Positions 1 to 64,000 of a stretch of 64,000 nucleotides of DNA are shown here, piece by piece. Each line of letters begins with the position of its first letter. The first letter of the stretch is position 1. Under the pieces are notes generated by a model. It was not told the origin of the DNA. It saw nothing but the letters and a program-made list of their open reading frames with translations, and ran no database searches. This DNA is from Flavobacteriales bacterium (GTDB taxonomy: Bacteria > Bacteroidota > Bacteroidia > Flavobacteriales_D > Crocinitomicaceae), in NCBI GenBank assembly GCA_947449575.1, contig CANFRV010000022.1, forward strand, positions 1-64,000, in the 5' to 3' direction. A program made the position numbers and the translations under genes.

Positions 1-85
1 AGAAATCAGCTGTCCGAAAACGGACTGTCCAAAAAAATAGCTACTTTTATTCATGTAATTTATGTTCGCAAAACCAAATTACATT

Positions 86-124
86 AAAGTGGGAAATCTT
101 TTAACGGAAATCCCGCTTTTTTTT
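86..124 (+). terminator. Probable rho-independent terminator of a gene left of the window
   Basis: The arms AAAGTGGGA (86-94) and TCCCGCTTT (111-119) pair with one G-T wobble and run into a T tract to 124. It would end a rightward transcript entering from outside the window. The bases before it include a short GTCCG/CGGAC inverted repeat at 12-25 but no recognisable gene. Confidence 0.6.
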
Positions 125-256
125 AAAAGTTTTATCGGACACTAGTGTTTTTTTATATAATTTAGGAAAAAAAATTAACGAACAGTTTTGTTTAAGGAAA
201 TTGTTTATTAATTTAGGCGGCACAAAAAAAATAGAATATAAATTCGAGAACAAGAA

Positions 257-1543
257 ATGAGCGAAATAGCTAAATTAGAATTAAACGGTCAAATATTCGA
301 ATTCCCTGTAATAGAAGGAACTGAGAATGAAAAAGCAATCGATATTAGTTCATTAAGAACAAAAACTGGATATATCACTATTGATCCAGGATTTAAAAAT
401 ACAGGTAGTTGTGAAAGTGCTATTACTTTTTTAGATGGAGAACTGGGTATTTTAAGATACCGTGGTTATCCGATTGAACAATTGGCGGAAAAAGCAAGTT
501 TTCTAGAAGTAGCCTATTTATTAATTTATAAGGCGCTTCCAACCCAACAAGAATTAGATTCATTTATAAATAGCATTACTAAACACACTTTAGTGGCTGA
601 AGATATGAAACAATTTTTTGAAGCGTACCCAGCAAAAGCTCATCCTATGGGAGTTTTAGCATCTATGGTATGTTCTTTATCCACTTTTTATCCAGAATCA
701 TTAGATCCTAATAGAAGTCCTGAAGCAAAAGACTTAACGATGCATCGCTTGCTTGGTAAATTACCAACATTAGCTGCATGGTCACACAAAAATGCTTTAC
801 GTCATCCATTTATGTATCCTAAAAATTCTTTAGATTATTGTTCGAATTTCATGCACATGATGTTTGCAATGCCTACTGAAGAATACACCGTAGATCCAGT
901 TATTTCTGCAGCATTAAATAAATTACTAATACTCCATGCGGATCATGAACAAAATTGTTCTACTGCAACCGTTAGAGTTGTAGGTTCTTCGCAATCAAAT
1001 TTATATTCAACGATTTCTGCTGGAATTTCAGCTTTATGGGGACCTCTGCACGGTGGAGCTAATCAAGAGGTAATTGAAATGCTTGAGCAAATCCAAAACG
1101 ACGGAGGAGATATTGATAAATGGGTTTTAAAAGCAAAAGATAAAAATGACTCATTCTTATTAATGGGCTTTGGACACAGAGTATACAAAAACTTTGATCC
1201 ACGTGCAAAAATCATTAAAAAAGCATGTGATGATATATTGGAAAAATTAAATGTAAACGATCCATTATTAGCCATTGCAAAAAGATTAGAACAAGTTGCA
1301 TTAGAAGATGAATATTTTAAATCTAGAAATTTATATCCAAACGTAGATTTCTATTCCGGAATTATTTACCGTGCACTTAATATTCCAACTGAAATGTTTA
1401 CTGTGATGTTTGCTTTAGGTCGTCTACCAGGGTGGATTTCTCAATGGAAAGAAATGACTGAAGGAGGTGAACCAATCGGTAGACCAAGACAAGTATATAC
1501 TGGTGCTGTTGAGCGCGACTATGTAGATATTTCTAAAAGATAA
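257..1543 (+). CDS. gltA: Citrate synthase (type II)
   Basis: This enzyme condenses oxaloacetate with acetyl-CoA to citrate, the entry step of the TCA cycle, in the cytoplasm. The 428-residue length matches the hexameric bacterial type II form. The three catalytic residues are all visible: His265 in LHGGANQEV, His307 in GFGHRVYK and Asp364 in NVDFYSGI. The N-terminal beta-rich segment (MSEIAKLELNGQIFEFPVIE) is also typical of the type II family. It starts at an ATG without an obvious Shine-Dalgarno site, as is usual for Bacteroidota. It stands alone: a terminator lies upstream (86-124) and a strong hairpin downstream (1610-1646). I could not find a convincing TAnnTTTG promoter in 125-256. Identification is secure. 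Confidence 0.97.
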   Translation: MSEIAKLELNGQIFEFPVIEGTENEKAIDISSLRTKTGYITIDPGFKNTGSCESAITFLDGELGILRYRGYPIEQLAEKASFLEVAYLLIYKALPTQQELDSFINSITKHTLVAEDMKQFFEAYPAKAHPMGVLASMVCSLSTFYPESLDPNRSPEAKDLTMHRLLGKLPTLAAWSHKNALRHPFMYPKNSLDYCSNFMHMMFAMPTEEYTVDPVISAALNKLLILHADHEQNCSTATVRVVGSSQSNLYSTISAGISALWGPLHGGANQEVIEMLEQIQNDGGDIDKWVLKAKDKNDSFLLMGFGHRVYKNFDPRAKIIKKACDDILEKLNVNDPLLAIAKRLEQVALEDEYFKSRNLYPNVDFYSGIIYRALNIPTEMFTVMFALGRLPGWISQWKEMTEGGEPIGRPRQVYTGAVERDYVDISKR

Positions 1544-1548
1544 GTTGA

Positions 1549-1722
1549 AGACTCTAGATTTTAGACGATGGTTTAAGACTTTAGATTTTTAGACGTTAGA
1601 CATTAGACAAAAAAGCGATTACTAACTATGTTAGTAATCGCTTTTTCATGTAAAACCTTTAAGTCTAAAATCTAAAAATCTAATCTCTAAATATCTAAAT
1701 ATCTAAATGTCTAAATGTCTAA
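1549..1722. repeat. Short tandem units in inverted orientation around a hairpin
   Basis: Both sides of the central hairpin at 1610-1646 consist of degenerate 7-9 base units. The left side (about 1549-1608) is built on TTTAGA and TTAGAC. The right side (about 1657-1722) is built on TCTAAAT and GTCTAAA, the reverse complements. The two sides can therefore pair in several registers and extend the central stem. The element fills the space between the convergent citrate synthase and methyltransferase genes. Confidence 0.75.
1610..1646. terminator. Bidirectional terminator hairpin, 17-bp stem
   Basis: The arms at 1610-1626 and 1630-1646 are perfectly complementary (AAAAAGCGATTACTAAC and its reverse complement) around a three-base TAT loop. 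A-tracts and T-tracts flank both sides, so it can end transcripts from both converging genes. Confidence 0.85.
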
Positions 1723-1724
1723 AA

Positions 1725-2945
1725 TTAATTCTCAGGAGACTCTTCAACTACTGAATCTTCGGTGTTTTCGTAATTATTGTGTTTCGCTTTTTTTGAACCT
1801 TCATAAATCGTGAATTTTCTAAAACTACATTCTAAATCTCCATTGAATAATTTTATTTTGCGGTCAGGTCGAAGTGCTACTGATTTAAAACCTTCTTCGC
1901 TCGCAGAAATAATCCAACAAGAATAACCTTGCATCACATTTTTCATCCAATCTCCAATTCCTTCATACAACTCTTCGATATCATCGCCCATTCTTTCTCC
2001 ATAGGGAGGATTGGTCACCATAACACCTGCTTCTTCAGGTCTTTTTAATTCATTAAAAGAGCAAATTTCCGTTTCAATAAATCGACCAACCGCAACACCT
2101 TTCAGATTACGTCTTGTTTTCATAATCATATCAGGAGTAATATCTGAACCAATTATTTTACACGGCAACGATTGACAACGCTTATTTGCGGCCTCATATA
2201 CTTCATCCCATAATTGAGAATCATAATTCTTAAAATTCTTAAACGCATAATGCTGCCTTTCTATGGAGGACGGAATATTAGCCGCTAACATTGCCGCTTC
2301 AATCAAAATAGTCCCTGACCCACAAAATGGATCTACAAATGTCGATTTACGATCCCAACCTGACATCCGAACTAAACCAGCAGCAACCACTTCATTAAGA
2401 GGCGCCTCACCTGCAGATTGTCTATATCCTCTTTGAAATAAAGGAACTCCACTAGAATTCAAAGAAATCGTTACACTTGAATCATTTATATACACATCAA
2501 ATAATACTTGTGGAACTTTTATATGGACATCTGGACGTTTGCCGTATTTATTCCTAAAAGTATCTGCAATAGCATCTTTCACTAATAAAAAAGGTAATTG
2601 AGAATGTTTGAAGAAATCTGAATAAATGGCTCCTTTGACAGCAAACGTTTTATCAATATCAAAAAATTCAGTCCAATCGATTTTCATACATTTTTTGTAT
2701 AAATCGTCTTCGTGACGGATGTTGAATTTTGCAATTTCAACTAAAACCGATATAGCGCATCGTGAATGTAGATTTAAAAAATACACATCTTTCCATGTTC
2801 CAGTGACTTGCACAGCCCTATTTAGAACCTTCACATCTGAATATCCAAGTTCGATTAACTCTTCTTTTAAAACTTCCTCTAATCCAAAAAACGTTTTTAA
2901 CGTGATGGTTACGTTTTCTCCACTATCTTTCAACTCATTATTCAT
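1725..2945 (-). CDS. THUMP-domain class I SAM-dependent RNA methyltransferase (RlmL-N/YpsC-like)
   Basis: This protein probably adds a methyl group to the N2 of a guanine in 23S rRNA, as in the RlmL N-terminal half and the YpsC family. An N-terminal ferredoxin-like/THUMP region occupies about residues 15-165. A Rossmann methyltransferase domain follows, with the SAM loop DPFCGSGT at 205-212 and the catalytic motif IV NPPY at 312-315. NPPY is typical of enzymes that methylate exocyclic amino groups. At 406 residues it matches the stand-alone members and lacks the second (RlmK) methyltransferase of E. coli RlmL. It is convergent with citrate synthase and divergent from the patatin gene. The family call is firm and the exact target base is inferred. 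Confidence 0.9.
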   Translation of the reverse strand: MNNELKDSGENVTITLKTFFGLEEVLKEELIELGYSDVKVLNRAVQVTGTWKDVYFLNLHSRCAISVLVEIAKFNIRHEDDLYKKCMKIDWTEFFDIDKTFAVKGAIYSDFFKHSQLPFLLVKDAIADTFRNKYGKRPDVHIKVPQVLFDVYINDSSVTISLNSSGVPLFQRGYRQSAGEAPLNEVVAAGLVRMSGWDRKSTFVDPFCGSGTILIEAAMLAANIPSSIERQHYAFKNFKNYDSQLWDEVYEAANKRCQSLPCKIIGSDITPDMIMKTRRNLKGVAVGRFIETEICSFNELKRPEEAGVMVTNPPYGERMGDDIEELYEGIGDWMKNVMQGYSCWIISASEEGFKSVALRPDRKIKLFNGDLECSFRKFTIYEGSKKAKHNNYENTEDSVVEESPEN

Positions 2946-2999
2946 ATTATCGTTGTTTTCTTTCAGAAATACTGCTAATTTTGTACAAAAGTAATAAAA

Positions 3000-5300
3000 T
3001 TGAGGTCAACAATCCGTAATATTTCTTTATTCGCATTTTCTATTCTTCTAATAGCGTCTGTTCAAGCACAACAAAAAGTGGGCTTAGTTCTCAGCGGTGG
3101 CGGCGCAACAGGGCTAGCACATATTGGGGTTTTAAAGGCTTTAGAAGAACGAGGGATTCCAATAGATTACATCACAGGTACTTCCGCTGGAGCTCTAGTT
3201 GGAGCAATGTATTCTTCAGGTTACAGTCCACAAGAAATTCAAGATTACGTATTAAAAGCAGATTTTCAGCTAATGATTAGTGGAAAAATAAAACCTTCTC
3301 AACGTTTTTTAGTGCGTGAAGAAGAGATGAATGCAAGTTTATTTAATGTTGTTTTTACGCATAATAACATTTTAAAAAAATCTTTGCCTACCAATTTTAT
3401 TACATCCTCGTATTTAGATTTCGAAATGTTAAAATTTCTAGGAACAACAAGCGCATCCTTCTCTAACAATTTTGACAGTTTGTTTGTCCCTTTTCGTTGC
3501 GTTTCTAGTGATATTACAAATAAAAAAAGTGTTGTTTTTGGGAAAGGAAATCTAAATGAGGCCGTTCGTTCTTCTATGACGTATCCTTTTTATTTTAGTC
3601 CTTTAAGAATTGGTGGCGATTTATTATTTGATGGTGGCTTATATAATAATTTCCCTGCGGATATAATGTACAAGGATTTCAGTCCAGATTTTATAATTGG
3701 AAGTAATGTCTCCTACAATGCTGAACCACCATCAGAAGATGATTTAATTAGTCAGGTAACAAATATGCTTGTTTCTCACACAGATTACAATTTACCCTGT
3801 GATATGGGGATCATTATTCATCCAGAAACTGAAGTAACAACTTTCGCTTTTAACGAAATAGAAAAAGCAATCAATGACGGATACAATTCAACCTTAAAAT
3901 ATTTAGATTCAATTGAATCGCATATTGAACATAAAATTTCAAAGGAAGAACTAACGGCAAGAAGAAACGCATTTAGATCAAAAATTATTGACTTTCAAAT
4001 AGAATCTATCACCTCGAGCTCCTATAAAAACGGAAAACTAAAATATGCTGAAAAAACCGTAATGAACAAAAAAAGAGAGAAAACTCTTCCTCTTGAAATT
4101 GTTGAAAAAAGATATTTTAGATTGTATACCGCAAAACAAATTGATTTTATTTACCCTACATTAAGTAAAAAATCAGATAGTACCTATAATCTTAATTTGG
4201 AAATTAGAAAATCGAAAGAATTTAAACTTGATGTGGGAGGTCATTATTCTTCAAGAGCTGTCAACACAGGTTATTTAAGCTTAAGTTACAGAAAACTGGG
4301 TAAAACAGCTTCCACAATTAAAGCAGAATCGTATTTTGGAAAATTCTATGGTTCGATAAAAACAGAATTAACTGTCGAGATCCCTTCCGTTTATCCAGTG
4401 GCATTAACTTCCTATTTCGTTATGAATCGCTGGGACTATTTTTATAATTTCGCCTCCTTTTTTGAAGAAGTAAAGCCTTCTTTTTTAATTCAGAACGAAA
4501 TTTATTATGGATTAAAATTCATCCACCCAATTGGAAATACCACTAAAAGCATCATTGATTTCAGAGGTTTTTCTCTTGAAGATGATTATTATCAAACGGT
4601 GAACTTTACCAATAAAGACACCACTGACAAAACCTATTTTAATGGGAACTCTGTCAGTTGGCAATTTTTAAAAAATTCACTTAATCGAAAACAATTTTCT
4701 TCCAGCGGTCACTATTTCTCATTTAAAGCAAGATATATCAATGGAAGCGAACACAGTATAAGTGGCACCGCAAATAATAATCAACCATACGACAAAACAA
4801 ATTTGCATATTTGGTTTAATATCAATTCAGAATTTCAGTCTTTCATAATTGACAAACCTTATTTTCATTTAGGGGTGCATGCGAAGGGAGTACTAAACAC
4901 TCAAACTTTATTTTCAAATTATACGGCCACACTGCTAGCATTAACTTCTTTTGCACCCATTCCTGATGCTGAAACCTACTTTTTACCTGAATATCGATCT
5001 CCTCAATATGTGGGTACTGGTTTAAATTTGATTTTTACTTTAAAAAAGAAAGTTGATCTGCGCATTGACACCTATTTTTATCAGCCTTTTGTCAAATTAA
5101 ATCTAAATGAAAATGATGGATCTTTTGGATATTCAAAACCATTTAAAGGAGAGGCATTTTTAATTTCAGGATCAGCAATTTTCCATTCCTTTTTTGGTCC
5201 TGTCAGAGCAACTATAAATTACTTCCCTGAACAGAGTTCGCCATTTGCCTTCCAAATTAGTTATGGATATGTAATCTTCAACGAAAGAGCGACTAGATAA
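3000..5300 (+). CDS. Patatin-like phospholipase fused to an outer-membrane beta-barrel
   Basis: This is a predicted secreted lipase anchored by a C-terminal barrel. Residues 1-24 form a signal peptide ending near VQAQ. The patatin domain follows at about 26-300, with the oxyanion loop GGGATG (34-39), the nucleophile motif GTSAG (60-64, Ser62) and the catalytic dyad partner DGG (Asp211). A POTRA-like linker (about 345-410) leads into a region rich in alternating aromatic strands that ends the protein, as in the PlpD/BamA-like two-part family. The only start that keeps the signal peptide is the TTG at 3000. A TAATTTTG -7 element lies about 16 bases upstream, so the TTG start is credible. The substrate is unknown, and no chaperone or lipid gene is adjacent. 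Confidence 0.88.
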   Translation: MRSTIRNISLFAFSILLIASVQAQQKVGLVLSGGGATGLAHIGVLKALEERGIPIDYITGTSAGALVGAMYSSGYSPQEIQDYVLKADFQLMISGKIKPSQRFLVREEEMNASLFNVVFTHNNILKKSLPTNFITSSYLDFEMLKFLGTTSASFSNNFDSLFVPFRCVSSDITNKKSVVFGKGNLNEAVRSSMTYPFYFSPLRIGGDLLFDGGLYNNFPADIMYKDFSPDFIIGSNVSYNAEPPSEDDLISQVTNMLVSHTDYNLPCDMGIIIHPETEVTTFAFNEIEKAINDGYNSTLKYLDSIESHIEHKISKEELTARRNAFRSKIIDFQIESITSSSYKNGKLKYAEKTVMNKKREKTLPLEIVEKRYFRLYTAKQIDFIYPTLSKKSDSTYNLNLEIRKSKEFKLDVGGHYSSRAVNTGYLSLSYRKLGKTASTIKAESYFGKFYGSIKTELTVEIPSVYPVALTSYFVMNRWDYFYNFASFFEEVKPSFLIQNEIYYGLKFIHPIGNTTKSIIDFRGFSLEDDYYQTVNFTNKDTTDKTYFNGNSVSWQFLKNSLNRKQFSSSGHYFSFKARYINGSEHSISGTANNNQPYDKTNLHIWFNINSEFQSFIIDKPYFHLGVHAKGVLNTQTLFSNYTATLLALTSFAPIPDAETYFLPEYRSPQYVGTGLNLIFTLKKKVDLRIDTYFYQPFVKLNLNENDGSFGYSKPFKGEAFLISGSAIFHSFFGPVRATINYFPEQSSPFAFQISYGYVIFNERATR

Positions 5301-5352
5301 CATACAGTTATTCCTATGTTCTAATATTCGCTTTTTTTTTATAAAATTATCA

Positions 5353-5382
5353 TTTGGAACTTTAATCTAGTTCTTATATTTA
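5353..5382 (+). promoter_or_regulatory. Predicted promoter of the VOC gene
   Basis: TTTG at 5353-5356 and TATATTTA at 5375-5382 are separated by 18 bases. This matches the Bacteroidota -33/-7 pattern except for the last base (A for G). Confidence 0.5.
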
Positions 5383-5401
5383 CAAAAAATTAAATTTTAT
5401 C

Positions 5402-6469
5402 ATGGAGAAAATAATCTGCGGCATTCAACAAATGGGAATAGGTGTTCCAAATGTACAAGAAATATGGAAATGGTACAGAAAGTTTTTAGGCGTTGATATT
5501 AGGGTTTTTGAAGAAGCTGCTGATGCTCCGCTAATGATAGATTATACAGGTGGAAAGGTTCAATCAAGAACGGCAACTTTAGCACTCAGCATGGAAGGTG
5601 GCGGTGGATTTGAAATCTGGCAATATACTTCAAGATCTACTGAAAAAGCAGAATTTGATATCCAGTTGGGAGATTATGGTTTATATTCTTGTAGAATTAA
5701 ATCAAGAAACGTAAGTCAATCATATGCGTATTTCCAGGTGAATGGCGCTAATTTATTGAGCGATATTGTTAAAAATCCTGCTGGTAACAATCATTTTTTT
5801 GTAGAAGATCCAAATGGTAATATTTTCGATATCGTGGAGGGTACGGATTTTTTTTCTGACACGAAACATCCATCCAAATGTGGAGGTGTTGCAGGTGCGT
5901 TAATCGGTGTAAGTGATATTGAAAAATCTTTAAAATTATACCAAGATATTTTAGGTTACTCGACGATCGAATATGATGAAGTGGGTAATTTTGAAGATTT
6001 ACAGGGCTTACCAAAAGGAAATATGAAAGTGAGGCGTATTTTATTGTCTCATCCGGAATTAAGAAATGGCCCGTTTGCAAAACTTTTAGGCCCCACGCAA
6101 ATAGAATTAATACAGGCAATTGAACGACCAGATTGTAGAAAAATACTTGAAAATAGATTTTGGGGGGATTGGGGATTTATTCACTTATGCTTTGATATTC
6201 AAGGAATGGATATACTTAAAAAAGAATGTGAAAATCAAGGATTCCCTTTCACAGTTGATAGTTCCAACTCATTTGATATGGGAGAAGCTGCAGGAAGATT
6301 TTCATACATTGAAGATCCAGACGGCACTTTAATTGAATTTGTGGAAACCCATAAAGTACCTGTGATGAAGAAAATTGGTTGGTATATTAATTTGAAAAAT
6401 CGGGATCCAAAAAAACATTTACCAAGATGGATGCTTTTAGCAATGGGATTAAATAAAGTGAAAAATTAA
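5402..6469 (+). CDS. Two-domain VOC (glyoxalase/bleomycin-resistance/dioxygenase fold) protein
   Basis: Two vicinal-oxygen-chelate modules can be read in the 355 residues. The first (about 5-150) ends in the signature FFVEDPNGNIFDIVEG. The second (about 160-318) ends in FSYIEDPDGTLIEFVETH. Each has the typical beta-alpha-beta-beta-beta pattern and a late metal-ligand glutamate. A basic C-terminal tail of about 35 residues follows. There is no signal peptide, so it is cytoplasmic. The two-domain layout recalls extradiol and 4-hydroxyphenylpyruvate dioxygenases, but the sequence does not settle the substrate. The gene stands alone with its own predicted promoter. The fold is secure and the reaction is not known. 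Confidence 0.75.
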   Translation: MEKIICGIQQMGIGVPNVQEIWKWYRKFLGVDIRVFEEAADAPLMIDYTGGKVQSRTATLALSMEGGGGFEIWQYTSRSTEKAEFDIQLGDYGLYSCRIKSRNVSQSYAYFQVNGANLLSDIVKNPAGNNHFFVEDPNGNIFDIVEGTDFFSDTKHPSKCGGVAGALIGVSDIEKSLKLYQDILGYSTIEYDEVGNFEDLQGLPKGNMKVRRILLSHPELRNGPFAKLLGPTQIELIQAIERPDCRKILENRFWGDWGFIHLCFDIQGMDILKKECENQGFPFTVDSSNSFDMGEAAGRFSYIEDPDGTLIEFVETHKVPVMKKIGWYINLKNRDPKKHLPRWMLLAMGLNKVKN

Positions 6470-6571
6470 GTTATTTCCGACTCAAAAACAATTGTTTTGC
6501 GTAGAGTCAAATTTTGTAGAAATTATTGTTTAGCTTTGCTTTCTATAAAAAATATTTTATTCTGAGTTTAT

Positions 6572-7681
6572 ATGATTACGAAAAAACACATAAATAAATT
6601 AATATTTCTCATTCTGGGATTAATTATAACTGCTGTCTCATTTAATTCGTGTAAAGAAGATATTGAATTAGTTGGCAGTTACAAAGAGACAGCTGTGATC
6701 TATGCGCTTCTTGACCAATCAGAATCTATTCATTTCCTTAAAATAAACAGAGCTTTCATAGGACCTGGAAATGCATTGGAAATTGCTAAAATTCCTGATT
6801 CTAGTTATTTTAAAAATTTAGAAGGAACAATCACAGAATACATGAATGATGTTGTAACGAATACCTGGGATTTAAAAGACACACTCGTTGATAATAAAAG
6901 TACAAATGGTATATTTTATGCTCCAACGCAAAAACTCTACTATTTTAAAGGGGCATTGAATGATGCTGCAACGTATAAATTACGTGTTATTATTGACAAA
7001 AACACAACGAAAGAATTTGAAATTACAGGAGAAACGAAACTAGTTACTAATTTATCTTCTGCGCAAAGTTCGCAAACTAGTTATTTCCGCTTTTTTAATA
7101 CGGGTGTTTATAAAACTGATAATATAAAGACCACCCCAACAGGAACAGGTTCTGCCTTCCGAGTAAATGCGACATTAGGCATAGATTTTTACGAATATGA
7201 CGACTCTTTTTCTGTTCTCGATTCAGTGAGTTTAACCTGGAATGCGGGAGAATCTGAAGTTCAACCCAATTCTAGTTACAGCGCTGCTATTGCTGGTCAA
7301 AATTTTTATGAATTAATTAGAGATAATGTGACTAATAATCCATTGATAACCCATCGTCAAATAAAATCAATCACAATTCGTCTGACGGGAGGATCTGAGG
7401 ATTTTAACACCTATATTAATTCAAATAAGCCTAGTAGTTCGCTTGCTCAAACAAAACCGAATTTCACGAACTTAAGTGTGACGAATAACAAAAATGTCAT
7501 TGGGATCTTTTCGGCAAGACAAACAGTTCTGATTGTGAAGCCTTTTGCTGTGCCGTTTATCAATTCTAGAGCGATCGATTCTGAATCGACGAAAGAACTT
7601 TGCACGGGCGCAATTACTGGAAATCTATTCTTTTGCAGTGGTCATAATTTAGACTCTGGACAAAGTTATCATTGCCCATAA
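6572..7681 (+). CDS. Predicted lipoprotein, DUF4249-like
   Basis: Residues 1-27 form a lipoprotein signal with a hydrophobic stretch (LIFLILGLIITAV) and a Cys at position 27 in SFNSC, followed by KED. It should therefore be anchored in the periplasm or outer membrane. The rest of the 369 residues is beta-rich. The order of an early strand reading AVIYALLD, then HFLKINRAF, then a middle domain resembles the DUF4249 family that is abundant in Bacteroidota and often lies next to TonB-dependent receptors. No receptor is adjacent here. The protein is Cys-poor except for a C-terminal pair (LFFCSGHN and LCTGA). The function is unknown and the family assignment is tentative. A terminator follows at 7714-7743. 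Confidence 0.6.
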   Translation: MITKKHINKLIFLILGLIITAVSFNSCKEDIELVGSYKETAVIYALLDQSESIHFLKINRAFIGPGNALEIAKIPDSSYFKNLEGTITEYMNDVVTNTWDLKDTLVDNKSTNGIFYAPTQKLYYFKGALNDAATYKLRVIIDKNTTKEFEITGETKLVTNLSSAQSSQTSYFRFFNTGVYKTDNIKTTPTGTGSAFRVNATLGIDFYEYDDSFSVLDSVSLTWNAGESEVQPNSSYSAAIAGQNFYELIRDNVTNNPLITHRQIKSITIRLTGGSEDFNTYINSNKPSSSLAQTKPNFTNLSVTNNKNVIGIFSARQTVLIVKPFAVPFINSRAIDSESTKELCTGAITGNLFFCSGHNLDSGQSYHCP

Positions 7682-7713
7682 TTATTCTTTCAAAAATTTA
7701 TAATTAATTGCTA

Positions 7714-7743
7714 TCTTCGGTAAAAAATACCGAAGATTTTTTG
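7714..7743 (+). terminator. Rho-independent terminator just before priA
   Basis: TCTTCGGTA (7714-7722) pairs perfectly with TACCGAAGA (7728-7736) around AAAAA and is followed by a T tract. The T tract ends only 4 bases before the priA ATG, so priA transcription must start in or upstream of this hairpin or at the ATG itself. Confidence 0.8.
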
Positions 7744-7747
7744 TATT

Positions 7748-10231
7748 ATGAATGACAGGAAAACGCTTTTTGCGGATGTAGTGCTCCCGATTGCCATACA
7801 CCAAGTATTTACATATCGTATTCCATTTGAAATGAACGAGCATGTATTTGCAGGTATCCGCGTAATCGTGCCTTTCGGAAAAGCAAAACTCCTAACAGGT
7901 ATCGTAACTAAAATTCATGAAACGATTCCTACCAATTATCAAGCAAAATATATTGAACATGTGCTAGATGATACCGCAATTATCACAAAAAAGCAATTTC
8001 AACTGTGGCAATGGATTGCCAATTATTATATGGCTCCAATTGGAGATGTAATGAATGCTGCACTTCCAGCCAATTTCAAACTTGCCAGTGAAACAAAAAT
8101 CGTTCTCCATCCTGATTTTGATAGTATGAATACAAAATTAGATGATCGTCAATATCAAATTGTTGAAGCACTGCAAATTAGAGATGTTTTAGATTTAAAA
8201 GAAATTTCTGAAATAGTAGGAATAAAAACGATTCAACCTATTATCAAGGTATTAATTGACAAACGGGTGGTTCTTTCTCAAGAAGAGTTAAATGAAAAGT
8301 TCACCCCTAAAACAGCGATGTATGTTCAATTAGATGCATCTATTTCAAATCAAAAAATTTTAGAAGAAACAATCCTTCGATTAGAATCAAAAAAGTCATC
8401 GCAAAGACAATTAGAAACTTTACTACTTGTTTTACGGGAAGGGAATTATTCTGAAAATGAATTAGAACCTGTCTTAAGAAAACAATTGGAAGAAGCTGGT
8501 GCAAGTATTTCCACGTTGAATACACTGGAAAAAAACGGTATTATTGTTCAAAAAAGAATCGAAATCTCGCGATTTAACAAAATAAAAACGTCTGTTTCAG
8601 AATTTAAATTATTGAATACGTATCAAGAGACGGCATTACAAGAAATAAGAGAATCATTCAAAGAAAAGCAAGTAGCCTTACTCCATGGTGTTACAGGGTC
8701 AGGGAAAACAGAGATCTATGTAGAATTGATTAGAGAGCAATTAGAATTGGGGAAACAAGTTTTATATCTACTTCCTGAAATTGCATTAACCACTCAATTG
8801 ATACAAAGATTATCTTCCTATTTTGGCGACTTAATTGGTGTTTACCATTCAAAATTTAATCAAAATGAACGCGTAGAAATCTGGAACAATGTTTTAAACG
8901 ACAACCCACACAGATTCAGAATAATACTTGGTGCTCGTTCCTCCATTTTTCTTCCTTTTACAGATTTAGGATTAATAATTGTAGATGAAGAACATGAAAG
9001 TTCGTTCAAACAATACGACCCTTCTCCTAGATATAATGCTAGAGATTGCGCTGTTGTTTTAGGACACATGTATCAATCTAAAGTCCTACTGGGATCAGCT
9101 ACCCCTTCTTTAGAAACCTATTTTAATGCTACAACTGGGAAATACGGGCTAATCAACTTACATCAACGATTTGGAGGATTACAACTTCCTGAAATATTTT
9201 GTGCTGATCTCAAAAAAGAAAGACGTCAAAAAAGTATGAAATCACATTTTTCAACCTATTTAATAGACACCATGAGAGATGTGCTGAATAAAGGCGAACA
9301 AATTATTTTATTTCAAAATAGACGAGGATATACGCCAATGTGGCAATGTGAAATTTGTAATTGGACTCCGAAATGTAAAAATTGTGATGTTTCTTTGACC
9401 TACCACAAACATTCGAACACGCTTAAATGTCATTATTGCGGACATCATTCACCTCCCATTGGCACTTGCTCTGCTTGCGGAAGCAATAAATTAAAAATGT
9501 TAGGGTTTGGAACTGAAAAAATTGAAGATGAATTGTCTCTCATGTTACCAGATAAAATAATTCGTCGAATGGATTTAGATACCACTAGATCTAAAAATTC
9601 CTATGAAAATCTAATCCATGATTTCGAAAATCGACAAATCGATATCCTGATCGGTACGCAAATGGTTACAAAAGGACTTGATTTCGATAACGTCAGTCTG
9701 GTAGGTGTTTTGGATGCTGACATGCTTTTGAATAGAGCGGATTTTAGGGCCTTTGAACGATCCTATCAATTAATTTCACAAGTTGCAGGTAGATCAGGTA
9801 GAAAGCATAAAAGAGGTTCAGTTATTATTCAAACAGGAGATCCTGATCATTGGGTTATTCAAAAAATCATAGACCATGATTATGTTGGATTCTATGAAAG
9901 TGAAATAATGGAAAGAAAAAATTTCTTCTATCCACCGTTTTTTAAAATGATTGACATCACCTTAAAACACAAAGAAGAATATATTTTAGACAAAGCTTCA
10001 CTTGACTTCAGCCTGCAGTTAAAGGATGTTTTTAAGGAACGAGTTTTAGGTCCTGAATATCCAGCAGTAAAGAGAGTGAAAAATTTATATTTAAAAAAAA
10101 TAACGCTTAAAATAGAACGAGATGCTCCTGAGAAAAAAGTAAAGGAACGTCTGCAAGAACTTGTTTCCACATTCTACAGCGTTCCTTTTAATAAGTCAAT
10201 CAGAATGGTGATCGATGTTGATCCAGCCTAA
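7748..10231 (+). CDS. priA: Primosomal protein N' (PriA replication restart helicase)
   Basis: PriA is a 3'-5' superfamily 2 DNA helicase that recognises stalled forks and reloads the replicative helicase. The 827 residues include an N-terminal DNA-binding region (about 1-190). Walker A is in [12 protein letters not shown] (GKT at 319-321) and the DEEH box is at 413-416. A zinc-binding insert with paired cysteines (CEIC, CKNC, CHYC, CSAC) lies at about 534-580, and the helicase C-terminal motifs include QVAGRSGR. All features of a full-length PriA are present. The stop codon TAA overlaps the stop codon of the convergent sigma factor gene by 2 bases, so the two coding regions overlap tail to tail. 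Confidence 0.97.
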
Positions 10232-11097
10232 CCGAGATACGTTTTTAGCATTCTGCTTCTAGAAGTATGTTTTAATCGTCGTATTGCTTTTTCCTTTATT
10301 TGTCGCACTCTTTCTCTTGTCAGATCAAATTTTTCTCCAATCTCCTCCAATGTCAGAGGATATTTGCCACTTAGACCAAAATACATTCTCACAACATCTC
10401 CTTCTCTAGAAGTTAAAGTTGTTAATGATCTTTCAATATCTTTTCTGAGAGATTCAATTACTAACTCATTTTCTGGACCAGGAACACTGTCATTAGGAAG
10501 TAAATCGTACATACTAGAAGAAGATTCATCTCCTTCGACCAGCGAAGCGTCCATGGAAACATGTCTTCCACTGTTAGATAAAGATTGACGAACATCTTCA
10601 GTTGAACACTCTAAAGCTTCTGCTAATTCATCAACAGAAGGTGGTCGCTCATATTTTTGCTCTAATTCAGAAAATGCGCGGTTAATTTTATTAATTACAC
10701 CAATTTTATTGAGGGGTAATCGAACGATCCTAGCCTGTTCAGCAAGCGCTTGTAAAATGGATTGACGTATCCACCAAACTGCATAAGAAATAAATTTAAA
10801 TCCTCTGGTCTCATCAAAACGCTCAGCTGCTTTAATTAATCCCATATTACCTTCATTAATTAAATCTGGTAAAGCGAGACCTTGGTTTTGATATTGTTTT
10901 GAAACAGAAACTACAAATCTTAAATTTGCTTTGGTTAAACGCTCTAAAGCGGCTCTATCACCTTGTCTTATCTTTATTGCCAGTTGAACTTCTTCATCCG
11001 CAGAAATCATTTCTTCACGACCAATTTCTTGCAAGTATTTATCTAAAGAAGCCGTTTCTCTATTTGTTACTTGTTTAATGATTTTTAACTGTCTCAT
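10228..11097 (-). CDS. rpoD: Primary RNA polymerase sigma factor (sigma-70 family, Bacteroidota short form)
   Basis: This is the housekeeping sigma factor, which directs RNA polymerase to the TTG/TAnnTTTG promoters seen throughout this window. The 289 residues start almost directly in region 1.2 ([14 protein letters not shown]). They continue through region 2 ([18 protein letters not shown], then YAVWWIRQ) and region 3 to the region 4.2 helix-turn-helix ([20 protein letters not shown]). Region 1.1 and the non-conserved region are absent, as is known for the Bacteroidota primary sigma. It is monocistronic and convergent with priA, overlapping that gene by 4 bases. The intergenic space to the next gene (11098-11383) holds only a doubtful 62-codon reading frame. 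Confidence 0.95.
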
Positions 11098-11371
11098 GGC
11101 AAAATATATTAAATGAATAGTCTCTACATCTTCATAACGTTTAAGTTAGTCATTAGTTGCGGCTCAATAAGTTAAAAAAATGAAATATATTAAAGGAAAT
11201 GAACAAAATAACTCTTGCATTGAACCGAAAAACCTTTTCATCGAAAATTCATTCAAATAAAAAATTATTTCTTCTCATAACTTTAACTTTTCTAATCATT
11301 TACTTACAATTGCATCGTAAGGCTAACCTATTAAAAAGTGAATTAAAAATCTATTTTCCCATTACTTTTCT

Positions 11372-11379
11372 TAATTTTG
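11372..11379 (+). promoter_or_regulatory. Predicted -7 element of the phosphatase gene, 4 nt before the ATG
   Basis: TAATTTTG matches TAnnTTTG exactly and is followed by CACT and then ATG at 11384. The expected transcription start falls on or beside the start codon. I see no clear TTG at -33. Confidence 0.5.
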
Positions 11380-11383
11380 CACT

Positions 11384-11854
11384 ATGAATATTTTGATGGT
11401 TTGTCTTGGAAACATTTGTCGCTCTCCCTTAGCAGATGGGTTGTTGCGAAAAAAAATAGCAGATAACCAATTGAATGTGCAAATTGATTCCGCCGGCACA
11501 ACTGGTATACATGCTGGTGAATCACCTGACAAGAGAATGTGTCAGACCGCAAAATCATTTGGAGTTTCTATCGATCAACTAAAATCGAGAAAGTTTATAG
11601 TGGAAGATTTTGACCGATTTGACCTAATTTTCGCGATGGATAAAAACAATAAGGATAATATCCTTCAATTGGCAAGGTCACAAGAAGATCGAAAAAAAGT
11701 TCGTCTAATTTTAGACATGTCATACCCAAATAATAACAGAGAAGTTCCTGATCCTTATTATGGAGGAGAAGCTGGATTTATCGAAGTGTTTCATCTGTTA
11801 GATCATGCAACTGATTGTATTTTAGAAAAAATAAAAAATAACGACCTGGTCTAA
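11384..11854 (+). CDS. Low-molecular-weight protein-tyrosine phosphatase
   Basis: This small cytoplasmic phosphatase removes phosphate from tyrosine. The P-loop C-x5-R is at residues 7-13 (CLGNICR) and is followed by SP. The general acid Asp123 sits in VPDPYYGG. The 156-residue length is the family norm. No exopolysaccharide export or tyrosine-kinase gene is adjacent, so its partner is not shown here. The next gene, an RsmI-like methyltransferase, follows after 23 bases on the same strand and is probably co-transcribed. The predicted -7 element leaves almost no leader. Confidence 0.93.
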   Translation: MNILMVCLGNICRSPLADGLLRKKIADNQLNVQIDSAGTTGIHAGESPDKRMCQTAKSFGVSIDQLKSRKFIVEDFDRFDLIFAMDKNNKDNILQLARSQEDRKKVRLILDMSYPNNNREVPDPYYGGEAGFIEVFHLLDHATDCILEKIKNNDLV

Positions 11855-11877
11855 TTCAGGTCATCCAATACGTATAT

Positions 11878-12609
11878 ATGTCACATATTTCTCAAGGTAA
11901 AATTTACCTTCTACCAACCACGTTAGGTGGTGAAACAACTTCAGATATTATTCCACAAGATGTTGCAAATCTTGCTATTAGTTTTCGTTTCTTCGCAGTA
12001 GAAGATATAAAAATGGCGCGTCGTTATTTGCGTAAATTAGATCGTGAGTTTCCTATTGATGATTCTACTTTCTTTATTTTGAACAAGAATACACCTCAAG
12101 ATGAGTTATATAAAATGATTAAACCTGTGCTTGCGGGAGAAAATTTAGCCATTATTTCCGATGCTGGTTGCCCTGGTATTGCTGATCCTGGCGCTGAATT
12201 AGTTGCTTTAGCGCACGAAAAGGAAATACATGTAATGCCTTTGGTTGGTCCTTCCTCTATTTTATTAGGTTTAATGGGAAGTGGTTTCAATGGACAAAGT
12301 TTTACATTTCATGGTTATTTACCAAAAGAACGCAAAGACAGAATTAAAAAATTGAAAGATTTCGAAGGAGATTCAAGAAGAAACGATAGGACGCACATCT
12401 TTATGGACACTCCGTTTAGAAACATGAATGTTTTAGAAGATTTGCTAAATGAACTAGCTGATCAAACAAAATTATGTATTGCCCATAACTTAACGCTTCC
12501 AAACGCTTCTGTTCGAACATACAGCATCAAAGAATGGAGGGAAAAAGCATTTGACTTAGAGAAATTTCCAACCATGTTTTTAATTGGGACAAGTCAATTT
12601 AAGAATTGA
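11878..12609 (+). CDS. Tetrapyrrole-methylase-fold SAM methyltransferase (RsmI-like)
   Basis: The fold belongs to the uroporphyrin-III methylase family. The RsmI signature ISDAGCPGIADPGAELV lies at about 94-110, and a second conserved block is MPLVGPSSILLGLMGSGFNG at about 120-140. RsmI proteins 2'-O-methylate C1402 of 16S rRNA. At 243 residues this protein is shorter than typical RsmI. Its N-terminus (GKIYLLPTTLGGETTSDIIP) lacks the usual TPIGN motif and reads TTLGG instead. It therefore looks like the shorter paralogous group common in Bacteroidota, whose target is not established. It lies directly downstream of the phosphatase gene. The family is firm and the substrate uncertain. Confidence 0.8.
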   Translation: MSHISQGKIYLLPTTLGGETTSDIIPQDVANLAISFRFFAVEDIKMARRYLRKLDREFPIDDSTFFILNKNTPQDELYKMIKPVLAGENLAIISDAGCPGIADPGAELVALAHEKEIHVMPLVGPSSILLGLMGSGFNGQSFTFHGYLPKERKDRIKKLKDFEGDSRRNDRTHIFMDTPFRNMNVLEDLLNELADQTKLCIAHNLTLPNASVRTYSIKEWREKAFDLEKFPTMFLIGTSQFKN

Positions 12610-12630
12610 TTCATTTAATTTTTAAATTTT

Positions 12631-12686
12631 AATGTTTGATGTTTGATGTTTGATAAAAAATTCAACATCAAACATTCAACATCAAA
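12631..12686. repeat. Inverted repeat of tandem heptamers between convergent genes
   Basis: The left arm (12631-12654) has three ATGTTTG heptamers in tandem. The right arm (12661-12686) carries the reverse-complementary CAAACAT/CATCAAA units. The arms can fold into a long hairpin around AAAAAA and probably serve as a terminator for both neighbours. The right arm ends 2 bases before the stop codon of the J-domain gene. Confidence 0.75.
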
Positions 12687-12688
12687 AA

Positions 12689-13468
12689 TCATTTAATCCC
12701 CCTACTCTTCTTCAAATTATCGTATGCTTCCTGTATTTGTTGAAATTTTTCTTTCGCCCCCTTTTCATATTCTTCGCCCATTGACGCAACTTTATCTGGA
12801 TGGAATTTGATAGCCATTTGTCTATACGCTTTCTTCACCTCATCATCGGTTGCAGTAGCTTCGATACCTAATATTTTGTAGTCTGAATCTGCATTTCTAT
12901 AGAACATGTTTTTCACGCTTTCAAAGTCAACGTTTGAAACTCCCATCATAGAAGCTATAACGCTTAAAACATTGAGTTCAGATTCTGAAACACTACCGTC
13001 CGCTTTTGCAATACCAAACAAATAATGCATTATTTGCACTCTAACTTCTGGTTGCATGCGTGTTCTGACATCTACACAAATTTGATCCATTGGAATATCG
13101 CCTGAATCAAGAAAATGTTTTAAAGTTTGCAGATAACTATTTGAATTATGTTCACCAAATTGCTGACGAATAAACATTTTCACGTAATCCAATTCGGACT
13201 TTACTACTTTGCCATCTGCCTTCATTATTGCTGCAGAAAGAGCCATTAAAATAGTCCCAATATCATTTTTAGACGATCTTTGCTGATAATATTGAAAAAG
13301 ATCTTGTGAATTAAATTCTCTCCCTTCAGCTTTGGCTTGTGCTTTGGCTTTATCAATCACATTTTTATAGTTATCAATAAATGAGCCTACTATAAAACCA
13401 AGAAAAGCTCCTGAAAAATTTCTATTAAAAAGAATATAACCTCCGAATGCTAATAACCATTTAAACAA
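12689..13468 (-). CDS. TerB-like plus C-terminal J-domain co-chaperone (DjlA-like)
   Basis: The protein has an N-terminal hydrophobic segment (MFKWLLAFGGYILF, then FLGFIVGSFI) that may anchor it in the inner membrane. A TerB-like helical domain at about 70-185 carries the repeated acidic motifs KADGKVVKSELD and KADGSVSESELN. A J-domain closes the protein (about 195-255), with the HPD motif in KFHPDKVAS. This is the order seen in DjlA, which stimulates the ATPase of DnaK. Here dnaK is not nearby, but htpG (Hsp90) lies directly upstream on the same strand, with a hairpin in between. The architecture is clear and the client is unknown. Confidence 0.88.
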   Translation of the reverse strand: MFKWLLAFGGYILFNRNFSGAFLGFIVGSFIDNYKNVIDKAKAQAKAEGREFNSQDLFQYYQQRSSKNDIGTILMALSAAIMKADGKVVKSELDYVKMFIRQQFGEHNSNSYLQTLKHFLDSGDIPMDQICVDVRTRMQPEVRVQIMHYLFGIAKADGSVSESELNVLSVIASMMGVSNVDFESVKNMFYRNADSDYKILGIEATATDDEVKKAYRQMAIKFHPDKVASMGEEYEKGAKEKFQQIQEAYDNLKKSRGIK

Positions 13469-13484
13469 AATACAAAAAATTTAA

Positions 13485-13527
13485 GGAAAAAAATACGGAA
13501 TCACTAATTCGTAATTAATGATTCCGT
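13485..13527 (-). terminator. Terminator of htpG
   Basis: ACGGAATCA (read on the minus strand from 13527) pairs with TGATTCCGT, the arms being at 13519-13527 and 13495-13503. A T-rich run follows on the minus strand towards 13485. Confidence 0.7.
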
Positions 13528-13547
13528 CTAACTAACTATTAATAATT

Positions 13548-15437
13548 CTAAACTAATTCAATACTTCTATCAATGAACTTACTCAGTTCTTCTCCTTTTA
13601 ACATTCCTTGCGATAGTAATGCTAAATCCGTCAATTGTTTCACTTTTGCTGTTTTTAGCGCTTCATCCTCTGCTGTCAAAACTTCAGAAATTTTAGCATG
13701 ATTTCCATTTACAACCATATTATACGTTTCAGGAAAAGCGCCGAAAAAGCCACCGCCTCCCATTTTTTGTTGCTCCATCATTCTGCGAATAAACTCAGGT
13801 TGCGTAATTACAATAGGTGCATCATCGATACTCATACTTTCAAAAGAAACATTGAATTTATCTTTATTAATGACCGTTTCAAACAATGGTTTTAAAACTT
13901 CTTCGTCTTCTTTAGATAATTTTGATGGTAAAACCTCATCTTTTTTGATCAATTTATCCAATGTATCTGAATCAACTCGAACGAATGAAATATTTTCAAA
14001 TGATTGTTCCATCTTAGAAATCCAATGAGAAACTAGCGGTCCATCCATGTGAAGAACTTCATATCCTCTATCTGTCGCTTTTTTCACAAATGAAAACTGT
14101 TCGTCTGGATTATTTGTGTAAAGAATAATTGTTTTACCCTCTTTATCCACTTGTAGCGCTGAAATTTTCTCTTTATATTCTTCAAGTGTGTAATACGTTC
14201 CAGCAGTATTTTTTACCAAAGAAATTGATTTTGCTTTTTCAGCAAATTTCTCATCTGATAAAGTTCCGTATTGAATAAAAATCTGTAAATCCTCCCATTT
14301 CTCTTCAAAGTCTTTACGATCATTTTTAAACATTTCAGCCAATTTATCTACGACTTTTTTCGTAATATGGGATGAAATTTTCTTTACATTTCCATCACTT
14401 TGTAAATAAGAACGTGAAACATTTAAAGGAATGTCTGGAGAATCAATTACTCCGTGTAATAAGGTTAAAAATTCTGGTACAATTTCAGAAACACTATCTG
14501 TAATAAATACTTGATTAGAATATAAATTTATTTTATTTCGTTGAACTTCTACATTTTCCTTAATTTTTGGAAAATATAAGATCCCCGTCAAATTGAAAGG
14601 ATAATCAACATTTAAATGAATGTGAAATAAAGGACTATCAAATGATGACGGATATAACTCACGATAAAACGCATCATAATCATCTTTTGTTAAATCAACT
14701 GGCGCTTTTGTCCAAGCAGGTGCTGGATTATTGATTTGATTTTCAACTTCAATTGCCTCACGTTTTACTTTGTCATTCTCATCTTTTTCACCAGCTACAT
14801 TATCAATGTATTCAGTTTTAGTCCCAAAGAAAACAGGAATCGGTAAAAACTTACAATATTTATCTAAAATAGTAGAAATTCTACTTTTTTCTAAAAATTC
14901 TTTTGATTCTTCTGAAATATATAAAATAATATCGGTTCCTCTATCTGCCTTTTCAATATCTGTAATCGTAAATTCAGGTGAACCGTTACTTTCCCATTGA
15001 ACTGCTTTCGCTCCTTCATGACGAGATAATGTGCGAATCTGAACTTTTTCAGCGACCATGAAAGCAGAATAAAAGCCTAAACCAAAATGACCAATAATTT
15101 GTTCTGCTCCTTCTTGACCTTTATATTGTTGTAGAAATTCTTCAGCTCCAGAAAAAGCAATTTGATTAATATATTTATCAATTTCTTCTTCCGTCATACC
15201 AATTCCTCTGTCACGAATTGTAAGTGTTTTTTCTTCTAAATTTAAGATAACATCAACTTTCAATTCACCCAACTCCCCTTTGAATTCTCCATTAGAAGAT
15301 AAAAATTTCAATTTTTGTTGAGCATCAACTGCATTTGAAACTAACTCTCTTAAGAAAATCTCATGGTCTGAATACAAGAATTTTTTAATAATTGGAAAAA
15401 TGTTTTCCGTTTGCACATTAATTTGGCCTGTTCTCAT
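13548..15437 (-). CDS. htpG: Molecular chaperone HtpG (Hsp90)
   Basis: HtpG is the bacterial Hsp90, an ATP-driven cytoplasmic chaperone. The GHKL ATPase domain is at the N-terminus, with ELVSNAVDA (catalytic Glu and Mg-binding Asn), DRGIGMTEEE and the glycine-rich lid IGHFGLGFYSAF. The middle domain contains the catalytic arginine loop (NVSRSYLQSD), and the C-terminal dimerisation domain follows. At 629 residues it is full length. It starts at ATG 15437. Upstream, at 15499-15530, two copies of a 9-mer suggest a heat-shock operator or promoter. The downstream neighbour on the same strand is a DjlA-like co-chaperone. Confidence 0.97.
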   Translation of the reverse strand: MRTGQINVQTENIFPIIKKFLYSDHEIFLRELVSNAVDAQQKLKFLSSNGEFKGELGELKVDVILNLEEKTLTIRDRGIGMTEEEIDKYINQIAFSGAEEFLQQYKGQEGAEQIIGHFGLGFYSAFMVAEKVQIRTLSRHEGAKAVQWESNGSPEFTITDIEKADRGTDIILYISEESKEFLEKSRISTILDKYCKFLPIPVFFGTKTEYIDNVAGEKDENDKVKREAIEVENQINNPAPAWTKAPVDLTKDDYDAFYRELYPSSFDSPLFHIHLNVDYPFNLTGILYFPKIKENVEVQRNKINLYSNQVFITDSVSEIVPEFLTLLHGVIDSPDIPLNVSRSYLQSDGNVKKISSHITKKVVDKLAEMFKNDRKDFEEKWEDLQIFIQYGTLSDEKFAEKAKSISLVKNTAGTYYTLEEYKEKISALQVDKEGKTIILYTNNPDEQFSFVKKATDRGYEVLHMDGPLVSHWISKMEQSFENISFVRVDSDTLDKLIKKDEVLPSKLSKEDEEVLKPLFETVINKDKFNVSFESMSIDDAPIVITQPEFIRRMMEQQKMGGGGFFGAFPETYNMVVNGNHAKISEVLTAEDEALKTAKVKQLTDLALLSQGMLKGEELSKFIDRSIELV

Positions 15438-15498
15438 AATTTGATCATTTTTTTTATTTGGTCATTCCGAGTCAATGTTTATGCCATATAGTAAAACT

Positions 15499-15530
15499 GA
15501 CAAACTGTCTGTAATTTTTTAGACAAACTG
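15499..15530 (-). promoter_or_regulatory. Paired GACAAACTG repeats upstream of htpG
   Basis: GACAAACTG occurs at 15499-15507 and again at 15522-15530, one copy every 23 bases, about 60-90 bases upstream of the htpG start. The first copy sits in CTGACAAACTGTC, a partial palindrome (TGACA-N3-TGTCT). These are candidate regulator sites for a heat-shock gene. There is no CIRCE element. Confidence 0.4.
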
Positions 15531-15583
15531 ACGCAAATAAAGTCAAGTATTTTATCTAAATTTGAAACTTACAATCCAAGCAG

Positions 15584-17068
15584 GTGCATATTTTAGACAT
15601 TCTTTACACTATTCTTTTTATTTTAGCATTTCGCTACGTAGTTTTTTTACAATTAAAACACTTACCCAAGTGGATCATGCCAGCGGCTTTTAGCTTAAAA
15701 ATACTTATAGGTATCTTATTTTTAGCTATTTACTTGCACCCTGACACTAACAACTCTGTTCCATCTGATGCCATGCGTTTTATGTCTGAAAGTAAGCAGC
15801 TGAATGATGTCGCCCAGAAAAATCCAGCTGATTACCTCACGTTAGTTTCTGGCATCGGAGAAGATAAAGCATTAATAAAAAAACACTTAAGTAAAACATT
15901 CTTATGGGATTCAAGTAGTAAAAGTGTCATAAATGACTCTAGAAATATGATTAGGCTACATAGTATTATTCATTTTTTCTCACATGGCTCTCCTTATATA
16001 CATATGCTGTTCATGTGCTTTTTTGCCTTGATTGGATTAAGAAATATTTTTATTTCATTACTACCCTATGTTGCCATAAAACCTATCATTTTCTTCGTTG
16101 CTCTTCTCATCATTCCAAGCACATTATTTTGGACATCAGGAATTTTAAAAGAACCTATTTTATTGTTTGGCGTTGGGCTTTTACTTCGCGCATTTTTAGT
16201 CAAAGACACCCTAGTTAAACGCATTTTGTATGGTATAATTGCTTCATTCATTCTAGTGAACATAAAACCATATGTGATTGCTTGTATAGCACTAGGTATT
16301 TTCTTTTTTATACTTTATAAATTTGTATTTAAGCAAAAAATAATACTGAGTATAATCTCCTTTTTCATTATTTTAATAAGCGTTGCGCTTTTATTTAATG
16401 GGAGGACGCAAAAAGTGGTATCGTATCTTTCGATGAAACAATTCCACTTTGACCATATTGGAAAAGGGGGATTATTCGTAGCGAACGAGAATGATGATCT
16501 ATTCTACTTTGAATTATATCAGTATAAAAATCTAAAAATAAACAATCAAGATAGTACTGTAGAATTAATTCATCCGACAAAAAGTGTTAAGATTTTTCGT
16601 CGTAATAGATATCCGTCAACTCCTTGCTTTTTGTCTCCGAACAATCAAAAATGGAAAATTCATTACCAAGTTCCAGGGGCGATTAGTTATATTAAAACGA
16701 CTCCTATCAACAAATCGATTGTTCAATTGATTAAGAATATCCCCGAAGCGTTGGTTAACAGCTATGCTAGGCCATTTCTAAAAGATCCAGGCAGTTCTCT
16801 TCGGTTTCCTGCCATGTTTGAAGTGTGGATTTTATCATTACTGCTTTTATTTTCTTTCCTATATAGGAGATCTTTGAACAAAGATCAAATGGGTATGATT
16901 ATCAGTATTTTTATCTTTACTATCAGTTTACTGTTAATTATCGGTTGGACTACCCCAGTCATTGGAGCTATATTTAGATATAGATTTCCCGCACAGCTAG
17001 CTTTGGCAATTGTAGCATTCATCTTAATTAACCCAGAAAAATTTATTAAAAGAAAATCAAATGGTTAA
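15584..17068 (+). CDS. Unrecognised polytopic membrane protein
   Basis: I do not recognise this 494-residue protein. It has about ten hydrophobic segments. A first block (residues 1-55) is followed by a soluble stretch (60-130) and then by a membrane block (about 135-275). A large soluble loop with charged and aromatic residues spans about 280-395. Three further helices lie before a basic end (FIKRKSNG). The layout of two membrane blocks around a large loop recalls O-antigen polymerase and lipid-carrier glycosyltransferase families, but no motif supports that. It starts at GTG 15584, and no in-frame ATG gives a better N-terminus. Its end overlaps the SDR gene by 8 bases, so the two are probably co-translated. 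The divergent neighbour is htpG. Confidence 0.7.
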   Translation: MHILDILYTILFILAFRYVVFLQLKHLPKWIMPAAFSLKILIGILFLAIYLHPDTNNSVPSDAMRFMSESKQLNDVAQKNPADYLTLVSGIGEDKALIKKHLSKTFLWDSSSKSVINDSRNMIRLHSIIHFFSHGSPYIHMLFMCFFALIGLRNIFISLLPYVAIKPIIFFVALLIIPSTLFWTSGILKEPILLFGVGLLLRAFLVKDTLVKRILYGIIASFILVNIKPYVIACIALGIFFFILYKFVFKQKIILSIISFFIILISVALLFNGRTQKVVSYLSMKQFHFDHIGKGGLFVANENDDLFYFELYQYKNLKINNQDSTVELIHPTKSVKIFRRNRYPSTPCFLSPNNQKWKIHYQVPGAISYIKTTPINKSIVQLIKNIPEALVNSYARPFLKDPGSSLRFPAMFEVWILSLLLLFSFLYRRSLNKDQMGMIISIFIFTISLLLIIGWTTPVIGAIFRYRFPAQLALAIVAFILINPEKFIKRKSNG

Positions 17069-17825
17069 ATACGTTTTTATTACCGGAGCAACTTCAGGGT
17101 TCGGAGAAGCATGTTCTCATATTTTTGCAGAGAAAGGGTGGAATTTAATTGTGACAGGAAGAAGAAATGATCGATTAGAAAAATTAGCAGCCTTTCTTAC
17201 TTCTACTTATAACATCAACGTTGAAACCTTAAACTTTGATGTTAGATCTCTACAAGAGGTAAATAAAGGAATAGAAAGTCTTTCAAGTGAAGTGAAATCC
17301 AATATAGAAATATTGATCAACAATGCGGGACTAGCAGTAGGTCGAGGCCCCATCGATACGGGAGAAATAGATGACTGGGAAAGAATGATTGACACAAATA
17401 TAAAGGGCCTTTTATATGTAACAAAAGCGATTGTTCCCTATCTGAAACAAAATAAAAAAGGACATATTTTTAACATCGGCAGCATTGCTGGAAAAGAAGT
17501 TTACCCAGGGGGAAATGTATACTGTGCTACAAAACATGCTGTGGATGCGCTTTCGAAAGCAATGAGAATTGATTTAGTGCAATATGCGATTAAAGTAACT
17601 AATATTGCTCCTGGTGCTGCTGACACTGAGTTTTCATTAGTAAGGTTTAAAGGGGATGAAGAAACCGCGGAAAGTGTCTATAATGGATTCGAACCTTTGG
17701 TAGCAAAAGATATTGCTGAAACCATTTATTTTGTAGCAAGTCGACCGCAGCATGTTACAATCAATGACTTAGTAATTATGCCTACAGCACAGGCTTCAGC
17801 GACTGTTTTGTGGAAAAATGAGTAA
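17061..17825 (+). CDS. Short-chain dehydrogenase/reductase (YdfG-like)
   Basis: This NAD(P)-dependent oxidoreductase has the classical SDR layout in 254 residues. The cofactor loop TGATSGFG starts at residue 9, NNAG lies at 87-90, and the catalytic triad is Ser141, Tyr154 and Lys158 in YCATK. An arginine pair after the second strand (TGRRNDR) suggests preference for NADPH. The closest named family is YdfG, which oxidises serine and 3-hydroxy acids. The substrate here is an inference only. It overlaps the preceding membrane protein gene by 8 bases and ends 1 base before the convergent bioF stop codon, leaving no room for a terminator. Confidence 0.88.
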   Translation: MVKYVFITGATSGFGEACSHIFAEKGWNLIVTGRRNDRLEKLAAFLTSTYNINVETLNFDVRSLQEVNKGIESLSSEVKSNIEILINNAGLAVGRGPIDTGEIDDWERMIDTNIKGLLYVTKAIVPYLKQNKKGHIFNIGSIAGKEVYPGGNVYCATKHAVDALSKAMRIDLVQYAIKVTNIAPGAADTEFSLVRFKGDEETAESVYNGFEPLVAKDIAETIYFVASRPQHVTINDLVIMPTAQASATVLWKNE

Positions 17826-17826
17826 T

Positions 17827-18915
17827 CTACTTAATGAAATCTTTTAACGAATTCACTAATAGATCGATTTGATCTTCAGTGTTAAAAGCATGTAGACAAA
17901 TTCTTAAACCTTCATTCCCAATTGGAACCGTAGGTGAAAAAATAGGTTTAACGGCTATATTTAAACGTTGAAGTTTGTCTGAAATAGCTTTCGTTTTTTC
18001 GATGTCCCCAATCCTAATAGACTGAATTGGTGAAATAATATCTGAACTACAAACGAGCGGATAAATTCGATCTCTGAAGTATTTAATTATTTCCTCTAAT
18101 CTATTTTGTCTTGCTGTTATTTCGGGGTGTAAAACAGTAAAGAGTATTCGAGAATATGAATCTGGTGGAAGAGCAGTAGTGTAAATAAATGATCTTGAAA
18201 AATTTATTAAATACTCTATTAAATTTTTAGCCCCTAGAACGCAGGCTCCATGTGCTCCATAGGCTTTACCAAATGTAACAACTCGCGCAAAAACCGAAGT
18301 CTCTAGTCCTAATAAAGAAACGAAGCCTTTCCCTTCCTCACCGATCACCCCACAAGCATGCGCTTCGTCTACGATTAAAAATGCATTATACCTACTACAA
18401 AGATCTGCAATTTTTTGAAGCGGAGAAATATCTCCATCCATGGAATAAAGTGACTCAATGACAACGTACTTGATCGATGTTGATTTAGATATTCTACTTT
18501 CTAGATCTTTAAGATCGTTGTGCTTAAAAGAAAAATTACTTGCGAAACTTAATCGTATTCCGTCTCTTATACTGGCATGAATATATTCATCATAAAAAAC
18601 TTCATCTCCCTTTTGTGGAACAGAACTAAAAAACCCAAGATTAGCATCATATCCTGAATTATATACTAAAGCAGATTCAACACCAAAAAAATAAGCTAAA
18701 TTTCGTTCAGTATCCAACGATTCTTTGCTCGTTCCAGATATTAATCGAGATCCTGAGCTTGCATAACTTGAATATTCAGAAACCTCATTTTTAAGTTTTG
18801 ATAATCCTAAATAATCATTGGAATAAAAATCAACAAAATCGTCAAATAAAGAAAGGGAACGTATAGTTCCCTCTTGAATTCTTTTATTTAATTTATCTTG
18901 AAGTTTTTGATCCAC
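17827..18915 (-). CDS. bioF: 8-amino-7-oxononanoate synthase (biotin synthesis)
   Basis: BioF joins pimeloyl-ACP/CoA with L-alanine to give 8-amino-7-oxononanoate using PLP. The 362 residues carry the alpha-oxoamine synthase features: SGTSKESLDTE near residue 59, DEAHACG at 183-189, and the PLP lysine Lys217 in TFGKAYGAHGACV. It begins with GTG at 18915, immediately after the bioB stop codon, so bioB-bioF form an operon with probable translational coupling. This synteny is the main reason for preferring BioF over the related 2-amino-3-ketobutyrate ligase. The rest of the biotin pathway (bioA, bioD, bioC) is not in the window. Confidence 0.9.
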   Translation of the reverse strand: MDQKLQDKLNKRIQEGTIRSLSLFDDFVDFYSNDYLGLSKLKNEVSEYSSYASSGSRLISGTSKESLDTERNLAYFFGVESALVYNSGYDANLGFFSSVPQKGDEVFYDEYIHASIRDGIRLSFASNFSFKHNDLKDLESRISKSTSIKYVVIESLYSMDGDISPLQKIADLCSRYNAFLIVDEAHACGVIGEEGKGFVSLLGLETSVFARVVTFGKAYGAHGACVLGAKNLIEYLINFSRSFIYTTALPPDSYSRILFTVLHPEITARQNRLEEIIKYFRDRIYPLVCSSDIISPIQSIRIGDIEKTKAISDKLQRLNIAVKPIFSPTVPIGNEGLRICLHAFNTEDQIDLLVNSLKDFIK

Positions 18916-20013
18916 TTATAAATTTTCTACGGATGTAACTTTTCTAGGTTGAAATCCTGGTTGCTTTGCTGCTAATAATTCTGCAGCACGTTCAGCTTCC
19001 TTCAATTTACGAGCATCAATAATAGGATCTGGATAACTGACAGGTCTTTCACCTTCTGTGAAAGCCGCTTTTACTTGTAATCCTAATATTTTAAACATTT
19101 CCTTATCCTCATTAAAATCAGGATTTGGAGTAGTCAATAATTTATCTCCTGCGAAAATAGAACCTGCTCCAGCCATAAAACAAAGTGCTTGACCTTCCAT
19201 ATTCATCTTTGTTCTCCCCGCTGATAATCGAACGATAGATTCTGGAAATGCAATTCTAGTCATTGCCACCATTCGAATCATCTCCCATTGTTCAATCGGT
19301 TTTTGATCTTCTAATGGCGTTCCTTCCACTGCTACCAATGCATTAATTGGAATAGAATTAGGAGGCGTTTCCATTGCCATATAACTCAACAATAATCCTA
19401 CTCGGTCTTCAATTGCTTCTCCCATACCAATAATACCACCTGAGCAAACTGTTAATCCTGCTTTACGAGCATTATCGATTGTATTCAATCTATCCTCATA
19501 TTCTCTCGTTGAAATTACATCTGTATAAAATTCTTTTGATGTATCTAAATTATGGTTGTAGGCAAATAGTCCAGCATTTTTTAATCGTTTTGCCTGATTT
19601 TCATTCAACATACCCAAAGTACAACAAACTTCCATTTCTAGATCGTTTACTGCTTGAACCATCTCCACAACATTATCAAAATCCTTATTGTCGCGCACTT
19701 CTCTCCAAGCTGCACCCATACATAAACGAGATGAACCATTCGCTTTTGCGTTTTTTGCTTGTTCAATCACAGATTCAACTGTCATTAACTTTTGTGCTTC
19801 AACGTCTGTATTATATCTCGCTGCTTGAGGACAATATCCACAATCTTCAGAACAACCTCCCGTTTTAATGCTCAATAAAGATGACATTTGTATTTCTCGA
19901 GGATTATGAAATTGACGGTGAATAGTAGCTGCCTCAAAAACCAATTCTAATAAAGGCTTATTGTATAAAGCTAATAATGATTCTTTTGTATTGTATGCTG
20001 GATTTACTTTCAT
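18916..20013 (-). CDS. bioB: Biotin synthase
   Basis: BioB is a radical-SAM enzyme that inserts sulfur into dethiobiotin. The radical-SAM cysteines are Cys54, Cys58 and Cys61 in GGCSEDCGYC. Conserved downstream blocks include the auxiliary cluster region (CCTLGML), YNHNLDTS and RLSAGRTKM. The length of 365 is normal. A consensus -7 box (20034-20041) lies 20 bases before its ATG. bioF follows without a gap. The biotin protein ligase gene birA is also in this window, about 42 kb away at 62215. Confidence 0.96.
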   Translation of the reverse strand: MKVNPAYNTKESLLALYNKPLLELVFEAATIHRQFHNPREIQMSSLLSIKTGGCSEDCGYCPQAARYNTDVEAQKLMTVESVIEQAKNAKANGSSRLCMGAAWREVRDNKDFDNVVEMVQAVNDLEMEVCCTLGMLNENQAKRLKNAGLFAYNHNLDTSKEFYTDVISTREYEDRLNTIDNARKAGLTVCSGGIIGMGEAIEDRVGLLLSYMAMETPPNSIPINALVAVEGTPLEDQKPIEQWEMIRMVAMTRIAFPESIVRLSAGRTKMNMEGQALCFMAGAGSIFAGDKLLTTPNPDFNEDKEMFKILGLQVKAAFTEGERPVSYPDPIIDARKLKEAERAAELLAAKQPGFQPRKVTSVENL

Positions 20014-20033
20014 ACTTCTAATATTATTTTTGA

Positions 20034-20041
20034 CAAAGATA
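20034..20041 (-). promoter_or_regulatory. Predicted -7 element for bioB-bioF
   Basis: On the minus strand this reads TATCTTTG, an exact TAnnTTTG match, 20 bases upstream of the bioB ATG. No BirA operator could be recognised. Confidence 0.5.
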
Positions 20042-20106
20042 AGCGATTGATATGAAATTAAAGAAAGAGACGCTTAGAATTTTCAGATAAAGTCTCAGAA
20101 TCAACT

Positions 20107-20583
20107 TTATTTGTTGATTAAACAAACAGTGTAGGCTTTTATAGCTTTTCCTTCTCCAAATGAATCTACTTTTTCATGCGTGGATGCTTTGATTGAAATT
20201 GCATCTTCTTCAATTTGCAATATTTCAGATAAAATCTTTTGCATATCTGGAATATGGGGATTTACTTTAGGGGTTTCGAGAATTACTGTGCAATCAATAT
20301 TGATAATTTTATATCCTTTATTATGCAACATTTCAACCACTTCTCGTAATAATATTTTACTATCAATACCTTTGAATTTAGGGTCTGTATCCGAAAAATG
20401 AAATCCGATATCTCTTAAATTTGCCGCTCCCAACAATGAGTCACAAATCGCATGAATCAAAACATCTGCATCTGAGTGACCAACAGCTCCAAATTCAGAT
20501 GGAATTTGTTTTCCTCCTATAAAAAGCAAATGTCCATCCGACAAGCGGTGGACATCCACACCAAATCCTATTCTAATATTCAT
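20107..20583 (-). CDS. ispF: 2-C-methyl-D-erythritol 2,4-cyclodiphosphate synthase
   Basis: IspF catalyses the cyclisation step of the non-mevalonate isoprenoid pathway. The metal ligands are Asp10 and His12 in GFGVDVHRL and His44 in VLIHAICD, next to the signature SDAD. The 158-residue length is the norm. It lies 7 bases downstream of porV on the same strand, so it may share the porV transcript. A weak hairpin (AATCAAC/GTTGATT, 20099-20119) overlaps its stop codon but has no T tract. Nearness of ispF to porV-porU is a gene order I know from Flavobacteriia; the link looks positional rather than functional. Confidence 0.96.
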   Translation of the reverse strand: MNIRIGFGVDVHRLSDGHLLFIGGKQIPSEFGAVGHSDADVLIHAICDSLLGAANLRDIGFHFSDTDPKFKGIDSKILLREVVEMLHNKGYKIINIDCTVILETPKVNPHIPDMQKILSEILQIEEDAISIKASTHEKVDSFGEGKAIKAYTVCLINK

Positions 20584-20590
20584 CTATTTC

Positions 20591-21859
20591 TTATAAACTA
20601 GATTTACTTGAATTATCTCCAAATGTATATCTCAGTGTGAAACGTAAAGTATTTGCCAATGGACTGTTTTTTCCGCTTACAGATACCAAATAAGACATAT
20701 CAATTCCTAAATTATTGTATTTAAATCCTGCTCCAAAGTTTACATATCGGCGATTTCCTTTATTTTTATTTTCATAAAAGAAACCTGTTCTCAATGCAAA
20801 TACGTTGTTATACCAGTACTCCATACCTGTAGCAACATTAATTTCTGACAATTCTTCTTTTAAACGTGTCCCCTTATAAACAGCATAAGATCCATCCGCA
20901 TTTTGAACTTGTGCTCCATTTGCATCTACTTCAACAACTCCAGGTGCATCATAAAAAGATTGAAGCATCCCAGAAATTACACCAATGTCATTGTTTTTTC
21001 CCGAAGCAATATTAGCACTTCCTGTAGCATAAACCGGAGGAGATGGAACTAATAATTTTTGCAACTCTAAACAATATAATAAGCTGTTATACTTATCAAA
21101 ATTAGCCTTATAAGAGGTTGCTATTTTTAAATTCATTGGTAAAAAATCACGTTTTGCATTTTCTGAATAGGATATTTTATTTCCAACATTATTAATCGTA
21201 GTAGCAAAAACATAAACACCTTCAGTTCCTCCAATTTTTGCATCTTTATTATAATACGTAAAAGATAAGTCACTTGCTCCTGCAACTGCTGCTTTAGTAT
21301 TTACTCCACCAACAACAAGTCCTCCTGTTAAATTTGAATAGGCAAATTTTCCATTAACACCAAAACTAAATTTATCACTTAATTTAAATGCGTAAGCACC
21401 AGTAATCTCGTATTCACTTGGCTTATCATTTCTAATAACTGCGCCATTATTATCTGTAAATGTTATCTCTCCTAAACTAAAATATCTTAAAGAGCCTCCG
21501 ATAGAATGTCTATCATTCACTTTATAATAACCTGATAAATAGGATAAACTAATATCGTTCGTTAATTGTCTCATCCAAGGAACATAAGAAACGCCTATTT
21601 CTGCTTTCTTTTCAGCAAAGCTTAGCATCGATGTGTTCCAATAAATAGAGGTAGAATTACCACTTAACGCGGTGCCTGCTTCACCCATTGCGCCTGCTCT
21701 AGAATCTGGGGTTATGGATAAAAAAGGAAGTGCTGTCGTTATGGTATTCAACTTTAAATCACTTGCCGAAACACCATTCAAAGGAGTTGTAGGGGTTTGT
21801 GAAAGTGAATAATTTTTAATGAAAATAATAAGAACTATAAACGTAAAATAACTTTTCAT
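20591..21859 (-). CDS. porV: Type IX secretion outer-membrane protein PorV (LptO)
   Basis: PorV is an outer-membrane beta-barrel that collects C-terminal-domain cargo from the type IX translocon and passes it to the PorU sortase. The 422 residues start with a signal peptide (up to about residue 20, NYSLSQ). The family signature follows in FLSITPDSRAGAMGEAGTA, and alternating strands end with LRFTLRYTFG. It lies directly downstream of porU with 60 bases between, and that gap contains a 31-bp box (21884-21914) also found before porU. porV can therefore be transcribed separately from porU. Identification rests on the signature, the length and the porU neighbour. Confidence 0.93.
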   Translation of the reverse strand: MKSYFTFIVLIIFIKNYSLSQTPTTPLNGVSASDLKLNTITTALPFLSITPDSRAGAMGEAGTALSGNSTSIYWNTSMLSFAEKKAEIGVSYVPWMRQLTNDISLSYLSGYYKVNDRHSIGGSLRYFSLGEITFTDNNGAVIRNDKPSEYEITGAYAFKLSDKFSFGVNGKFAYSNLTGGLVVGGVNTKAAVAGASDLSFTYYNKDAKIGGTEGVYVFATTINNVGNKISYSENAKRDFLPMNLKIATSYKANFDKYNSLLYCLELQKLLVPSPPVYATGSANIASGKNNDIGVISGMLQSFYDAPGVVEVDANGAQVQNADGSYAVYKGTRLKEELSEINVATGMEYWYNNVFALRTGFFYENKNKGNRRYVNFGAGFKYNNLGIDMSYLVSVSGKNSPLANTLRFTLRYTFGDNSSKSSL

Positions 21860-21883
21860 AAAAGACTCTATTTTTATTTTTTT

Positions 21884-21914
21884 ACAAATATACGTAAATC
21901 ATCAACTTTTATTG
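21884..21914 (-). promoter_or_regulatory. 31-bp porU/porV box, porV copy
   Basis: This 31-base sequence differs at one position from the copy at 25801-25831. On the minus strand it ends in the -7 element TATATTTG (21885-21892), 25 bases before the porV ATG. The upstream half (AAAAGTTGATGATTTACG) has no TTG at the usual -33 distance. Confidence 0.75.
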
Positions 21915-21919
21915 TGTTT

Positions 21920-24900
21920 CTACTTTAATATAACCAATTTTTCTGTCTTTTCAGCGATCTTACCGTCTGGAGATTTCACTTTAATCATGTATATATAAAC
22001 ACCTTTTGCTAATTGATCGCCAAAATCATCTAACCCATTCCATGAAATTCCTTCACTCCTAAAACCTTCTGTTAAAACTAACTGATTAATCGTTTTAACT
22101 AATTTTCCCGAAACTGTAAAAATCTGTATTTGAACTTCTAGGTCTGTACATATTTGATTATGTTCAAAGTAAAATTCTGTTTTGGTTGTGAATGGATTAG
22201 GGTAATTTAATACGTGATCTAAAGATAATTCTTCTTTTTCTTGCACAGTAAAATCAATACTCACTTCTGATGAATTATTATTAACATCCCAAACTTTTAG
22301 AGATAATGTATGCCGTCCTTTTTCAAGTTTTGAAAAATTATATTCGATTTTACCAGATTGATAAGAATCTAAATTTGATGAATAATACTCGTTTAAGACA
22401 ATCGGATTAGCTGTATTTCCATCCAAAACAGCTAAGAGATCATGACCTACTCCGTTTCCAACCGTGTTTATTCCATTTTCATCAAAAATATCTGCAAGCA
22501 ATATGGGAGTCTCATCCGTTATACCACTCTTCGCGAAATTTTGATCATTTAAATATAATTTTACATCTGGCCCCAATTCATCTTTTATTCCGATTGGATC
22601 AATTCCTCCTATGATTATTCGAGTATCCTGACCTGAAGCATCATATAATTTATTTTCAGCATAATAACCTATTTTACCATTTCCATAGGTATAAGTAATA
22701 TCTTTTGGCACGATGAAAGAAAACTCAAAATACCCATTATTAACCGTTGCTTTTCCTTTGTATAATGCATTTTTTTGCAACTCAAACGACAGTATCGGCG
22801 AATCACTATCTTGCCCCAAAGTTGTGTTCGATTTTGCTTTATCGTATACTGTTGGGGAAAGAACACCATTAAAATCAGTTAAAATATTGGATGAAAAATC
22901 TTCAATATGTCCTTTAATAGTTATTTTACTTAAAGCCCGAATCGTATCTATTTCAAGAGTAGGACTAAGTGAATTAACACTATCCGTAACAATTTTCATT
23001 TCTGGCAATGCAATCCGTAAAGCAGGATCTCCAATTAAAGTAAAACTTCGCTTGTTGTCGGATGAACCTGAGGCGTTTTTTGTTAATTGAATTATTTCTC
23101 CGAATGTCAATGGTTTATTGGCAATATCTCTTGAAAATACATTTTCATAAAATTTGGCCCCAGTTATGGTGTTTACTCCAAAATACACTGATCTAGTTGT
23201 GGTCATCAAAGCAATTGCGCCACCATATGGGTTTAAAGACACCCATTCTCCTGCTGAAACTCTTGATGGATCATCGTACTTTGTAAATTCGCAAGTGGCC
23301 GTTACCATCAAATTAAGTTTATCTATATTTTTCCAACTTTGAATTTGAGGAATTCGTATTACTCGCTCTTCTGCTGCACCAGTTTCTCCTCCATGACCTA
23401 CATAATTTAAAACCAGAGTCCCTCGCTCAACTCTATCTGTGATAGCATCGTATACTTCAGGATATCTTTGTCCTCCTGCCGTCGATATCTGAGGATATGC
23501 ATCCAAATATATTTTATCCACGTTCATTTCAGGAGTATGCAATTGGATATATTGTGAATTAGGCTCACCATCTTGCAATATAAAATATCCTGATTCTTCA
23601 TCATCTGCAATCATTGTTGTTTTTAAGCGCCAATCTCCAAATGTACTACTTCCATTTCCACCAGAATTCGAGCAATTGGTTGTGCTAGAACTAAATAAAT
23701 TTGATCCGTTTTTTAAATAATGTTCTATTTTATCAACTTGCTGCTGAGCCATCGTATTATCAGAAATTAACAGTCGACCAATTCCAATATCCAAAAGATC
23801 AGAAGCTTGCATAGATTCAGTTGGATCAAAGAACCCGTAATAATCATCTGAGACCATGGCTGAAATATGATCTTCAGAATTCAAAAATTGGTAGGTGGGA
23901 ACATAATTATTATTATTTGGCACTCTGTTTTTAGGGTCAAATGTTCCATCACCAAAGAGAAGTAAATACTTTAGATTTGGTCCAGGCATTGTCGCAGTTC
24001 TATCATAAAACATTTTACCAAAACTTCTTATTGCTGTGGGGTCCATCATCCCTGAACTAAATTCATTAAAGACCTGATCAGTAGTTACCACATGAACTTT
24101 CAGACCATTTGCCCGATGTAAATTCGCTAAACGATCTGCCTGGCTTATAAAATCTGAATGGGTGACAATTAAATAATCTGCCTGCTCCAAAGCATGTAAA
24201 TTTTGACAATCTACGAAGCCTCTTTGTCCTGGGATCATAAAAGTACTAGCGTTAGAAGCGACAAACTCTCTTAAAGAATCTACTTCTAATTGAAATGTAT
24301 ATGTTGAACCTGAATATACTCCATTTACTTTTTTCGGAGAATGTCGATCAGTAATGTCCCAGACAAAATAAGTAGTACCAAAGTTTGAAATCGTAAAATT
24401 TCCAATATTTGAAACCCCCACGGACTTTAAATCTCTAAAATTAAATTGTGATCCTGTAAAAACTAAATTTCTTCGAGCATTTAAAGTTATCTTATCTAAG
24501 TAAGTACTCACACTTGGAGAATTTCTGGTAACGATCACTTCTAATGGCAATGAACTAGTTGGGTTACTTACTGTTAATCCCAATTCTGTTCTTCCAAAAT
24601 TACCAACCGGCAGAATTGATGATCCAATTGTTGTTCCATTGACTTTATACACTTGACTTGTCCCAGATCCGGAGCCAGAATTCGAAGCCATCGATACTTT
24701 AAATTTCGCACTTGTAGAAACATCTATATTAGGAACGGAAAATGAAAATGTTTGGTCTAAATTTGTATCAAATAATTCTCCATACCATCTCTGACCACCA
24801 CTAAATAGGGAGACCAGATCCGATTCATATGTATCGAAATAGGAATAACTATTGACCAGATGAGTGATTGGTAAGCTAGTTGAATTAATTTCTGAAATAC

Positions 24901-25762
24901 GAAGTGGTGTATTTGAAGAATTAATATTGATAAAATAATAAGAGGCATCCGAATAAATGTTTTTATCTTGATTGAATTCATCAATACCATTAGAACTCCA
25001 ACGACTTGGGCCCCAGCCATAGAAAAGAATGTAATCTGAAGCATCAAAAACCCCATCCGCTTCTCCTTCAATATAAATCGCATTTTTAGCCAAATCATCT
25101 GTTCGAGTCTCTGAATTCAACTCGGGTAATCTACCATCACCATTCCCATATATATTTATCGAAGCGGGATTTAACCCACTTGTTGAGATGCCACATGATT
25201 CTAAGAACGTTTTATCAATTTTATAAATCCCATCAGAATTAACAGCCACTTTATACCAGAGACCTGAACCGCATGCTAACACCGATGAACCAACGGTTGA
25301 TTTTTGATAACTAACTATTGGAGAAGTCTTTTTAGTATCCAAATAAATATCAAAAGAAAGAATCCTTTTAATCACTCCATCCTCTTTAACAAATGGAAAT
25401 AAATTAGCCACTGCAAAAACATCCTTTCCACCGCGCGTTACTTTCATGTCCACTTCCAGACTTTCAGGGACTTTAATAGACTCATTCACAAGATAATTCA
25501 TTTCTTCAACACGCGCTTCACCTGTCTGATAACTTAGAATAGAAATTTTAGATGAAATAGAACCTTGAATCTTATTTAACCAATAAAAATTAGGTTTTTT
25601 TAAGTCAAAATCTTGATCTTTGATCGAAGGTATAATTATTTTTTTTTCACCGAATACAATTTCTTTAGGTGTTTCCCAAGCAATCGGAATGTGCATATTT
25701 TCCTGTCCTTTCACTTGTGAAAAAATAAACACCAAGAAAATAAAAAACAATCTTTTATACAT
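21920..25762 (-). CDS. porU: Type IX secretion system sortase PorU
   Basis: PorU is the cell-surface cysteine protease that cleaves the C-terminal signal of type IX cargo and attaches cargo to the surface. The 1280 residues contain a signal peptide (1-19, ending VKGQ), a long N-terminal region, and a gingipain-type C25 peptidase domain with the dyad His790 (YVGHGGE) and Cys824 (TATCEF). The protein closes with a type IX C-terminal domain that starts near LDHVLNYPNPF and ends EKTEKLVILK. This is the full known architecture. It is transcribed from a promoter carrying the 31-bp box (25801-25831) and is followed by porV. The divergent neighbour is a PorP/SprF-like gene. Confidence 0.95.
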   Translation of the reverse strand: MYKRLFFIFLVFIFSQVKGQENMHIPIAWETPKEIVFGEKKIIIPSIKDQDFDLKKPNFYWLNKIQGSISSKISILSYQTGEARVEEMNYLVNESIKVPESLEVDMKVTRGGKDVFAVANLFPFVKEDGVIKRILSFDIYLDTKKTSPIVSYQKSTVGSSVLACGSGLWYKVAVNSDGIYKIDKTFLESCGISTSGLNPASINIYGNGDGRLPELNSETRTDDLAKNAIYIEGEADGVFDASDYILFYGWGPSRWSSNGIDEFNQDKNIYSDASYYFININSSNTPLRISEINSTSLPITHLVNSYSYFDTYESDLVSLFSGGQRWYGELFDTNLDQTFSFSVPNIDVSTSAKFKVSMASNSGSGSGTSQVYKVNGTTIGSSILPVGNFGRTELGLTVSNPTSSLPLEVIVTRNSPSVSTYLDKITLNARRNLVFTGSQFNFRDLKSVGVSNIGNFTISNFGTTYFVWDITDRHSPKKVNGVYSGSTYTFQLEVDSLREFVASNASTFMIPGQRGFVDCQNLHALEQADYLIVTHSDFISQADRLANLHRANGLKVHVVTTDQVFNEFSSGMMDPTAIRSFGKMFYDRTATMPGPNLKYLLLFGDGTFDPKNRVPNNNNYVPTYQFLNSEDHISAMVSDDYYGFFDPTESMQASDLLDIGIGRLLISDNTMAQQQVDKIEHYLKNGSNLFSSSTTNCSNSGGNGSSTFGDWRLKTTMIADDEESGYFILQDGEPNSQYIQLHTPEMNVDKIYLDAYPQISTAGGQRYPEVYDAITDRVERGTLVLNYVGHGGETGAAEERVIRIPQIQSWKNIDKLNLMVTATCEFTKYDDPSRVSAGEWVSLNPYGGAIALMTTTRSVYFGVNTITGAKFYENVFSRDIANKPLTFGEIIQLTKNASGSSDNKRSFTLIGDPALRIALPEMKIVTDSVNSLSPTLEIDTIRALSKITIKGHIEDFSSNILTDFNGVLSPTVYDKAKSNTTLGQDSDSPILSFELQKNALYKGKATVNNGYFEFSFIVPKDITYTYGNGKIGYYAENKLYDASGQDTRIIIGGIDPIGIKDELGPDVKLYLNDQNFAKSGITDETPILLADIFDENGINTVGNGVGHDLLAVLDGNTANPIVLNEYYSSNLDSYQSGKIEYNFSKLEKGRHTLSLKVWDVNNNSSEVSIDFTVQEKEELSLDHVLNYPNPFTTKTEFYFEHNQICTDLEVQIQIFTVSGKLVKTINQLVLTEGFRSEGISWNGLDDFGDQLAKGVYIYMIKVKSPDGKIAEKTEKLVILK

Positions 25763-25800
25763 TCTGTTCTTTGAAAGTCAATAATTCAATAACTCTAGTG

Positions 25801-25831
25801 ACAAATATACGTAAATCATCCACTTTTATTG
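25801..25831 (-). promoter_or_regulatory. 31-bp porU/porV box, porU copy
   Basis: This is the second copy of the box, 30 of 31 bases identical to 21884-21914. It ends in TATATTTG on the minus strand (25802-25809), 39 bases before the porU ATG. Confidence 0.75.
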
Positions 25832-26157
25832 CACAGCTTATTAATATAATATTTACTTTTAAAATTGTGACTCCAGACAATATCGTATTCCATATTAAAA
25901 GTTATAAAGGAATATTTCAAGCAAAAAATAGAGCCAACTAATATCAAAAAAAACAAACGTAAAAAACTACTTCTCATATATTTCTAAATCAAATAGAAAC
26001 TATGATATGTCAAAATTTGTCCTATTTGATATAAAACATTACGAAGCTAAAAGAAAAAAATGTTTGAAAATTGCACTTGATTTGGAATAATTGTAACCTA
26101 AATGTATTACCTTCGTTAAACGTATTTAAAGAAGATCGTTTCATTTAAAACATTTTA
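25832..26157. other. Long divergent intergenic region with no gene
   Basis: This stretch separates porU and its box from the PorP/SprF-like gene. It is very A+T rich. The rightward half holds TTTG at about 26080 and TACCTTCG at about 26110, a one-mismatch -7 element about 40 bases before the next ATG. I see no RNA gene or repeat here. Confidence 0.5.
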
Positions 26158-27126
26158 ATGAAAATTATTAAACAATTGTTAGTCTTTTGCCTAATATGCA
26201 TAGCTTCAAAAGAAGCTTCTGCCCAGGACCCTACATTTACACAGTTTTATTCAAACCCTATTTATTTAAATCCCGCTTTCGCAGGTTCACACGGTTGCCC
26301 TCGTTTTGGATTAAATTATAGAAATGAATGGCCTAACTTATCCGGTAATTATGTAACATATTCTGCAGCCTACGATCAATTTTTTAAAAATATTTCTGGT
26401 GGAATTGGTATCATAGTAACACATGATGAACAAGGTCAAGGAACAATAAAAACATCTATGCTTGGTTTAATTTATTCGTACCACTTAAAATTAAATAGAA
26501 AAACTTCTGTTATGTTTGGAGCCAGAGCTGCATGGTATCAGAAATCTTTAGACTGGGACAAATTAACTTTTGGTGACATGATAGACCCACGAAAAGGTTT
26601 TATTTATGCCACAGGTGATGAAAAAAGAGGTGGGTCAAAAGGTTTCTTCGATGCTTCTGCTGGTATAGTTGGTTATAGTAAGCATTTCTTTTTCGGGTTA
26701 GCTGCTCATCATTTAAATCAACCGGATGAGTCAATGATTGTAGGGAACTCTAAAATGCCTATTAGATATACTGCGCACATGGGAGCAGAAATAAAAGTAG
26801 GTAGTAAATCAAAGTTTAATAATCCAACTTCAATTTTACCAAATATTATTTACCAAAATCAAAATGGTTTCCAAGAATTAAACATTGGAACATACATAAA
26901 ATACAATAATTTCACGATTGGGGCATGGTTTAGAAATCGAGATGCATTTATTTTAGCACTTGGAATTAACACTGGTACCTTTAAAATTGGCTACAGTTAT
27001 GACGTTACTGTATCAAAGCTAAATAACGGTGTATCAGGAGGTTCACATGAAGTGTCTTTAGGGCTAAACCTAAATTGCAAGGCAAAGCCAGTAACGTTTA
27101 GAACTATATCTTGTCCCTCTTTTTAA
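26158..27126 (+). CDS. PorP/SprF-family type IX secretion membrane protein
   Basis: This family forms outer-membrane barrels linked to type IX secretion: SprF is needed for export of the SprB adhesin, and PorP is part of the core machine. The 322 residues start with a signal peptide ending in EASAQ. The family signature DPTFTQFYSNPIYLNPAFAG follows, then repeated beta-strands, ending in a Cys-containing tail (LNLNCKAKPVTFRTISCPSF) that is slightly unusual. It lies divergent from porU and immediately upstream of gldJ. Whether it is the core PorP or a cargo-specific SprF paralogue cannot be told from the sequence, because no large adhesin or peptidoglycan-binding partner is adjacent. Confidence 0.9.
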   Translation: MKIIKQLLVFCLICIASKEASAQDPTFTQFYSNPIYLNPAFAGSHGCPRFGLNYRNEWPNLSGNYVTYSAAYDQFFKNISGGIGIIVTHDEQGQGTIKTSMLGLIYSYHLKLNRKTSVMFGARAAWYQKSLDWDKLTFGDMIDPRKGFIYATGDEKRGGSKGFFDASAGIVGYSKHFFFGLAAHHLNQPDESMIVGNSKMPIRYTAHMGAEIKVGSKSKFNNPTSILPNIIYQNQNGFQELNIGTYIKYNNFTIGAWFRNRDAFILALGINTGTFKIGYSYDVTVSKLNNGVSGGSHEVSLGLNLNCKAKPVTFRTISCPSF

Positions 27127-27166
27127 AAAAAATATGTAACTTTTATCATATATTACGATTATATCT

Positions 27167-27174
27167 TAAATTTG
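27167..27174 (+). promoter_or_regulatory. Predicted -7 element for gldJ
   Basis: TAAATTTG is an exact TAnnTTTG match 35 bases before the gldJ ATG at 27210. It lies inside the longer open frame that begins at 27111, which argues for the downstream start. Confidence 0.45.
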
Positions 27175-27209
27175 TCATCTTGAAAACAATAAATAAATAC
27201 ACAAATCAT

Positions 27210-29219
27210 ATGAAAAGCATTAAATATTTTTCAGTAGTAATTGTATCTATGTTGGTTTTAAGCTCTTGTTATCATGAGTTTTCACCAATTACCGGCACAG
27301 CTTACAATGATCCTCAAACTGGAGGTTTCCAAAAAATGCCATTTGTAGATCAAGAAACTGGACCAGGATTGGTGTTAGTGGAAGGTGGTACTTTTACAAT
27401 GGGAAGAGCTGAACAAGATGTTATGTACGATTGGAATAACCGTGCAGCTAGAGTTACCGTTTCATCTTTTTATTTAGATCAAACTGAAATAACTAATTTT
27501 CAATGGTGTGAATACATGTATTGGATTTCTAGAGCATATGAGACGTATCCTGTTGTTGGAAAGAACGTTTTACCTGACACAAACTCATGGAGATCTCCTT
27601 TAGGTTTTAGTGAAAAATTTGTGGAGTATTATTTACGTCACCCGGCATATCGAGACTATCCAGTTGTTGGAGTATCTTGGCTACAAGCATCCGATTTTTG
27701 TAAATGGAGAACGGATAGAGTGAATGAATATGTCTTAATTCGTGAAGGTATTTTAGATTATAATATCGATCAAAGAGATGAAGCAACATTTAATACTGAA
27801 GCTTATTTAAATGGTCAATACGAAGAAAAAGTAATTGAAAATCTTCAAGATTTAAATCCAAATAATATTCAAGGTAAAAAACTAGGGACACGTATAGTTC
27901 GTCAGGAAGATGGTATTTTACTGCCACGTTATAGACTACCAACAGAAGCTGAATGGGAATTTGCTGCTTATGGTTTAATAGGTAATTTAGGTGAAGGCAC
28001 TGAAAACATGAATGAAAGAAGAATTTATCCATGGGATGGCCATTGGGTTCGAAATGACGAACAACAATTCATGGGTACAATTCGTGCAAATTTTGTAAGA
28101 GGAAGAGGAGACTATATGGGTGTAGCTGGGCATTTAAATGATGGTGCGGATGTTACAGCTCCTGTTGAATCATATTGGCCGAATGATTATGGTTTATACC
28201 ATATGGCTGGAAATGTATCTGAATGGGTACTTGATGTATACCGACCATTGTCATCAGAAGATTTTGATGAATTCAGACCTTTCAGAGGAAATGTATTCAA
28301 AACCAAATTACTAAATAACTCAGGTAGTGTAGAATTAAAAGCTTCAAATGTAACTTTTGATGTTCACGGAATGAAAGAATACGTAAATGAATTTGAACGT
28401 ATCCGTTTTCAACGTATTTCTGCTGCAAAACATGATCCTAATGACACTGTCATTCCTCAAGGATTGTCAAAAGGAGTTGCTTCAAGAAATCAATACAAAA
28501 CAGGTTATGCTCCAGATCCTATTTTTATCTCTCACGGAAACATAAAAGATTCTGCCGAATTAAAAATATTAGCAGACATCAACAAAGTTCTTGATGCAGC
28601 GATTATTGATAAAAATAATAAATTTGACGATGAAGCAAACGCAAAAATTCAAGATGAATTATTTGATGGAATATTTGCGAATGGTTTAAGGACTAGTCCT
28701 GGAGGAACTGATTATGCATTTGAAATAATCTCAATGCTTAGATTAGGTTTCACAGCATTTATTATTGACACACCTGGTAAAATGAAGTACCGTAATGTAA
28801 CTGAAGAAGAAAATATTGGACGTTTAAATTACCGTAAAGATGACTACGTGGATTATCTTGATGGAGATATAGAAAGTTCTATCGTATATGCAAATGATGA
28901 TGTTAAAAATAAAATAAATCAAGCGAGTCGCGACCCTAATTTAATTATGTACCAAAGCAAGCATGAAGAATTTGGTTTAGATGGTTCCCCTGTAAAACCA
29001 GCAGGACCAACTTCTTGGCCGACTTCTTTGGTTTCTGATAAATCAAGAGTATACAAAGGTGGTTCTTGGAGAGACAGAGCTTATTGGTTATCTGCAGGTA
29101 ATAGAAGATTCTTAGATGAAGATAAATCAACTTGTGCTCTTGGATTTAGATGTTGTATGGATAGACTTGGCAGTCCAGAAGGCTTCAACTACGAGAAAAA
29201 GAAAAAGAAACAAAAATAA
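27210..29219 (+). CDS. gldJ: Gliding motility lipoprotein GldJ (SUMF1/FGE-like)
   Basis: GldJ is an outer-membrane lipoprotein of the type IX secretion and gliding machinery, related to GldK. From ATG 27210 the protein has 669 residues with a lipoprotein signal (MLVLSSC, Cys20). A formylglycine-generating-enzyme fold follows: LVEGGTFTMGRAEQD near 53-67, YPVVGVSWLQASDFCKW, LPTEAEWEFAAYG, HMAGNVSEWVLD, and the C-terminal GGSWRDRAYWLSAGNRRFLD and GFRC. A long stretch (about residues 350-600) separates AGNVSEW from GGSWRD. It contains a helical segment and no motif I recognise, and this part looks expanded. The frame is open back to 27111, but only the 27210 start gives a lipoprotein signal. murF follows after a terminator. 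Confidence 0.93.
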   Translation: MKSIKYFSVVIVSMLVLSSCYHEFSPITGTAYNDPQTGGFQKMPFVDQETGPGLVLVEGGTFTMGRAEQDVMYDWNNRAARVTVSSFYLDQTEITNFQWCEYMYWISRAYETYPVVGKNVLPDTNSWRSPLGFSEKFVEYYLRHPAYRDYPVVGVSWLQASDFCKWRTDRVNEYVLIREGILDYNIDQRDEATFNTEAYLNGQYEEKVIENLQDLNPNNIQGKKLGTRIVRQEDGILLPRYRLPTEAEWEFAAYGLIGNLGEGTENMNERRIYPWDGHWVRNDEQQFMGTIRANFVRGRGDYMGVAGHLNDGADVTAPVESYWPNDYGLYHMAGNVSEWVLDVYRPLSSEDFDEFRPFRGNVFKTKLLNNSGSVELKASNVTFDVHGMKEYVNEFERIRFQRISAAKHDPNDTVIPQGLSKGVASRNQYKTGYAPDPIFISHGNIKDSAELKILADINKVLDAAIIDKNNKFDDEANAKIQDELFDGIFANGLRTSPGGTDYAFEIISMLRLGFTAFIIDTPGKMKYRNVTEEENIGRLNYRKDDYVDYLDGDIESSIVYANDDVKNKINQASRDPNLIMYQSKHEEFGLDGSPVKPAGPTSWPTSLVSDKSRVYKGGSWRDRAYWLSAGNRRFLDEDKSTCALGFRCCMDRLGSPEGFNYEKKKKKQK

Positions 29220-29227
29220 AATTGAAT

Positions 29228-29258
29228 AAAAAAACCATCCAAAAGATGGTTTTTTTTT
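29228..29258 (+). terminator. Rho-independent terminator of gldJ
   Basis: AAAAAAACCATC (29228-29239) pairs with GATGGTTTTTTT (29245-29256) and ends in a T tract, 9 bases after the gldJ stop codon. Confidence 0.85.
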
Positions 29259-29295
29259 ATTTATAAATTAATGAAATTCAACTTAAGTTCATTTT

Positions 29296-30588
29296 ATGAA
29301 TACTCTTGACAAAATACTTAATCTATTTTATGAAACTACTGGTGTATGCACTGATACAAGAAAAATAGAAAAGAATTGCTTATTTATATGTTTAAAAGGA
29401 GATAATTTTAATGGCAATTCATTTGCACTAAATGCCCTTGAACATGGAGCGAAATATGTTATTGTTGACGAGAACGAATTCAACGTTGCTGAAAATATAT
29501 TCGTTGTAGATAATTCATTAAAATTTCTTCAAGATCTTGCAAAACATCATAGAAATAAATTTTCAATTCCGATAATTGGTATTACAGGAAGCAATGGTAA
29601 AACAAGTACTAAAGAATTAATAAGAGCAGTACTCTCAAAAAAATACAATGTTCTCGCAACTGATGGAAACTTAAATAATCACATTGGCGTACCTCTAACC
29701 TTACTAAAAATAACCGAAGAACATGATATAGCAATTATTGAAATGGGAGCAAATAAATACAAAGATATTGAAGAACTTTGTGAAATTGCAACGCCTAACT
29801 TTGGAATAATTACGAACATAGGAAAAGCACATTTGGAAGGTTTTAAGAATTATGAAGGCGTATTAAAAACAAAATTAGAGCTATATACTTCGATCAAAAA
29901 CATAAATGGTGACATTATTATTAATGGAGATGATCAAAGTTTATTGGATAATATACCTTCAGATATTAAAACTTTTAGCTACAGTCAAGGAAACAATAGT
30001 CATATCATTGGAAAATTAATAAACCTCTCCCCTTTTGTAGAAATGGAATGGTCAACAAAAAACTATCAATCAGGATTGATTTCAACACAAATGATTGGTA
30101 AATACAACTTCTACAATTTTCTTGCGGCTATCGCTTTTGGAGTAAGATTCGGTGTTTCTCCGGAGAAAATAAATGAGGCAATTTCAGAATATTCGCCTTC
30201 GAACAATCGTTCACAAGTGAAGGACGCAAGCAGAAACACATTAATTTTAGATTGCTATAATGCGAACCCAACAAGCATGAAGTCAGCTTTAGAAAGCTTT
30301 GCAATGATTAACCATCCTAAGAAACTATTCATTATAGGAGATATGTTAGAGTTAGGAATTGAATCGGAGCAGGAGCATAAAAATATTTTAAATTTAGCAA
30401 CAAAACTAAATCTTTTTGGCTATGTTGTAGGGCCTATATTTTCACAAATAGCAGAAAAGGACTTTACATATTTTGCTTCTACATCAGAAGCGACAGATTT
30501 CCTCAAAAAAAACAAAGTGAGTGATTCCCTTATTCTCCTAAAAGGATCACGAGGAATTGGACTAGAAAAATTAGAAAATTTATTTTAA
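29296..30588 (+). CDS. murF: UDP-N-acetylmuramoyl-tripeptide--D-alanyl-D-alanine ligase
   Basis: MurF adds D-Ala-D-Ala to the peptidoglycan precursor in the cytoplasm using ATP. The Mur-ligase P-loop is GITGSNGKTSTK at 95-106. Further marks are an N-terminal substrate domain with DTRKIEKNCLFICLKG, the central NIGKAHLEGF, and a C-terminal domain with DCYNANPTSMK and GDMLELG. The 430 residues match other Bacteroidota MurF. It sits alone between the gldJ terminator and a bidirectional terminator, rather than in a dcw cluster. Confidence 0.95.
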   Translation: MNTLDKILNLFYETTGVCTDTRKIEKNCLFICLKGDNFNGNSFALNALEHGAKYVIVDENEFNVAENIFVVDNSLKFLQDLAKHHRNKFSIPIIGITGSNGKTSTKELIRAVLSKKYNVLATDGNLNNHIGVPLTLLKITEEHDIAIIEMGANKYKDIEELCEIATPNFGIITNIGKAHLEGFKNYEGVLKTKLELYTSIKNINGDIIINGDDQSLLDNIPSDIKTFSYSQGNNSHIIGKLINLSPFVEMEWSTKNYQSGLISTQMIGKYNFYNFLAAIAFGVRFGVSPEKINEAISEYSPSNNRSQVKDASRNTLILDCYNANPTSMKSALESFAMINHPKKLFIIGDMLELGIESEQEHKNILNLATKLNLFGYVVGPIFSQIAEKDFTYFASTSEATDFLKKNKVSDSLILLKGSRGIGLEKLENLF

Positions 30589-30608
30589 CTCGACTTAGTA
30601 GAACGCAA

Positions 30609-30634
30609 AAAAGCGATCGAATCCGATCGCTTTT
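30609..30634. terminator. Bidirectional terminator between murF and the acyl-CoA dehydrogenase
   Basis: AAAAGCGATCG (30609-30619) and CGATCGCTTTT (30624-30634) are perfect complements around a four-base loop. A and T tracts lie at the two ends. Confidence 0.85.
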
Positions 30635-30660
30635 AAAGTCAAAACTATGTAATCCGTCAA

Positions 30661-31803
30661 TTAATCTTTTAAGATATTTCTTGAAATAACCACTTTCTGA
30701 ATTTCAGAAGTACCTTCATAAATTTGAGTGATTTTTGCGTCTCTCATCATTCTTTCGACATGGTATTCTTTCACAAAACCGTATCCACCGTGTATTTGAA
30801 CAGCTTCTACCGTTTGCTCCATTGCTACTTTAGATGCATACAATTTAGCCATGGCACCAGATTGGTCATAATTTCTACCAGCATCTTTATCAGTAGCTGC
30901 TTTGTATACTAACAACTTTGCCGCTTCAATTTCAGTTGCCATATCAGCCAATTTAAAAGCAATAGCTTGATGTTTATAAATTTCCTTTCCAAAAGCTTGA
31001 CGTTGTTTTGAATACGCAAGCGCTAATTCATAACCACCACCAGCGATACCCAATGCTTGCGCTGCAATACCGATGCGGCCTCCAGAAAGAGCTTTCATTG
31101 CAAAAGTAAACCCAAACCCATCTTCACCTATTCTATTCTCTTTTGGCACTTTAACATCATTGAATAACAGCGTGTGCGTATCACTTCCACGAATACCCAT
31201 TTTATCTTCTTTGGCACCAACAATAAATCCTTCCGCACCTCTCTCAACAATAAAAGCATTGATACCTCTATGTCCAGCTTCAACATTTGTTTGCGCAATA
31301 ACGATGTACGTAGATGCTGATGAACCATTTGTAATCCAATTTTTTGTCCCATTCAACAAATAATAATCACCCATATCAATGGCAGTAGTTCTTTGAGAAG
31401 TAGCATCAGATCCTGCTTCTGGTTCAGACAAACAGAATGCACCTATTTTTTCACCAGTAGCTAAAGGAACAAGAAATTTTTGTTTTTGATCTTCTGTACA
31501 ATATTTTTCCAATCCCCAACAAACAAGAGAATTATTAACTGACATACAAACTGAAGTTGATGCATCCACTTTTGAAATTTCTTCAATCGCTAATACGTAA
31601 GATAATGTATCCATTCCACTACCACCATATTCAGGACTAACCATCATACCCATAAATCCAAGCTCAGCCAACTGTTTAATTTCTTCTTTTGGAAAACGTT
31701 GTTCATTATCTCGAGCAATAACTCCAGGTTTTAAGATATTTTGAGCAAAATCTCTAGCGGCATCTCTAACTGCAATCTGTTCTTCAGTTAATTCAAAATT
31801 CAT
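30661..31803 (-). CDS. Acyl-CoA dehydrogenase (short/branched-chain type)
   Basis: This FAD enzyme oxidises acyl-CoA to the 2,3-enoyl-CoA and hands electrons to electron-transfer flavoprotein. The 380 residues show the FAD signature GAFCLSEPEAGSDA (about 122-135) and WITNGS. The catalytic base Glu363 in QIYEGTSEIQ is in the position typical of short-chain and butyryl-type members. No other beta-oxidation gene is adjacent, so chain-length preference remains open. The gene is monocistronic, with a shared terminator downstream and a consensus -7 box at 31841-31848 upstream. Confidence 0.94.
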   Translation of the reverse strand: MNFELTEEQIAVRDAARDFAQNILKPGVIARDNEQRFPKEEIKQLAELGFMGMMVSPEYGGSGMDTLSYVLAIEEISKVDASTSVCMSVNNSLVCWGLEKYCTEDQKQKFLVPLATGEKIGAFCLSEPEAGSDATSQRTTAIDMGDYYLLNGTKNWITNGSSASTYIVIAQTNVEAGHRGINAFIVERGAEGFIVGAKEDKMGIRGSDTHTLLFNDVKVPKENRIGEDGFGFTFAMKALSGGRIGIAAQALGIAGGGYELALAYSKQRQAFGKEIYKHQAIAFKLADMATEIEAAKLLVYKAATDKDAGRNYDQSGAMAKLYASKVAMEQTVEAVQIHGGYGFVKEYHVERMMRDAKITQIYEGTSEIQKVVISRNILKD

Positions 31804-31840
31804 ATCTAAATCGTTTATATTTTACATTAAAATAAGAGTA

Positions 31841-31848
31841 CAAATTTA
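31841..31848 (-). promoter_or_regulatory. Predicted -7 element of the acyl-CoA dehydrogenase gene
   Basis: It reads TAAATTTG on the minus strand, 37 bases before the ATG. No TTG was seen at the -33 distance. Confidence 0.4.
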
Positions 31849-31983
31849 ACTTTATTAATCCTATTTCTCTATTTGATTTGATTAAAAATCAATGGATATT
31901 ATTATAAATTTAAAAACTTTATTAATCAATTTAATTATTTATCTGCATATCTTTTGAAAATTAAGAAAAAAGCATCTCCATAA

Positions 31984-32014
31984 TTTGAATAGTACACATA
32001 TTTTCTTATTTTTA
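31984..32014 (+). promoter_or_regulatory. Predicted promoter of anmK, 4 nt before the ATG
   Basis: TTTG (31984-31987) and TATTTTTA (32007-32014) are 19 bases apart. The -7 element deviates only in its last base. It ends 4 bases before the ATG at 32019, so the transcript would have essentially no leader. Confidence 0.5.
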
Positions 32015-32018
32015 TAAT

Positions 32019-33092
32019 ATGAGAAATTATGAACTAATTGGTTTAATGTCGGGTACTTCCATGGATGGTCTTGATCTTGTGCATGTACAATTTGAGATAA
32101 ACGAATTAAATGAATGGAATTATAGATTATTAGCAGCAGAAACCATTCCATATCCTCAAGAAATTATTGACCAACTGACCCACTGCACTCAGCTAAATGT
32201 GCCTCTTTTTTTACAACTAGATAAACAAATAGGGTCAATTTTTGGTGAAATGGTCAATTCTTTCATTCAAAAAAACAAGATTGAAAAATCAACTATTGAT
32301 GCAATTGCTTCACATGGACATACCACATTTCACCAACCTGACAATGGCTTTACATGTCAAATTGGATGTGGGTCAAGTATTTCCTATATAACAGATATCC
32401 CTGTAATAAATGATTTTCGAAGTAAAGATGTGATTGCGGGCGGACAAGGCGCTCCTTTAGTTCCAAAAGGTGATCTACTTTTATTTAATTCTTTAGCCGA
32501 TTCATTTCTAAACATTGGAGGGATCGCGAATATCAGTTTTTCCAAAGACGATAAAATGTATGCTTATGATATTTCTCCCGGTAATTTACCACTTAATAAA
32601 TTAGCCCTTTCGAAAGGAATGACCTATGATAAGAATGGTGAATTGGCTTCTTCCGGTGAAATTAATTTCTTCCTTTTAGACCTACTAAACAGTTTAGAAT
32701 ATTACGCTCAGCCAAGTCCAAAATCACTTGGTACCGAATGGTTGACTCAAAATTTTTATCCTTTGATAAAATTTGATAGGGACATTGAAAATAATTTACG
32801 AACAATTATTGAGCATGAGGCGATACAAATTTCTAACACATTGAACAATAACAACCTTAAATCGGTTTTTATAACCGGTGGTGGTGCTAAAAATAAATTT
32901 CTAATTGAACGACTTAAGCACTATTACAAAGGAGAAATTATAATTCCATCCGATCAGATAATTGATTTTAAAGAAGCGATAATTTTCGCACTGCTTGGCG
33001 CACTATACTTAGCTGAGGAAACAAACACCTTAGCATCAGTCACAGGCGCATCTCAGAATGTAAGAGGAGGCGTTTTGCATGTTCCCAATTAG
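32019..33092 (+). CDS. anmK: Anhydro-N-acetylmuramic acid kinase
   Basis: AnmK hydrolyses and phosphorylates 1,6-anhydro-MurNAc released from the cell wall, giving MurNAc-6-phosphate for recycling. The 357 residues carry the ATPase signatures GLMSGTSMDGLDL at 8-20, ASHGHTTFHQP, NDFRSKDVIAGGQGAPLVP, LNIGGIANIS and FITGGGAKN. The etherase gene murQ that would use the product is not in the window. The gene is convergent with the helicase gene, 13 bases away, with no obvious terminator. Confidence 0.95.
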   Translation: MRNYELIGLMSGTSMDGLDLVHVQFEINELNEWNYRLLAAETIPYPQEIIDQLTHCTQLNVPLFLQLDKQIGSIFGEMVNSFIQKNKIEKSTIDAIASHGHTTFHQPDNGFTCQIGCGSSISYITDIPVINDFRSKDVIAGGQGAPLVPKGDLLLFNSLADSFLNIGGIANISFSKDDKMYAYDISPGNLPLNKLALSKGMTYDKNGELASSGEINFFLLDLLNSLEYYAQPSPKSLGTEWLTQNFYPLIKFDRDIENNLRTIIEHEAIQISNTLNNNNLKSVFITGGGAKNKFLIERLKHYYKGEIIIPSDQIIDFKEAIIFALLGALYLAEETNTLASVTGASQNVRGGVLHVPN

Positions 33093-33105
33093 TTATTCAG
33101 TAGTA

Positions 33106-34938
33106 TTATTCTAATTCCCAAACACTTCTGTAGGCTTCATTTTTTTCCATATATTCGAGAAAATAAGAATAAAATGGATCATTACCAATTGTTGAACTAT
33201 CACCAATCACAAATAATTGTTCTTTAGCCCTCGTAAGCGCAACGTTCATCCTACGGTAATCAGAAAGAAATCCTATTTTAGACTCGTCATTTGATCGCAC
33301 TAAAGAAAGAATAACAATTTGCTTTTCCTGCCCTTGAAAACTATCTATAGTACTTACTAGCAGATCCTTTGAGAAAGTTAGTTTTGCTAATGCTACTTGT
33401 CCAGAATAAGGAGAAATAAAAGCGATATTTTTAGTGTCTAACTTTTCTGAATCAATTATTTTCTGAACCACATCCAATTCTCCCTGATTCATTAAACTCA
33501 TTCCATTCCCCCCATTTTCTTCCTCAAAACCTGCTCCAGCCGTATCAAAAAAAGAGATATGGACACCCGTATTTTTTAGATTTTCTGACGTTTTTAATTC
33601 CCCTTTATAGAAATAATTACTAGAAAAATCAGCAATCGCCTTGCGCATCCTATATTGAATATTTAGAAAATGAACATTTGACGTATTTACAAAACAATAC
33701 TCTAAAATTGACCTATTAAATCCAAGTTTAACCGCCTCCGCAGATAAAACCATCGGAGGTAATTGGAGATGATCGCCCGCTAAAACCCACTTATTAGCTA
33801 AAGGAAATAAAACCCAAGCAAGAGGTTCGATACATTGCCCTGCCTCATCTATGATTAACGTGTCAAATTGATACCCTTTTGAAACAAAATCATGCAAGCC
33901 GATTGGTGTACCTAAAATTACTTTTGCTTGGTCAAACAATAGTCGCTCATAGTAATTTCTTAAATCTTTTATTTCTTTCCGTATATTTTTTACTTCTTTG
34001 AGTAATAAATTTCTTTGCTCGCGCTCATCTTTACCAAAATTTCTTTTATATTGGTTAGCCATTTTGCGTAACTCCTCAGACCGAATTTTTAATTTTTTTA
34101 TTTCCTTTTGCTGCTTGCTGTCTGACATCTTACCTTCAGTAGTGCATGGATAAACCGTTTCATCTACCTTGGTGGTATTTCCTACCCGAAGTATATTCAA
34201 CTGCAACGCGATTAGTCCCCTAGCGATATTATCAACTGCCGCATTGCTTGGAGCAGAAACTACCACCTTCTCCCCTTTTGCAACTAACTGAAGAATGCCT
34301 TCTAACAATGTTGTGGTTTTTCCCGTTCCTGGAGGACCATGAATAACGGCAATATTTTCATTTTCAACAATTGCTTTTACAGCATTCTTTTGACTTTCAT
34401 TTAAATTATCATTGGTAAAAGAATATACATTTCCTGACTCTTGAGGTATATTCTCCCACTTTTGATCAGAATGAATTTTCTGAAATAAAAAATTACTTTC
34501 AGCAGATTCACTGATATAATTCAAGGCATTTTTCATGACCTCGTTTGTTCGATGATCAGGAGAAAGTTTAATTCCTACCCCTTCATCCTCCATCCAATCA
34601 GGGAAATCAGGAGCAAATAATCGAAATTCACCTTTTGCTCCATCCACAGAAATTAAAATTCCCTTTATCGGCTCTTCCCCTTCACAAAAACATTCAATTG
34701 CAGCTCCATCTTTAAAATTAGACACATCAGTTGGGAAAGGTAACCTAAAAGAAATTTCAGGATAATCTGCATATCCAAATACCTTACGAACAACACGCAA
34801 TGGATGCAAGGCAATTCCTTCTGATTTTAAAGATTTTAAACTATGTTGCTGATCTAATTTGTATTTTTTTTCTTGTTCTTTTATTTCAAGATCAATACAC
34901 AGCAACAAATGTTTAATATGCGAGTTTATAGGTTCCAT
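33106..34938 (-). CDS. Superfamily 1 helicase, Upf1/IGHMBP2 (DNA2/NAM7) type
   Basis: This ATP-dependent nucleic-acid helicase has 610 residues. An N-terminal region of about 1-175 contains a small beta-barrel like that of IGHMBP2. Walker A GPPGTGKTT is at 201-209, followed by motif Ia (VVSAPSNAAVDNI), motif II IDEAGQC near 365, motif III LAGDHLQLPP, motif IV-V elements (STIDSFQGQEKQIVIL) and motif VI (RMNVALTRAKEQLFVIG). A charged coiled-coil insert (about 275-335) sits between motifs Ia and II and corresponds to the stalk of Upf1-like proteins. Bacterial members are common in Bacteroidota, but their biological role is not settled. The protein lacks nuclease or AN1 domains. Confidence 0.88.
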   Translation of the reverse strand: MEPINSHIKHLLLCIDLEIKEQEKKYKLDQQHSLKSLKSEGIALHPLRVVRKVFGYADYPEISFRLPFPTDVSNFKDGAAIECFCEGEEPIKGILISVDGAKGEFRLFAPDFPDWMEDEGVGIKLSPDHRTNEVMKNALNYISESAESNFLFQKIHSDQKWENIPQESGNVYSFTNDNLNESQKNAVKAIVENENIAVIHGPPGTGKTTTLLEGILQLVAKGEKVVVSAPSNAAVDNIARGLIALQLNILRVGNTTKVDETVYPCTTEGKMSDSKQQKEIKKLKIRSEELRKMANQYKRNFGKDEREQRNLLLKEVKNIRKEIKDLRNYYERLLFDQAKVILGTPIGLHDFVSKGYQFDTLIIDEAGQCIEPLAWVLFPLANKWVLAGDHLQLPPMVLSAEAVKLGFNRSILEYCFVNTSNVHFLNIQYRMRKAIADFSSNYFYKGELKTSENLKNTGVHISFFDTAGAGFEEENGGNGMSLMNQGELDVVQKIIDSEKLDTKNIAFISPYSGQVALAKLTFSKDLLVSTIDSFQGQEKQIVILSLVRSNDESKIGFLSDYRRMNVALTRAKEQLFVIGDSSTIGNDPFYSYFLEYMEKNEAYRSVWELE

Positions 34939-34969
34939 TCTTTTTTTTGGATGAATGGGTGATTAGGTA

Positions 34970-35009
34970 TTTTTTGAAGAGACGAGACAAATCTCGTCTC
35001 TTCAAAAAA
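34970..35009 (-). terminator. Terminator of the serine-palmitoyltransferase-like gene
   Basis: GAAGAGACGAGA (34976-34987) pairs with TCTCGTCTCTTC (34992-35003), a 12-bp stem with flanking A and T tracts. It lies 2 bases after the gene's stop codon on the minus strand. Confidence 0.85.
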
Positions 35010-35011
35010 GA

Positions 35012-36292
35012 TTATTTTGTATTCTTTTTATTATCAACTTCAACCGTTGCCAATTCTTCTGCTTTGTAGGCTCCAGAATCTAATTTTTCTTTTAACTTCT
35101 TAAACGTTTCAATTGTATAATTAACATCTTCCATTGTATGAACGGCAGTTGGAATTAATCTCAACATAATCACATCTTTTGGCACCACAGGATAAATGAC
35201 AATTGAACAGAAAATATTATAATTTTCACGTAAATCAAATGTCAGATTTGTAGCTTCAGCTAAAGAACCCTTCATAAAAACAGGAGTAACAGGAGAATTT
35301 GATTCACCAATACTAAAACCAGAACTCACTAACCCTTCTTGCAGTGCGTTGGCAATTTTCCATAAATTATTTTTTAATTCTGGCTGAGTTCTTAATAACT
35401 CCAAACGTTTACGAGCACCAATTGTAATAGTAATTGGAAGCGCTTTTGCAAACATCTGAGAACGCATATTATATCTAAAATATTCAACAATACTTTCTTC
35501 AGCACAGACAAATCCACCAATAGACGCCATTGATTTTGCAAAAGTACCAAACAATACATCGATTTCGCCTTGAACTCCTTGAGCTTCACCACATCCTTGT
35601 CCAGTTTCTCCTAACGTACCAAAACCATGTGCATCATCAACGAATAAGCGAAAATTATATTTACCAGATTTACGGAAATCAACAATTTCTTTTAATTTAC
35701 CTTGATCCCCAGCCATACCGAATACACCTTCTGTAATAACTAAAATTCCACCACCAGTTTGTTCCACTAATTTAGAAGCATGTCCCATTTGCTTATCAAA
35801 GCTTTCCATGTCGTTATGCTTGAACACAAATCGTTTTCCTTTGTGTAAACGCATTCCATCCAAAATACAGGCATGTGCTTCGCTATCATAAACAATTACA
35901 TCCGTTCTATCAACCAAACAATCAATTGCAGAAACCATTCCTTGATATCCAAAATTCATCAAGATGCAATCCTCTTTCTGCATAAATTCAGCAAGCTCAT
36001 TTTCTAATTTTTCGTGCTCACTTGTTTGACCAGTCATCATTCTAGCACCCATCGGATATGCTAAACCATATTCGCTAGCAGCATTTTTATCAGCCTCGCG
36101 AACTTCAGGATGATTTGCCAATCCTAAATAATTATTTAGTGACCAGATCAAACACTCTTTTCCTCTAAAAATCATTTTATTCCCTAATTCACCTTCCAAT
36201 TTAGGGAATGTAAAATAGCCATGAACTCCTTTAGAATATTGACCGATCGGCCCCCTATTTTTTCTAATTTTTTCAAATATGTCTTGAGCCAT
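35012..36292 (-). CDS. Alpha-oxoamine synthase, serine palmitoyltransferase / cysteate acyltransferase type
   Basis: This PLP enzyme condenses an acyl-CoA with an amino acid. In Bacteroidota the close family makes the first long-chain base of sphingolipids from serine, or capnine from cysteate in gliding sulfonolipid producers. The 426 residues include DDAHGFGTLG at 219-228 and the PLP lysine Lys253 in FGTFAKSMASIGGFV. They also include the early FPKLEGELGNKM and YLGLANHPEV blocks typical of bacterial serine palmitoyltransferase rather than BioF or Kbl. The Lys- and Glu-rich tail (ELATVEVDNKKNTK) is an extra. It is flanked by its own -7 element (36359-36366) and a strong terminator. The substrate, serine or cysteate, cannot be read from the sequence. 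Confidence 0.85.
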   Translation of the reverse strand: MAQDIFEKIRKNRGPIGQYSKGVHGYFTFPKLEGELGNKMIFRGKECLIWSLNNYLGLANHPEVREADKNAASEYGLAYPMGARMMTGQTSEHEKLENELAEFMQKEDCILMNFGYQGMVSAIDCLVDRTDVIVYDSEAHACILDGMRLHKGKRFVFKHNDMESFDKQMGHASKLVEQTGGGILVITEGVFGMAGDQGKLKEIVDFRKSGKYNFRLFVDDAHGFGTLGETGQGCGEAQGVQGEIDVLFGTFAKSMASIGGFVCAEESIVEYFRYNMRSQMFAKALPITITIGARKRLELLRTQPELKNNLWKIANALQEGLVSSGFSIGESNSPVTPVFMKGSLAEATNLTFDLRENYNIFCSIVIYPVVPKDVIMLRLIPTAVHTMEDVNYTIETFKKLKEKLDSGAYKAEELATVEVDNKKNTK

Positions 36293-36315
36293 ATTGTTAT
36301 TGGTTTTATTTACTA

Positions 36316-36366
36316 AAATAAGATGGATTTATCTTACTTTATGTCGTTAATTTGAAAGCAAAAGTA
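36316..36366 (-). promoter_or_regulatory. Predicted promoter and leader hairpin of the serine-palmitoyltransferase-like gene
   Basis: On the minus strand TACTTTTG (36359-36366) is an exact -7 match. The leader then carries an imperfect hairpin, AAGTAAGAT (36331-36339) with ATCTTATTT (36316-36324). The hairpin is weak and may be chance. Confidence 0.4.
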
Positions 36367-36426
36367 AGAAAATTAAAGCGAAATAGTATGTCTTTTCACA
36401 ACTTTTTATGAACGTTTAATGAACAT

Positions 36427-37788
36427 CTAAAATTTACTATCTAAAAGATACACCAAAGAACTAATTGCAGCGCAACCTAATTCTAACTCCCTTTTATTTA
36501 CACTTTCAAAAACATCAGATGGCGCATGATGAAAATCAAAATATCTTTGAGAATCCGGAACAAAACCAAATAAGGGAATACCTATAAAAGACTTGCTCAG
36601 CGGGGCAATATCTACACCAGCAAACCCTTTTTGGAAAATCGAAAGATCATAAGGAGAGAAATCGGTCTGAAAAGATTTTAATACATTTACCTGCGCTTCT
36701 GAGCCATCGACTTCAAAACCTCTTGGAGAGAAACCACCTCGATCACTTTCTAATGCTGCAATTTGGACTTCTTTTCTATCTTTAGACCAAGTAGCATAAG
36801 ACTTTCCTCCCATATTTCCATTTTCTTCATTCATAAAAAAAACAACTCTCAACGTATGTTTTGGATGATAGTTCAATTCCTTTAGTATCCGAAGCGCTTC
36901 GAGACAATGAATAACCCCTGCACCATCATCATGCGCCCCTTCGCCAGTATCCCAAGAATCTAAATGACCTCCAAAGGTTATTATCTCATTTGGTTTTTCA
37001 CTACCTGTAATTTCTGCGATTACATTGTAGGAAATAGCATCCGGAAAAGAATGGCAATCCATTTCCAATACAAAATATGTTTTCCCTTTACTTAAAATTT
37101 CAGATAAGCAATTCGCATCGTTGGTTGACAAAGCAGCAGCAGGGATTTTTTTTATTGCATCCTCATAATGCATTGTGCCTGTATGAGGATGATCGTCAAG
37201 AGCTAACCCTAAAGATCTAATTATTAAAGCTACAGCTCCAAGTTTAGCAGCTTCTACTGCCCCATCTCCTCTAATGGGATAACAAGCGCCATATGCTTTA
37301 AAAGTTGTAATTTGCTGCTCATCCATCGCTTGATTTAGAAAAACTATTTTTCCTTTAATAAGTGATGGATCTGCTTTTTTTAAATCATCCAAATGTTTAA
37401 ATTCGATTACTTCAGATTCGATCAGACCATTCGTGGAAATAGAACCGCCTAAAGCTAAAATATGGACTTTTTGTACAGCGCCATTTTTAGACCGAATCCA
37501 TCCTGACTCAGTCGTCCCCCTTTCCCAATGTGGCACTTTTATTTCTTCTAAGTAGACTTTGTCAAATCCATAGCTTTCCATTTTTAATTTACTCCAACGC
37601 ACTGCCATTTCAGCTTCTGAGGATCCTGATAAACGGGCACCGATGTCTTTACATAATTCCCTTAAATCTTCATGCGACTTACCATTACTTAATGCTACAT
37701 TATAAATTGAACGAATAAATACAGAATCTTTATTTTGAGAAAATAAAGGAATTGAATATAAGAAGAATAGAAGATAAATCAATTTCAT
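36427..37788 (-). CDS. Secreted M28-family zinc aminopeptidase / carboxypeptidase Q-like
   Basis: This is a predicted periplasmic or exported exopeptidase. Starting at the ATG at 37788 the protein opens with a clean signal peptide (MKLIYLLFFLYSIPLFSQ). The frame is open 9 codons further upstream (37815), but that start would disturb the signal. A protease-associated-type insert occupies the first half (LIKGKIVFLNQAM, then GAVALIIRS). The M28 zinc site follows: His and Asp in FGGHLDSWDTGEGAHDDGAG, the catalytic Glu pair in VVFFMNEENG, and the last His in FDFHHAPSD. There are 453 residues. No type IX C-terminal domain is present. The neighbour across a divergent gap is the transglutaminase-fold gene. 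Confidence 0.9.
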   Translation of the reverse strand: MKLIYLLFFLYSIPLFSQNKDSVFIRSIYNVALSNGKSHEDLRELCKDIGARLSGSSEAEMAVRWSKLKMESYGFDKVYLEEIKVPHWERGTTESGWIRSKNGAVQKVHILALGGSISTNGLIESEVIEFKHLDDLKKADPSLIKGKIVFLNQAMDEQQITTFKAYGACYPIRGDGAVEAAKLGAVALIIRSLGLALDDHPHTGTMHYEDAIKKIPAAALSTNDANCLSEILSKGKTYFVLEMDCHSFPDAISYNVIAEITGSEKPNEIITFGGHLDSWDTGEGAHDDGAGVIHCLEALRILKELNYHPKHTLRVVFFMNEENGNMGGKSYATWSKDRKEVQIAALESDRGGFSPRGFEVDGSEAQVNVLKSFQTDFSPYDLSIFQKGFAGVDIAPLSKSFIGIPLFGFVPDSQRYFDFHHAPSDVFESVNKRELELGCAAISSLVYLLDSKF

Positions 37789-37908
37789 AACTACAAATAA
37801 AAGAATGAGAATCATAAAAATACGCTTCTTTTTCGTTTAATTAAAAATTAATTATTAAATTTTATTTTATTTTGTAGTAAGTTTGATTGCGTAATTTTAT
37901 TTGTATCA

Positions 37909-39870
37909 ATGCGAACTATTCTGTTTATCTTAGTATCATTCTTTTGCTTCTCTGCCTTGGCACAAAAAAGAAAAGCGCATAAATTCGTGCCCTACTTTCG
38001 ATCATTAAACGTTGAAAAGCTAGCCTTTCGATTGACAAATAATTTAGTTTCTGATTCTGAGAAAGTCTCTGCCATTCATAGTTGGATGACATATAATATT
38101 AAATTTGACATTAAAAAATGGATGCGTTTTAACTACGCACCTGTTTCAAGTAAAAAAATATTATTTCGAAGAAAAACACTTTATTACAGCCCTCTTTTTC
38201 AAGAACTTTGTAAATATTCAAATATTCCGGCAGTCACAATTCCAGGATACGTGAAAGACGAATATGTAGATGTAACTGATAAATTTTATTTGGATGAATC
38301 CTCCTGGAATGCTGTTTATGTAAATAATAAATGGCTGTTAGTTGATGCCGGCATGGATGCTGGAAAAATCGTTTACTACAAGCGAACGTTTGCAGGATAT
38401 TTTATTTATCTATTTTCGCTTGGAGCTAGTGACCGGTTAGTTTATAAACCCTATTTTAAGCAAAATCCCACAAAAAACTATTTATGTAAAACTGGCTATG
38501 ATTTCACAATAGATCATTGTCCATCGGATCAAATTTGGCAATTGATAACACCAGTGCAAACAATTGAGCAATTTGAGCAAGATAGTTCGTATTATTTTCA
38601 AAAAAAGGATAGTTTTTCTTCTAAAGAAGTAGGTGATAATTTTGAAAATCAAAGAATAGAAAAACTCACCATGGACGATGAAGAAAAGCTTATTTTACAA
38701 GGTTTTAAATCTTTTGAATTTAACAACAAGAATAATTACGGAATCGCAAATAGCTATTATTTAATGTCATTAAATAATTTTCCAACCTTAGATCCAACCT
38801 CAAAAATAAATACCCAATTGTTAGATAAATGTGATTCAATAAGCATTTGGACAAAAAAGTCCATGGAGCATTGTGACTCTAATTCCATCCATTTGCTAAG
38901 ACAAAAAAATGATCTCATTGCTACTAATAAAAAAAAGAAAGAACTTATAACTGCACAAAATAAATTACTCATTTCCTCGACCGAGAATGTTCAAAAAAAC
39001 CTACTTGCTGGAATTAAGATTGGTATTTCAGGAGAACTTTTCATTAAGGCAAATATTCAGCGCAATAAGATACAACTCTTAAAGGTAACAAAGAGTAATA
39101 AATATTCAAAAACCAAGACTGCTAAAAAAGTAAATCAAGAAGATTCTTTAAGTCAACAACTGAGAATAAATCAGCTACTTGATTCGTTGCAAAAAGTAAA
39201 TAATGAAGTGAAAAATCGGTTTTCGGACTTGGATAATTCTCACAAGGTATTTATAAAAAACATGAAATTACACACTGAAAAATCAACATATACAACTGAA
39301 ATTGTAAAAATCATTTGCTCACGTCGATTATTATTTATTGATGATTTGGATTTACCTGTTAAATCTTTAAAAGAGGAATTACTTTCCCATAAATTTGATG
39401 ATGATTCATTATTAATTCATAGTAAAAATAAATCGCTAATTAAAAACTTTTACTCAGAATTTGAAATCCTAAAGGTCAATTTTAAAGAACTTTCTAAATT
39501 TAATCTGAAATTGGCCGCTGAATATTGCAAATTTAAAAAAGTAAATACTTCAAATTCAGCAATCGATGAAATATACACAGCACAGATTGAAAAATACAAG
39601 AAAGAAGTAGAAGAATATAATTTCCTTTTAAAAACATTTAAGAAAAAAATTAAAGAAATTTCAAAAATATCCAAACAAAAATTAAAGGTATGCAATGCGG
39701 AAAACCACTCTTATTCAAAAGAAAAGTTTATTGAATACCAAATGAATTCGACCCGCTCATCCTATATCAACAGACATTATAAGGTACGTTTAAGTGAAAA
39801 TAAGACCATGAGAAAAAATGCGTTGAAATTATCGAACAAAGCAGAAAAACTTAAGAAGAGAATTTCGTAA
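37909..39870 (+). CDS. Secreted transglutaminase-fold protein without catalytic Cys/His, with long coiled coil
   Basis: Residues 1-19 are a signal peptide (FFCFSALAQ). A transglutaminase-like core follows at about 45-155: EKVSAIHSWMTYNIKFDI, then RRKTLYYSPLFQEL, IPGYVKDEY and SSWNAVYVNNKWLLVDAG. By alignment with the usual pattern RKGVCxxYAxLF...HAWN...VD, the nucleophile Cys is Thr90 and the His is Ser131, while Asp146 remains. It therefore cannot work as a classical transglutaminase or peptidase and may be a binding module. Residues about 250-653 are charged, lysine-rich and predicted coiled coil by eye. There is no transmembrane segment after the signal. The biological role is unknown. It is divergent from the M28 peptidase gene. 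Confidence 0.75.
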   Translation: MRTILFILVSFFCFSALAQKRKAHKFVPYFRSLNVEKLAFRLTNNLVSDSEKVSAIHSWMTYNIKFDIKKWMRFNYAPVSSKKILFRRKTLYYSPLFQELCKYSNIPAVTIPGYVKDEYVDVTDKFYLDESSWNAVYVNNKWLLVDAGMDAGKIVYYKRTFAGYFIYLFSLGASDRLVYKPYFKQNPTKNYLCKTGYDFTIDHCPSDQIWQLITPVQTIEQFEQDSSYYFQKKDSFSSKEVGDNFENQRIEKLTMDDEEKLILQGFKSFEFNNKNNYGIANSYYLMSLNNFPTLDPTSKINTQLLDKCDSISIWTKKSMEHCDSNSIHLLRQKNDLIATNKKKKELITAQNKLLISSTENVQKNLLAGIKIGISGELFIKANIQRNKIQLLKVTKSNKYSKTKTAKKVNQEDSLSQQLRINQLLDSLQKVNNEVKNRFSDLDNSHKVFIKNMKLHTEKSTYTTEIVKIICSRRLLFIDDLDLPVKSLKEELLSHKFDDDSLLIHSKNKSLIKNFYSEFEILKVNFKELSKFNLKLAAEYCKFKKVNTSNSAIDEIYTAQIEKYKKEVEEYNFLLKTFKKKIKEISKISKQKLKVCNAENHSYSKEKFIEYQMNSTRSSYINRHYKVRLSENKTMRKNALKLSNKAEKLKKRIS

Positions 39871-39983
39871 ACAACCCTTTTTGAAGTCAGAACAATCTCC
39901 CTTCTATTTCTATATTTTCAGTATTTGAGACACAAACCTTTTCAAACATCAATTAAACTTTAGTATACTTTATTCTGAATGAT

Positions 39984-39991
39984 TATCTTTG
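39984..39991 (+). promoter_or_regulatory. Predicted -7 element of the ychF-fahA-rsh operon
   Basis: TATCTTTG, an exact match, lies 16 bases before the ychF ATG. It is preceded by TTTAG at about 39959, a weak -33. Confidence 0.5.
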
Positions 39992-40007
39992 TGAAAAAAT
40001 TGATATA

Positions 40008-41105
40008 ATGGCTTTAAAATGTGGTATAGTAGGACTTCCTAATGTGGGGAAATCAACATTGTTTAATTGTGTTTCAAATACAAAGGCGCAGTCAGCGAAT
40101 TTTCCGTTTTGTACGATCGAACCAAATTATGGAACAATCTCAGTTCCTGATCCTAGACTAGAAGTTTTAGAAGGTATTGTTAATCCTGAAAGAGTTGTAC
40201 CTACAACTATGGAAATCGTAGATATCGCCGGTCTTGTTAAAGGCGCTTCAAAAGGAGAAGGTTTGGGAAATCAATTTTTAGCTAATATTAGAGAAACAGA
40301 TGCTATTATTCATGTATTACGTTGTTTTGATGACGGAAATATAATTCACGTTGACGGTTCGGTAAATCCGGTAAGAGACAAAGAAATAATTGACATCGAA
40401 TTGCAATTAAAAGATTTAGAATCAGTTGAAAAGAAAATTACTTCATTGGCACGTGTATTAAAAACGGGTGATAAAGATATTTTGAAAGAAAATGAACTTT
40501 GTGGCAGAATCAAAATAGTTTTAGAACAAGGGAAATCTATTCGTTCATTGCAGTTAGATGAGAAAGAAACAGAAATTGTTTCAAAACTTCAATTAATTAC
40601 GACAAAACCGGTACTTTACCTGTGCAACGTTGACGAGTCTTCAGTGAAATCTGGAAATTCATACGTCGATCAAGTGAGAGAAGCGGTAAAAGATGAAAAT
40701 GCTGAGGTTTTGATTATCGGTGCTAAAATTGAATCTGATATTACCGAATTGGAGACCTATGATGAACGCCAAATGTTTTTAGATGAATTAGGGTTGGAAG
40801 AACCTGGTGTAAATCGTTTGATTCGTTCTGCGTATTCATTGCTGAAACTTGAAACGTATTTCACTGTTGGAGTAAAGGAAGTTAGAGCTTGGACTATCAA
40901 CAAAGGCATGACAGCTCCGCAAGCCGCAAGTGTTATTCATACTGATTTTGAAAAAGGATTCATCCGAGCTGAAGTGATGAAATATGAAGACTTCACTACT
41001 TTGGGGTCAGAAAATGCGGTAAAAGATGCTGGAAAATTTAAAGTCGAAGGAAAAGAATACATCGTGGAAGATGGAAATATACTTCATTTTCGATTTAACG
41101 TATAA
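40008..41105 (+). CDS. ychF: Redox-regulated ATPase YchF (Obg family)
   Basis: YchF/OLA1 is a P-loop protein of the Obg GTPase group that prefers ATP and associates with ribosomes. The G1 motif GLPNVGKST is at 9-17. The Obg signature DIAGLVKGASKGEGLGNQFL is at about 71-90, and a TGS domain ends the protein (about 282-363). The 365-residue length is normal. It opens a probable operon with fahA (41 bases later) and rsh. The metabolic sense of this grouping is not evident. Confidence 0.96.
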   Translation: MALKCGIVGLPNVGKSTLFNCVSNTKAQSANFPFCTIEPNYGTISVPDPRLEVLEGIVNPERVVPTTMEIVDIAGLVKGASKGEGLGNQFLANIRETDAIIHVLRCFDDGNIIHVDGSVNPVRDKEIIDIELQLKDLESVEKKITSLARVLKTGDKDILKENELCGRIKIVLEQGKSIRSLQLDEKETEIVSKLQLITTKPVLYLCNVDESSVKSGNSYVDQVREAVKDENAEVLIIGAKIESDITELETYDERQMFLDELGLEEPGVNRLIRSAYSLLKLETYFTVGVKEVRAWTINKGMTAPQAASVIHTDFEKGFIRAEVMKYEDFTTLGSENAVKDAGKFKVEGKEYIVEDGNILHFRFNV

Positions 41106-41146
41106 AACGTATAAATTAATAAATAAAATAATTTTAGATTAAAAAA

Positions 41147-42421
41147 ATGAATATAAAAGCTAACAATCCTGCTCTAAAAAGTTGGATCGAAGTTCCATCA
41201 GGATCTGATTTTCCAATTCAAAATTTACCTTTTGGAATTTTTAAAACAGAATACACATCCTCAAGGGTTGGTGTAAGAATCGGAAATAATATTATTGATT
41301 TGAAAGAATTATTCGAATTAGGATATTTTACTAATTTACCTTTCACTTTAGCTGATTTCGATACTGATTTTCTTAATTCATTGATGAAAAAAGGAAAACA
41401 AGCAACCCGTGATTTAAGAAACAGAATCTCTGATTTACTTGATGAAAACAATCTTGAGCTGCAAAAAAACAGCAATCACATTTCTCAAATCTTACTTGAT
41501 GCAAAAAATGTTGAAATGTGTCTACCTGTTCAAATTGGCGACTATACTGATTTTTATTCAAGCAGAGAACATGCTACGAATATTGGAACAATGATTCGAG
41601 ATCCTCAAAATGCTTTATCGCCAAATTGGCTGTACATTCCAGTTGGTTATCATGGACGATCTAGTTCAGTTGTTGTTTCTGGTCAAAATATTCACCGTCC
41701 AAAGGGGCAAATCAAACCAAATCCTGAAGAGCCACCCATTTATGCTCCTTGTCGATTATTAGATTTTGAGTTAGAAATGGCTTTCATCACTTTTGATGGA
41801 AAACCTTTAGGAGATTCTATTTCAACAGCAGAAGCAGAAGAATATATATTTGGTATGTGTCTCTTCAATGATTGGTCTGCACGAGATATTCAAACATGGG
41901 AATATGTTCCACTTGGACCTTTCTTGTCTAAGAATTTCGCTTCATCATTATCAGCTTGGGTTGTAACCTTGGATGCATTAGAACCTTTCAAACTAGATGG
42001 CCCTGTGCAAGACCCAAAAGTTTTAAGTTATTTAGAATTTACGGGACAAAAATCATATGATATTAATTTAGAGGTCTCCCTTCAACCAGAAAATTCTGTA
42101 GAAACGTTAATTTGTCAATCCAATCATAAGTACATGTATTGGAATTTATCGCAACAATTAGCTCACCACACAGTCAATGGTTGCAATGTAAGATGTGGCG
42201 ATTTAATGGGCTCTGGAACAATATCTGGCCCTACTCCAGATTCCTATGGGTCAATGATGGAACTTTCTTGGAGAGGAACGAAACCATTGTCTCTGAAAGA
42301 TGGTTCAGAAAGAAAATTTATTCAAGATAATGATACCGTTATCCTGAGAGGATTTAGCGCGAAAAATGGCGTAAGAGTTGGATTTGGAGAAGTAGTAACA
42401 AAAATTCTTCCTGCAAAATAA
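41147..42421 (+). CDS. fahA: Fumarylacetoacetase
   Basis: FahA hydrolyses fumarylacetoacetate to fumarate and acetoacetate, the last step of tyrosine and homogentisate breakdown. At 424 residues it has the full two-domain form. An SH3-like N-terminal domain (about 20-120) is followed by the catalytic domain with DFYSSREHATNIG, GYHGRSSSVVVSG, the metal ligands in LDFELEMAF and the active-site block FNDWSARDIQTWEYVPLGPF. The other tyrosine-degradation genes (hppD, hmgA) are not in the window. It lies between ychF and rsh with 9 bases to the latter. Confidence 0.95.
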   Translation: MNIKANNPALKSWIEVPSGSDFPIQNLPFGIFKTEYTSSRVGVRIGNNIIDLKELFELGYFTNLPFTLADFDTDFLNSLMKKGKQATRDLRNRISDLLDENNLELQKNSNHISQILLDAKNVEMCLPVQIGDYTDFYSSREHATNIGTMIRDPQNALSPNWLYIPVGYHGRSSSVVVSGQNIHRPKGQIKPNPEEPPIYAPCRLLDFELEMAFITFDGKPLGDSISTAEAEEYIFGMCLFNDWSARDIQTWEYVPLGPFLSKNFASSLSAWVVTLDALEPFKLDGPVQDPKVLSYLEFTGQKSYDINLEVSLQPENSVETLICQSNHKYMYWNLSQQLAHHTVNGCNVRCGDLMGSGTISGPTPDSYGSMMELSWRGTKPLSLKDGSERKFIQDNDTVILRGFSAKNGVRVGFGEVVTKILPAK

Positions 42422-42430
42422 AAATTAATT

Positions 42431-44662
42431 ATGGGTGATGCAACAAATAATTTTTCTGATATTGATTTAGAAAAAGAACGCATTGAAATCTTAAATGCAT
42501 TTAAAGGTCTTATGCGAGCGACAAAAAATCGTTCAAAAGAAGATACTAAAATGATCCGAAAAGCATTTGATGTGGCAGTTGACGCGCACAAAGATATGCG
42601 CAGGAAATCTGGTGAGCCTTATATTTATCACCCAATTGCGGTTGCCAGAATATGTAGTGAAGAAATAGGATTAGGTGTTACTTCTGTCATCTGTGCGCTT
42701 TTGCATGACACGGTTGAAGATACGCATATCACACTTCAAGATGTAGAGGATTTATTTGGTCCTAAAGTTAGATTGATAATTGATGGGTTAACTAAAATCC
42801 CAGAAGTTTTTGATGAAAATGCTTCAATTCAAGCTGAAAATTTCAGGAAAATGATCCTAACTATTTCGGATGATATTCGAGTAGTATTGATCAAACTAGC
42901 CGATCGTTTGCACAATATGCGAACGTTAGGCAGCATGGTAGCAGATAAACAATTAAAAATTGCTTCAGAAACAAAGTTTTTATATGCCCCACTGGCACAT
43001 AGATTAGGGCTTTATTTAGTGAAAGGGGAATTAGAGGATTTAGCAATGATGTATACTGACTCAGAAGTATATCACAACATTGAAGCAAGTTTAAAATCCT
43101 CTCAAGATGTTAGAAATAGATTCATTCGACGTTTTATCAACCCAATAAGAGAAGCGCTTCAGTTTGAAGGTTACATCTTTGAAATAAAAGCTAGAACAAA
43201 ATCTGTTTCATCGATTTATCGAAAAATGATCGCGCAAGGAATTCCTTTCGAAGAAGTGTACGATGTTTTCGCAATTCGAATTATTCTTGACACGCCAGTT
43301 GAACTTGAAAAACCGGATGCATGGAGAATATACAGTATTGTGACAGATTACTATCAGCCTAGTCCTGATAGATTAAGAGACTGGATATCAACACCTCGTG
43401 CAAATGGATATGAATCTTTACATACTACTGTAATGTCTCCAACTGGTAAATGGGTTGAAGTCCAAATTCGTTCAAAAAGAATGGACGAAATTGCTGAAAA
43501 AGGATTAGCGGCGCATTATAAATACAAGGAGACAAATACAGACGATAACAAATTCGATCGTTGGATTACTGAAATCAGAGAATTGATGGAGAATCCAGAT
43601 ATAAATGCGATGGAGTTTGTCAATGATTTTAAACTCAATTTATTTAGGGAAGAAATTTATATTTTCACACCAAAAGGAGATTTACGTGTTCTGCCTAATG
43701 GTTCAACTATATTGGATTTTGCGTATGACTTGCATACACATATCGGTGATCGATGTATCGGAGGAAAAGTAAACAATCGATTGGTACCTTTAAGTTATCA
43801 ATTACAAAGTGGTGATCAATTAGAAATAATTACGTCCCCAAAACAAAAACCAAATGAAGAATGGCTCAGAATGGTGATTTCAGCAAGAGCTAAACAAAAA
43901 ATAAAAGCTTCCCTTCAAGATGAACGTAAAGAAATAGCTGCAGATGGTAAAGAAATATTAGAACGAAAATTAAAGCAATTTAATATCAAACCTATTCCTG
44001 CAAATATTTCCATTCTTGAAAAATATTACGGCCTTTCAAACAGCACTGAATTATATTTTAGAATTGCAAAGAGTAAAATCGATTTGACAAAGCTCCGAGA
44101 ATTAGAAAACGTCAATGGAATTATTCATTTAGAAAAGAAAAATGTCATTCCTAAGGATAGAAATGAGCAAGATGTCTATTCAAAAATAAATCAAAAAGAA
44201 GATACTATTATCATTGGAGAAGATTTTAAAAATATCCAATATAAAATGGGAAGATGCTGTAACCCAATTCCTGGAGATATTATTTTTGGATTTATTACGA
44301 TAAACGAAGGTGTGAAAATACATCGAAATAGTTGTCCCAATGCTGAACATTTAATGTCAAAAATGGCCTATAGATTAGTGAAGGCAAAGTGGAAACAAGA
44401 AGAGTTGAAAGAGCGTTTAGCTGCAATTAAACTGCACGGTATAGATAGTTTAGGGATTGTAAATAGATTGACTGAAATTATTTCGAACCAACAAAATGTT
44501 AATATGAAATTTATATCATTCGAGACAAATGATGGACTTTTCGAAGGGCGAATAAAGGTTTTGGTTTATGATACTGAGCATCTGGAACAATTAATGCGGA
44601 AATTTGAACAAGTTGAAGGTGTAATTAGGGTTGAACGCTGGGACACAAGCGAAGAAATTTAG
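42431..44662 (+). CDS. rsh: Bifunctional (p)ppGpp synthetase/hydrolase (Rel/Spo homologue)
   Basis: This enzyme makes and breaks the stringent-response alarmone (p)ppGpp. The 743 residues have the long-RSH order. The hydrolase HD domain contains the intact HDTVED at 92-97. The synthetase domain has the substrate loop STPRANGYESLHT and VEVQIRSKRMDEIAEKGLAAH. The TGS domain starts near IYIFTPKGDLRVLP, and a conserved zinc-finger-like segment lies around GRCCNPIPGD and HRNSCPNA. A C-terminal ACT domain follows. Both catalytic halves look active. Its stop codon lies within a 32-nt palindrome shared with the convergent ostA-like gene. Confidence 0.95.
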   Translation: MGDATNNFSDIDLEKERIEILNAFKGLMRATKNRSKEDTKMIRKAFDVAVDAHKDMRRKSGEPYIYHPIAVARICSEEIGLGVTSVICALLHDTVEDTHITLQDVEDLFGPKVRLIIDGLTKIPEVFDENASIQAENFRKMILTISDDIRVVLIKLADRLHNMRTLGSMVADKQLKIASETKFLYAPLAHRLGLYLVKGELEDLAMMYTDSEVYHNIEASLKSSQDVRNRFIRRFINPIREALQFEGYIFEIKARTKSVSSIYRKMIAQGIPFEEVYDVFAIRIILDTPVELEKPDAWRIYSIVTDYYQPSPDRLRDWISTPRANGYESLHTTVMSPTGKWVEVQIRSKRMDEIAEKGLAAHYKYKETNTDDNKFDRWITEIRELMENPDINAMEFVNDFKLNLFREEIYIFTPKGDLRVLPNGSTILDFAYDLHTHIGDRCIGGKVNNRLVPLSYQLQSGDQLEIITSPKQKPNEEWLRMVISARAKQKIKASLQDERKEIAADGKEILERKLKQFNIKPIPANISILEKYYGLSNSTELYFRIAKSKIDLTKLRELENVNGIIHLEKKNVIPKDRNEQDVYSKINQKEDTIIIGEDFKNIQYKMGRCCNPIPGDIIFGFITINEGVKIHRNSCPNAEHLMSKMAYRLVKAKWKQEELKERLAAIKLHGIDSLGIVNRLTEIISNQQNVNMKFISFETNDGLFEGRIKVLVYDTEHLEQLMRKFEQVEGVIRVERWDTSEEI

Positions 44663-44685
44663 GAGTAATATTACTCCAAAATTTC
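44654..44685. terminator. 32-nt palindrome across two converging stop codons
   Basis: The sequence is self-complementary from 44654 to 44685 (GAAATTT...AAATTTC) around GGAGTAATATTACTCC, with a single A:A mismatch. It includes the stop codons of both rsh (TAG 44660-44662) and the ostA-like gene (TAA at 44671-44673). It probably ends both transcripts, though no long T tract follows. Confidence 0.6.
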
Positions 44686-46239
44686 TCTCCATACTTTTGG
44701 TCTTTGAGCAATTAACCATTTAAATCCTTGAATAAATTGCTCTTCGACTTTAATTTGATTCATTGGGTAAAAAACACCATCTGGTTTATCTATGTATGAC
44801 AAACCTTCCACTTCATTGCTATCTATATCTATCCGCAGATCGCTAGCAAAAACTCTGTTCATGCCCAATCTTTTTATCACAAGTGTTGAATCTGTATTTT
44901 CAGTGTCCTCAGGAAAAAATATGGTTCTTGCATTTCCTTTCACATCTGTTCGATAAATATCATTATCTGAAAAATGAGCGATAATATCTTTTCCACCTAT
45001 TTGATTATAATACCTGCCTGAGTCAATTTCCATCACAACTGTTGAATTCCCTTTTACATTAACTTTATTAATAATGGAATCAGAAACAAAAACTATTTCT
45101 ATAAAATCTCCTTTCAATTCAGTTTTACTTTTTACCCACAAAATCGGATCTTTATATAGTTCCATTTTACCGCTGACCTTGTCATAAATAATAGAATCAC
45201 ATTGTGCCTGAAGATCTTTTCTGAAAATTTTCACTTTATTATTCCCTTTCATCCTAGTCATATTTCCTAAAGAATCTTTATAACTAAACAGCGTATCAGC
45301 ATGAATAAAAAGAGTATCTTTCTTATCTATTTTAGAAATTACAGCATGCCCAGTTAAATAAGCCTCTTTTTTTTGCTCTGAAGAATACGCATAATCTCCT
45401 TGAAATTCGATATTTTGAGTAGTGTCTTTATAAAAAACATTTCCTTTTCCTATCACTAATCCTTTTTTCGAAAATGAATATAAATCATTTCCTTTCATTA
45501 GTGTATTACCCTTTATTATAGAGGCGTTCTTCTTTAAATTGGCTTCTTCGTTTTCTGTATTGTACCATCCATGTTCGCAGTAAATCTTTGTCACTTCGCC
45601 CGTTTCTTTGGATGTATTAACGATTTTAGTGGGCCCGAAAAAGTACGCTGTTTTTTTGAGATAATTATATCTCAAAGTATCTGTTTTCATGCTTAATTCT
45701 GGCGTTTTATACAACACTTTACCACTGAAAAACATATTTTTCGTCTCAGAATACATATAACCAACTTTACTCGTTAGCACTTCATTTCTAAGTATACTTT
45801 CAACTCTTCCTCCATATCTATAAATACCCACGGATTTCTTCGAATCATATTCTAGGGTATCCGTAAGAATCTTATATTCTTGATCTCTCACTCTGACATT
45901 GCTCCACAGCTTAGCTTTTCGCGTATTTCCATTATAGTAGAGTGAATCACAATATAAATTCAAATTATCTTTGACAATGTGCACATTTCCATATGCTCGG
46001 ACTTCCGCCGATTTCGACCAATAATGGGCGGAATCGCAATACATGGTGTTACCTTGATAAATAAAATTAACACCTCCATTCCCAAAAAGTCTGTGAATTC
46101 CTGTTACTTCATTATATTCAAATTTATCTACACCAGGCAGTAACTCAAGAATATTTCCTTGAGCACGACCGACCTTGTTAAGCAAAAAAATTGCGCTCAT
46201 AATAAGCGCAATTTTCAATATGTGGTTTTGAATCTTCAA
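44671..46239 (-). CDS. OstA/LptA-like exported protein
   Basis: OstA-like domains form beta-jellyroll strands that bind the lipid of LPS during transport. The 522 residues begin with a signal peptide (IALIMSAIFLLNKVGRAQ). Repeated short strands follow, of the type YCDSLYYNGNTRKAKLWSNV and CDSAHYWSKSAEVRAYGNV, which is the periodic OstA_N pattern. It is much longer than LptA and may be an extended bridge. This is an inference. The only start that keeps the signal peptide is a TTG at 46239, directly after the purA stop codon, suggesting translational coupling. It ends the fur-like/STAS/purA/ostA run. Confidence 0.82.
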   Translation of the reverse strand: MKIQNHILKIALIMSAIFLLNKVGRAQGNILELLPGVDKFEYNEVTGIHRLFGNGGVNFIYQGNTMYCDSAHYWSKSAEVRAYGNVHIVKDNLNLYCDSLYYNGNTRKAKLWSNVRVRDQEYKILTDTLEYDSKKSVGIYRYGGRVESILRNEVLTSKVGYMYSETKNMFFSGKVLYKTPELSMKTDTLRYNYLKKTAYFFGPTKIVNTSKETGEVTKIYCEHGWYNTENEEANLKKNASIIKGNTLMKGNDLYSFSKKGLVIGKGNVFYKDTTQNIEFQGDYAYSSEQKKEAYLTGHAVISKIDKKDTLFIHADTLFSYKDSLGNMTRMKGNNKVKIFRKDLQAQCDSIIYDKVSGKMELYKDPILWVKSKTELKGDFIEIVFVSDSIINKVNVKGNSTVVMEIDSGRYYNQIGGKDIIAHFSDNDIYRTDVKGNARTIFFPEDTENTDSTLVIKRLGMNRVFASDLRIDIDSNEVEGLSYIDKPDGVFYPMNQIKVEEQFIQGFKWLIAQRPKVWREILE

Positions 46240-47532
46240 TTAATTATTTACTAATGTTTGTTTCCTGTTCACCAATGTTTGTTTTCTGTCTGGCCCAACT
46301 GAAACAACAGTTATTGGTATTTCTAACATTTTCTCCAGATAAAGCACATACTCTTTTAGTGCCTTTGGAGCTTCATCATACGAACTCAGTTTTGTCAAAT
46401 CACAGTTCCACCCTTCGAAATCTTCATAAACAGGAGTGATTGGACTATCCGTAATATCAAACGGAAAATAATCCAATTTTTCGCCATTGATAATGTAGTG
46501 TGTACAAACTCTAATAGTCTTGAAAGTATCTAAAACATCCGATTTCATCATTGATAACTCAGTAGCTCCGTTGATCATTATTGAATACTTCAATGCAGGT
46601 AAATCAACCCAACCACATCGACGCGGACGTCCAGTTGTTGCTCCAAACTCACTACCCAATTTTCTGATCAATTCACCTGTCTCATCTTCTAATTCTGTTG
46701 GAAAAGGTCCACTTCCAACACGGGTGCAATATGCTTTAAAGATCCCAATTACCTTCCCGATTTTTGAAGGAGCCACACCAAGTCCTGTACACGTTCCTGC
46801 TGTTACAGTATTTGAAGAAGTTACAAAAGGATACGTTCCAAAATCAATATCTAACATGGTACCTTGAGCTCCTTCCGCTAATATTTTTTTACCATTTTTG
46901 ATAGCTGTATTTAAATAATGTTCACTATCAATAGCAATTAAAGATTTCAACGTTTCAATGCCTTCCATCCAAGGACCTTCTAATTCGGCTAAATCGTATT
47001 CAAAACCTTCATAATGTTTTAAGATTCCTTCATGCTTTTCAACAAGTGCAGCATATTTTTCTTTAAAATTGGGAGAAAAAATATCTCCAACTCGAAGTCC
47101 ATTTCTACCCGTTTTATCCATATATGTTGGACCGATACCTTTTAAAGTAGAACCAATTTTATCTTTTCCTTTTGCATTTTCAGAAGCAGCATCGAGCAAT
47201 CTATGTGTTGGAAGAATTAAGTGTGCTTTTTTAGAAATTAACAATCTATTTTTATAATCGACATTAAAAGGAATCAATTTTTCTAGCTCTTTTTGAAAAA
47301 GAACAGGGTCAATTACAACACCATTTCCTACCACATTCAAAACATTCTTTCTGAAAATTCCAGAAGGAATTGTATTTAAAACATGTTTAATTCCTTCAAA
47401 TTCAAGTGTATGACCAGCATTTGGCCCACCTTGAAAACGTGCAATTATATCATATTCAGGTGTTAAAACATCAACTATTTTACCTTTTCCCTCGTCTCCC
47501 CATTGCAAACCTAGTAATACATCTACTTTCAT
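46240..47532 (-). CDS. purA: Adenylosuccinate synthetase
   Basis: PurA converts IMP and aspartate to adenylosuccinate using GTP, the first committed step to AMP. The 430 residues begin with LGLQWGDEGKGKIVD, the GTP/IMP loop. They contain GPNAGHT, the arginine-loop region GRPRRCGWVDL and the C-terminal base-binding GPDRKQT. The extreme C-terminus is odd: RKQTLVN occurs twice in a row because of a 21-bp tandem duplication (46249-46290). Enzyme family and activity seem unaffected. It lies 2 bases after the STAS gene and directly before the ostA-like gene. Confidence 0.96.
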   Translation of the reverse strand: MKVDVLLGLQWGDEGKGKIVDVLTPEYDIIARFQGGPNAGHTLEFEGIKHVLNTIPSGIFRKNVLNVVGNGVVIDPVLFQKELEKLIPFNVDYKNRLLISKKAHLILPTHRLLDAASENAKGKDKIGSTLKGIGPTYMDKTGRNGLRVGDIFSPNFKEKYAALVEKHEGILKHYEGFEYDLAELEGPWMEGIETLKSLIAIDSEHYLNTAIKNGKKILAEGAQGTMLDIDFGTYPFVTSSNTVTAGTCTGLGVAPSKIGKVIGIFKAYCTRVGSGPFPTELEDETGELIRKLGSEFGATTGRPRRCGWVDLPALKYSIMINGATELSMMKSDVLDTFKTIRVCTHYIINGEKLDYFPFDITDSPITPVYEDFEGWNCDLTKLSSYDEAPKALKEYVLYLEKMLEIPITVVSVGPDRKQTLVNRKQTLVNN

Positions 47533-47534
47533 TC

Positions 47535-47885
47535 TTATTTATTCTTAAAGTGATTCAGAGCCTCTTCTTCAGTGTCATAAATCGTATATATTTTATTTAT
47601 TTTCGCTATTTTAAATAGATTATCCACATTACCCTTCACTCCAAAAAAAATCAAGTCACCATTTTTTATCCGAGTCCTTGTTAAAACCCGCATAAAAAAA
47701 TTAATTCCTAAGGAATTTATATAGGCTAATTTTTCAGTATTGAAAATTAATTGGTGTTGCTTGTTGTCAATTAATTTAATAACTTCTTTTGACACTTCCT
47801 CAATATCAATGTTCGACATTATTTTCCCATTCAAAGTAATAATACTTGAGGTAGGATAATGAGTTATATCAAACGTAAAATTCAT
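47535..47885 (-). CDS. STAS-domain protein (anti-sigma-factor antagonist type)
   Basis: The 116 residues form a single STAS domain similar to SpoIIAA and RsbV: a strand start (FTFDITHYPTSSIITLNGKI), a helix (EEVSKEVIKLID) and the conserved loop INSLGINFFMRV. The serine in NSLG is at the place phosphorylated by an anti-sigma kinase in the classical partner-switch. No kinase or sigma factor of that kind is adjacent. The gene starts directly after the fur-like stop codon and ends 2 bases before purA. Role unknown: it may regulate the LPS or stress genes, but that is speculation. Confidence 0.85.
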   Translation of the reverse strand: MNFTFDITHYPTSSIITLNGKIMSNIDIEEVSKEVIKLIDNKQHQLIFNTEKLAYINSLGINFFMRVLTRTRIKNGDLIFFGVKGNVDNLFKIAKINKIYTIYDTEEEALNHFKNK

Positions 47886-48335
47886 TTATTTTTCAACTAC
47901 TTTATTTCTAGTGCCATAAAAATAGAGTGTGTGATGCTCAATTTTCATACCAAATAGTTCTTCTATGGTCGATTTGATGGACTGAATTCTTGGATCACAA
48001 AATTCAATTAACTCCCCAGTGTCTGTGCAAACGATATGATCATGTTGTTTAGAACCATGGGATTTTTCAAATTGAGCAATATTTTTACCGAACTGATGTT
48101 TCCTCACTAAGTTACAAGCCAATAATAAATCAATTGTGTTATACAAAGTCGCCCTTGAAACTCGATAATTTTGATTTTTCATCTTCACATACAATGATTC
48201 AATGTCAAAATGACCTTGGTAATCATAAATTTCATTGAGTATTGCAAATCTTTCAGGAGTCTTCCTGTGGCTATTTTGCTCCATATATGCGGAGAAAATT
48301 TGTTTTACAGTTGTTTGTAAATCCGTTGTCACCAT
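47886..48335 (-). CDS. Fur-family transcriptional repressor lacking the structural zinc cysteines
   Basis: Fur-family proteins repress metal or peroxide genes. The 149 residues show the winged helix (about 10-85) with the recognition segment RVSRATLYNTIDLLLA. The metal-binding C-terminal domain follows with the signature HDHIVC (His98 and His100) and IEFCDP. The first CxxC pair of Fur/PerR (usually CLxCG) reads CTDT at 103-106, and no C-terminal CxxC exists, so the structural zinc site is missing. Regulatory metal ligands remain (His98, His100, His134, His135 by position). It heads the run fur-like/STAS/purA/ostA and has its own -7 element. Confidence 0.9.
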   Translation of the reverse strand: MVTTDLQTTVKQIFSAYMEQNSHRKTPERFAILNEIYDYQGHFDIESLYVKMKNQNYRVSRATLYNTIDLLLACNLVRKHQFGKNIAQFEKSHGSKQHDHIVCTDTGELIEFCDPRIQSIKSTIEELFGMKIEHHTLYFYGTRNKVVEK

Positions 48336-48358
48336 TACTTTTAAATCATGCTAGAGAA

Positions 48359-48366
48359 CAAAATTA
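48359..48366 (-). promoter_or_regulatory. Predicted -7 element for the fur-like operon
   Basis: It reads TAATTTTG on the minus strand, an exact match, 23 bases before the fur-like ATG. Confidence 0.5.
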
Positions 48367-48458
48367 GTAAATTAAGATTAATAAGTTAAATCGAATTCAT
48401 TCTAATTTTAAGGTGTTATTAACAGGTTGTTAAGACTAATTTAGAAAATAAAAATCGA

Positions 48459-49028
48459 TTAAATATGATTCTCAATGTAATCAATCAATGAATGGATAAC
48501 TTTTATATGTATTTCTTGCGCTCTATCAGCGAATTCTGAGTATGGAGCCCGAATTTCAATATCACACACTTCTTTCATTAATCCTCCACTTTTCCCTGTA
48601 AGACCAATCACCAACATTCCTTGCTTTTTTGCTTCTTGAATTGCATTTAGCACGTTCTCAGAATTTCCTGAGGTTGAAATGGCTAACAAAATATCCCCTT
48701 TCTTTCCAAAGGCTTCAATAAATCTTGAAAAAACAAAAGCATAGCCATAATCATTTGATACACAAGACAAATGACTTGGGTCAGATATGGAAATTGCTGG
48801 TAATGCTTTTCTATCGTCACGATATCTCCCCGTTAACTCTTCAGCAAAATGCATAGCATCACACATTGATCCACCGTTACCACAACTGATTATTTTACCT
48901 CCTGTTTTTAGAGAGCTAACTATAACATTTCCAGCAGATTGAATTTTATTTATATTTTCTATCGTATTAAATTCAGCTAAAATTTCAGCTGCTTCTAAAA
49001 AATGGTCTGCTATTTGTTTAGTGCTCAT
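48459..49028 (-). CDS. gmhA: Phosphoheptose isomerase (SIS domain)
   Basis: GmhA turns sedoheptulose-7-phosphate into D-glycero-manno-heptose-7-phosphate for the LPS inner core. The SIS fold carries [20 protein letters not shown], where the loop is followed by the catalytic Glu. [18 protein letters not shown] and the C-terminal helix [16 protein letters not shown] with the catalytic His are also present. From ATG 49028 the protein has 189 residues, close to the family norm. The frame is open back to 49076, but a -7 element lies at 49047-49054 inside that extension, so the shorter start is preferred. Other heptose genes are not in the window. Confidence 0.93.
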
Positions 49029-49046
49029 CGTTGTAGATTTTTTTGT

Positions 49047-49054
49047 CAAATTTA
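49047..49054 (-). promoter_or_regulatory. Predicted -7 element for gmhA
   Basis: It reads TAAATTTG on the minus strand, an exact match, 18 bases before the ATG at 49028. Confidence 0.45.
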
Positions 49055-49096
49055 AAAAAAAATAGTGCCTTGACAATTATATTCAATCAAACTTAG

Positions 49097-49104
49097 TATA
49101 TTTG
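49097..49104 (+). promoter_or_regulatory. Predicted -7 element of the small secreted protein gene
   Basis: TATATTTG, an exact match, lies with TTG at 49070-49072, 24 bases upstream. That spacing is longer than usual. A leader of about 115 bases would precede the ATG at 49224. Confidence 0.4.
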
Positions 49105-49223
49105 AATCGGAGTTTACTATAAAACTGAACAGTAATCATGCGGAACAGCATTGATTAACGATAGAAAAAAAAGGAATAAAATCGTAAATCATGTTTCAAT
49201 TGACCTTTAAAAAATTATCAATT

Positions 49224-49655
49224 ATGAAAAAACACTTACTCTTTTTCGCTTTAATCTTCATTTCAGGACTTTCTGTAGCACAAACTGTTCCTGGAGATTG
49301 TTATAAAAAATTAGAAGACGCCTTCATTAAACGAGGTTCTCTGGTCGTTGCTGACGGAATGCATCCCAACGTTATCATTTGTTTTTTCGAGGAGGATGGG
49401 TCAAGATGCGTCGGAGGGAAAGTGAGGGTAGAAAATAGCACAATTACATCTATTTTCTTGCAATTTGAAGATAATACATATGAGTTAATGGATAAAAAAT
49501 TCTTCAATGCAAAAAAACTACCACCATCAATTACAAACGGTATTTCAGAATTAATTTTAACTGCAGATGGAGAAAAGTTTAAAGTTGTTTTTATCGACAA
49601 ATTAAAACCAAAAAAACAAACGTACAAAGAAATAAATCTTCCAGATGATTTATAA
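49224..49655 (+). CDS. Small secreted protein of unknown function
   Basis: I do not recognise this protein. From ATG 49224 it has 143 residues beginning with a clear signal peptide (MKKHLLFFALIFISGLSVAQ). The frame is open 11 codons further upstream to 49191, but that start would bury the signal. The mature part (about 123 residues) contains three cysteines (GDCYKK, IICFFEE and SRCVGG), alternating strands and a lysine-rich end. It stands alone between divergent gmhA and a terminator at 49681. No type IX C-terminal domain is present. Confidence 0.7.
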   Translation: MKKHLLFFALIFISGLSVAQTVPGDCYKKLEDAFIKRGSLVVADGMHPNVIICFFEEDGSRCVGGKVRVENSTITSIFLQFEDNTYELMDKKFFNAKKLPPSITNGISELILTADGEKFKVVFIDKLKPKKQTYKEINLPDDL

Positions 49656-49680
49656 ATAAGACAAACGCTTTTAATATAGT

Positions 49681-49712
49681 AACCTGATTTTATTTAAAGT
49701 CAGGTTTTTTTT
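49681..49712 (+). terminator. Rho-independent terminator
   Basis: AACCTGA (49681-49687) pairs with TCAGGTT (49700-49706), followed by a T tract, 26 bases after the secreted-protein gene. Confidence 0.75.
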
Positions 49713-49875
49713 ACCCTTTTTTTACCACAAATTTTAACCATTCACATTCTTTTGCTTGTAGAATTATACATGAAAAAAGTGAAAAATTACTAAGAATAAA
49801 GAGTTAAATCTCGATTTCTTCACTTCAAGGAATTAAAAACTACCTAACCACAAGATATATATCTTCATTCTTTAC

Positions 49876-49883
49876 TATCTTTG
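49876..49883 (+). promoter_or_regulatory. Predicted -7 element of the amino-acid dehydrogenase gene
   Basis: TATCTTTG, an exact match, 31 bases before the ATG at 49915. Confidence 0.45.
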
Positions 49884-49914
49884 CCCATTATGTATTGTTA
49901 GATAAAAGAGCGAA

Positions 49915-51144
49915 ATGAAAGATTTACTTGAAAAATTTGAAAATAAAAGACCTGAGATAGTTTTTGAATGGAAAGACTCCGAGACTGAAGCGGAAGGTTG
50001 GGTTGTTATTAACTCACTGAGAGGTGGAGCTGCAGGAGGCGGGACTAGAATGCGTAATGGTCTAGACAAAAGAGAAGTTGAGTCACTTGCAAAAACAATG
50101 GAAGTGAAATTTACCGTTGCTGGACCCCCAATTGGTGGCGCGAAATCGGGAATTAATTTTGACCCAAAAGACCCTAGAAAAGAAGGTGTTTTGAAACGAT
50201 GGTATTCAGCAGTGACTCCTTTGCTAAAATATTATTATGGAACTGGAGGCGACTTAAATGTAGATGAAATTCACGAAGTTATTCCGATGACTGAAAATTG
50301 TGGTGTTTGGCATCCACAAGAAGGAGTTTTCAACGGGCATTTCCAACCAAGAGAATCACAAAAAATAAATCGTATTGGTCAATTAAGATATGGCGTATTA
50401 AAGGTTCTGGAAGATTTAAATTTCTCTCCAGATATTGCAAGAAAATATGTTGTTGCTGATATGATTACAGGATATGGTGTTGCTGAGTCTATCAAACATT
50501 ATTATGATATCTGGGGAGGATCTGTTCAGGGCAAAAAAATCATTGTACAAGGATGGGGAAATGTTGGTTCAGCCGGTGCTTATTATCTTTCTCAACAAGG
50601 AGCCAAAATTGTTGGTATTATAGATAGAGTTGGAGGTTTAATTAATGAAGAAGGATTTTCATTCGAAGAAATCAAGCAGTTGTTCTTAAATAAAAATGGA
50701 AATGAACTTGTTCATTCAAAGCTTTTATCCTATGAAGAAGTAAATTCTAAAATATGGGATATAAATGCAGACGTTTTTATTCCTTGCGCTGGATCTAGAA
50801 TGATCACGAAAGATCAACTACAAAGAATGGAGAAAGCCGGGATTCAAGTAATTTCTTCTGGTGCAAACGTTCCTTTTGCAGACCCGGAAATTTTCTTTGG
50901 ACCAATCGCAGACTCAGCAGATAATAGTATTTCTATCATTCCTGATTTTATTTCAAATTGTGGAATGGCGAGAGTTTTTGCTTATTTAATGAGTAATGAC
51001 TTAAAAGATATTACAGATAAAGGAATTTTTGAAGATACAAGTTCAACTATTTATAATGCGTTAAAAAATACGCACTCTAATAATCCTAGCAAAACGGGAA
51101 TAGCAAAAGCAGCATTCGAGATCGCTTTAAAACAACTCGTGTAA
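49915..51144 (+). CDS. Glu/Leu/Phe/Val dehydrogenase family protein
   Basis: This NAD(P)-dependent oxidative deaminase, or the reverse amination, has 409 residues. The N-terminal substrate domain contains RGGAAGGGTRMR and the catalytic lysine block PPIGGAKSGINFDP. The tract GTGGDLNVDEIHEV provides the conserved Asp. The Rossmann domain starts near GKKIIVQGWGNVGSAGAYYL. The pattern fits the glutamate dehydrogenase branch loosely, with an unusually short N-terminus, and the amino-acid preference cannot be fixed by eye. Downstream, nhaD follows after 15 bases on the same strand. Confidence 0.85.
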   Translation: MKDLLEKFENKRPEIVFEWKDSETEAEGWVVINSLRGGAAGGGTRMRNGLDKREVESLAKTMEVKFTVAGPPIGGAKSGINFDPKDPRKEGVLKRWYSAVTPLLKYYYGTGGDLNVDEIHEVIPMTENCGVWHPQEGVFNGHFQPRESQKINRIGQLRYGVLKVLEDLNFSPDIARKYVVADMITGYGVAESIKHYYDIWGGSVQGKKIIVQGWGNVGSAGAYYLSQQGAKIVGIIDRVGGLINEEGFSFEEIKQLFLNKNGNELVHSKLLSYEEVNSKIWDINADVFIPCAGSRMITKDQLQRMEKAGIQVISSGANVPFADPEIFFGPIADSADNSISIIPDFISNCGMARVFAYLMSNDLKDITDKGIFEDTSSTIYNALKNTHSNNPSKTGIAKAAFEIALKQLV

Positions 51145-51159
51145 GGCTTATCTATTTTA

Positions 51160-52503
51160 GTGATAACATTTATAGTAATCATATTTATTTTAGGCTATGT
51201 TTCAATAACATTGGAGCATAGCCTAAAAATTGATAAACTAATCCCTGCTTTATTGATGATGTGCTTGTGCTGGGCGTCAATTGCGCTAGGCATAGATAGC
51301 TTTCCTCACTGGATAAACCCTAACTCGTCTGAATTAATTCCTAACTTTACTTTCCTTCCCCACCTAGAAAAAACAAAAATACTTGAAGAAACTTTACTCC
51401 ATCATTTTGGAAAAACAGCAGAAATCCTGATTTTTCTAATGGGTGCAATGGTCATTATTGAAATGATTGACTATTTTCAAGGATTTGATGCTATAAAAAA
51501 ACTCATCAAAACAAAAAGTAAAAAGAGTTTACTTTGGATATTAGTCGTTCTTGCCTTTTGTCTATCCGCAATCATCGATAACTTAACAGCAACAATTGTC
51601 TTAATAAGTATACTTCGAAAAATTGTTTCAGATCAGAAAGATAGAATGTGGTTTGCAGGTCTAATCATTATTAGTGCCAACGCCGGTGGAGCGTGGACTC
51701 CTATTGGCGACGTCACAACCACAATGCTTTGGATGGCGGGTAAAGTAACCTCTACGAATTTAATTCTCAGATTGTCAATTCCATCTATCGTTAGCGTTCT
51801 TGTACCTACCCTTATTTGCACATTTTTACCTGCGTTTAAAGGAGTAATTTCATCTAATCAAAACGATCAAAAAAATAGTAAATTCGGCTTTTTCATGCTA
51901 CTATCTGGACTGTTTTTAATGATTTTTGTGCCTATTTTCAAAACGATTACACACCTACCGCCGTATATTGGAATGATGCTTTCCTTAGCGATTTTTGCAT
52001 TAATAGCTGAAATAATCACTAAAAGAGAAATGAATTTATCAAAATTTGATTCTTCAGAACCAAACCCTTCCGCTGGAAACGGGCCAACCATGAAAGCCTT
52101 GAGCAAAATTGAAATGCCTTCGATTCTCTTCTTTATGGGGATACTGATGACCGTAGCTGCTTTGGAGACACTAGGGTTAATTTTTTCTTTTGGCCAAAGT
52201 GTAAGTTCACAACTATCACCAAAAGCATTCGTAGCGCTACTCGGTATATCATCGGCCATAATAGACAATGTACCATTGGTTGCGGCAAGTTTAGGTATGT
52301 TTCATGAAGGTGTTGATGCAAATATCTGGCATTACATCGCTTATGCAGCGGGTACCGGTGGAAGTATTTTAATCATTGGCTCTGCTGCAGGTGTTGTAGC
52401 GATGGGTATGGAGAAAATAACTTTTTTTTGGTATTTGAAAAATATTTCAATGCTCGCAGCGTTAGGATATTTCGCAGGGCTATCTGTCTTGATGTTTACT
52501 TAA
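51160..52503 (+). CDS. nhaD: Na+/H+ antiporter NhaD
   Basis: NhaD exchanges Na+ (or Li+) for protons across the inner membrane. The 447 residues form about 12 hydrophobic helices. Conserved polar blocks are AIIDNLTATIVLI, NAGGAWTPIGDVTTTMLW and the mirror block AIIDNVPLVAASLGM. The paired AIIDN motifs are typical of the ion-transporter superfamily to which NhaD belongs. It starts at GTG 51160, with no in-frame ATG nearby that fits the first helix. It follows the dehydrogenase gene by 15 bases and may be co-transcribed. A sodium-driven lifestyle (marine or brackish) would fit. Confidence 0.92.
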   Translation: MITFIVIIFILGYVSITLEHSLKIDKLIPALLMMCLCWASIALGIDSFPHWINPNSSELIPNFTFLPHLEKTKILEETLLHHFGKTAEILIFLMGAMVIIEMIDYFQGFDAIKKLIKTKSKKSLLWILVVLAFCLSAIIDNLTATIVLISILRKIVSDQKDRMWFAGLIIISANAGGAWTPIGDVTTTMLWMAGKVTSTNLILRLSIPSIVSVLVPTLICTFLPAFKGVISSNQNDQKNSKFGFFMLLSGLFLMIFVPIFKTITHLPPYIGMMLSLAIFALIAEIITKREMNLSKFDSSEPNPSAGNGPTMKALSKIEMPSILFFMGILMTVAALETLGLIFSFGQSVSSQLSPKAFVALLGISSAIIDNVPLVAASLGMFHEGVDANIWHYIAYAAGTGGSILIIGSAAGVVAMGMEKITFFWYLKNISMLAALGYFAGLSVLMFT

Positions 52504-52651
52504 AAATGAAATAATCAAAACATCCATTATTCTTTTTAAAATATCTTAACATCATTAAAAACAAATTGATGTGGAAAACTATGTCCCAACACCAAAAAGA
52601 GATATGAAATAAACCATAATTTTACGTAGTTAAAACTTTTTTAAATAAAAA

Positions 52652-53407
52652 ATGAAGAAACATCTTAAATATTCAATTGCGGCTCTTTTCCTTTTAACTA
52701 TTGGATCAGCAGTTGCTCAAACTACAGAGAGCGCAGTGCCTGCAGCTACTGAGAAAGTTGTTGTTGTTGTAAGTTCCATGACCGCTTTTGAATTTATAAC
52801 AAAGGGAGGTATATTTCTTATACCAATAGCGCTGCTATTATTTTATTCGATATTTGTGATGGTTGAAAGATATCTTTATATAAAAAGATGTTCAAAATTT
52901 AACGCTAACTTGTTAGATGGTGTGCGTGAAAATTTAAATTCAGGGAATATCAATAATGCAATTTCAGTTGCTACAAGAGATGACTCATCCATTGGCGAAA
53001 TTGTGAAGGAAGGTATTTTAACTATTGGACGACCTGTTTCAGAAATAGAATCAAACATGGAAAAAGTTTCTAATATTGAAATTGCGAAGATGGAGCGCAG
53101 TCTTGGGCATTTAGGTTTAATTGCAGGGATAGCTCCTACCCTAGGTTTTATTGGTACAATTTCGGGAGTAATCAAAATATTTTATAAAATCTCTATCACT
53201 GAAAATGTTAGTATCGGAAATATCTCTGGTGGTTTATATGAAAAAATGATCTCAAGTGGATCTGGATTAGTTGTTGGGATTATAGCATTTGCAGCGTATC
53301 ACTTATTAAACGGGATGATTGATAATTTTTCATTGAAGGTACAAAAAGTAAACTTAGATTTTGTAAATATTATTCAAAGACCAAACAATGGCGATAAAAC
53401 GAAATAA
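52652..53407 (+). CDS. MotA/TolQ/ExbB proton-channel protein
   Basis: This is the stator-like subunit that couples proton flow to TonB or Tol. The 251 residues have an N-terminal hydrophobic stretch that looks like a signal peptide (SIAALFLLTIGSAVAQ). A first helix lies at about 50-75 (GIFLIPIALLLFYSIFVM), a cytoplasmic domain follows, and the two TolQ helices contain GLIAGIAPTLGFIGTISGVI and GLVVGIIAFAAYHLL. It overlaps the next gene (ExbD-like) by 20 bases, and that gene is followed by a TonB-like one. Together they form a TonB energising module. Whether it serves TonB, Tol or another system is not shown. Confidence 0.93.
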   Translation: MKKHLKYSIAALFLLTIGSAVAQTTESAVPAATEKVVVVVSSMTAFEFITKGGIFLIPIALLLFYSIFVMVERYLYIKRCSKFNANLLDGVRENLNSGNINNAISVATRDDSSIGEIVKEGILTIGRPVSEIESNMEKVSNIEIAKMERSLGHLGLIAGIAPTLGFIGTISGVIKIFYKISITENVSIGNISGGLYEKMISSGSGLVVGIIAFAAYHLLNGMIDNFSLKVQKVNLDFVNIIQRPNNGDKTK

Positions 53408-53783
53408 ACGATTTCACGTTGAAGTAGCAACATCTGCATTAAGTGACATCATGTTCTTTTTGCTGCTATTTTTCTTGATAATCTCGACATTAGCGAATCC
53501 AAATGTTATCAAAATGGATTTACCCAAAGCAGATCATCCAGAAGCTCAACCTCAACAGCATTTAACTGTTTCTGTAACATCTGATAAAAAATTCTTTATT
53601 GATAAGGAAGAAGTACCGTTTGATCAATTAGAGGAAAAGCTAATTGAAAAGACAACCCAAAAAGGAGATAAAACCGTTGTGGTTAGAATCCCATTCGATA
53701 TGCAGGTTCAAAGCTTAATAGATGTACTTCAAATTGGAATTAAAAATGACATGAAATTTGTTATTGCAACTAAAGCAAGCTGA
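53388..53783 (+). CDS. ExbD/TolR-family biopolymer transport protein
   Basis: This is the second subunit of the proton-driven energising complex. The 131 residues have one membrane helix (SDIMFFLLLFFLIISTLA, about 18-36), in which the conserved aspartate of SDIMF binds the proton. A periplasmic domain follows (DLPKADHPEAQPQQHLTVSV...KQ style). Start ATG 53388 lies within the end of the ExbB-like gene (20-base overlap). The TonB-like gene begins 82 bases downstream. Confidence 0.93.
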   Translation: MAIKRNKRFHVEVATSALSDIMFFLLLFFLIISTLANPNVIKMDLPKADHPEAQPQQHLTVSVTSDKKFFIDKEEVPFDQLEEKLIEKTTQKGDKTVVVRIPFDMQVQSLIDVLQIGIKNDMKFVIATKAS

Positions 53784-53865
53784 TTTTATTGTAACAAAAT
53801 AAAAATTGTACAGTATATAAATAACAAACTATTTTTTAGCGTATTTTAATCAATACAATTGAACT

Positions 53866-54612
53866 ATGGCAACGATTGATAACGTTTATAATGATAAGAG
53901 AAATGCAGCAATAACATCTGCCCTGACATTAATGATCATTTTTCTTCTTTTAATTTTTGTTACAATTGATAGGAATAATCCTCCCATACAAATGATGGAA
54001 ATAGCGGATGAAATCCCCCTAGAAATTTTAGATGAGACACCGAAAATAAAAGGAGAAAAAGGCGGTGGTGGTGGTGGAACGCCGACGAATGACGAAGTTA
54101 ATCCTGTCCCTCAACCTCAAACCAACAGCATGCTTACTAACACGCATGGAGAAGAAGCTTTAGAAAGTAAAGGGAAATCAAATAAAACAACTGCCACAAA
54201 ATCTAATAATCCAGCTACTAGTACACAAAAATCTGATAATCCTTTTGCTGCTGATGGAGGAAGTGGAACGGGAAAAGGTGGTGGAAAAGGGTCCGGTAAT
54301 GGTTTAGGTATTGGAAAAGATAATGGAACTGGGACTGGTAATGGAAACAAGGGAACTACTGAAAGAGTTAGAATCAAAGATCCTAACGTCGAAAATATTA
54401 TATCAGACGTTAATCTTACTATTTACTTAAAAGTAAAAATTGATGAAAATGGAAATGTTACATCCGCATTTAGCACTGTTAAATCAACAACTACAAACCC
54501 TCAGATTATTAATAAAGTTATAGCTGCAACAATCGCTCAAACGAGGTACAATAAAAAGCCAGGTGCGAGAATTGAGGATGGATTTATTACGGTAAAAATT
54601 CGTGCAAGATAG
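53866..54612 (+). CDS. TonB-like energy transducer with glycine-rich linker
   Basis: The 248 residues have the TonB order. A short cytoplasmic start is followed by one membrane helix (about 16-34, SALTLMIIFLLLIFVTI). A low-complexity linker spans about 45-165, and a C-terminal domain of about 80 residues (IYLKVKIDENGNVTSAF, then ARIEDGFITVKIRAR) resembles the TonB C-terminal fold. The linker is made of Gly, Asn, Ser and Thr (GEKGGGGGGTP; GSGTGKGGGKGSGNG), not the Pro-Lys/Pro-Glu repeats of classical TonB. Function as transducer is inferred from position after exbB-exbD. Its end overlaps folC by 11 bases. Confidence 0.82.
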   Translation: MATIDNVYNDKRNAAITSALTLMIIFLLLIFVTIDRNNPPIQMMEIADEIPLEILDETPKIKGEKGGGGGGTPTNDEVNPVPQPQTNSMLTNTHGEEALESKGKSNKTTATKSNNPATSTQKSDNPFAADGGSGTGKGGGKGSGNGLGIGKDNGTGTGNGNKGTTERVRIKDPNVENIISDVNLTIYLKVKIDENGNVTSAFSTVKSTTTNPQIINKVIAATIAQTRYNKKPGARIEDGFITVKIRAR

Positions 54613-55831
54613 AGAATACATAGAAACAATCGAATGGTTGTTTAAACAATTTCCTGCGTATCACAAAATCGGGGCGGCTGCCTATAAACCAGATTTAGAA
54701 AATTGCTCACGTTTAGCTTCCTATTTTAATAATCCTCAAAATCATCTAAAATTTGTTCATATAGCTGGCACCAATGGAAAAGGGTCTACCTCTAGCATGC
54801 TCGCGTCTATACTTCAAGAATCAAGTGAAAAAGTAGGGTTATTTACTTCACCACATATTGAAGATTTCCGCGAACGAATTAGAGTTAATGGAGAAATGAT
54901 TTCAGAGGCTGATGTCATCGATTTTTGTTTAGAGTTAAAGTCATTGAATCTCAGTTTTGAACCTTCTTTTTTTGAAATCACTTGGGTAATGGCGCTCGTA
55001 TTTTTTTCTCGAAAAAAGTGTACAATTTGCGTCATTGAAACAGGATTAGGTGGTAGATTAGACGCAACTAACCTCATTACTCCTATCCTATCGATAATTA
55101 CCAACATTGGACTAGAACATACTAATTTCCTGGGTGATACTGTTGAAAAAATCGCTTTCGAAAAAGCAGGAATCATAAAAACTACCATTCCTGTGATTGT
55201 TGGAGAAACTACCTCGCAGACAAAATCCGTATTTGAAGAAATTGCCCGAGTAAATAAAAGCGAACTATTTTTTGCGGAAGAAATTACTACTCCAATTCCA
55301 GTAGATTTTCCTCTAATAGGTGAGTATCAGAAAAAGAACTTTAAAATAATAGAAACGGTCATTCCAATACTTCGATCAATTGGTTTTTCTATTGACGAGA
55401 TGCACATTCATAATGGTCTAAAACATATTTCAAAAAATACTGGTTTTAGGGGTAGAATGCAAATTATTAATCATTCTCCATTAACAATTATAGATGTATC
55501 TCACAATTTTGATGGAATAAAAGCTACTTTGGAAAGTATTGAGAATTTATGTTCCGGAAATCTTCACATCGTATACGGAACGAGTTCAGACAAAGATTTG
55601 AAGTCAATTTTTACCCTATTTCCAGAAAAAGCACGCTATTATTTCACAGAATTTAGTAATGAAAGAAGCGCAAAGATGGTAGAACTTCAAGCAAAATCAA
55701 AAGCATTTAAGCTATCTGGCCAGTTTTTTAAAAATCCAAAAGAAGCCTTAAAACAAGCTGAAGACTCTGCAAACAAAGAAGATACAATTCTTGTATTTGG
55801 GAGCTTTTTTCTGATAAGCGATTTTTTTTAA
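54602..55831 (+). CDS. folC: Bifunctional folylpolyglutamate synthase/dihydrofolate synthase
   Basis: FolC adds glutamate to dihydropteroate and to folates in an ATP-dependent reaction. The Mur-ligase-type P-loop is in HIAGTNGKGSTSSML (about 56-70). Other marks are LFTSPHIEDFRERI, ETGLGGRLDATN, NIGLEHTNFLG and the C-terminal DVSHNFDGIKAT. The length of 409 is normal. It starts at GTG 54602 inside the end of the TonB-like gene (11-base overlap), so translation is likely coupled. The operon exbB-exbD-tonB-like-folC is a gene order I know from Flavobacteriia. tRNA-Val follows. Confidence 0.95.
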   Translation: MQDREYIETIEWLFKQFPAYHKIGAAAYKPDLENCSRLASYFNNPQNHLKFVHIAGTNGKGSTSSMLASILQESSEKVGLFTSPHIEDFRERIRVNGEMISEADVIDFCLELKSLNLSFEPSFFEITWVMALVFFSRKKCTICVIETGLGGRLDATNLITPILSIITNIGLEHTNFLGDTVEKIAFEKAGIIKTTIPVIVGETTSQTKSVFEEIARVNKSELFFAEEITTPIPVDFPLIGEYQKKNFKIIETVIPILRSIGFSIDEMHIHNGLKHISKNTGFRGRMQIINHSPLTIIDVSHNFDGIKATLESIENLCSGNLHIVYGTSSDKDLKSIFTLFPEKARYYFTEFSNERSAKMVELQAKSKAFKLSGQFFKNPKEALKQAEDSANKEDTILVFGSFFLISDFF

Positions 55832-55850
55832 CAAATTATCAAAAAATCAC

Positions 55851-55880
55851 TTGCAAATATAAAAAACTACCTTATATTTG
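55851..55880 (+). promoter_or_regulatory. Promoter of tRNA-Val
   Basis: TTG (55851-55853) and TATATTTG (55873-55880), both matching the Bacteroidota consensus, are 19 bases apart. The -7 element ends 36 bases before the tRNA. Confidence 0.7.
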
Positions 55881-55916
55881 CACTCGCAATAAAAGGAACC
55901 AAAAGAGGTTTTATTT

Positions 55917-55991
55917 GGGAGATTAGCTCAGTTGGTTTAGAGCATCTGCCTTACAAGCAGAGGGTCGGGGGTTCGAATCCCTCATCTCCCA
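55917..55991 (+). tRNA. tRNA-Val (anticodon TAC)
   Basis: The 75-nt cloverleaf is complete. The acceptor arms GGGAGAT (55917-55923) and ATCTCCC (55984-55990) pair perfectly, with discriminator A at 55991. The D arm contains AGTTGGTTTAGAGC, and the anticodon stem TCTGC/GCAGA encloses CTTACAA with TAC at 55952-55954. The T arm contains GGTTCGAATCC. The CCA end is not encoded. It reads GTA codons and probably other GTN. Confidence 0.97.
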
Positions 55992-55993
55992 CA

Positions 55994-56027
55994 AAAAAAA
56001 GCTTTCAAGAAATTGAAAGCTTTTTTT
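55994..56027 (+). terminator. Terminator of tRNA-Val
   Basis: AAAGCTTTCAA and TTGAAAGCTTT form a stem of at least 11 bp around GAAAT and end in a T tract, only 2 bases after the tRNA. Confidence 0.85.
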
Positions 56028-56159
56028 GTATTGTTATATTTGCAGTAATATATTATTTAATTGAAATAAGTCAAGAGTAAAAAACGTTACTATTCCTTAG
56101 TAATAAAAGGAGTTAAAAGAATTCGTTTTAAGAATGGCCGTTTCAAATGACAATTAAAA

Positions 56160-57023
56160 ATGAAAAAAATGAAAGCATCAGGTATCATAAACTCAATTTG
56201 TATTCTTTTTACAATTCTTTTCTTTTCGAACAATCTAGTAGCACAGTCAAAAAAAGACCAAATTCTACTTTTGAATCATAAAATGGACAGTCTTCAATTA
56301 GTTATTAAATCTCTTGGCGATACAATCGATGATAAAAAAATGGAAGTAAATACTTTACATGCCGAAATTGATAAAAACATTACAGCAATAGCTGCTGCGC
56401 ACAAGAAAAATGATGAATTGTATTCTGAACTAGCCATGTATAAAGATTCTATTACAAAAAGCGAATCAATAATTAAATATCAACAATATCAAATCAATCA
56501 AAAAAACGTAGATTCTTTGAAATACTTTCATCTGATTTCGAAATTAAGTGAACAAAATACTTTTATCACAGATTCTCTTAAAGCTGCAACTGCAAATAAA
56601 AAAACTAAAATCGAACCCACTAAGATAGAGACTTTTTATTTCAAAGATTTCAAATCTGTCATAACTGGTGTTCCAGATGAAAAAAACAGATATTCTTGGT
56701 CTTTTGAACTTTTTCAAAAAATCGAAGGGGAATATCAAAAATCAAGCAACGTAAACCTTTTTAATGATAAAAAACAAGAATTGTTAACTGTTATCAATCA
56801 AAAGATTCAAAAAGATTATCAAAGCGCCTACAAAGCAGATCCAAAATGCTTTAAACTCAGCACTCCTCCTATGTTTGACTTTAAAAATTTAGGGATTGAA
56901 TTTAAAGATGGTAAAATTACTTTTTACGCTTCCTTTGATTTTGCAAATGAAACCTGCTTTTATCTATACGGATATACCTCCGTTGAATTCACAAATGAAG
57001 AAATTCAACAATATTTGAAATAG
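56160..57023 (+). CDS. Secreted coiled-coil protein of unknown function
   Basis: I do not recognise this 287-residue protein. A signal peptide ends near FFSNNLVAQ (residue 29). A coiled coil follows (about 35-140) with heptad-like KMDSLQLVIKSLGDTIDD and LHAEIDKNITAIAAAHKK. A globular C-terminal domain (about 155-287) ends with IEFKDGKITFYASFDF, CFYLYGYTSVEF and QQYLK. That end recalls the DUF3298-type close, but the match is only by eye. The two cysteines (PKCFK, ETCFY) could form a disulfide. It stands alone, with about 130 bases to the tRNA terminator before it and 272 bases of plain A+T-rich DNA (57024-57295) after it. Confidence 0.65.
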   Translation: MKKMKASGIINSICILFTILFFSNNLVAQSKKDQILLLNHKMDSLQLVIKSLGDTIDDKKMEVNTLHAEIDKNITAIAAAHKKNDELYSELAMYKDSITKSESIIKYQQYQINQKNVDSLKYFHLISKLSEQNTFITDSLKAATANKKTKIEPTKIETFYFKDFKSVITGVPDEKNRYSWSFELFQKIEGEYQKSSNVNLFNDKKQELLTVINQKIQKDYQSAYKADPKCFKLSTPPMFDFKNLGIEFKDGKITFYASFDFANETCFYLYGYTSVEFTNEEIQQYLK

Positions 57024-57268
57024 AAAATAATGAGGGTTGGAATATTAAAACTCTTATCAGTATTCTACAATATCACCTTCAAAAATTTCCGGTTCATGTT
57101 ACATTTTTAGGTTAAAAAAATCGATGAATAAGGCTGGAACATGTTAGAAAGTCTTTGCAAAATTCATTGCATTGTTATCATTTGAATTTTTGTAATCAAA
57201 CAACGGCGGTTTATCTATAAATATTGGCAACTCATCCAATTTATGAATGGTAATTCTCCTGTCCTGTA

Positions 57269-57276
57269 TATCTTTG
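57269..57276 (+). promoter_or_regulatory. Predicted -7 element of the TonB-dependent receptor gene
   Basis: TATCTTTG, an exact match, 19 bases before the ATG at 57296. No good -33 is visible. Confidence 0.45.
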
Positions 57277-57295
57277 CTTCATAAATTAATAAAAA

Positions 57296-59674
57296 ATGAA
57301 ACAAATTCTTATTATTTCGATTGGTATTTTTTTGATCGCCCTAACTGGAAACACTTTTGGTCAAACAAATAGACAAACAATAAGAGGAACTGTCGTTGAT
57401 AAACAATCTCAGCAAACACTTCCAGGAGCAATTATAACTATAATAGGAACAGATCCAGCTCAGAAAGCAATCACAGATGTAAATGGATTATTTCAATTAT
57501 CGAACATTCTAGCTGGGCGTTATGACATTCAAGTGCTGTTTTCAGGGTACAAAGAAATAATGATTCCAAATGTTGTTGTGACAGCAGGAAAAGAAGTTTC
57601 ACTTGATATTTCTATGGAAGAAAATAGTACAAATCTGAGCGAAGTAATCGTTACAGGTGTCAAAAAGAATGAAACGGTAAATACAATGACAAGTGTAAGC
57701 GCAAGATCTTTTAGCACAGAAGAAGTAAACCGCTATGCTGGAGGAAGAGCAGATCCATCGCGATTAGCTGCCAATTTCGCGGGGGTTAGTTCTCCTGATG
57801 ATTCTAGAAATGACCTTGTAATACGAGGAAATTCGCCAACGGGAGTTTTGTGGAGAATTGAAGGATTAAACATCCCAAACCCGAATCATTTCTCAACGAT
57901 TGGAACTACTGGAGGTCCCGTTAGTGGTATCAACACAAATCTCTTAAAAAATTCAGATTTTTTCACTTCTGCTTTTCCATCAGAATACGGAAATGCGAAT
58001 GCTGGTGTTTTTGATTTAGGTTTTAGGAAAGGGAATTCAGATACACGAGAACATACTTTTCAAATTGGAATGTTTACTGGAATAGAAGGTATGACAGAAG
58101 GTCCAATTAACAAAGCGAAAGGATCTTCCTATGTTGTTGCTTATCGTTATTCATTTGCTGGTGTCGCACAAGCCGTGGGTATCCCAATTGGAACTACAGC
58201 CACCCCATTCTATCAAGATATTTCATTTAAATTCACTGGTGGAAATACGAAATACGGAAAATTTATTTTATTTGGATTGGGAGGTGTTAGCCATATTGAC
58301 TTTAATCATGCTAAGATTGATAGCACAGATTTATTTGCTAATCCAACGCGAGATAGCTATTTCCAAAGTAAATTAGGTCTTCTTGGTCTTAGCCATTTCA
58401 TGAGAGTAAATGACAAATCTTATTTTAAAACTGTCGTTGGAACAACGTATTCTGCTTCAAATTATGATGAAGATTCAATTAAAAAAGCAGATCAATCCGT
58501 AACAAGAGTCATTGAAAATACAACATCACAAATTAGACATTCGATCAACAGTTCCTTCAACTCAAAAATAAGTTCTAAATTATTTGTTAAAGTTGGAGTT
58601 ATTGAAGAAGTTCTGAATCTTAACCTTTTCTACAGAAGCAGAAGTTTTACTCCTGATTGGGTTCAAATTTGGGATTACAGCAACTACACTTCTTTGCTAC
58701 AAGGATATGCTCATGCAAAATATAGTTTTTCAAATAGATTAACATTAAATATTGGACTGCACTCACAGTATTTAACGTTGAATAAGTCAAAATCATTAGA
58801 ACCAAGAATGGGTATAAAATACCAATTAACAGAAAAAAGTACTATAAGTGCTGGATATGGAATGCACAGCCAGATGCAACCAACAGATGTTTACTTCTAC
58901 AGGACTGTTCAAGCAGACGGGAGTTATGTGCAAACTAATAAAAATTTGGATTTTACTAGAAGTATGCATTACGTCTTGGGGTATGAATTATTCCCAATAA
59001 AAGATTGGAGAATTAAGACCGAAGTCTATTTCCAAAATTTATACAACGTGCCAGTAACGGCAACTCCTAGCAGTTATTCTATGCTGAATGCAGGCGCTAG
59101 TTTTTTTCCAAATGAAACCGGTTATTTAACAAATACTGGAACGGGAACGAATTATGGTGCAGAGATCACGATTGAGAAATTTTTCAGCAAAGGATACTAC
59201 GGATTAGCAACTGGCTCTATCTATGAATCTAAATATAAAGGCAGCGACAATATCGAATATAATACTGGTTTTAATGGACAATTCGTCTATAATATATTAG
59301 TTGGTAAAGAATTTAAGATTGGGGCAGAAAAACAAAATCGATTATCATTTGACATGAAGTTAACGCAAGCAGGTGGGCGATACTTCACCCCTGTTGACCT
59401 TGCCGCTTCTCAATCTGCAGGTGTTCAAATTCTAAAAGGTGATGCCTACTCCTATTCAGAAAGAAATCCTGATTTCTTTAGGATTGACTTTAAAATCGGA
59501 TACGTAATTAACAATAAAAAACGTAAAATAGCTCAAACAATATCATTAGATATTCAAAATGTCACCAATCACAAAAATGTATTTGCACAGAGATATAATC
59601 CACTTACAAATTCAATGAACACAGCATATCAATTACCATTTTTACCGAATTTTGTTTATAAGATTCAATTCTAA
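57296..59674 (+). CDS. TonB-dependent receptor with N-terminal carboxypeptidase-regulatory-like domain
   Basis: This is an outer-membrane transporter of 792 residues. A signal peptide (LIALTGNTFGQ, about 1-22) is followed by a CarboxypepD-reg-like domain (about 27-110, RGTVVDKQSQQTLPGAIITI). The plug domain follows (SARSFSTEEVNRYAGGRADPSRLAANFAGVS split by DDSRNDLVIRGNSPTGVLW), and then the barrel to IQF at the end. No SusD partner, sigma/anti-sigma pair or substrate-processing gene is adjacent, so the substrate is unknown. It could be energised by the ExbB-ExbD-TonB-like set about 3 kb upstream. A possible gene remnant and a terminator follow. Confidence 0.92.
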   Translation: MKQILIISIGIFLIALTGNTFGQTNRQTIRGTVVDKQSQQTLPGAIITIIGTDPAQKAITDVNGLFQLSNILAGRYDIQVLFSGYKEIMIPNVVVTAGKEVSLDISMEENSTNLSEVIVTGVKKNETVNTMTSVSARSFSTEEVNRYAGGRADPSRLAANFAGVSSPDDSRNDLVIRGNSPTGVLWRIEGLNIPNPNHFSTIGTTGGPVSGINTNLLKNSDFFTSAFPSEYGNANAGVFDLGFRKGNSDTREHTFQIGMFTGIEGMTEGPINKAKGSSYVVAYRYSFAGVAQAVGIPIGTTATPFYQDISFKFTGGNTKYGKFILFGLGGVSHIDFNHAKIDSTDLFANPTRDSYFQSKLGLLGLSHFMRVNDKSYFKTVVGTTYSASNYDEDSIKKADQSVTRVIENTTSQIRHSINSSFNSKISSKLFVKVGVIEEVLNLNLFYRSRSFTPDWVQIWDYSNYTSLLQGYAHAKYSFSNRLTLNIGLHSQYLTLNKSKSLEPRMGIKYQLTEKSTISAGYGMHSQMQPTDVYFYRTVQADGSYVQTNKNLDFTRSMHYVLGYELFPIKDWRIKTEVYFQNLYNVPVTATPSSYSMLNAGASFFPNETGYLTNTGTGTNYGAEITIEKFFSKGYYGLATGSIYESKYKGSDNIEYNTGFNGQFVYNILVGKEFKIGAEKQNRLSFDMKLTQAGGRYFTPVDLAASQSAGVQILKGDAYSYSERNPDFFRIDFKIGYVINNKKRKIAQTISLDIQNVTNHKNVFAQRYNPLTNSMNTAYQLPFLPNFVYKIQF

Positions 59675-59731
59675 ATATAAACTTTTGTTTCTCAGTACTA
59701 AACGGGAAAAGTTATTCAAGACTAGAACTAG

Positions 59732-59836
59732 ATTTGTCAAGCATTGTCCGCCAACACCGAACTGGTGACTGCAAGAAATGATTGGATGGAAATTAAAAAG
59801 CTTCGTTTAAAAAGTAAGATAAAGGACATCTTCTAA
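59732..59836 (+). pseudogene. Possible remnant of a coding region
   Basis: One frame runs without a stop for about 34 codons from an in-frame TAG at 59729-59731 to a TAA at 59834-59836. It has no start codon, and a second TAG lies just upstream at 59723. The reading (ALSANTELVTARNDWMEIKK and onward) has a natural amino-acid mix with an amphipathic helix, and the stretch is less A+T rich than its surroundings. It recalls the end of a TolC- or MutS-like helix protein, but I cannot name the family. It may be chance. Confidence 0.25.
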
Positions 59837-59850
59837 AATCTAAAACAAAA

Positions 59851-59882
59851 AAAATGAGAAGTAAAAAATCACTTCTCATTTT
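59851..59882. terminator. Bidirectional terminator
   Basis: AAAATGAGAAGT (59851-59862) pairs perfectly with ACTTCTCATTTT (59871-59882) between the receptor gene and the convergent DUF1573 gene. Confidence 0.8.
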
Positions 59883-59900
59883 CTACTATTTTCTTATTTG

Positions 59901-60371
59901 TTAATTTTTAACTGGTTCAGTTACCGGCGTTGCAGCAGGATCTTGAGGTAGAATTTTTCCCTTTATAGTCAAAACTATTGGTTCCCCTACATTTGTCGTA
60001 ACTGTAATTGTTTTGTGCAAATCACCCACTCTTTTCGTGTCGTATTTCACTGAAATTTTAGATTTTTTTCCTGGGAGAACTGGCTCTGTTGGTTTCTCAG
60101 CAGTTGTACATCCACAACTCGTTTGAACATTACTAATAATCAAAGGTGTTTTTCCAGTATTCTTGAATTCAAATATGAATAATTCTTGAGAATCATAAGG
60201 TATTGCTGGTCTATTAATCTCTAACGTTGTAAAGGTTATTCCTGTCTTTTTCTTAGGAGTCGCCGCTTTTTTAGTTGCGACTTCTTTGCTATCCTTTTTT
60301 TTCGCAGCTTCTTGCGCATTTAAAATTGCAGTAAAAGAAAACATTGCAACAGTCATTAATATAATTTTCAT
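59901..60371 (-). CDS. DUF1573 exported protein
   Basis: The 156 residues start with a signal peptide (MFSFTAILNAQ) and a Lys-rich linker (KKDSKEVATKKAATPKKKTG). A single immunoglobulin-like DUF1573 domain follows (about 48-142) with FEFKNTGKTPLIISNVQTSC, the conserved CGC of TSCGCT, and PGKKSKISVKYDT. DUF1573 domains are common in Bacteroidota periplasmic proteins. The role is not known. It is convergent with the TonB receptor and has about 110 bases of A+T-rich spacer to the NUDIX gene. Confidence 0.87.
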   Translation of the reverse strand: MKIILMTVAMFSFTAILNAQEAAKKKDSKEVATKKAATPKKKTGITFTTLEINRPAIPYDSQELFIFEFKNTGKTPLIISNVQTSCGCTTAEKPTEPVLPGKKSKISVKYDTKRVGDLHKTITVTTNVGEPIVLTIKGKILPQDPAATPVTEPVKN

Positions 60372-60484
60372 AGTTTCTATTTTTTAATTACAAGATTACG
60401 ATAAATATTTTATTCTAAGATTAAATTAACAAAAAAATCACATCCTAAAACACGAATTCGATTTAACAAATACCATGCTACATT

Positions 60485-61096
60485 TTATTTACGTTCAAAA
60501 TAGGTAGCAATAACTTCTAAAATTGACAAATAAGTACACTTTTTAACCTTTGAAATTTGATCAAGCTTAAACCATTTTACTTTTGTAATCCCCTCTTCTA
60601 TTTGCGGAAATGTCTGTTTTATTCCATCGTATTTTAGTTCATACCAATACGTTTTTTTTATAACAGGCTTTCTTTTGTACTCATAGGTATGATACGTAAT
60701 TCCAATCATATTTTCAATGACATGCCCACTTATACCACATTCTTCTTCAATTTCTCTCACTGCAGCAACCTCAGAGTTTTCACCCTTTTCTAATTTACCT
60801 TTCGGAATATCCCATTTGCCATTTCTCTTTATAAAAAGAAATGAATCTTTCCTTTTCACTATACCTCCAGCAGCTTCAATACAGTCAAAATCTTCGAATA
60901 ATTTAGAAAAAGTGGACTCTGGGGAGGAGCTAACAATGTAAATTGGTAAATGATTATCTACTGACTTAAGTGATTGAAATAAAGAAACTTTAACTAATTC
61001 TATATCTCCTTCGAAAATAACCAAAACATCCTTAGGAATAAAATCTTTTGATTCAACGATATGAAGCGATGTGTTTTCAATAAAAACTTTGTACAT
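60485..61096 (-). CDS. NUDIX hydrolase
   Basis: This cytoplasmic hydrolase of nucleoside diphosphate-X compounds has 203 residues. The N-terminal region (about 1-70) is not a known domain. The NUDIX domain follows with the box G-x5-E-x7-REUxEExGU in GKLEKGENSEVAAVREIEEE (about 99-118) continuing CGI. The start codon (61094-61096) lies inside the -7 element of the divergent pyrE promoter, and the two start codons are separated by only 7 bases. Its own promoter must therefore lie inside pyrE. The substrate is unknown. Confidence 0.9.
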   Translation of the reverse strand: MYKVFIENTSLHIVESKDFIPKDVLVIFEGDIELVKVSLFQSLKSVDNHLPIYIVSSSPESTFSKLFEDFDCIEAAGGIVKRKDSFLFIKRNGKWDIPKGKLEKGENSEVAAVREIEEECGISGHVIENMIGITYHTYEYKRKPVIKKTYWYELKYDGIKQTFPQIEEGITKVKWFKLDQISKVKKCTYLSILEVIATYFERK

Positions 61097-61099
61097 TTG
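61092..61099 (+). promoter_or_regulatory. Predicted -7 element of pyrE, 4 nt before the ATG
   Basis: TACATTTG, an exact match, is followed by TAGT and then ATG at 61104. The -33 position is not convincing. The transcript would be leaderless or nearly so. Confidence 0.5.
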
Positions 61100-61103
61100 T
61101 AGT

Positions 61104-61745
61104 ATGATTTTGAATAAGGAAAAAGCGTTAAAGGTAGCAGAATTTTTACTACAAATAAAAGCAGTAAAATTATCTCCTAATAAACCATTTACATGGGCGT
61201 CAAGTTGGAAATCTCCAATTTATTGTGACACAAGAATAAGTCTTTCATACCCAAATATAAGAACTTTTATTAGACAAGCCTATGCTGAAGCGATACGAGA
61301 ACACTTTGGGAAACCAGATGTTATTGCAGGTGTTGCTACTGGTGGTATACCGCAAGGTGCATTAATTGCTCAAGAATTAGGAGTTCCATTCATTTATGTT
61401 CGAAATGAAGCAAAAGGTCATGGAATGCAGAATCAAGTGGAAGGGTACTTTGAAAAAGGGCAAAAAGTTGTCGTTATTGAAGATCTTATCTCTACAGGAG
61501 GGAGCAGTGTTAAAGCAATCGATGCCTTAAAAGAAGCAGGATTGGAAGTAAAAGGTTTAATTGCTGTTTTCACTTATGGATTTAGCATGGCTGAAAAAGC
61601 GTTTAAAAAAGCGGATTGTCCATTTTTAACTTTGACAAGTTATGATGTTTTAATCAAGCAAGCATTGAAGCAAGAATATATTCAAGAGGCAGATTTAGCT
61701 TCTTTAAAAGAGTGGAAAAAAAATCCAGATGTTTGGTCTAATTAA
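61104..61745 (+). CDS. pyrE: Orotate phosphoribosyltransferase
   Basis: PyrE joins orotate with PRPP to form OMP in pyrimidine synthesis. The PRPP-binding motif VVVIEDLISTGGSS (about 119-132) is clear, as are LSPNKPFTWASSWKSPIYCD near the start and GVATGGIPQGALIA. From ATG 61104 the protein has 213 residues, the same length as E. coli PyrE. The frame is open back to 61071, but that start would overlap the divergent NUDIX gene and its own -7 element. The SRPBCC gene follows after 58 bases. Confidence 0.95.
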   Translation: MILNKEKALKVAEFLLQIKAVKLSPNKPFTWASSWKSPIYCDTRISLSYPNIRTFIRQAYAEAIREHFGKPDVIAGVATGGIPQGALIAQELGVPFIYVRNEAKGHGMQNQVEGYFEKGQKVVVIEDLISTGGSSVKAIDALKEAGLEVKGLIAVFTYGFSMAEKAFKKADCPFLTLTSYDVLIKQALKQEYIQEADLASLKEWKKNPDVWSN

Positions 61746-61803
61746 TTTTAGAACTTTATTCAATGTTAAATATCTTTTCAAGTAGACTTATTTTACAAAG
61801 AGG

Positions 61804-62202
61804 ATGAAAATAGAAAGTAAAAAAGTAGCCATTCACGCGAATCAAGAAACTATTTTCAAATTCTTGACTGATTCTACTAACTTACTGCATATTTTACCTG
61901 CAGATAAAATTTCCGACTGGAAATCCACATCAACTGAATGTTCATTTAAAGTTCAAGGAGGAGTGACTATTTCTTTGATTCAAAATGGTTCGGAAGGAAT
62001 GGAGAAAATCTTTATGAAATCAGGAGAAAAATCCCCCTTCCCTTTTAATCTTACTATTTTTAATAACGTAGTAGGTGAAACCGCAAATGGACATATTGAA
62101 TTTGATGGTGAAGTAAATAAGTTCTTAAAAATGATGGTTGAAAAACCATTAACAAGTCTTTTTAATCAAATGGCCGAAAAATTACAAGAGCACTTTCAAT
62201 AG
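61804..62202 (+). CDS. SRPBCC-fold (START-like) small protein
   Basis: The 132 residues show the helix-grip fold: IESKKVAIHANQETIFKFLT at the start, a run of short strands (FKVQGGVTISLIQN), and a long C-terminal amphipathic helix (LTSLFNQMAEKLQEHF). Members bind hydrophobic ligands, and a specific ligand cannot be deduced. There is no signal peptide. It is downstream of pyrE and convergent with birA, 12 bases apart. The order NUDIX-pyrE-SRPBCC-birA-rsfS-ftsH is one I recall from flavobacterial genomes. Confidence 0.75.
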   Translation: MKIESKKVAIHANQETIFKFLTDSTNLLHILPADKISDWKSTSTECSFKVQGGVTISLIQNGSEGMEKIFMKSGEKSPFPFNLTIFNNVVGETANGHIEFDGEVNKFLKMMVEKPLTSLFNQMAEKLQEHFQ

Positions 62203-62214
62203 AATTAACGGGGA

Positions 62215-62949
62215 TCAAGTGGAGATTACAAATGAAATTTCCTTCAGGTCGTAGGTAACAATTTCACCATTTCTTTCCATTCTGAGTAACCCACTTTCTT
62301 CTGTCCCTCTAATTATACCTTCAAATTCACCTTGTGTATCGCGAAAAGAAGCCTTTTCATTCAGTCGCCATAAGTGCTCAAGATACGTTTCGTTGAGTCT
62401 ATTGGTTTGAATATTTAAAACTTCTTCCCACGCAAAATTTAATTCATTAATGATCAAATATGCAACTTCCGAAACTCTGGTAAATACCCCTTTTTCTAAC
62501 TTTACACTAGTAGCATTGAGTGTTCCAAAATCTGTTTGATTAATATTTAGCCCAATACCAATTATTGAACCATTCAACATCATTCCCGCCAACTGATTCT
62601 CAATTAAAACACCCGCTATTTTCTTACCATTAACATATATATCATTTGGCCATTTAATACATGCCTTGATGCCAAATTTCAATAATGATCTAACCAGTGA
62701 AACAGAAACAAACTGAGTTAAAATAAATTGATTTTTTACTGACAGATTAGCAGAGTCTAAATACAAGGAGAAAATCATATTTTCAGCAGGTTTTGATTGC
62801 CATTCAGAGCCTCTTTGCCCCTTTCCTTTCGTTTGTTCATCTGCCAATATTACAGTTCCGAAATCAATATTACCCACGCTAATCAAATTGGCAATATAAT
62901 TGTTGGTAGAGTCGCAAGATTCTATATGCACTATTTTTTTACCTATCAT
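62215..62949 (-). CDS. birA: Biotin-[acetyl-CoA-carboxylase] ligase
   Basis: BirA attaches biotin to the carboxyl carrier protein via biotinyl-AMP. Motifs are DSTNNYIANL, the biotin loop GKGQRGSEWQSKP (about 42-54), CIKWPNDIYVNGKKIAGVLI (about 96-115) and a short C-terminal domain. It has 244 residues and no N-terminal helix-turn-helix, so it is the ligase-only form and should not repress bioB-bioF. It is divergent from rsfS. Confidence 0.95.
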   Translation of the reverse strand: MIGKKIVHIESCDSTNNYIANLISVGNIDFGTVILADEQTKGKGQRGSEWQSKPAENMIFSLYLDSANLSVKNQFILTQFVSVSLVRSLLKFGIKACIKWPNDIYVNGKKIAGVLIENQLAGMMLNGSIIGIGLNINQTDFGTLNATSVKLEKGVFTRVSEVAYLIINELNFAWEEVLNIQTNRLNETYLEHLWRLNEKASFRDTQGEFEGIIRGTEESGLLRMERNGEIVTYDLKEISFVIST

Positions 62950-63034
62950 TTTACAGATTAAAGAGATATTAACGTTAATAAAATCGAGTAAATATAAAAT
63001 TTAAAGTTAGATTTGTAGTGTATAAAATTAATAG

Positions 63035-63406
63035 ATGAATAGTAAAGAAAAAAGTTCCCAAATATTATGTGACACGATAGTTGAGGGAATGCAAGAGAAT
63101 AAAGCCCAAGATATTGTAATTTTAGATTTAAGAGATATTACAGCCGCAGTAGCTGATTTCTTTGTGATATGTAGTGGTGAGTCATCTACACAAGTAGACG
63201 GAATAACTTCATCCGTTGTAAGGCACGCTCGTAAAGAAATACAAGAAAGACCTTGGCATACAGAAGGGAAAGGAACAAGCGAATGGGTTTTGATTGATTA
63301 CGTAACCGTAGTAGCACATGTTTTTTATAAAACAGCAAGGGAATTCTATGATTTAGAAGATCTTTGGGCAGATGCTAAAAGAATTAATGTACCTAATTTA
63401 GATTAA
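63035..63406 (+). CDS. rsfS: Ribosome silencing factor RsfS
   Basis: RsfS binds ribosomal protein L14 and blocks subunit joining when nutrients are scarce. The 123 residues carry the conserved DIVILDLRDITAAVADFFVI segment, HTEGKGTSEWVLIDYVTVVAH and FYDLEDLWADA. The expected -7 element TAGATTTG lies at 63008-63015, 19 bases upstream. ftsH begins 15 bases after its stop codon. Confidence 0.95.
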   Translation: MNSKEKSSQILCDTIVEGMQENKAQDIVILDLRDITAAVADFFVICSGESSTQVDGITSSVVRHARKEIQERPWHTEGKGTSEWVLIDYVTVVAHVFYKTAREFYDLEDLWADAKRINVPNLD

Positions 63407-63421
63407 CATTCTTAGTAAGAA

Positions 63422-64000
63422 ATGACAAACAGCAACAATAATAAAAAGAAAAATCCATTTTCAATTTATTGGATTTATGGATTTATAGCAATTGGATTAA
63501 TTGCTTTTCAAATGTTTAGTAATAGTGAATCTACATCGCCAGTTAATGAACAAATATTTTTTGATCTAGCTGAAAAAGGATATGTCACACATGTCGACAT
63601 TGTAGAGAATGATAAAAAATATAGAGCCGATTTCAAGTTAAACAAAGAAGGAAAAGATTTCATTAAAAATTCCAATGAAAAGCAATATGCTTCGATGAAA
63701 AAAGCATTTGATAAAGGTGGAAGGGTAAAAAACACAGATCCAACTTATAAATTGGATATTATTACGGTTGATAATTTTAAAGACAAAATTGATTTAACGA
63801 ACATTCAATTAAAACAGGGAAATCAACCATTAATTGATATAGGTTCTAAGACTGAATACGATTATTTTGGAAGTATTATCGGTTTCCTACTTCCTATCAT
63901 ATTACTGATTGTAATTTGGATGTTTGTTATGCGTCGAATGGGAGGAGGTTCTGGCGGCGGTGGCGGTGGAAGTCAAATTTTCAATATTGGAAAATCGAAA
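63422..64000 (+). CDS. ftsH: ATP-dependent zinc metalloprotease FtsH (N-terminal part, cut by window end)
   Basis: FtsH is a membrane-bound hexameric AAA+ protease. The 193 codons in the window cover a first membrane helix (WIYGFIAIGLIAFQMF, about 17-32), the periplasmic domain (about 35-150), a second helix (IIGFLLPIILLIVIWMFVM) and the start of the cytoplasmic linker with a glycine run (RRMGGGSGGGGGGSQIFNIG). This order and the GGG linker are typical of FtsH in this phylum. The AAA and M41 domains lie beyond the window. It starts at ATG 63422. The gene is incomplete because the window ends, not because of a break. Confidence 0.94.
   Translation, partial: MTNSNNNKKKNPFSIYWIYGFIAIGLIAFQMFSNSESTSPVNEQIFFDLAEKGYVTHVDIVENDKKYRADFKLNKEGKDFIKNSNEKQYASMKKAFDKGGRVKNTDPTYKLDIITVDNFKDKIDLTNIQLKQGNQPLIDIGSKTEYDYFGSIIGFLLPIILLIVIWMFVMRRMGGGSGGGGGGSQIFNIGKSK

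Follow-up and report, generated by a model that had tools for sequence, protein, structure and literature searches.

The inverted array of TTAGAC-type words between the citrate synthase and methyltransferase genes of a Flavobacteriales bacterium is one copy of an intergenic repeat that is dispersed across the genus. It lies in contig CANFRV010000022.1 of assembly GCA_947449575.1, of which a stretch of 64,000 nucleotides (positions 1 to 64,000), here called the window, was analysed. The repeat is real and of a broadly familiar kind. With moderate confidence we regard it as an old repeat of the REP/MITE type whose copies are mostly fixed and which at this site is wrapped around a probable bidirectional terminator; both its mobility and its function are inferred. 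Small, non-autonomous and REP/MITE-like, the arms would have spread in an ancestor of the genus, after which most copies would have become fixed; slippage would gain and lose units, and the central hairpin of the present copy may have been renewed by template switching. Those copies that are transcribed would act as long RNA hairpins at the ends of transcripts.

Layout of the locus and its core hairpin

The intergenic gap (1544-1724, 181 bp) holds the inverted-repeat feature at 1549-1722, which is composed of two opposed arms, with TTAGAC words on the left and their GTCTAA complements on the right, and a hairpin in the middle. The components of the locus, together with a second element farther along the window, are as follows.

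257..1543, forward strand: citrate synthase gene (gltA; PF00285, E 1.3e-137), upstream of the element
1549..1569, forward strand: extra partial left-arm copy (weak arm-model match, E 0.067; a 19-nt direct repeat at 27-nt spacing)
1576..1608, forward strand: full left arm of dispersed family 1 (arm-model E 3.1e-10)
1610..1646, no strand: perfect hairpin of 17 bp with a 3-nt loop, read directly, with an A-run and a T-run at its foot
1663..1688, reverse strand: right arm of family 1, inverted (arm-model E 0.0059)
1680..1723, reverse strand: outer right array of 8-nt TCTAAATN units (TRF 1664-1723), two units more than in the relative L005
1725..2945, reverse strand: RlmL-type THUMP RNA methyltransferase gene, convergent with gltA (PF01170, PF02926, PF22020)
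12628..12688, no strand: second element, TTTGATG words facing their complements, dispersed family 2

A preliminary description, made from the letters alone, had named the two flanking genes, and the Pfam matches bear it out. It had also proposed facing TTAGAC/GTCTAA arrays around a perfect 17-bp hairpin, and these are indeed present: the gap contains 32 inverted 8-mer matches, where 1000 dinucleotide shuffles never gave more than 13, and the core stem, AAAAAGCGATTACTAAC/GTTAGTAATCGCTTTTT, forms 17 perfect pairs (1610-1626 with 1630-1646) closed by the loop TAT. With the hairpin set aside, the arms have 15 reverse-complement 8-mers in common (mean 2.5, maximum 15 in 2000 shuffles), a value that equals the shuffle maximum and so places the test at the extreme of its control, not beyond it. 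The best inverted pair measures 29 nt at 83% complementarity, and the two arms differ in length. As for the proposed 7-mer unit, the tandem arrangement stood and the clean heptamer did not; TRF finds TCTAAATA in 7.8 copies at 1664-1723 and TTAGACA in three copies at 1589-1609, and the unit is one of 7-8 nt with a TAGA core.

Read as RNA, positions 1520-1750 have a predicted fold of -66.6 kcal/mol (z -7.2). No Rfam model matched the feature at its gathering score, and the five sub-threshold matches, of 20.6-24.3 bits against cut-offs of 72-82, comprised four to miRNA hairpin models and one to sau-19. The core hairpin is probably a bidirectional intrinsic terminator; a stem-loop followed by a T-run can be read directly on both strands. 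The terminator scan reported none at this site, which we attribute to the pairing of the A/T runs inside the stem.

It is very unlikely that the entire feature amounts to an ordinary bidirectional terminator, flanked by low-complexity sequence and without further meaning. Such a reading has a parallel in several of the more distant relatives, whose short gap holds, by eye, a hairpin of other sequence with A/T runs and no arms (in some relatives there is, again by eye, almost no gap between the two genes), but the arms described here belong to a dispersed family that is found in all gene orientations, and the reading therefore stands for the core hairpin only. The armless hairpins also agree with the earlier remark that the feature is more than a terminator needs. 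On the REP/MITE-like reading, the repeat at this site would enclose the probable bidirectional terminator of two convergent genes, so that both mRNAs would end in a 3' tail of the same TTTAGAC words, and RNA that reads through would form a single long hairpin.

A second element of the same design had been placed near 12.6 kb, and it was recovered there, with TTTGATG in 3.9 copies at 12628-12654 (TRF) and complements that reach 12688. Its arms have 13 reverse-complement 8-mers in common (mean 1.9, maximum 14 in shuffles), and its entire gap has 17 inverted matches against a shuffle maximum of 16. As a query, this element matched all 12 genomes of the genus (16 matches in the source genome of the window, 34 in G001, 43 in G004, and 1-16 in the others), and these matches define family 2. 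Within this family the arms of one locus are 0.82 identical (n=2) versus 0.86 between loci, a sample too small to count.

A dispersed family in the genus

The dispersal of family 1 was revealed by DNA searches with the gap sequence, which at E <= 0.01 matched 12 of 12 genus genomes; the possibility raised at the outset, that such arrays might be absent elsewhere and absent in relatives, is thereby dismissed. Among the best candidates scored (at most 40 per genome, with several matches per locus possible), there were 22 matches in the source genome, 62 in G001, 21 in G002, 19 in G003, 8 in G004, 9 in G005, 18 in G006, 23 in G007, 8 in G008, 20 in G009, 6 in G010, and 3 in G011, many of them in the left arm (query positions 29-71). 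Exact-word patterns were too strict and missed the family: TCTAAATNTCTAAATNTCTAAA occurs in the source genome only at this site (3 overlapping hits), and TTTAGACNTTTAGAC occurs in 3 of 40 genomes, the source genome among them. An iterated profile, built from 41 sequences (40 loci fetched for their hits plus the window) and drawing 58 hits at E <= 0.1, yielded the arm consensus AGACATTAGATTTTTAGACATTAGACATTAGAC, with TAGA every 7-8 nt. The strict pattern TTAGATTTTTAGANNNTAGANNNTAGAC, allowing one mismatch at most, is present in 11 of 12 genus genomes (9 sites in the source genome, 44 in G001) and in 2 of 97 others, at one site each, and the reversed pattern, used as a control, is present in 0 of 109 genomes. 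Within 844 kb of the source genome (780 kb not selected for hits, plus the window, out of 3.53 Mb in 69 contigs) there are 7 arms at 6 loci, one of these being the locus in the window, and none in shuffled sequence.

The anatomy of the arms was read from 34 sequences, namely 13 stretches of the source genome and 20 of G001 that were picked for their hits, and the window, which together hold 51 arms at E <= 1e-3. Fifty of these 51 are intergenic, with no overlap of more than 10 nt with an ORF of at least 90 aa, the ORF background in the sampled source genome being 89%. An arm is about 33 nt long, with TAGA cores 7-8 nt apart and variable spacers. Alignment of 53 arms shows the four cores to be nearly invariant, with the G conserved in 201 of 202 instances and the last A in all 202, and the positions between the cores carry 0.58 to 1.86 bits. 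A cassette of stop codons, in which a TAG every 7 nt would reach all frames, was considered and is disfavoured by these counts, since the G is kept though TAA also stops, and the A that follows TAG is invariant.

The same counts would suit an array of binding sites, in which the TAGA cores are kept for a DNA- or RNA-binding protein and the facing arms orient either strand, and so would the inward orientation of 9 of 9 opposed pairs. Orthologous copies in the source genome and G002 differ at 9 of 227 core positions (4.0%) and at 16 of 164 spacer positions (9.8%; p 0.034), as counted by gapped alignment of 15 arm pieces from 9 locus pairs, with 2 gapped pieces excluded. This contrast gives a weak hint of constraint on the TAGA cores, weak because the model used to select the copies itself favours cores. 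In a comparison made inside single arrays, for 30 of the 54 surveyed, the 147 invariant columns exceed a mean of 122.6 (maximum 133) under a generous null, but a conservative null has a mean of 146.9, and there is then no excess. The same design is also written in other words (TTTGATG, CACAGAG), which a single protein would not be expected to read, and the binding-site reading comes without a protein candidate; overall we consider it quite unlikely.

The order of the arms was scored at 38 loci, of which 9 carry an opposed pair, all of them inward (plus then minus) and none outward, 4 carry two arms on the same strand, and 25 a single arm at E <= 1e-3. The loops of the 9 paired copies are 11-88 nt long and by eye appear unrelated; a variant with a second arm type has sequence that is common to several loci. 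The preliminary description had placed both elements between convergent genes, and a preference for such gaps is not supported by the comparison: 6 of the loci lie between convergent genes, 6 between divergent genes, and 25 between genes on the same strand (1 is unclassed), and the 6 convergent cases among 37 classed loci from the source genome and G001 compare with 58 of 407 gaps in the source genome alone (p = 0.75). The presence of copies between divergent genes (6 of 38) means that a terminator role cannot be general. A folding z of -2 or lower was obtained at 18 of 38 loci (windows of 97-234 nt) and in 4 of 40 intergenic stretches that served as controls and, at 110 nt, differ in length from the loci; 20 of the 38 loci did not reach it.

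The second arm type, TCAGTCTTTGAGCGAAGCGGTCT, can face a TTAGAC arm. Allowing up to 4 mismatches, it was found at 8 places in the 844 kb (L067:17238; L084:10625; 3 places in L109; L117:8430; L125:14868; L127:8561), a count made without a control.

The same sites in relatives

The locus L005, which probably belongs to the same genome as G002, has 99% protein identity and 94.7% DNA identity over 12.8 kb. Its gap measures 139 bp, versus 181 bp in the window, and is without about 27 nt of the left arm, a segment within which the partial copy at 1549..1569 falls, and without 16 nt, or two 8-nt units, of the right arm. The second element differs from its counterpart in L005 by one 7-nt unit (3 versus 2). 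The comparison of unit number with a close relative, which had been suggested along with the idea of unit slippage or duplication, thus yields differences of 27, 16, and 7 nt that uphold this idea, and a further difference of 15 nt occurs at L264/L362. By eye, L016 retains TTAGATTTTTAGAC-type arms in this gap, and L004 and L006 have traces only.

One pair of the core stem has changed in a compensatory way between the window and L005 (T.A to C.G), and in place of the loop TAT L005 has ATA, its exact reverse complement (a loop inversion). In the accessible text of PMC8794818 no evidence for replication template switching is rated stronger than a compensatory change combined with a loop inversion, and such cases are described as extremely rare. 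Template switching as treated there matches the change in the core hairpin; it may account for how the central hairpin is maintained, but not for the dispersed arms. In a small loop hairpin at another site, one pair reads T.A in the source genome (L263), T.G in G002 (L357), and C.G in G001 (L287), a series that is as expected for stepwise compensatory change.

These observations also bear on the proposal that the feature is a by-product of mutation, with slippage making the units and template switching making or repairing the inverted copies, and with neither function nor mobility. Indels of unit size speak for it, as does the joint change of stem and loop, but the 33-nt word order common to tens of loci would be hard to obtain by local mutation, and the arms of one locus are no more alike than others. 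Their mean identity is 0.797 (n=10) as compared to 0.847 for arms of different loci (n=1350), which speaks against recent copying between arms and hence against the earlier suggestion that one arm had been copied to the other. A purely mutational origin is accordingly judged improbable.

The REP/MITE-like reading draws instead on the persistence of copies at orthologous sites. Fifteen G002 loci were fetched for family-1 hits (L211, L223, L353-L364, L372), of which 11 were comparable; L360 and L372 (no counterpart among the source-genome stretches compared), L361 (aligned on one side only), and L364 (no arm) were left out. The arm is present in both genomes at 9 of the 11 sites, is partial at 1 (L359/L076, where the copy of the source genome is partly changed), and at 1 a different palindrome stands in the source genome instead (L363/L116). 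For 6 of the 11, the counterpart had itself been fetched because the source genome had a hit there; the 5 counterparts in stretches not selected for hits comprise 3 intact, 1 partial, and 1 replaced copy. With the arm present in both at 9 of 11 sites, most copies of the repeat are fixed between closely related species. Sites common with the more distant G001 (L263/L287, L269/L291) were found because both carry the element, and G001, the genome richest in copies, may have seen a more recent spread. At the exchanged site, L363:1473-1621 in G002 is a TTAGAC element and L116:14239-14392 in the source genome is an unrelated CCCTCCTTGAGGAGGG-type palindrome, so that one repeat seems to have been replaced by another.

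Neither of the two changed sites among the 11 is a clean empty site. The mobile palindromic repeat of the preliminary description holds in one respect, as a repeated palindromic element with genus-wide matches; dispersal is what is seen, and mobility is what we infer from it, as neither a target-site duplication nor a clean empty site nor a transposase came to light. A further difference involves a TTTGATG array with orthologous flanks, where about 2 kb are extra in G002 (L075:1996-2267 versus G002:C19:20129-22106).

Facing word arrays and known repeat systems

A genome search for arrays paired with their reverse complements, as the preliminary description had advised, found that the two elements of the window have company. 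The 1193 intergenic gaps surveyed in the sampled genomes contain 54 tandem arrays, versus about 2 per shuffle round, with periods of 7, 8, and 9 commonest; the sample was not entirely blind, since it took in the window, L128, 6 stretches out of 19 from G016, and, from another set of 20, 10 stretches picked around word hits already known. Reverse-complement 7-mers of the arrays recur elsewhere in the same gap 181 times versus 58.8 expected (maximum 92), and at least 2 such matches accompany 22 of 54 arrays versus 13.5 (maximum 21), so that facing partners are common, not universal. Array words are common between genomes in 126 pairs versus 67.6 (maximum 89), a count that includes orthologous loci and is raised by AT-rich words, in the observed and control values alike.

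Palindromes of CACAGAG words are found at three loci of the source genome (L076:11267-11460; L083:13589-13876; L128:6068-6615), the first of them with the same design around a hairpin; of the 247 Bacteroidota genomes sampled, 8 contain the CACAGAG pattern, the source genome being one of them. CTCAACC hexamer arrays were noted at L069:11293-11405 and L111:13558-13633; as a query, L069 gave 45 matches in G001, 43 in G007, and 6 in G002, most of them to the array among the matches listed. One could speculate that several families of a single undescribed class coexist in Bacteroidota genomes, each with facing arms of 7-8 nt words of its own (TTAGAC, TTTGATG, CACAGAG, and others). Selection would keep the word core as a signal for binding or processing where transcripts end, the families would evolve by unit slippage and by template switching at hairpins, and now and then one would take the place of another at a site. 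This idea is put forward tentatively and as an unlikely one.

Among known systems, the RAYT-type REPs are nearest in behaviour, and two of their defining features fail here. According to the accessible text of PMC3733652, REP and BIME sequences have many intergenic copies, often with opposite units able to fold together, and form lineage-restricted families, several per genome, all of which resembles the present repeat. The REPs of that text are GTAG-/CGTC-tagged palindromes associated with RAYT genes, whereas the arm described here, AGACATTAGATTTTTAGACATTAGACATTAGAC, is a string of 7-8 nt words that is not self-complementary and lacks GTAG/CGTC. In the 24 loci with a PF01797 match (1.7-3.4 kb each, from 9 of 12 genomes) there was one weak arm match (E 0.1) and no RAYT association, and a RAYT-driven REP was rejected on these two grounds. 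The RAYT genes of L305, L307, and L309 (in G004, G007, and G001) lie amid another palindromic repeat, of CCTGAAAGGG and CGATGGG words.

A MITE identity is possible. BrickBuilt of Porphyromonas gingivalis is likewise an intergenic element of a member of the Bacteroidota, with inverted ends and internal tandem repeats; in the accessible text of PMC4596501 its layout is one of 23-nt tandem units between a leader and a tail, with small inverted ends, whereas here the inverted arms are themselves the tandem units. The loops of paired copies look unrelated, which is not what a typical MITE would show, an interior being common at best to a variant, and no known transposase goes with such inverted (AGACATTAGATTTTTAGAC) ends. 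An integron attC site was also considered, as GTTAGAC and GTCTAAC resemble attC core sites, and was set aside because the orientation of the arms is the reverse of that in the attC layout.

Cyanobacterial STRR sequences are heptanucleotide repeats of intergenic regions, and the features of such LSSR/STRR-type repeats that recur here are an intergenic tandem array with a period of about 7 nt and a unit number that varies between relatives. The TAACTGA repeats of PMC4679880 are similar in having a 7-nt unit at many intergenic loci, and five Bacteroidetes are listed in its accessible text as carrying TAACTGA; they are direct repeats of one word that in the main genome lie mostly just upstream of start codons. 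The present repeat differs from these heptanucleotide arrays in its facing inverted arms, its conserved core with variable spacers, and the several words per genome. Among the open-access entries listed, a body of literature that most subscription journals lie outside, none described this family.

Short tandem words are easily mistaken for local low-complexity noise, and here their order is common to tens of loci. The family may be a signal at transcript ends, in a bacterial group whose 3' ends have, to our knowledge, been little studied. If the proposed history is true, the repeat would serve as a marker family for the lineage and as a compact site at which to watch slippage and the template switching of hairpins over short times, and it would link the heptamer repeats of bacteria with palindromes of the REP/BIME type.
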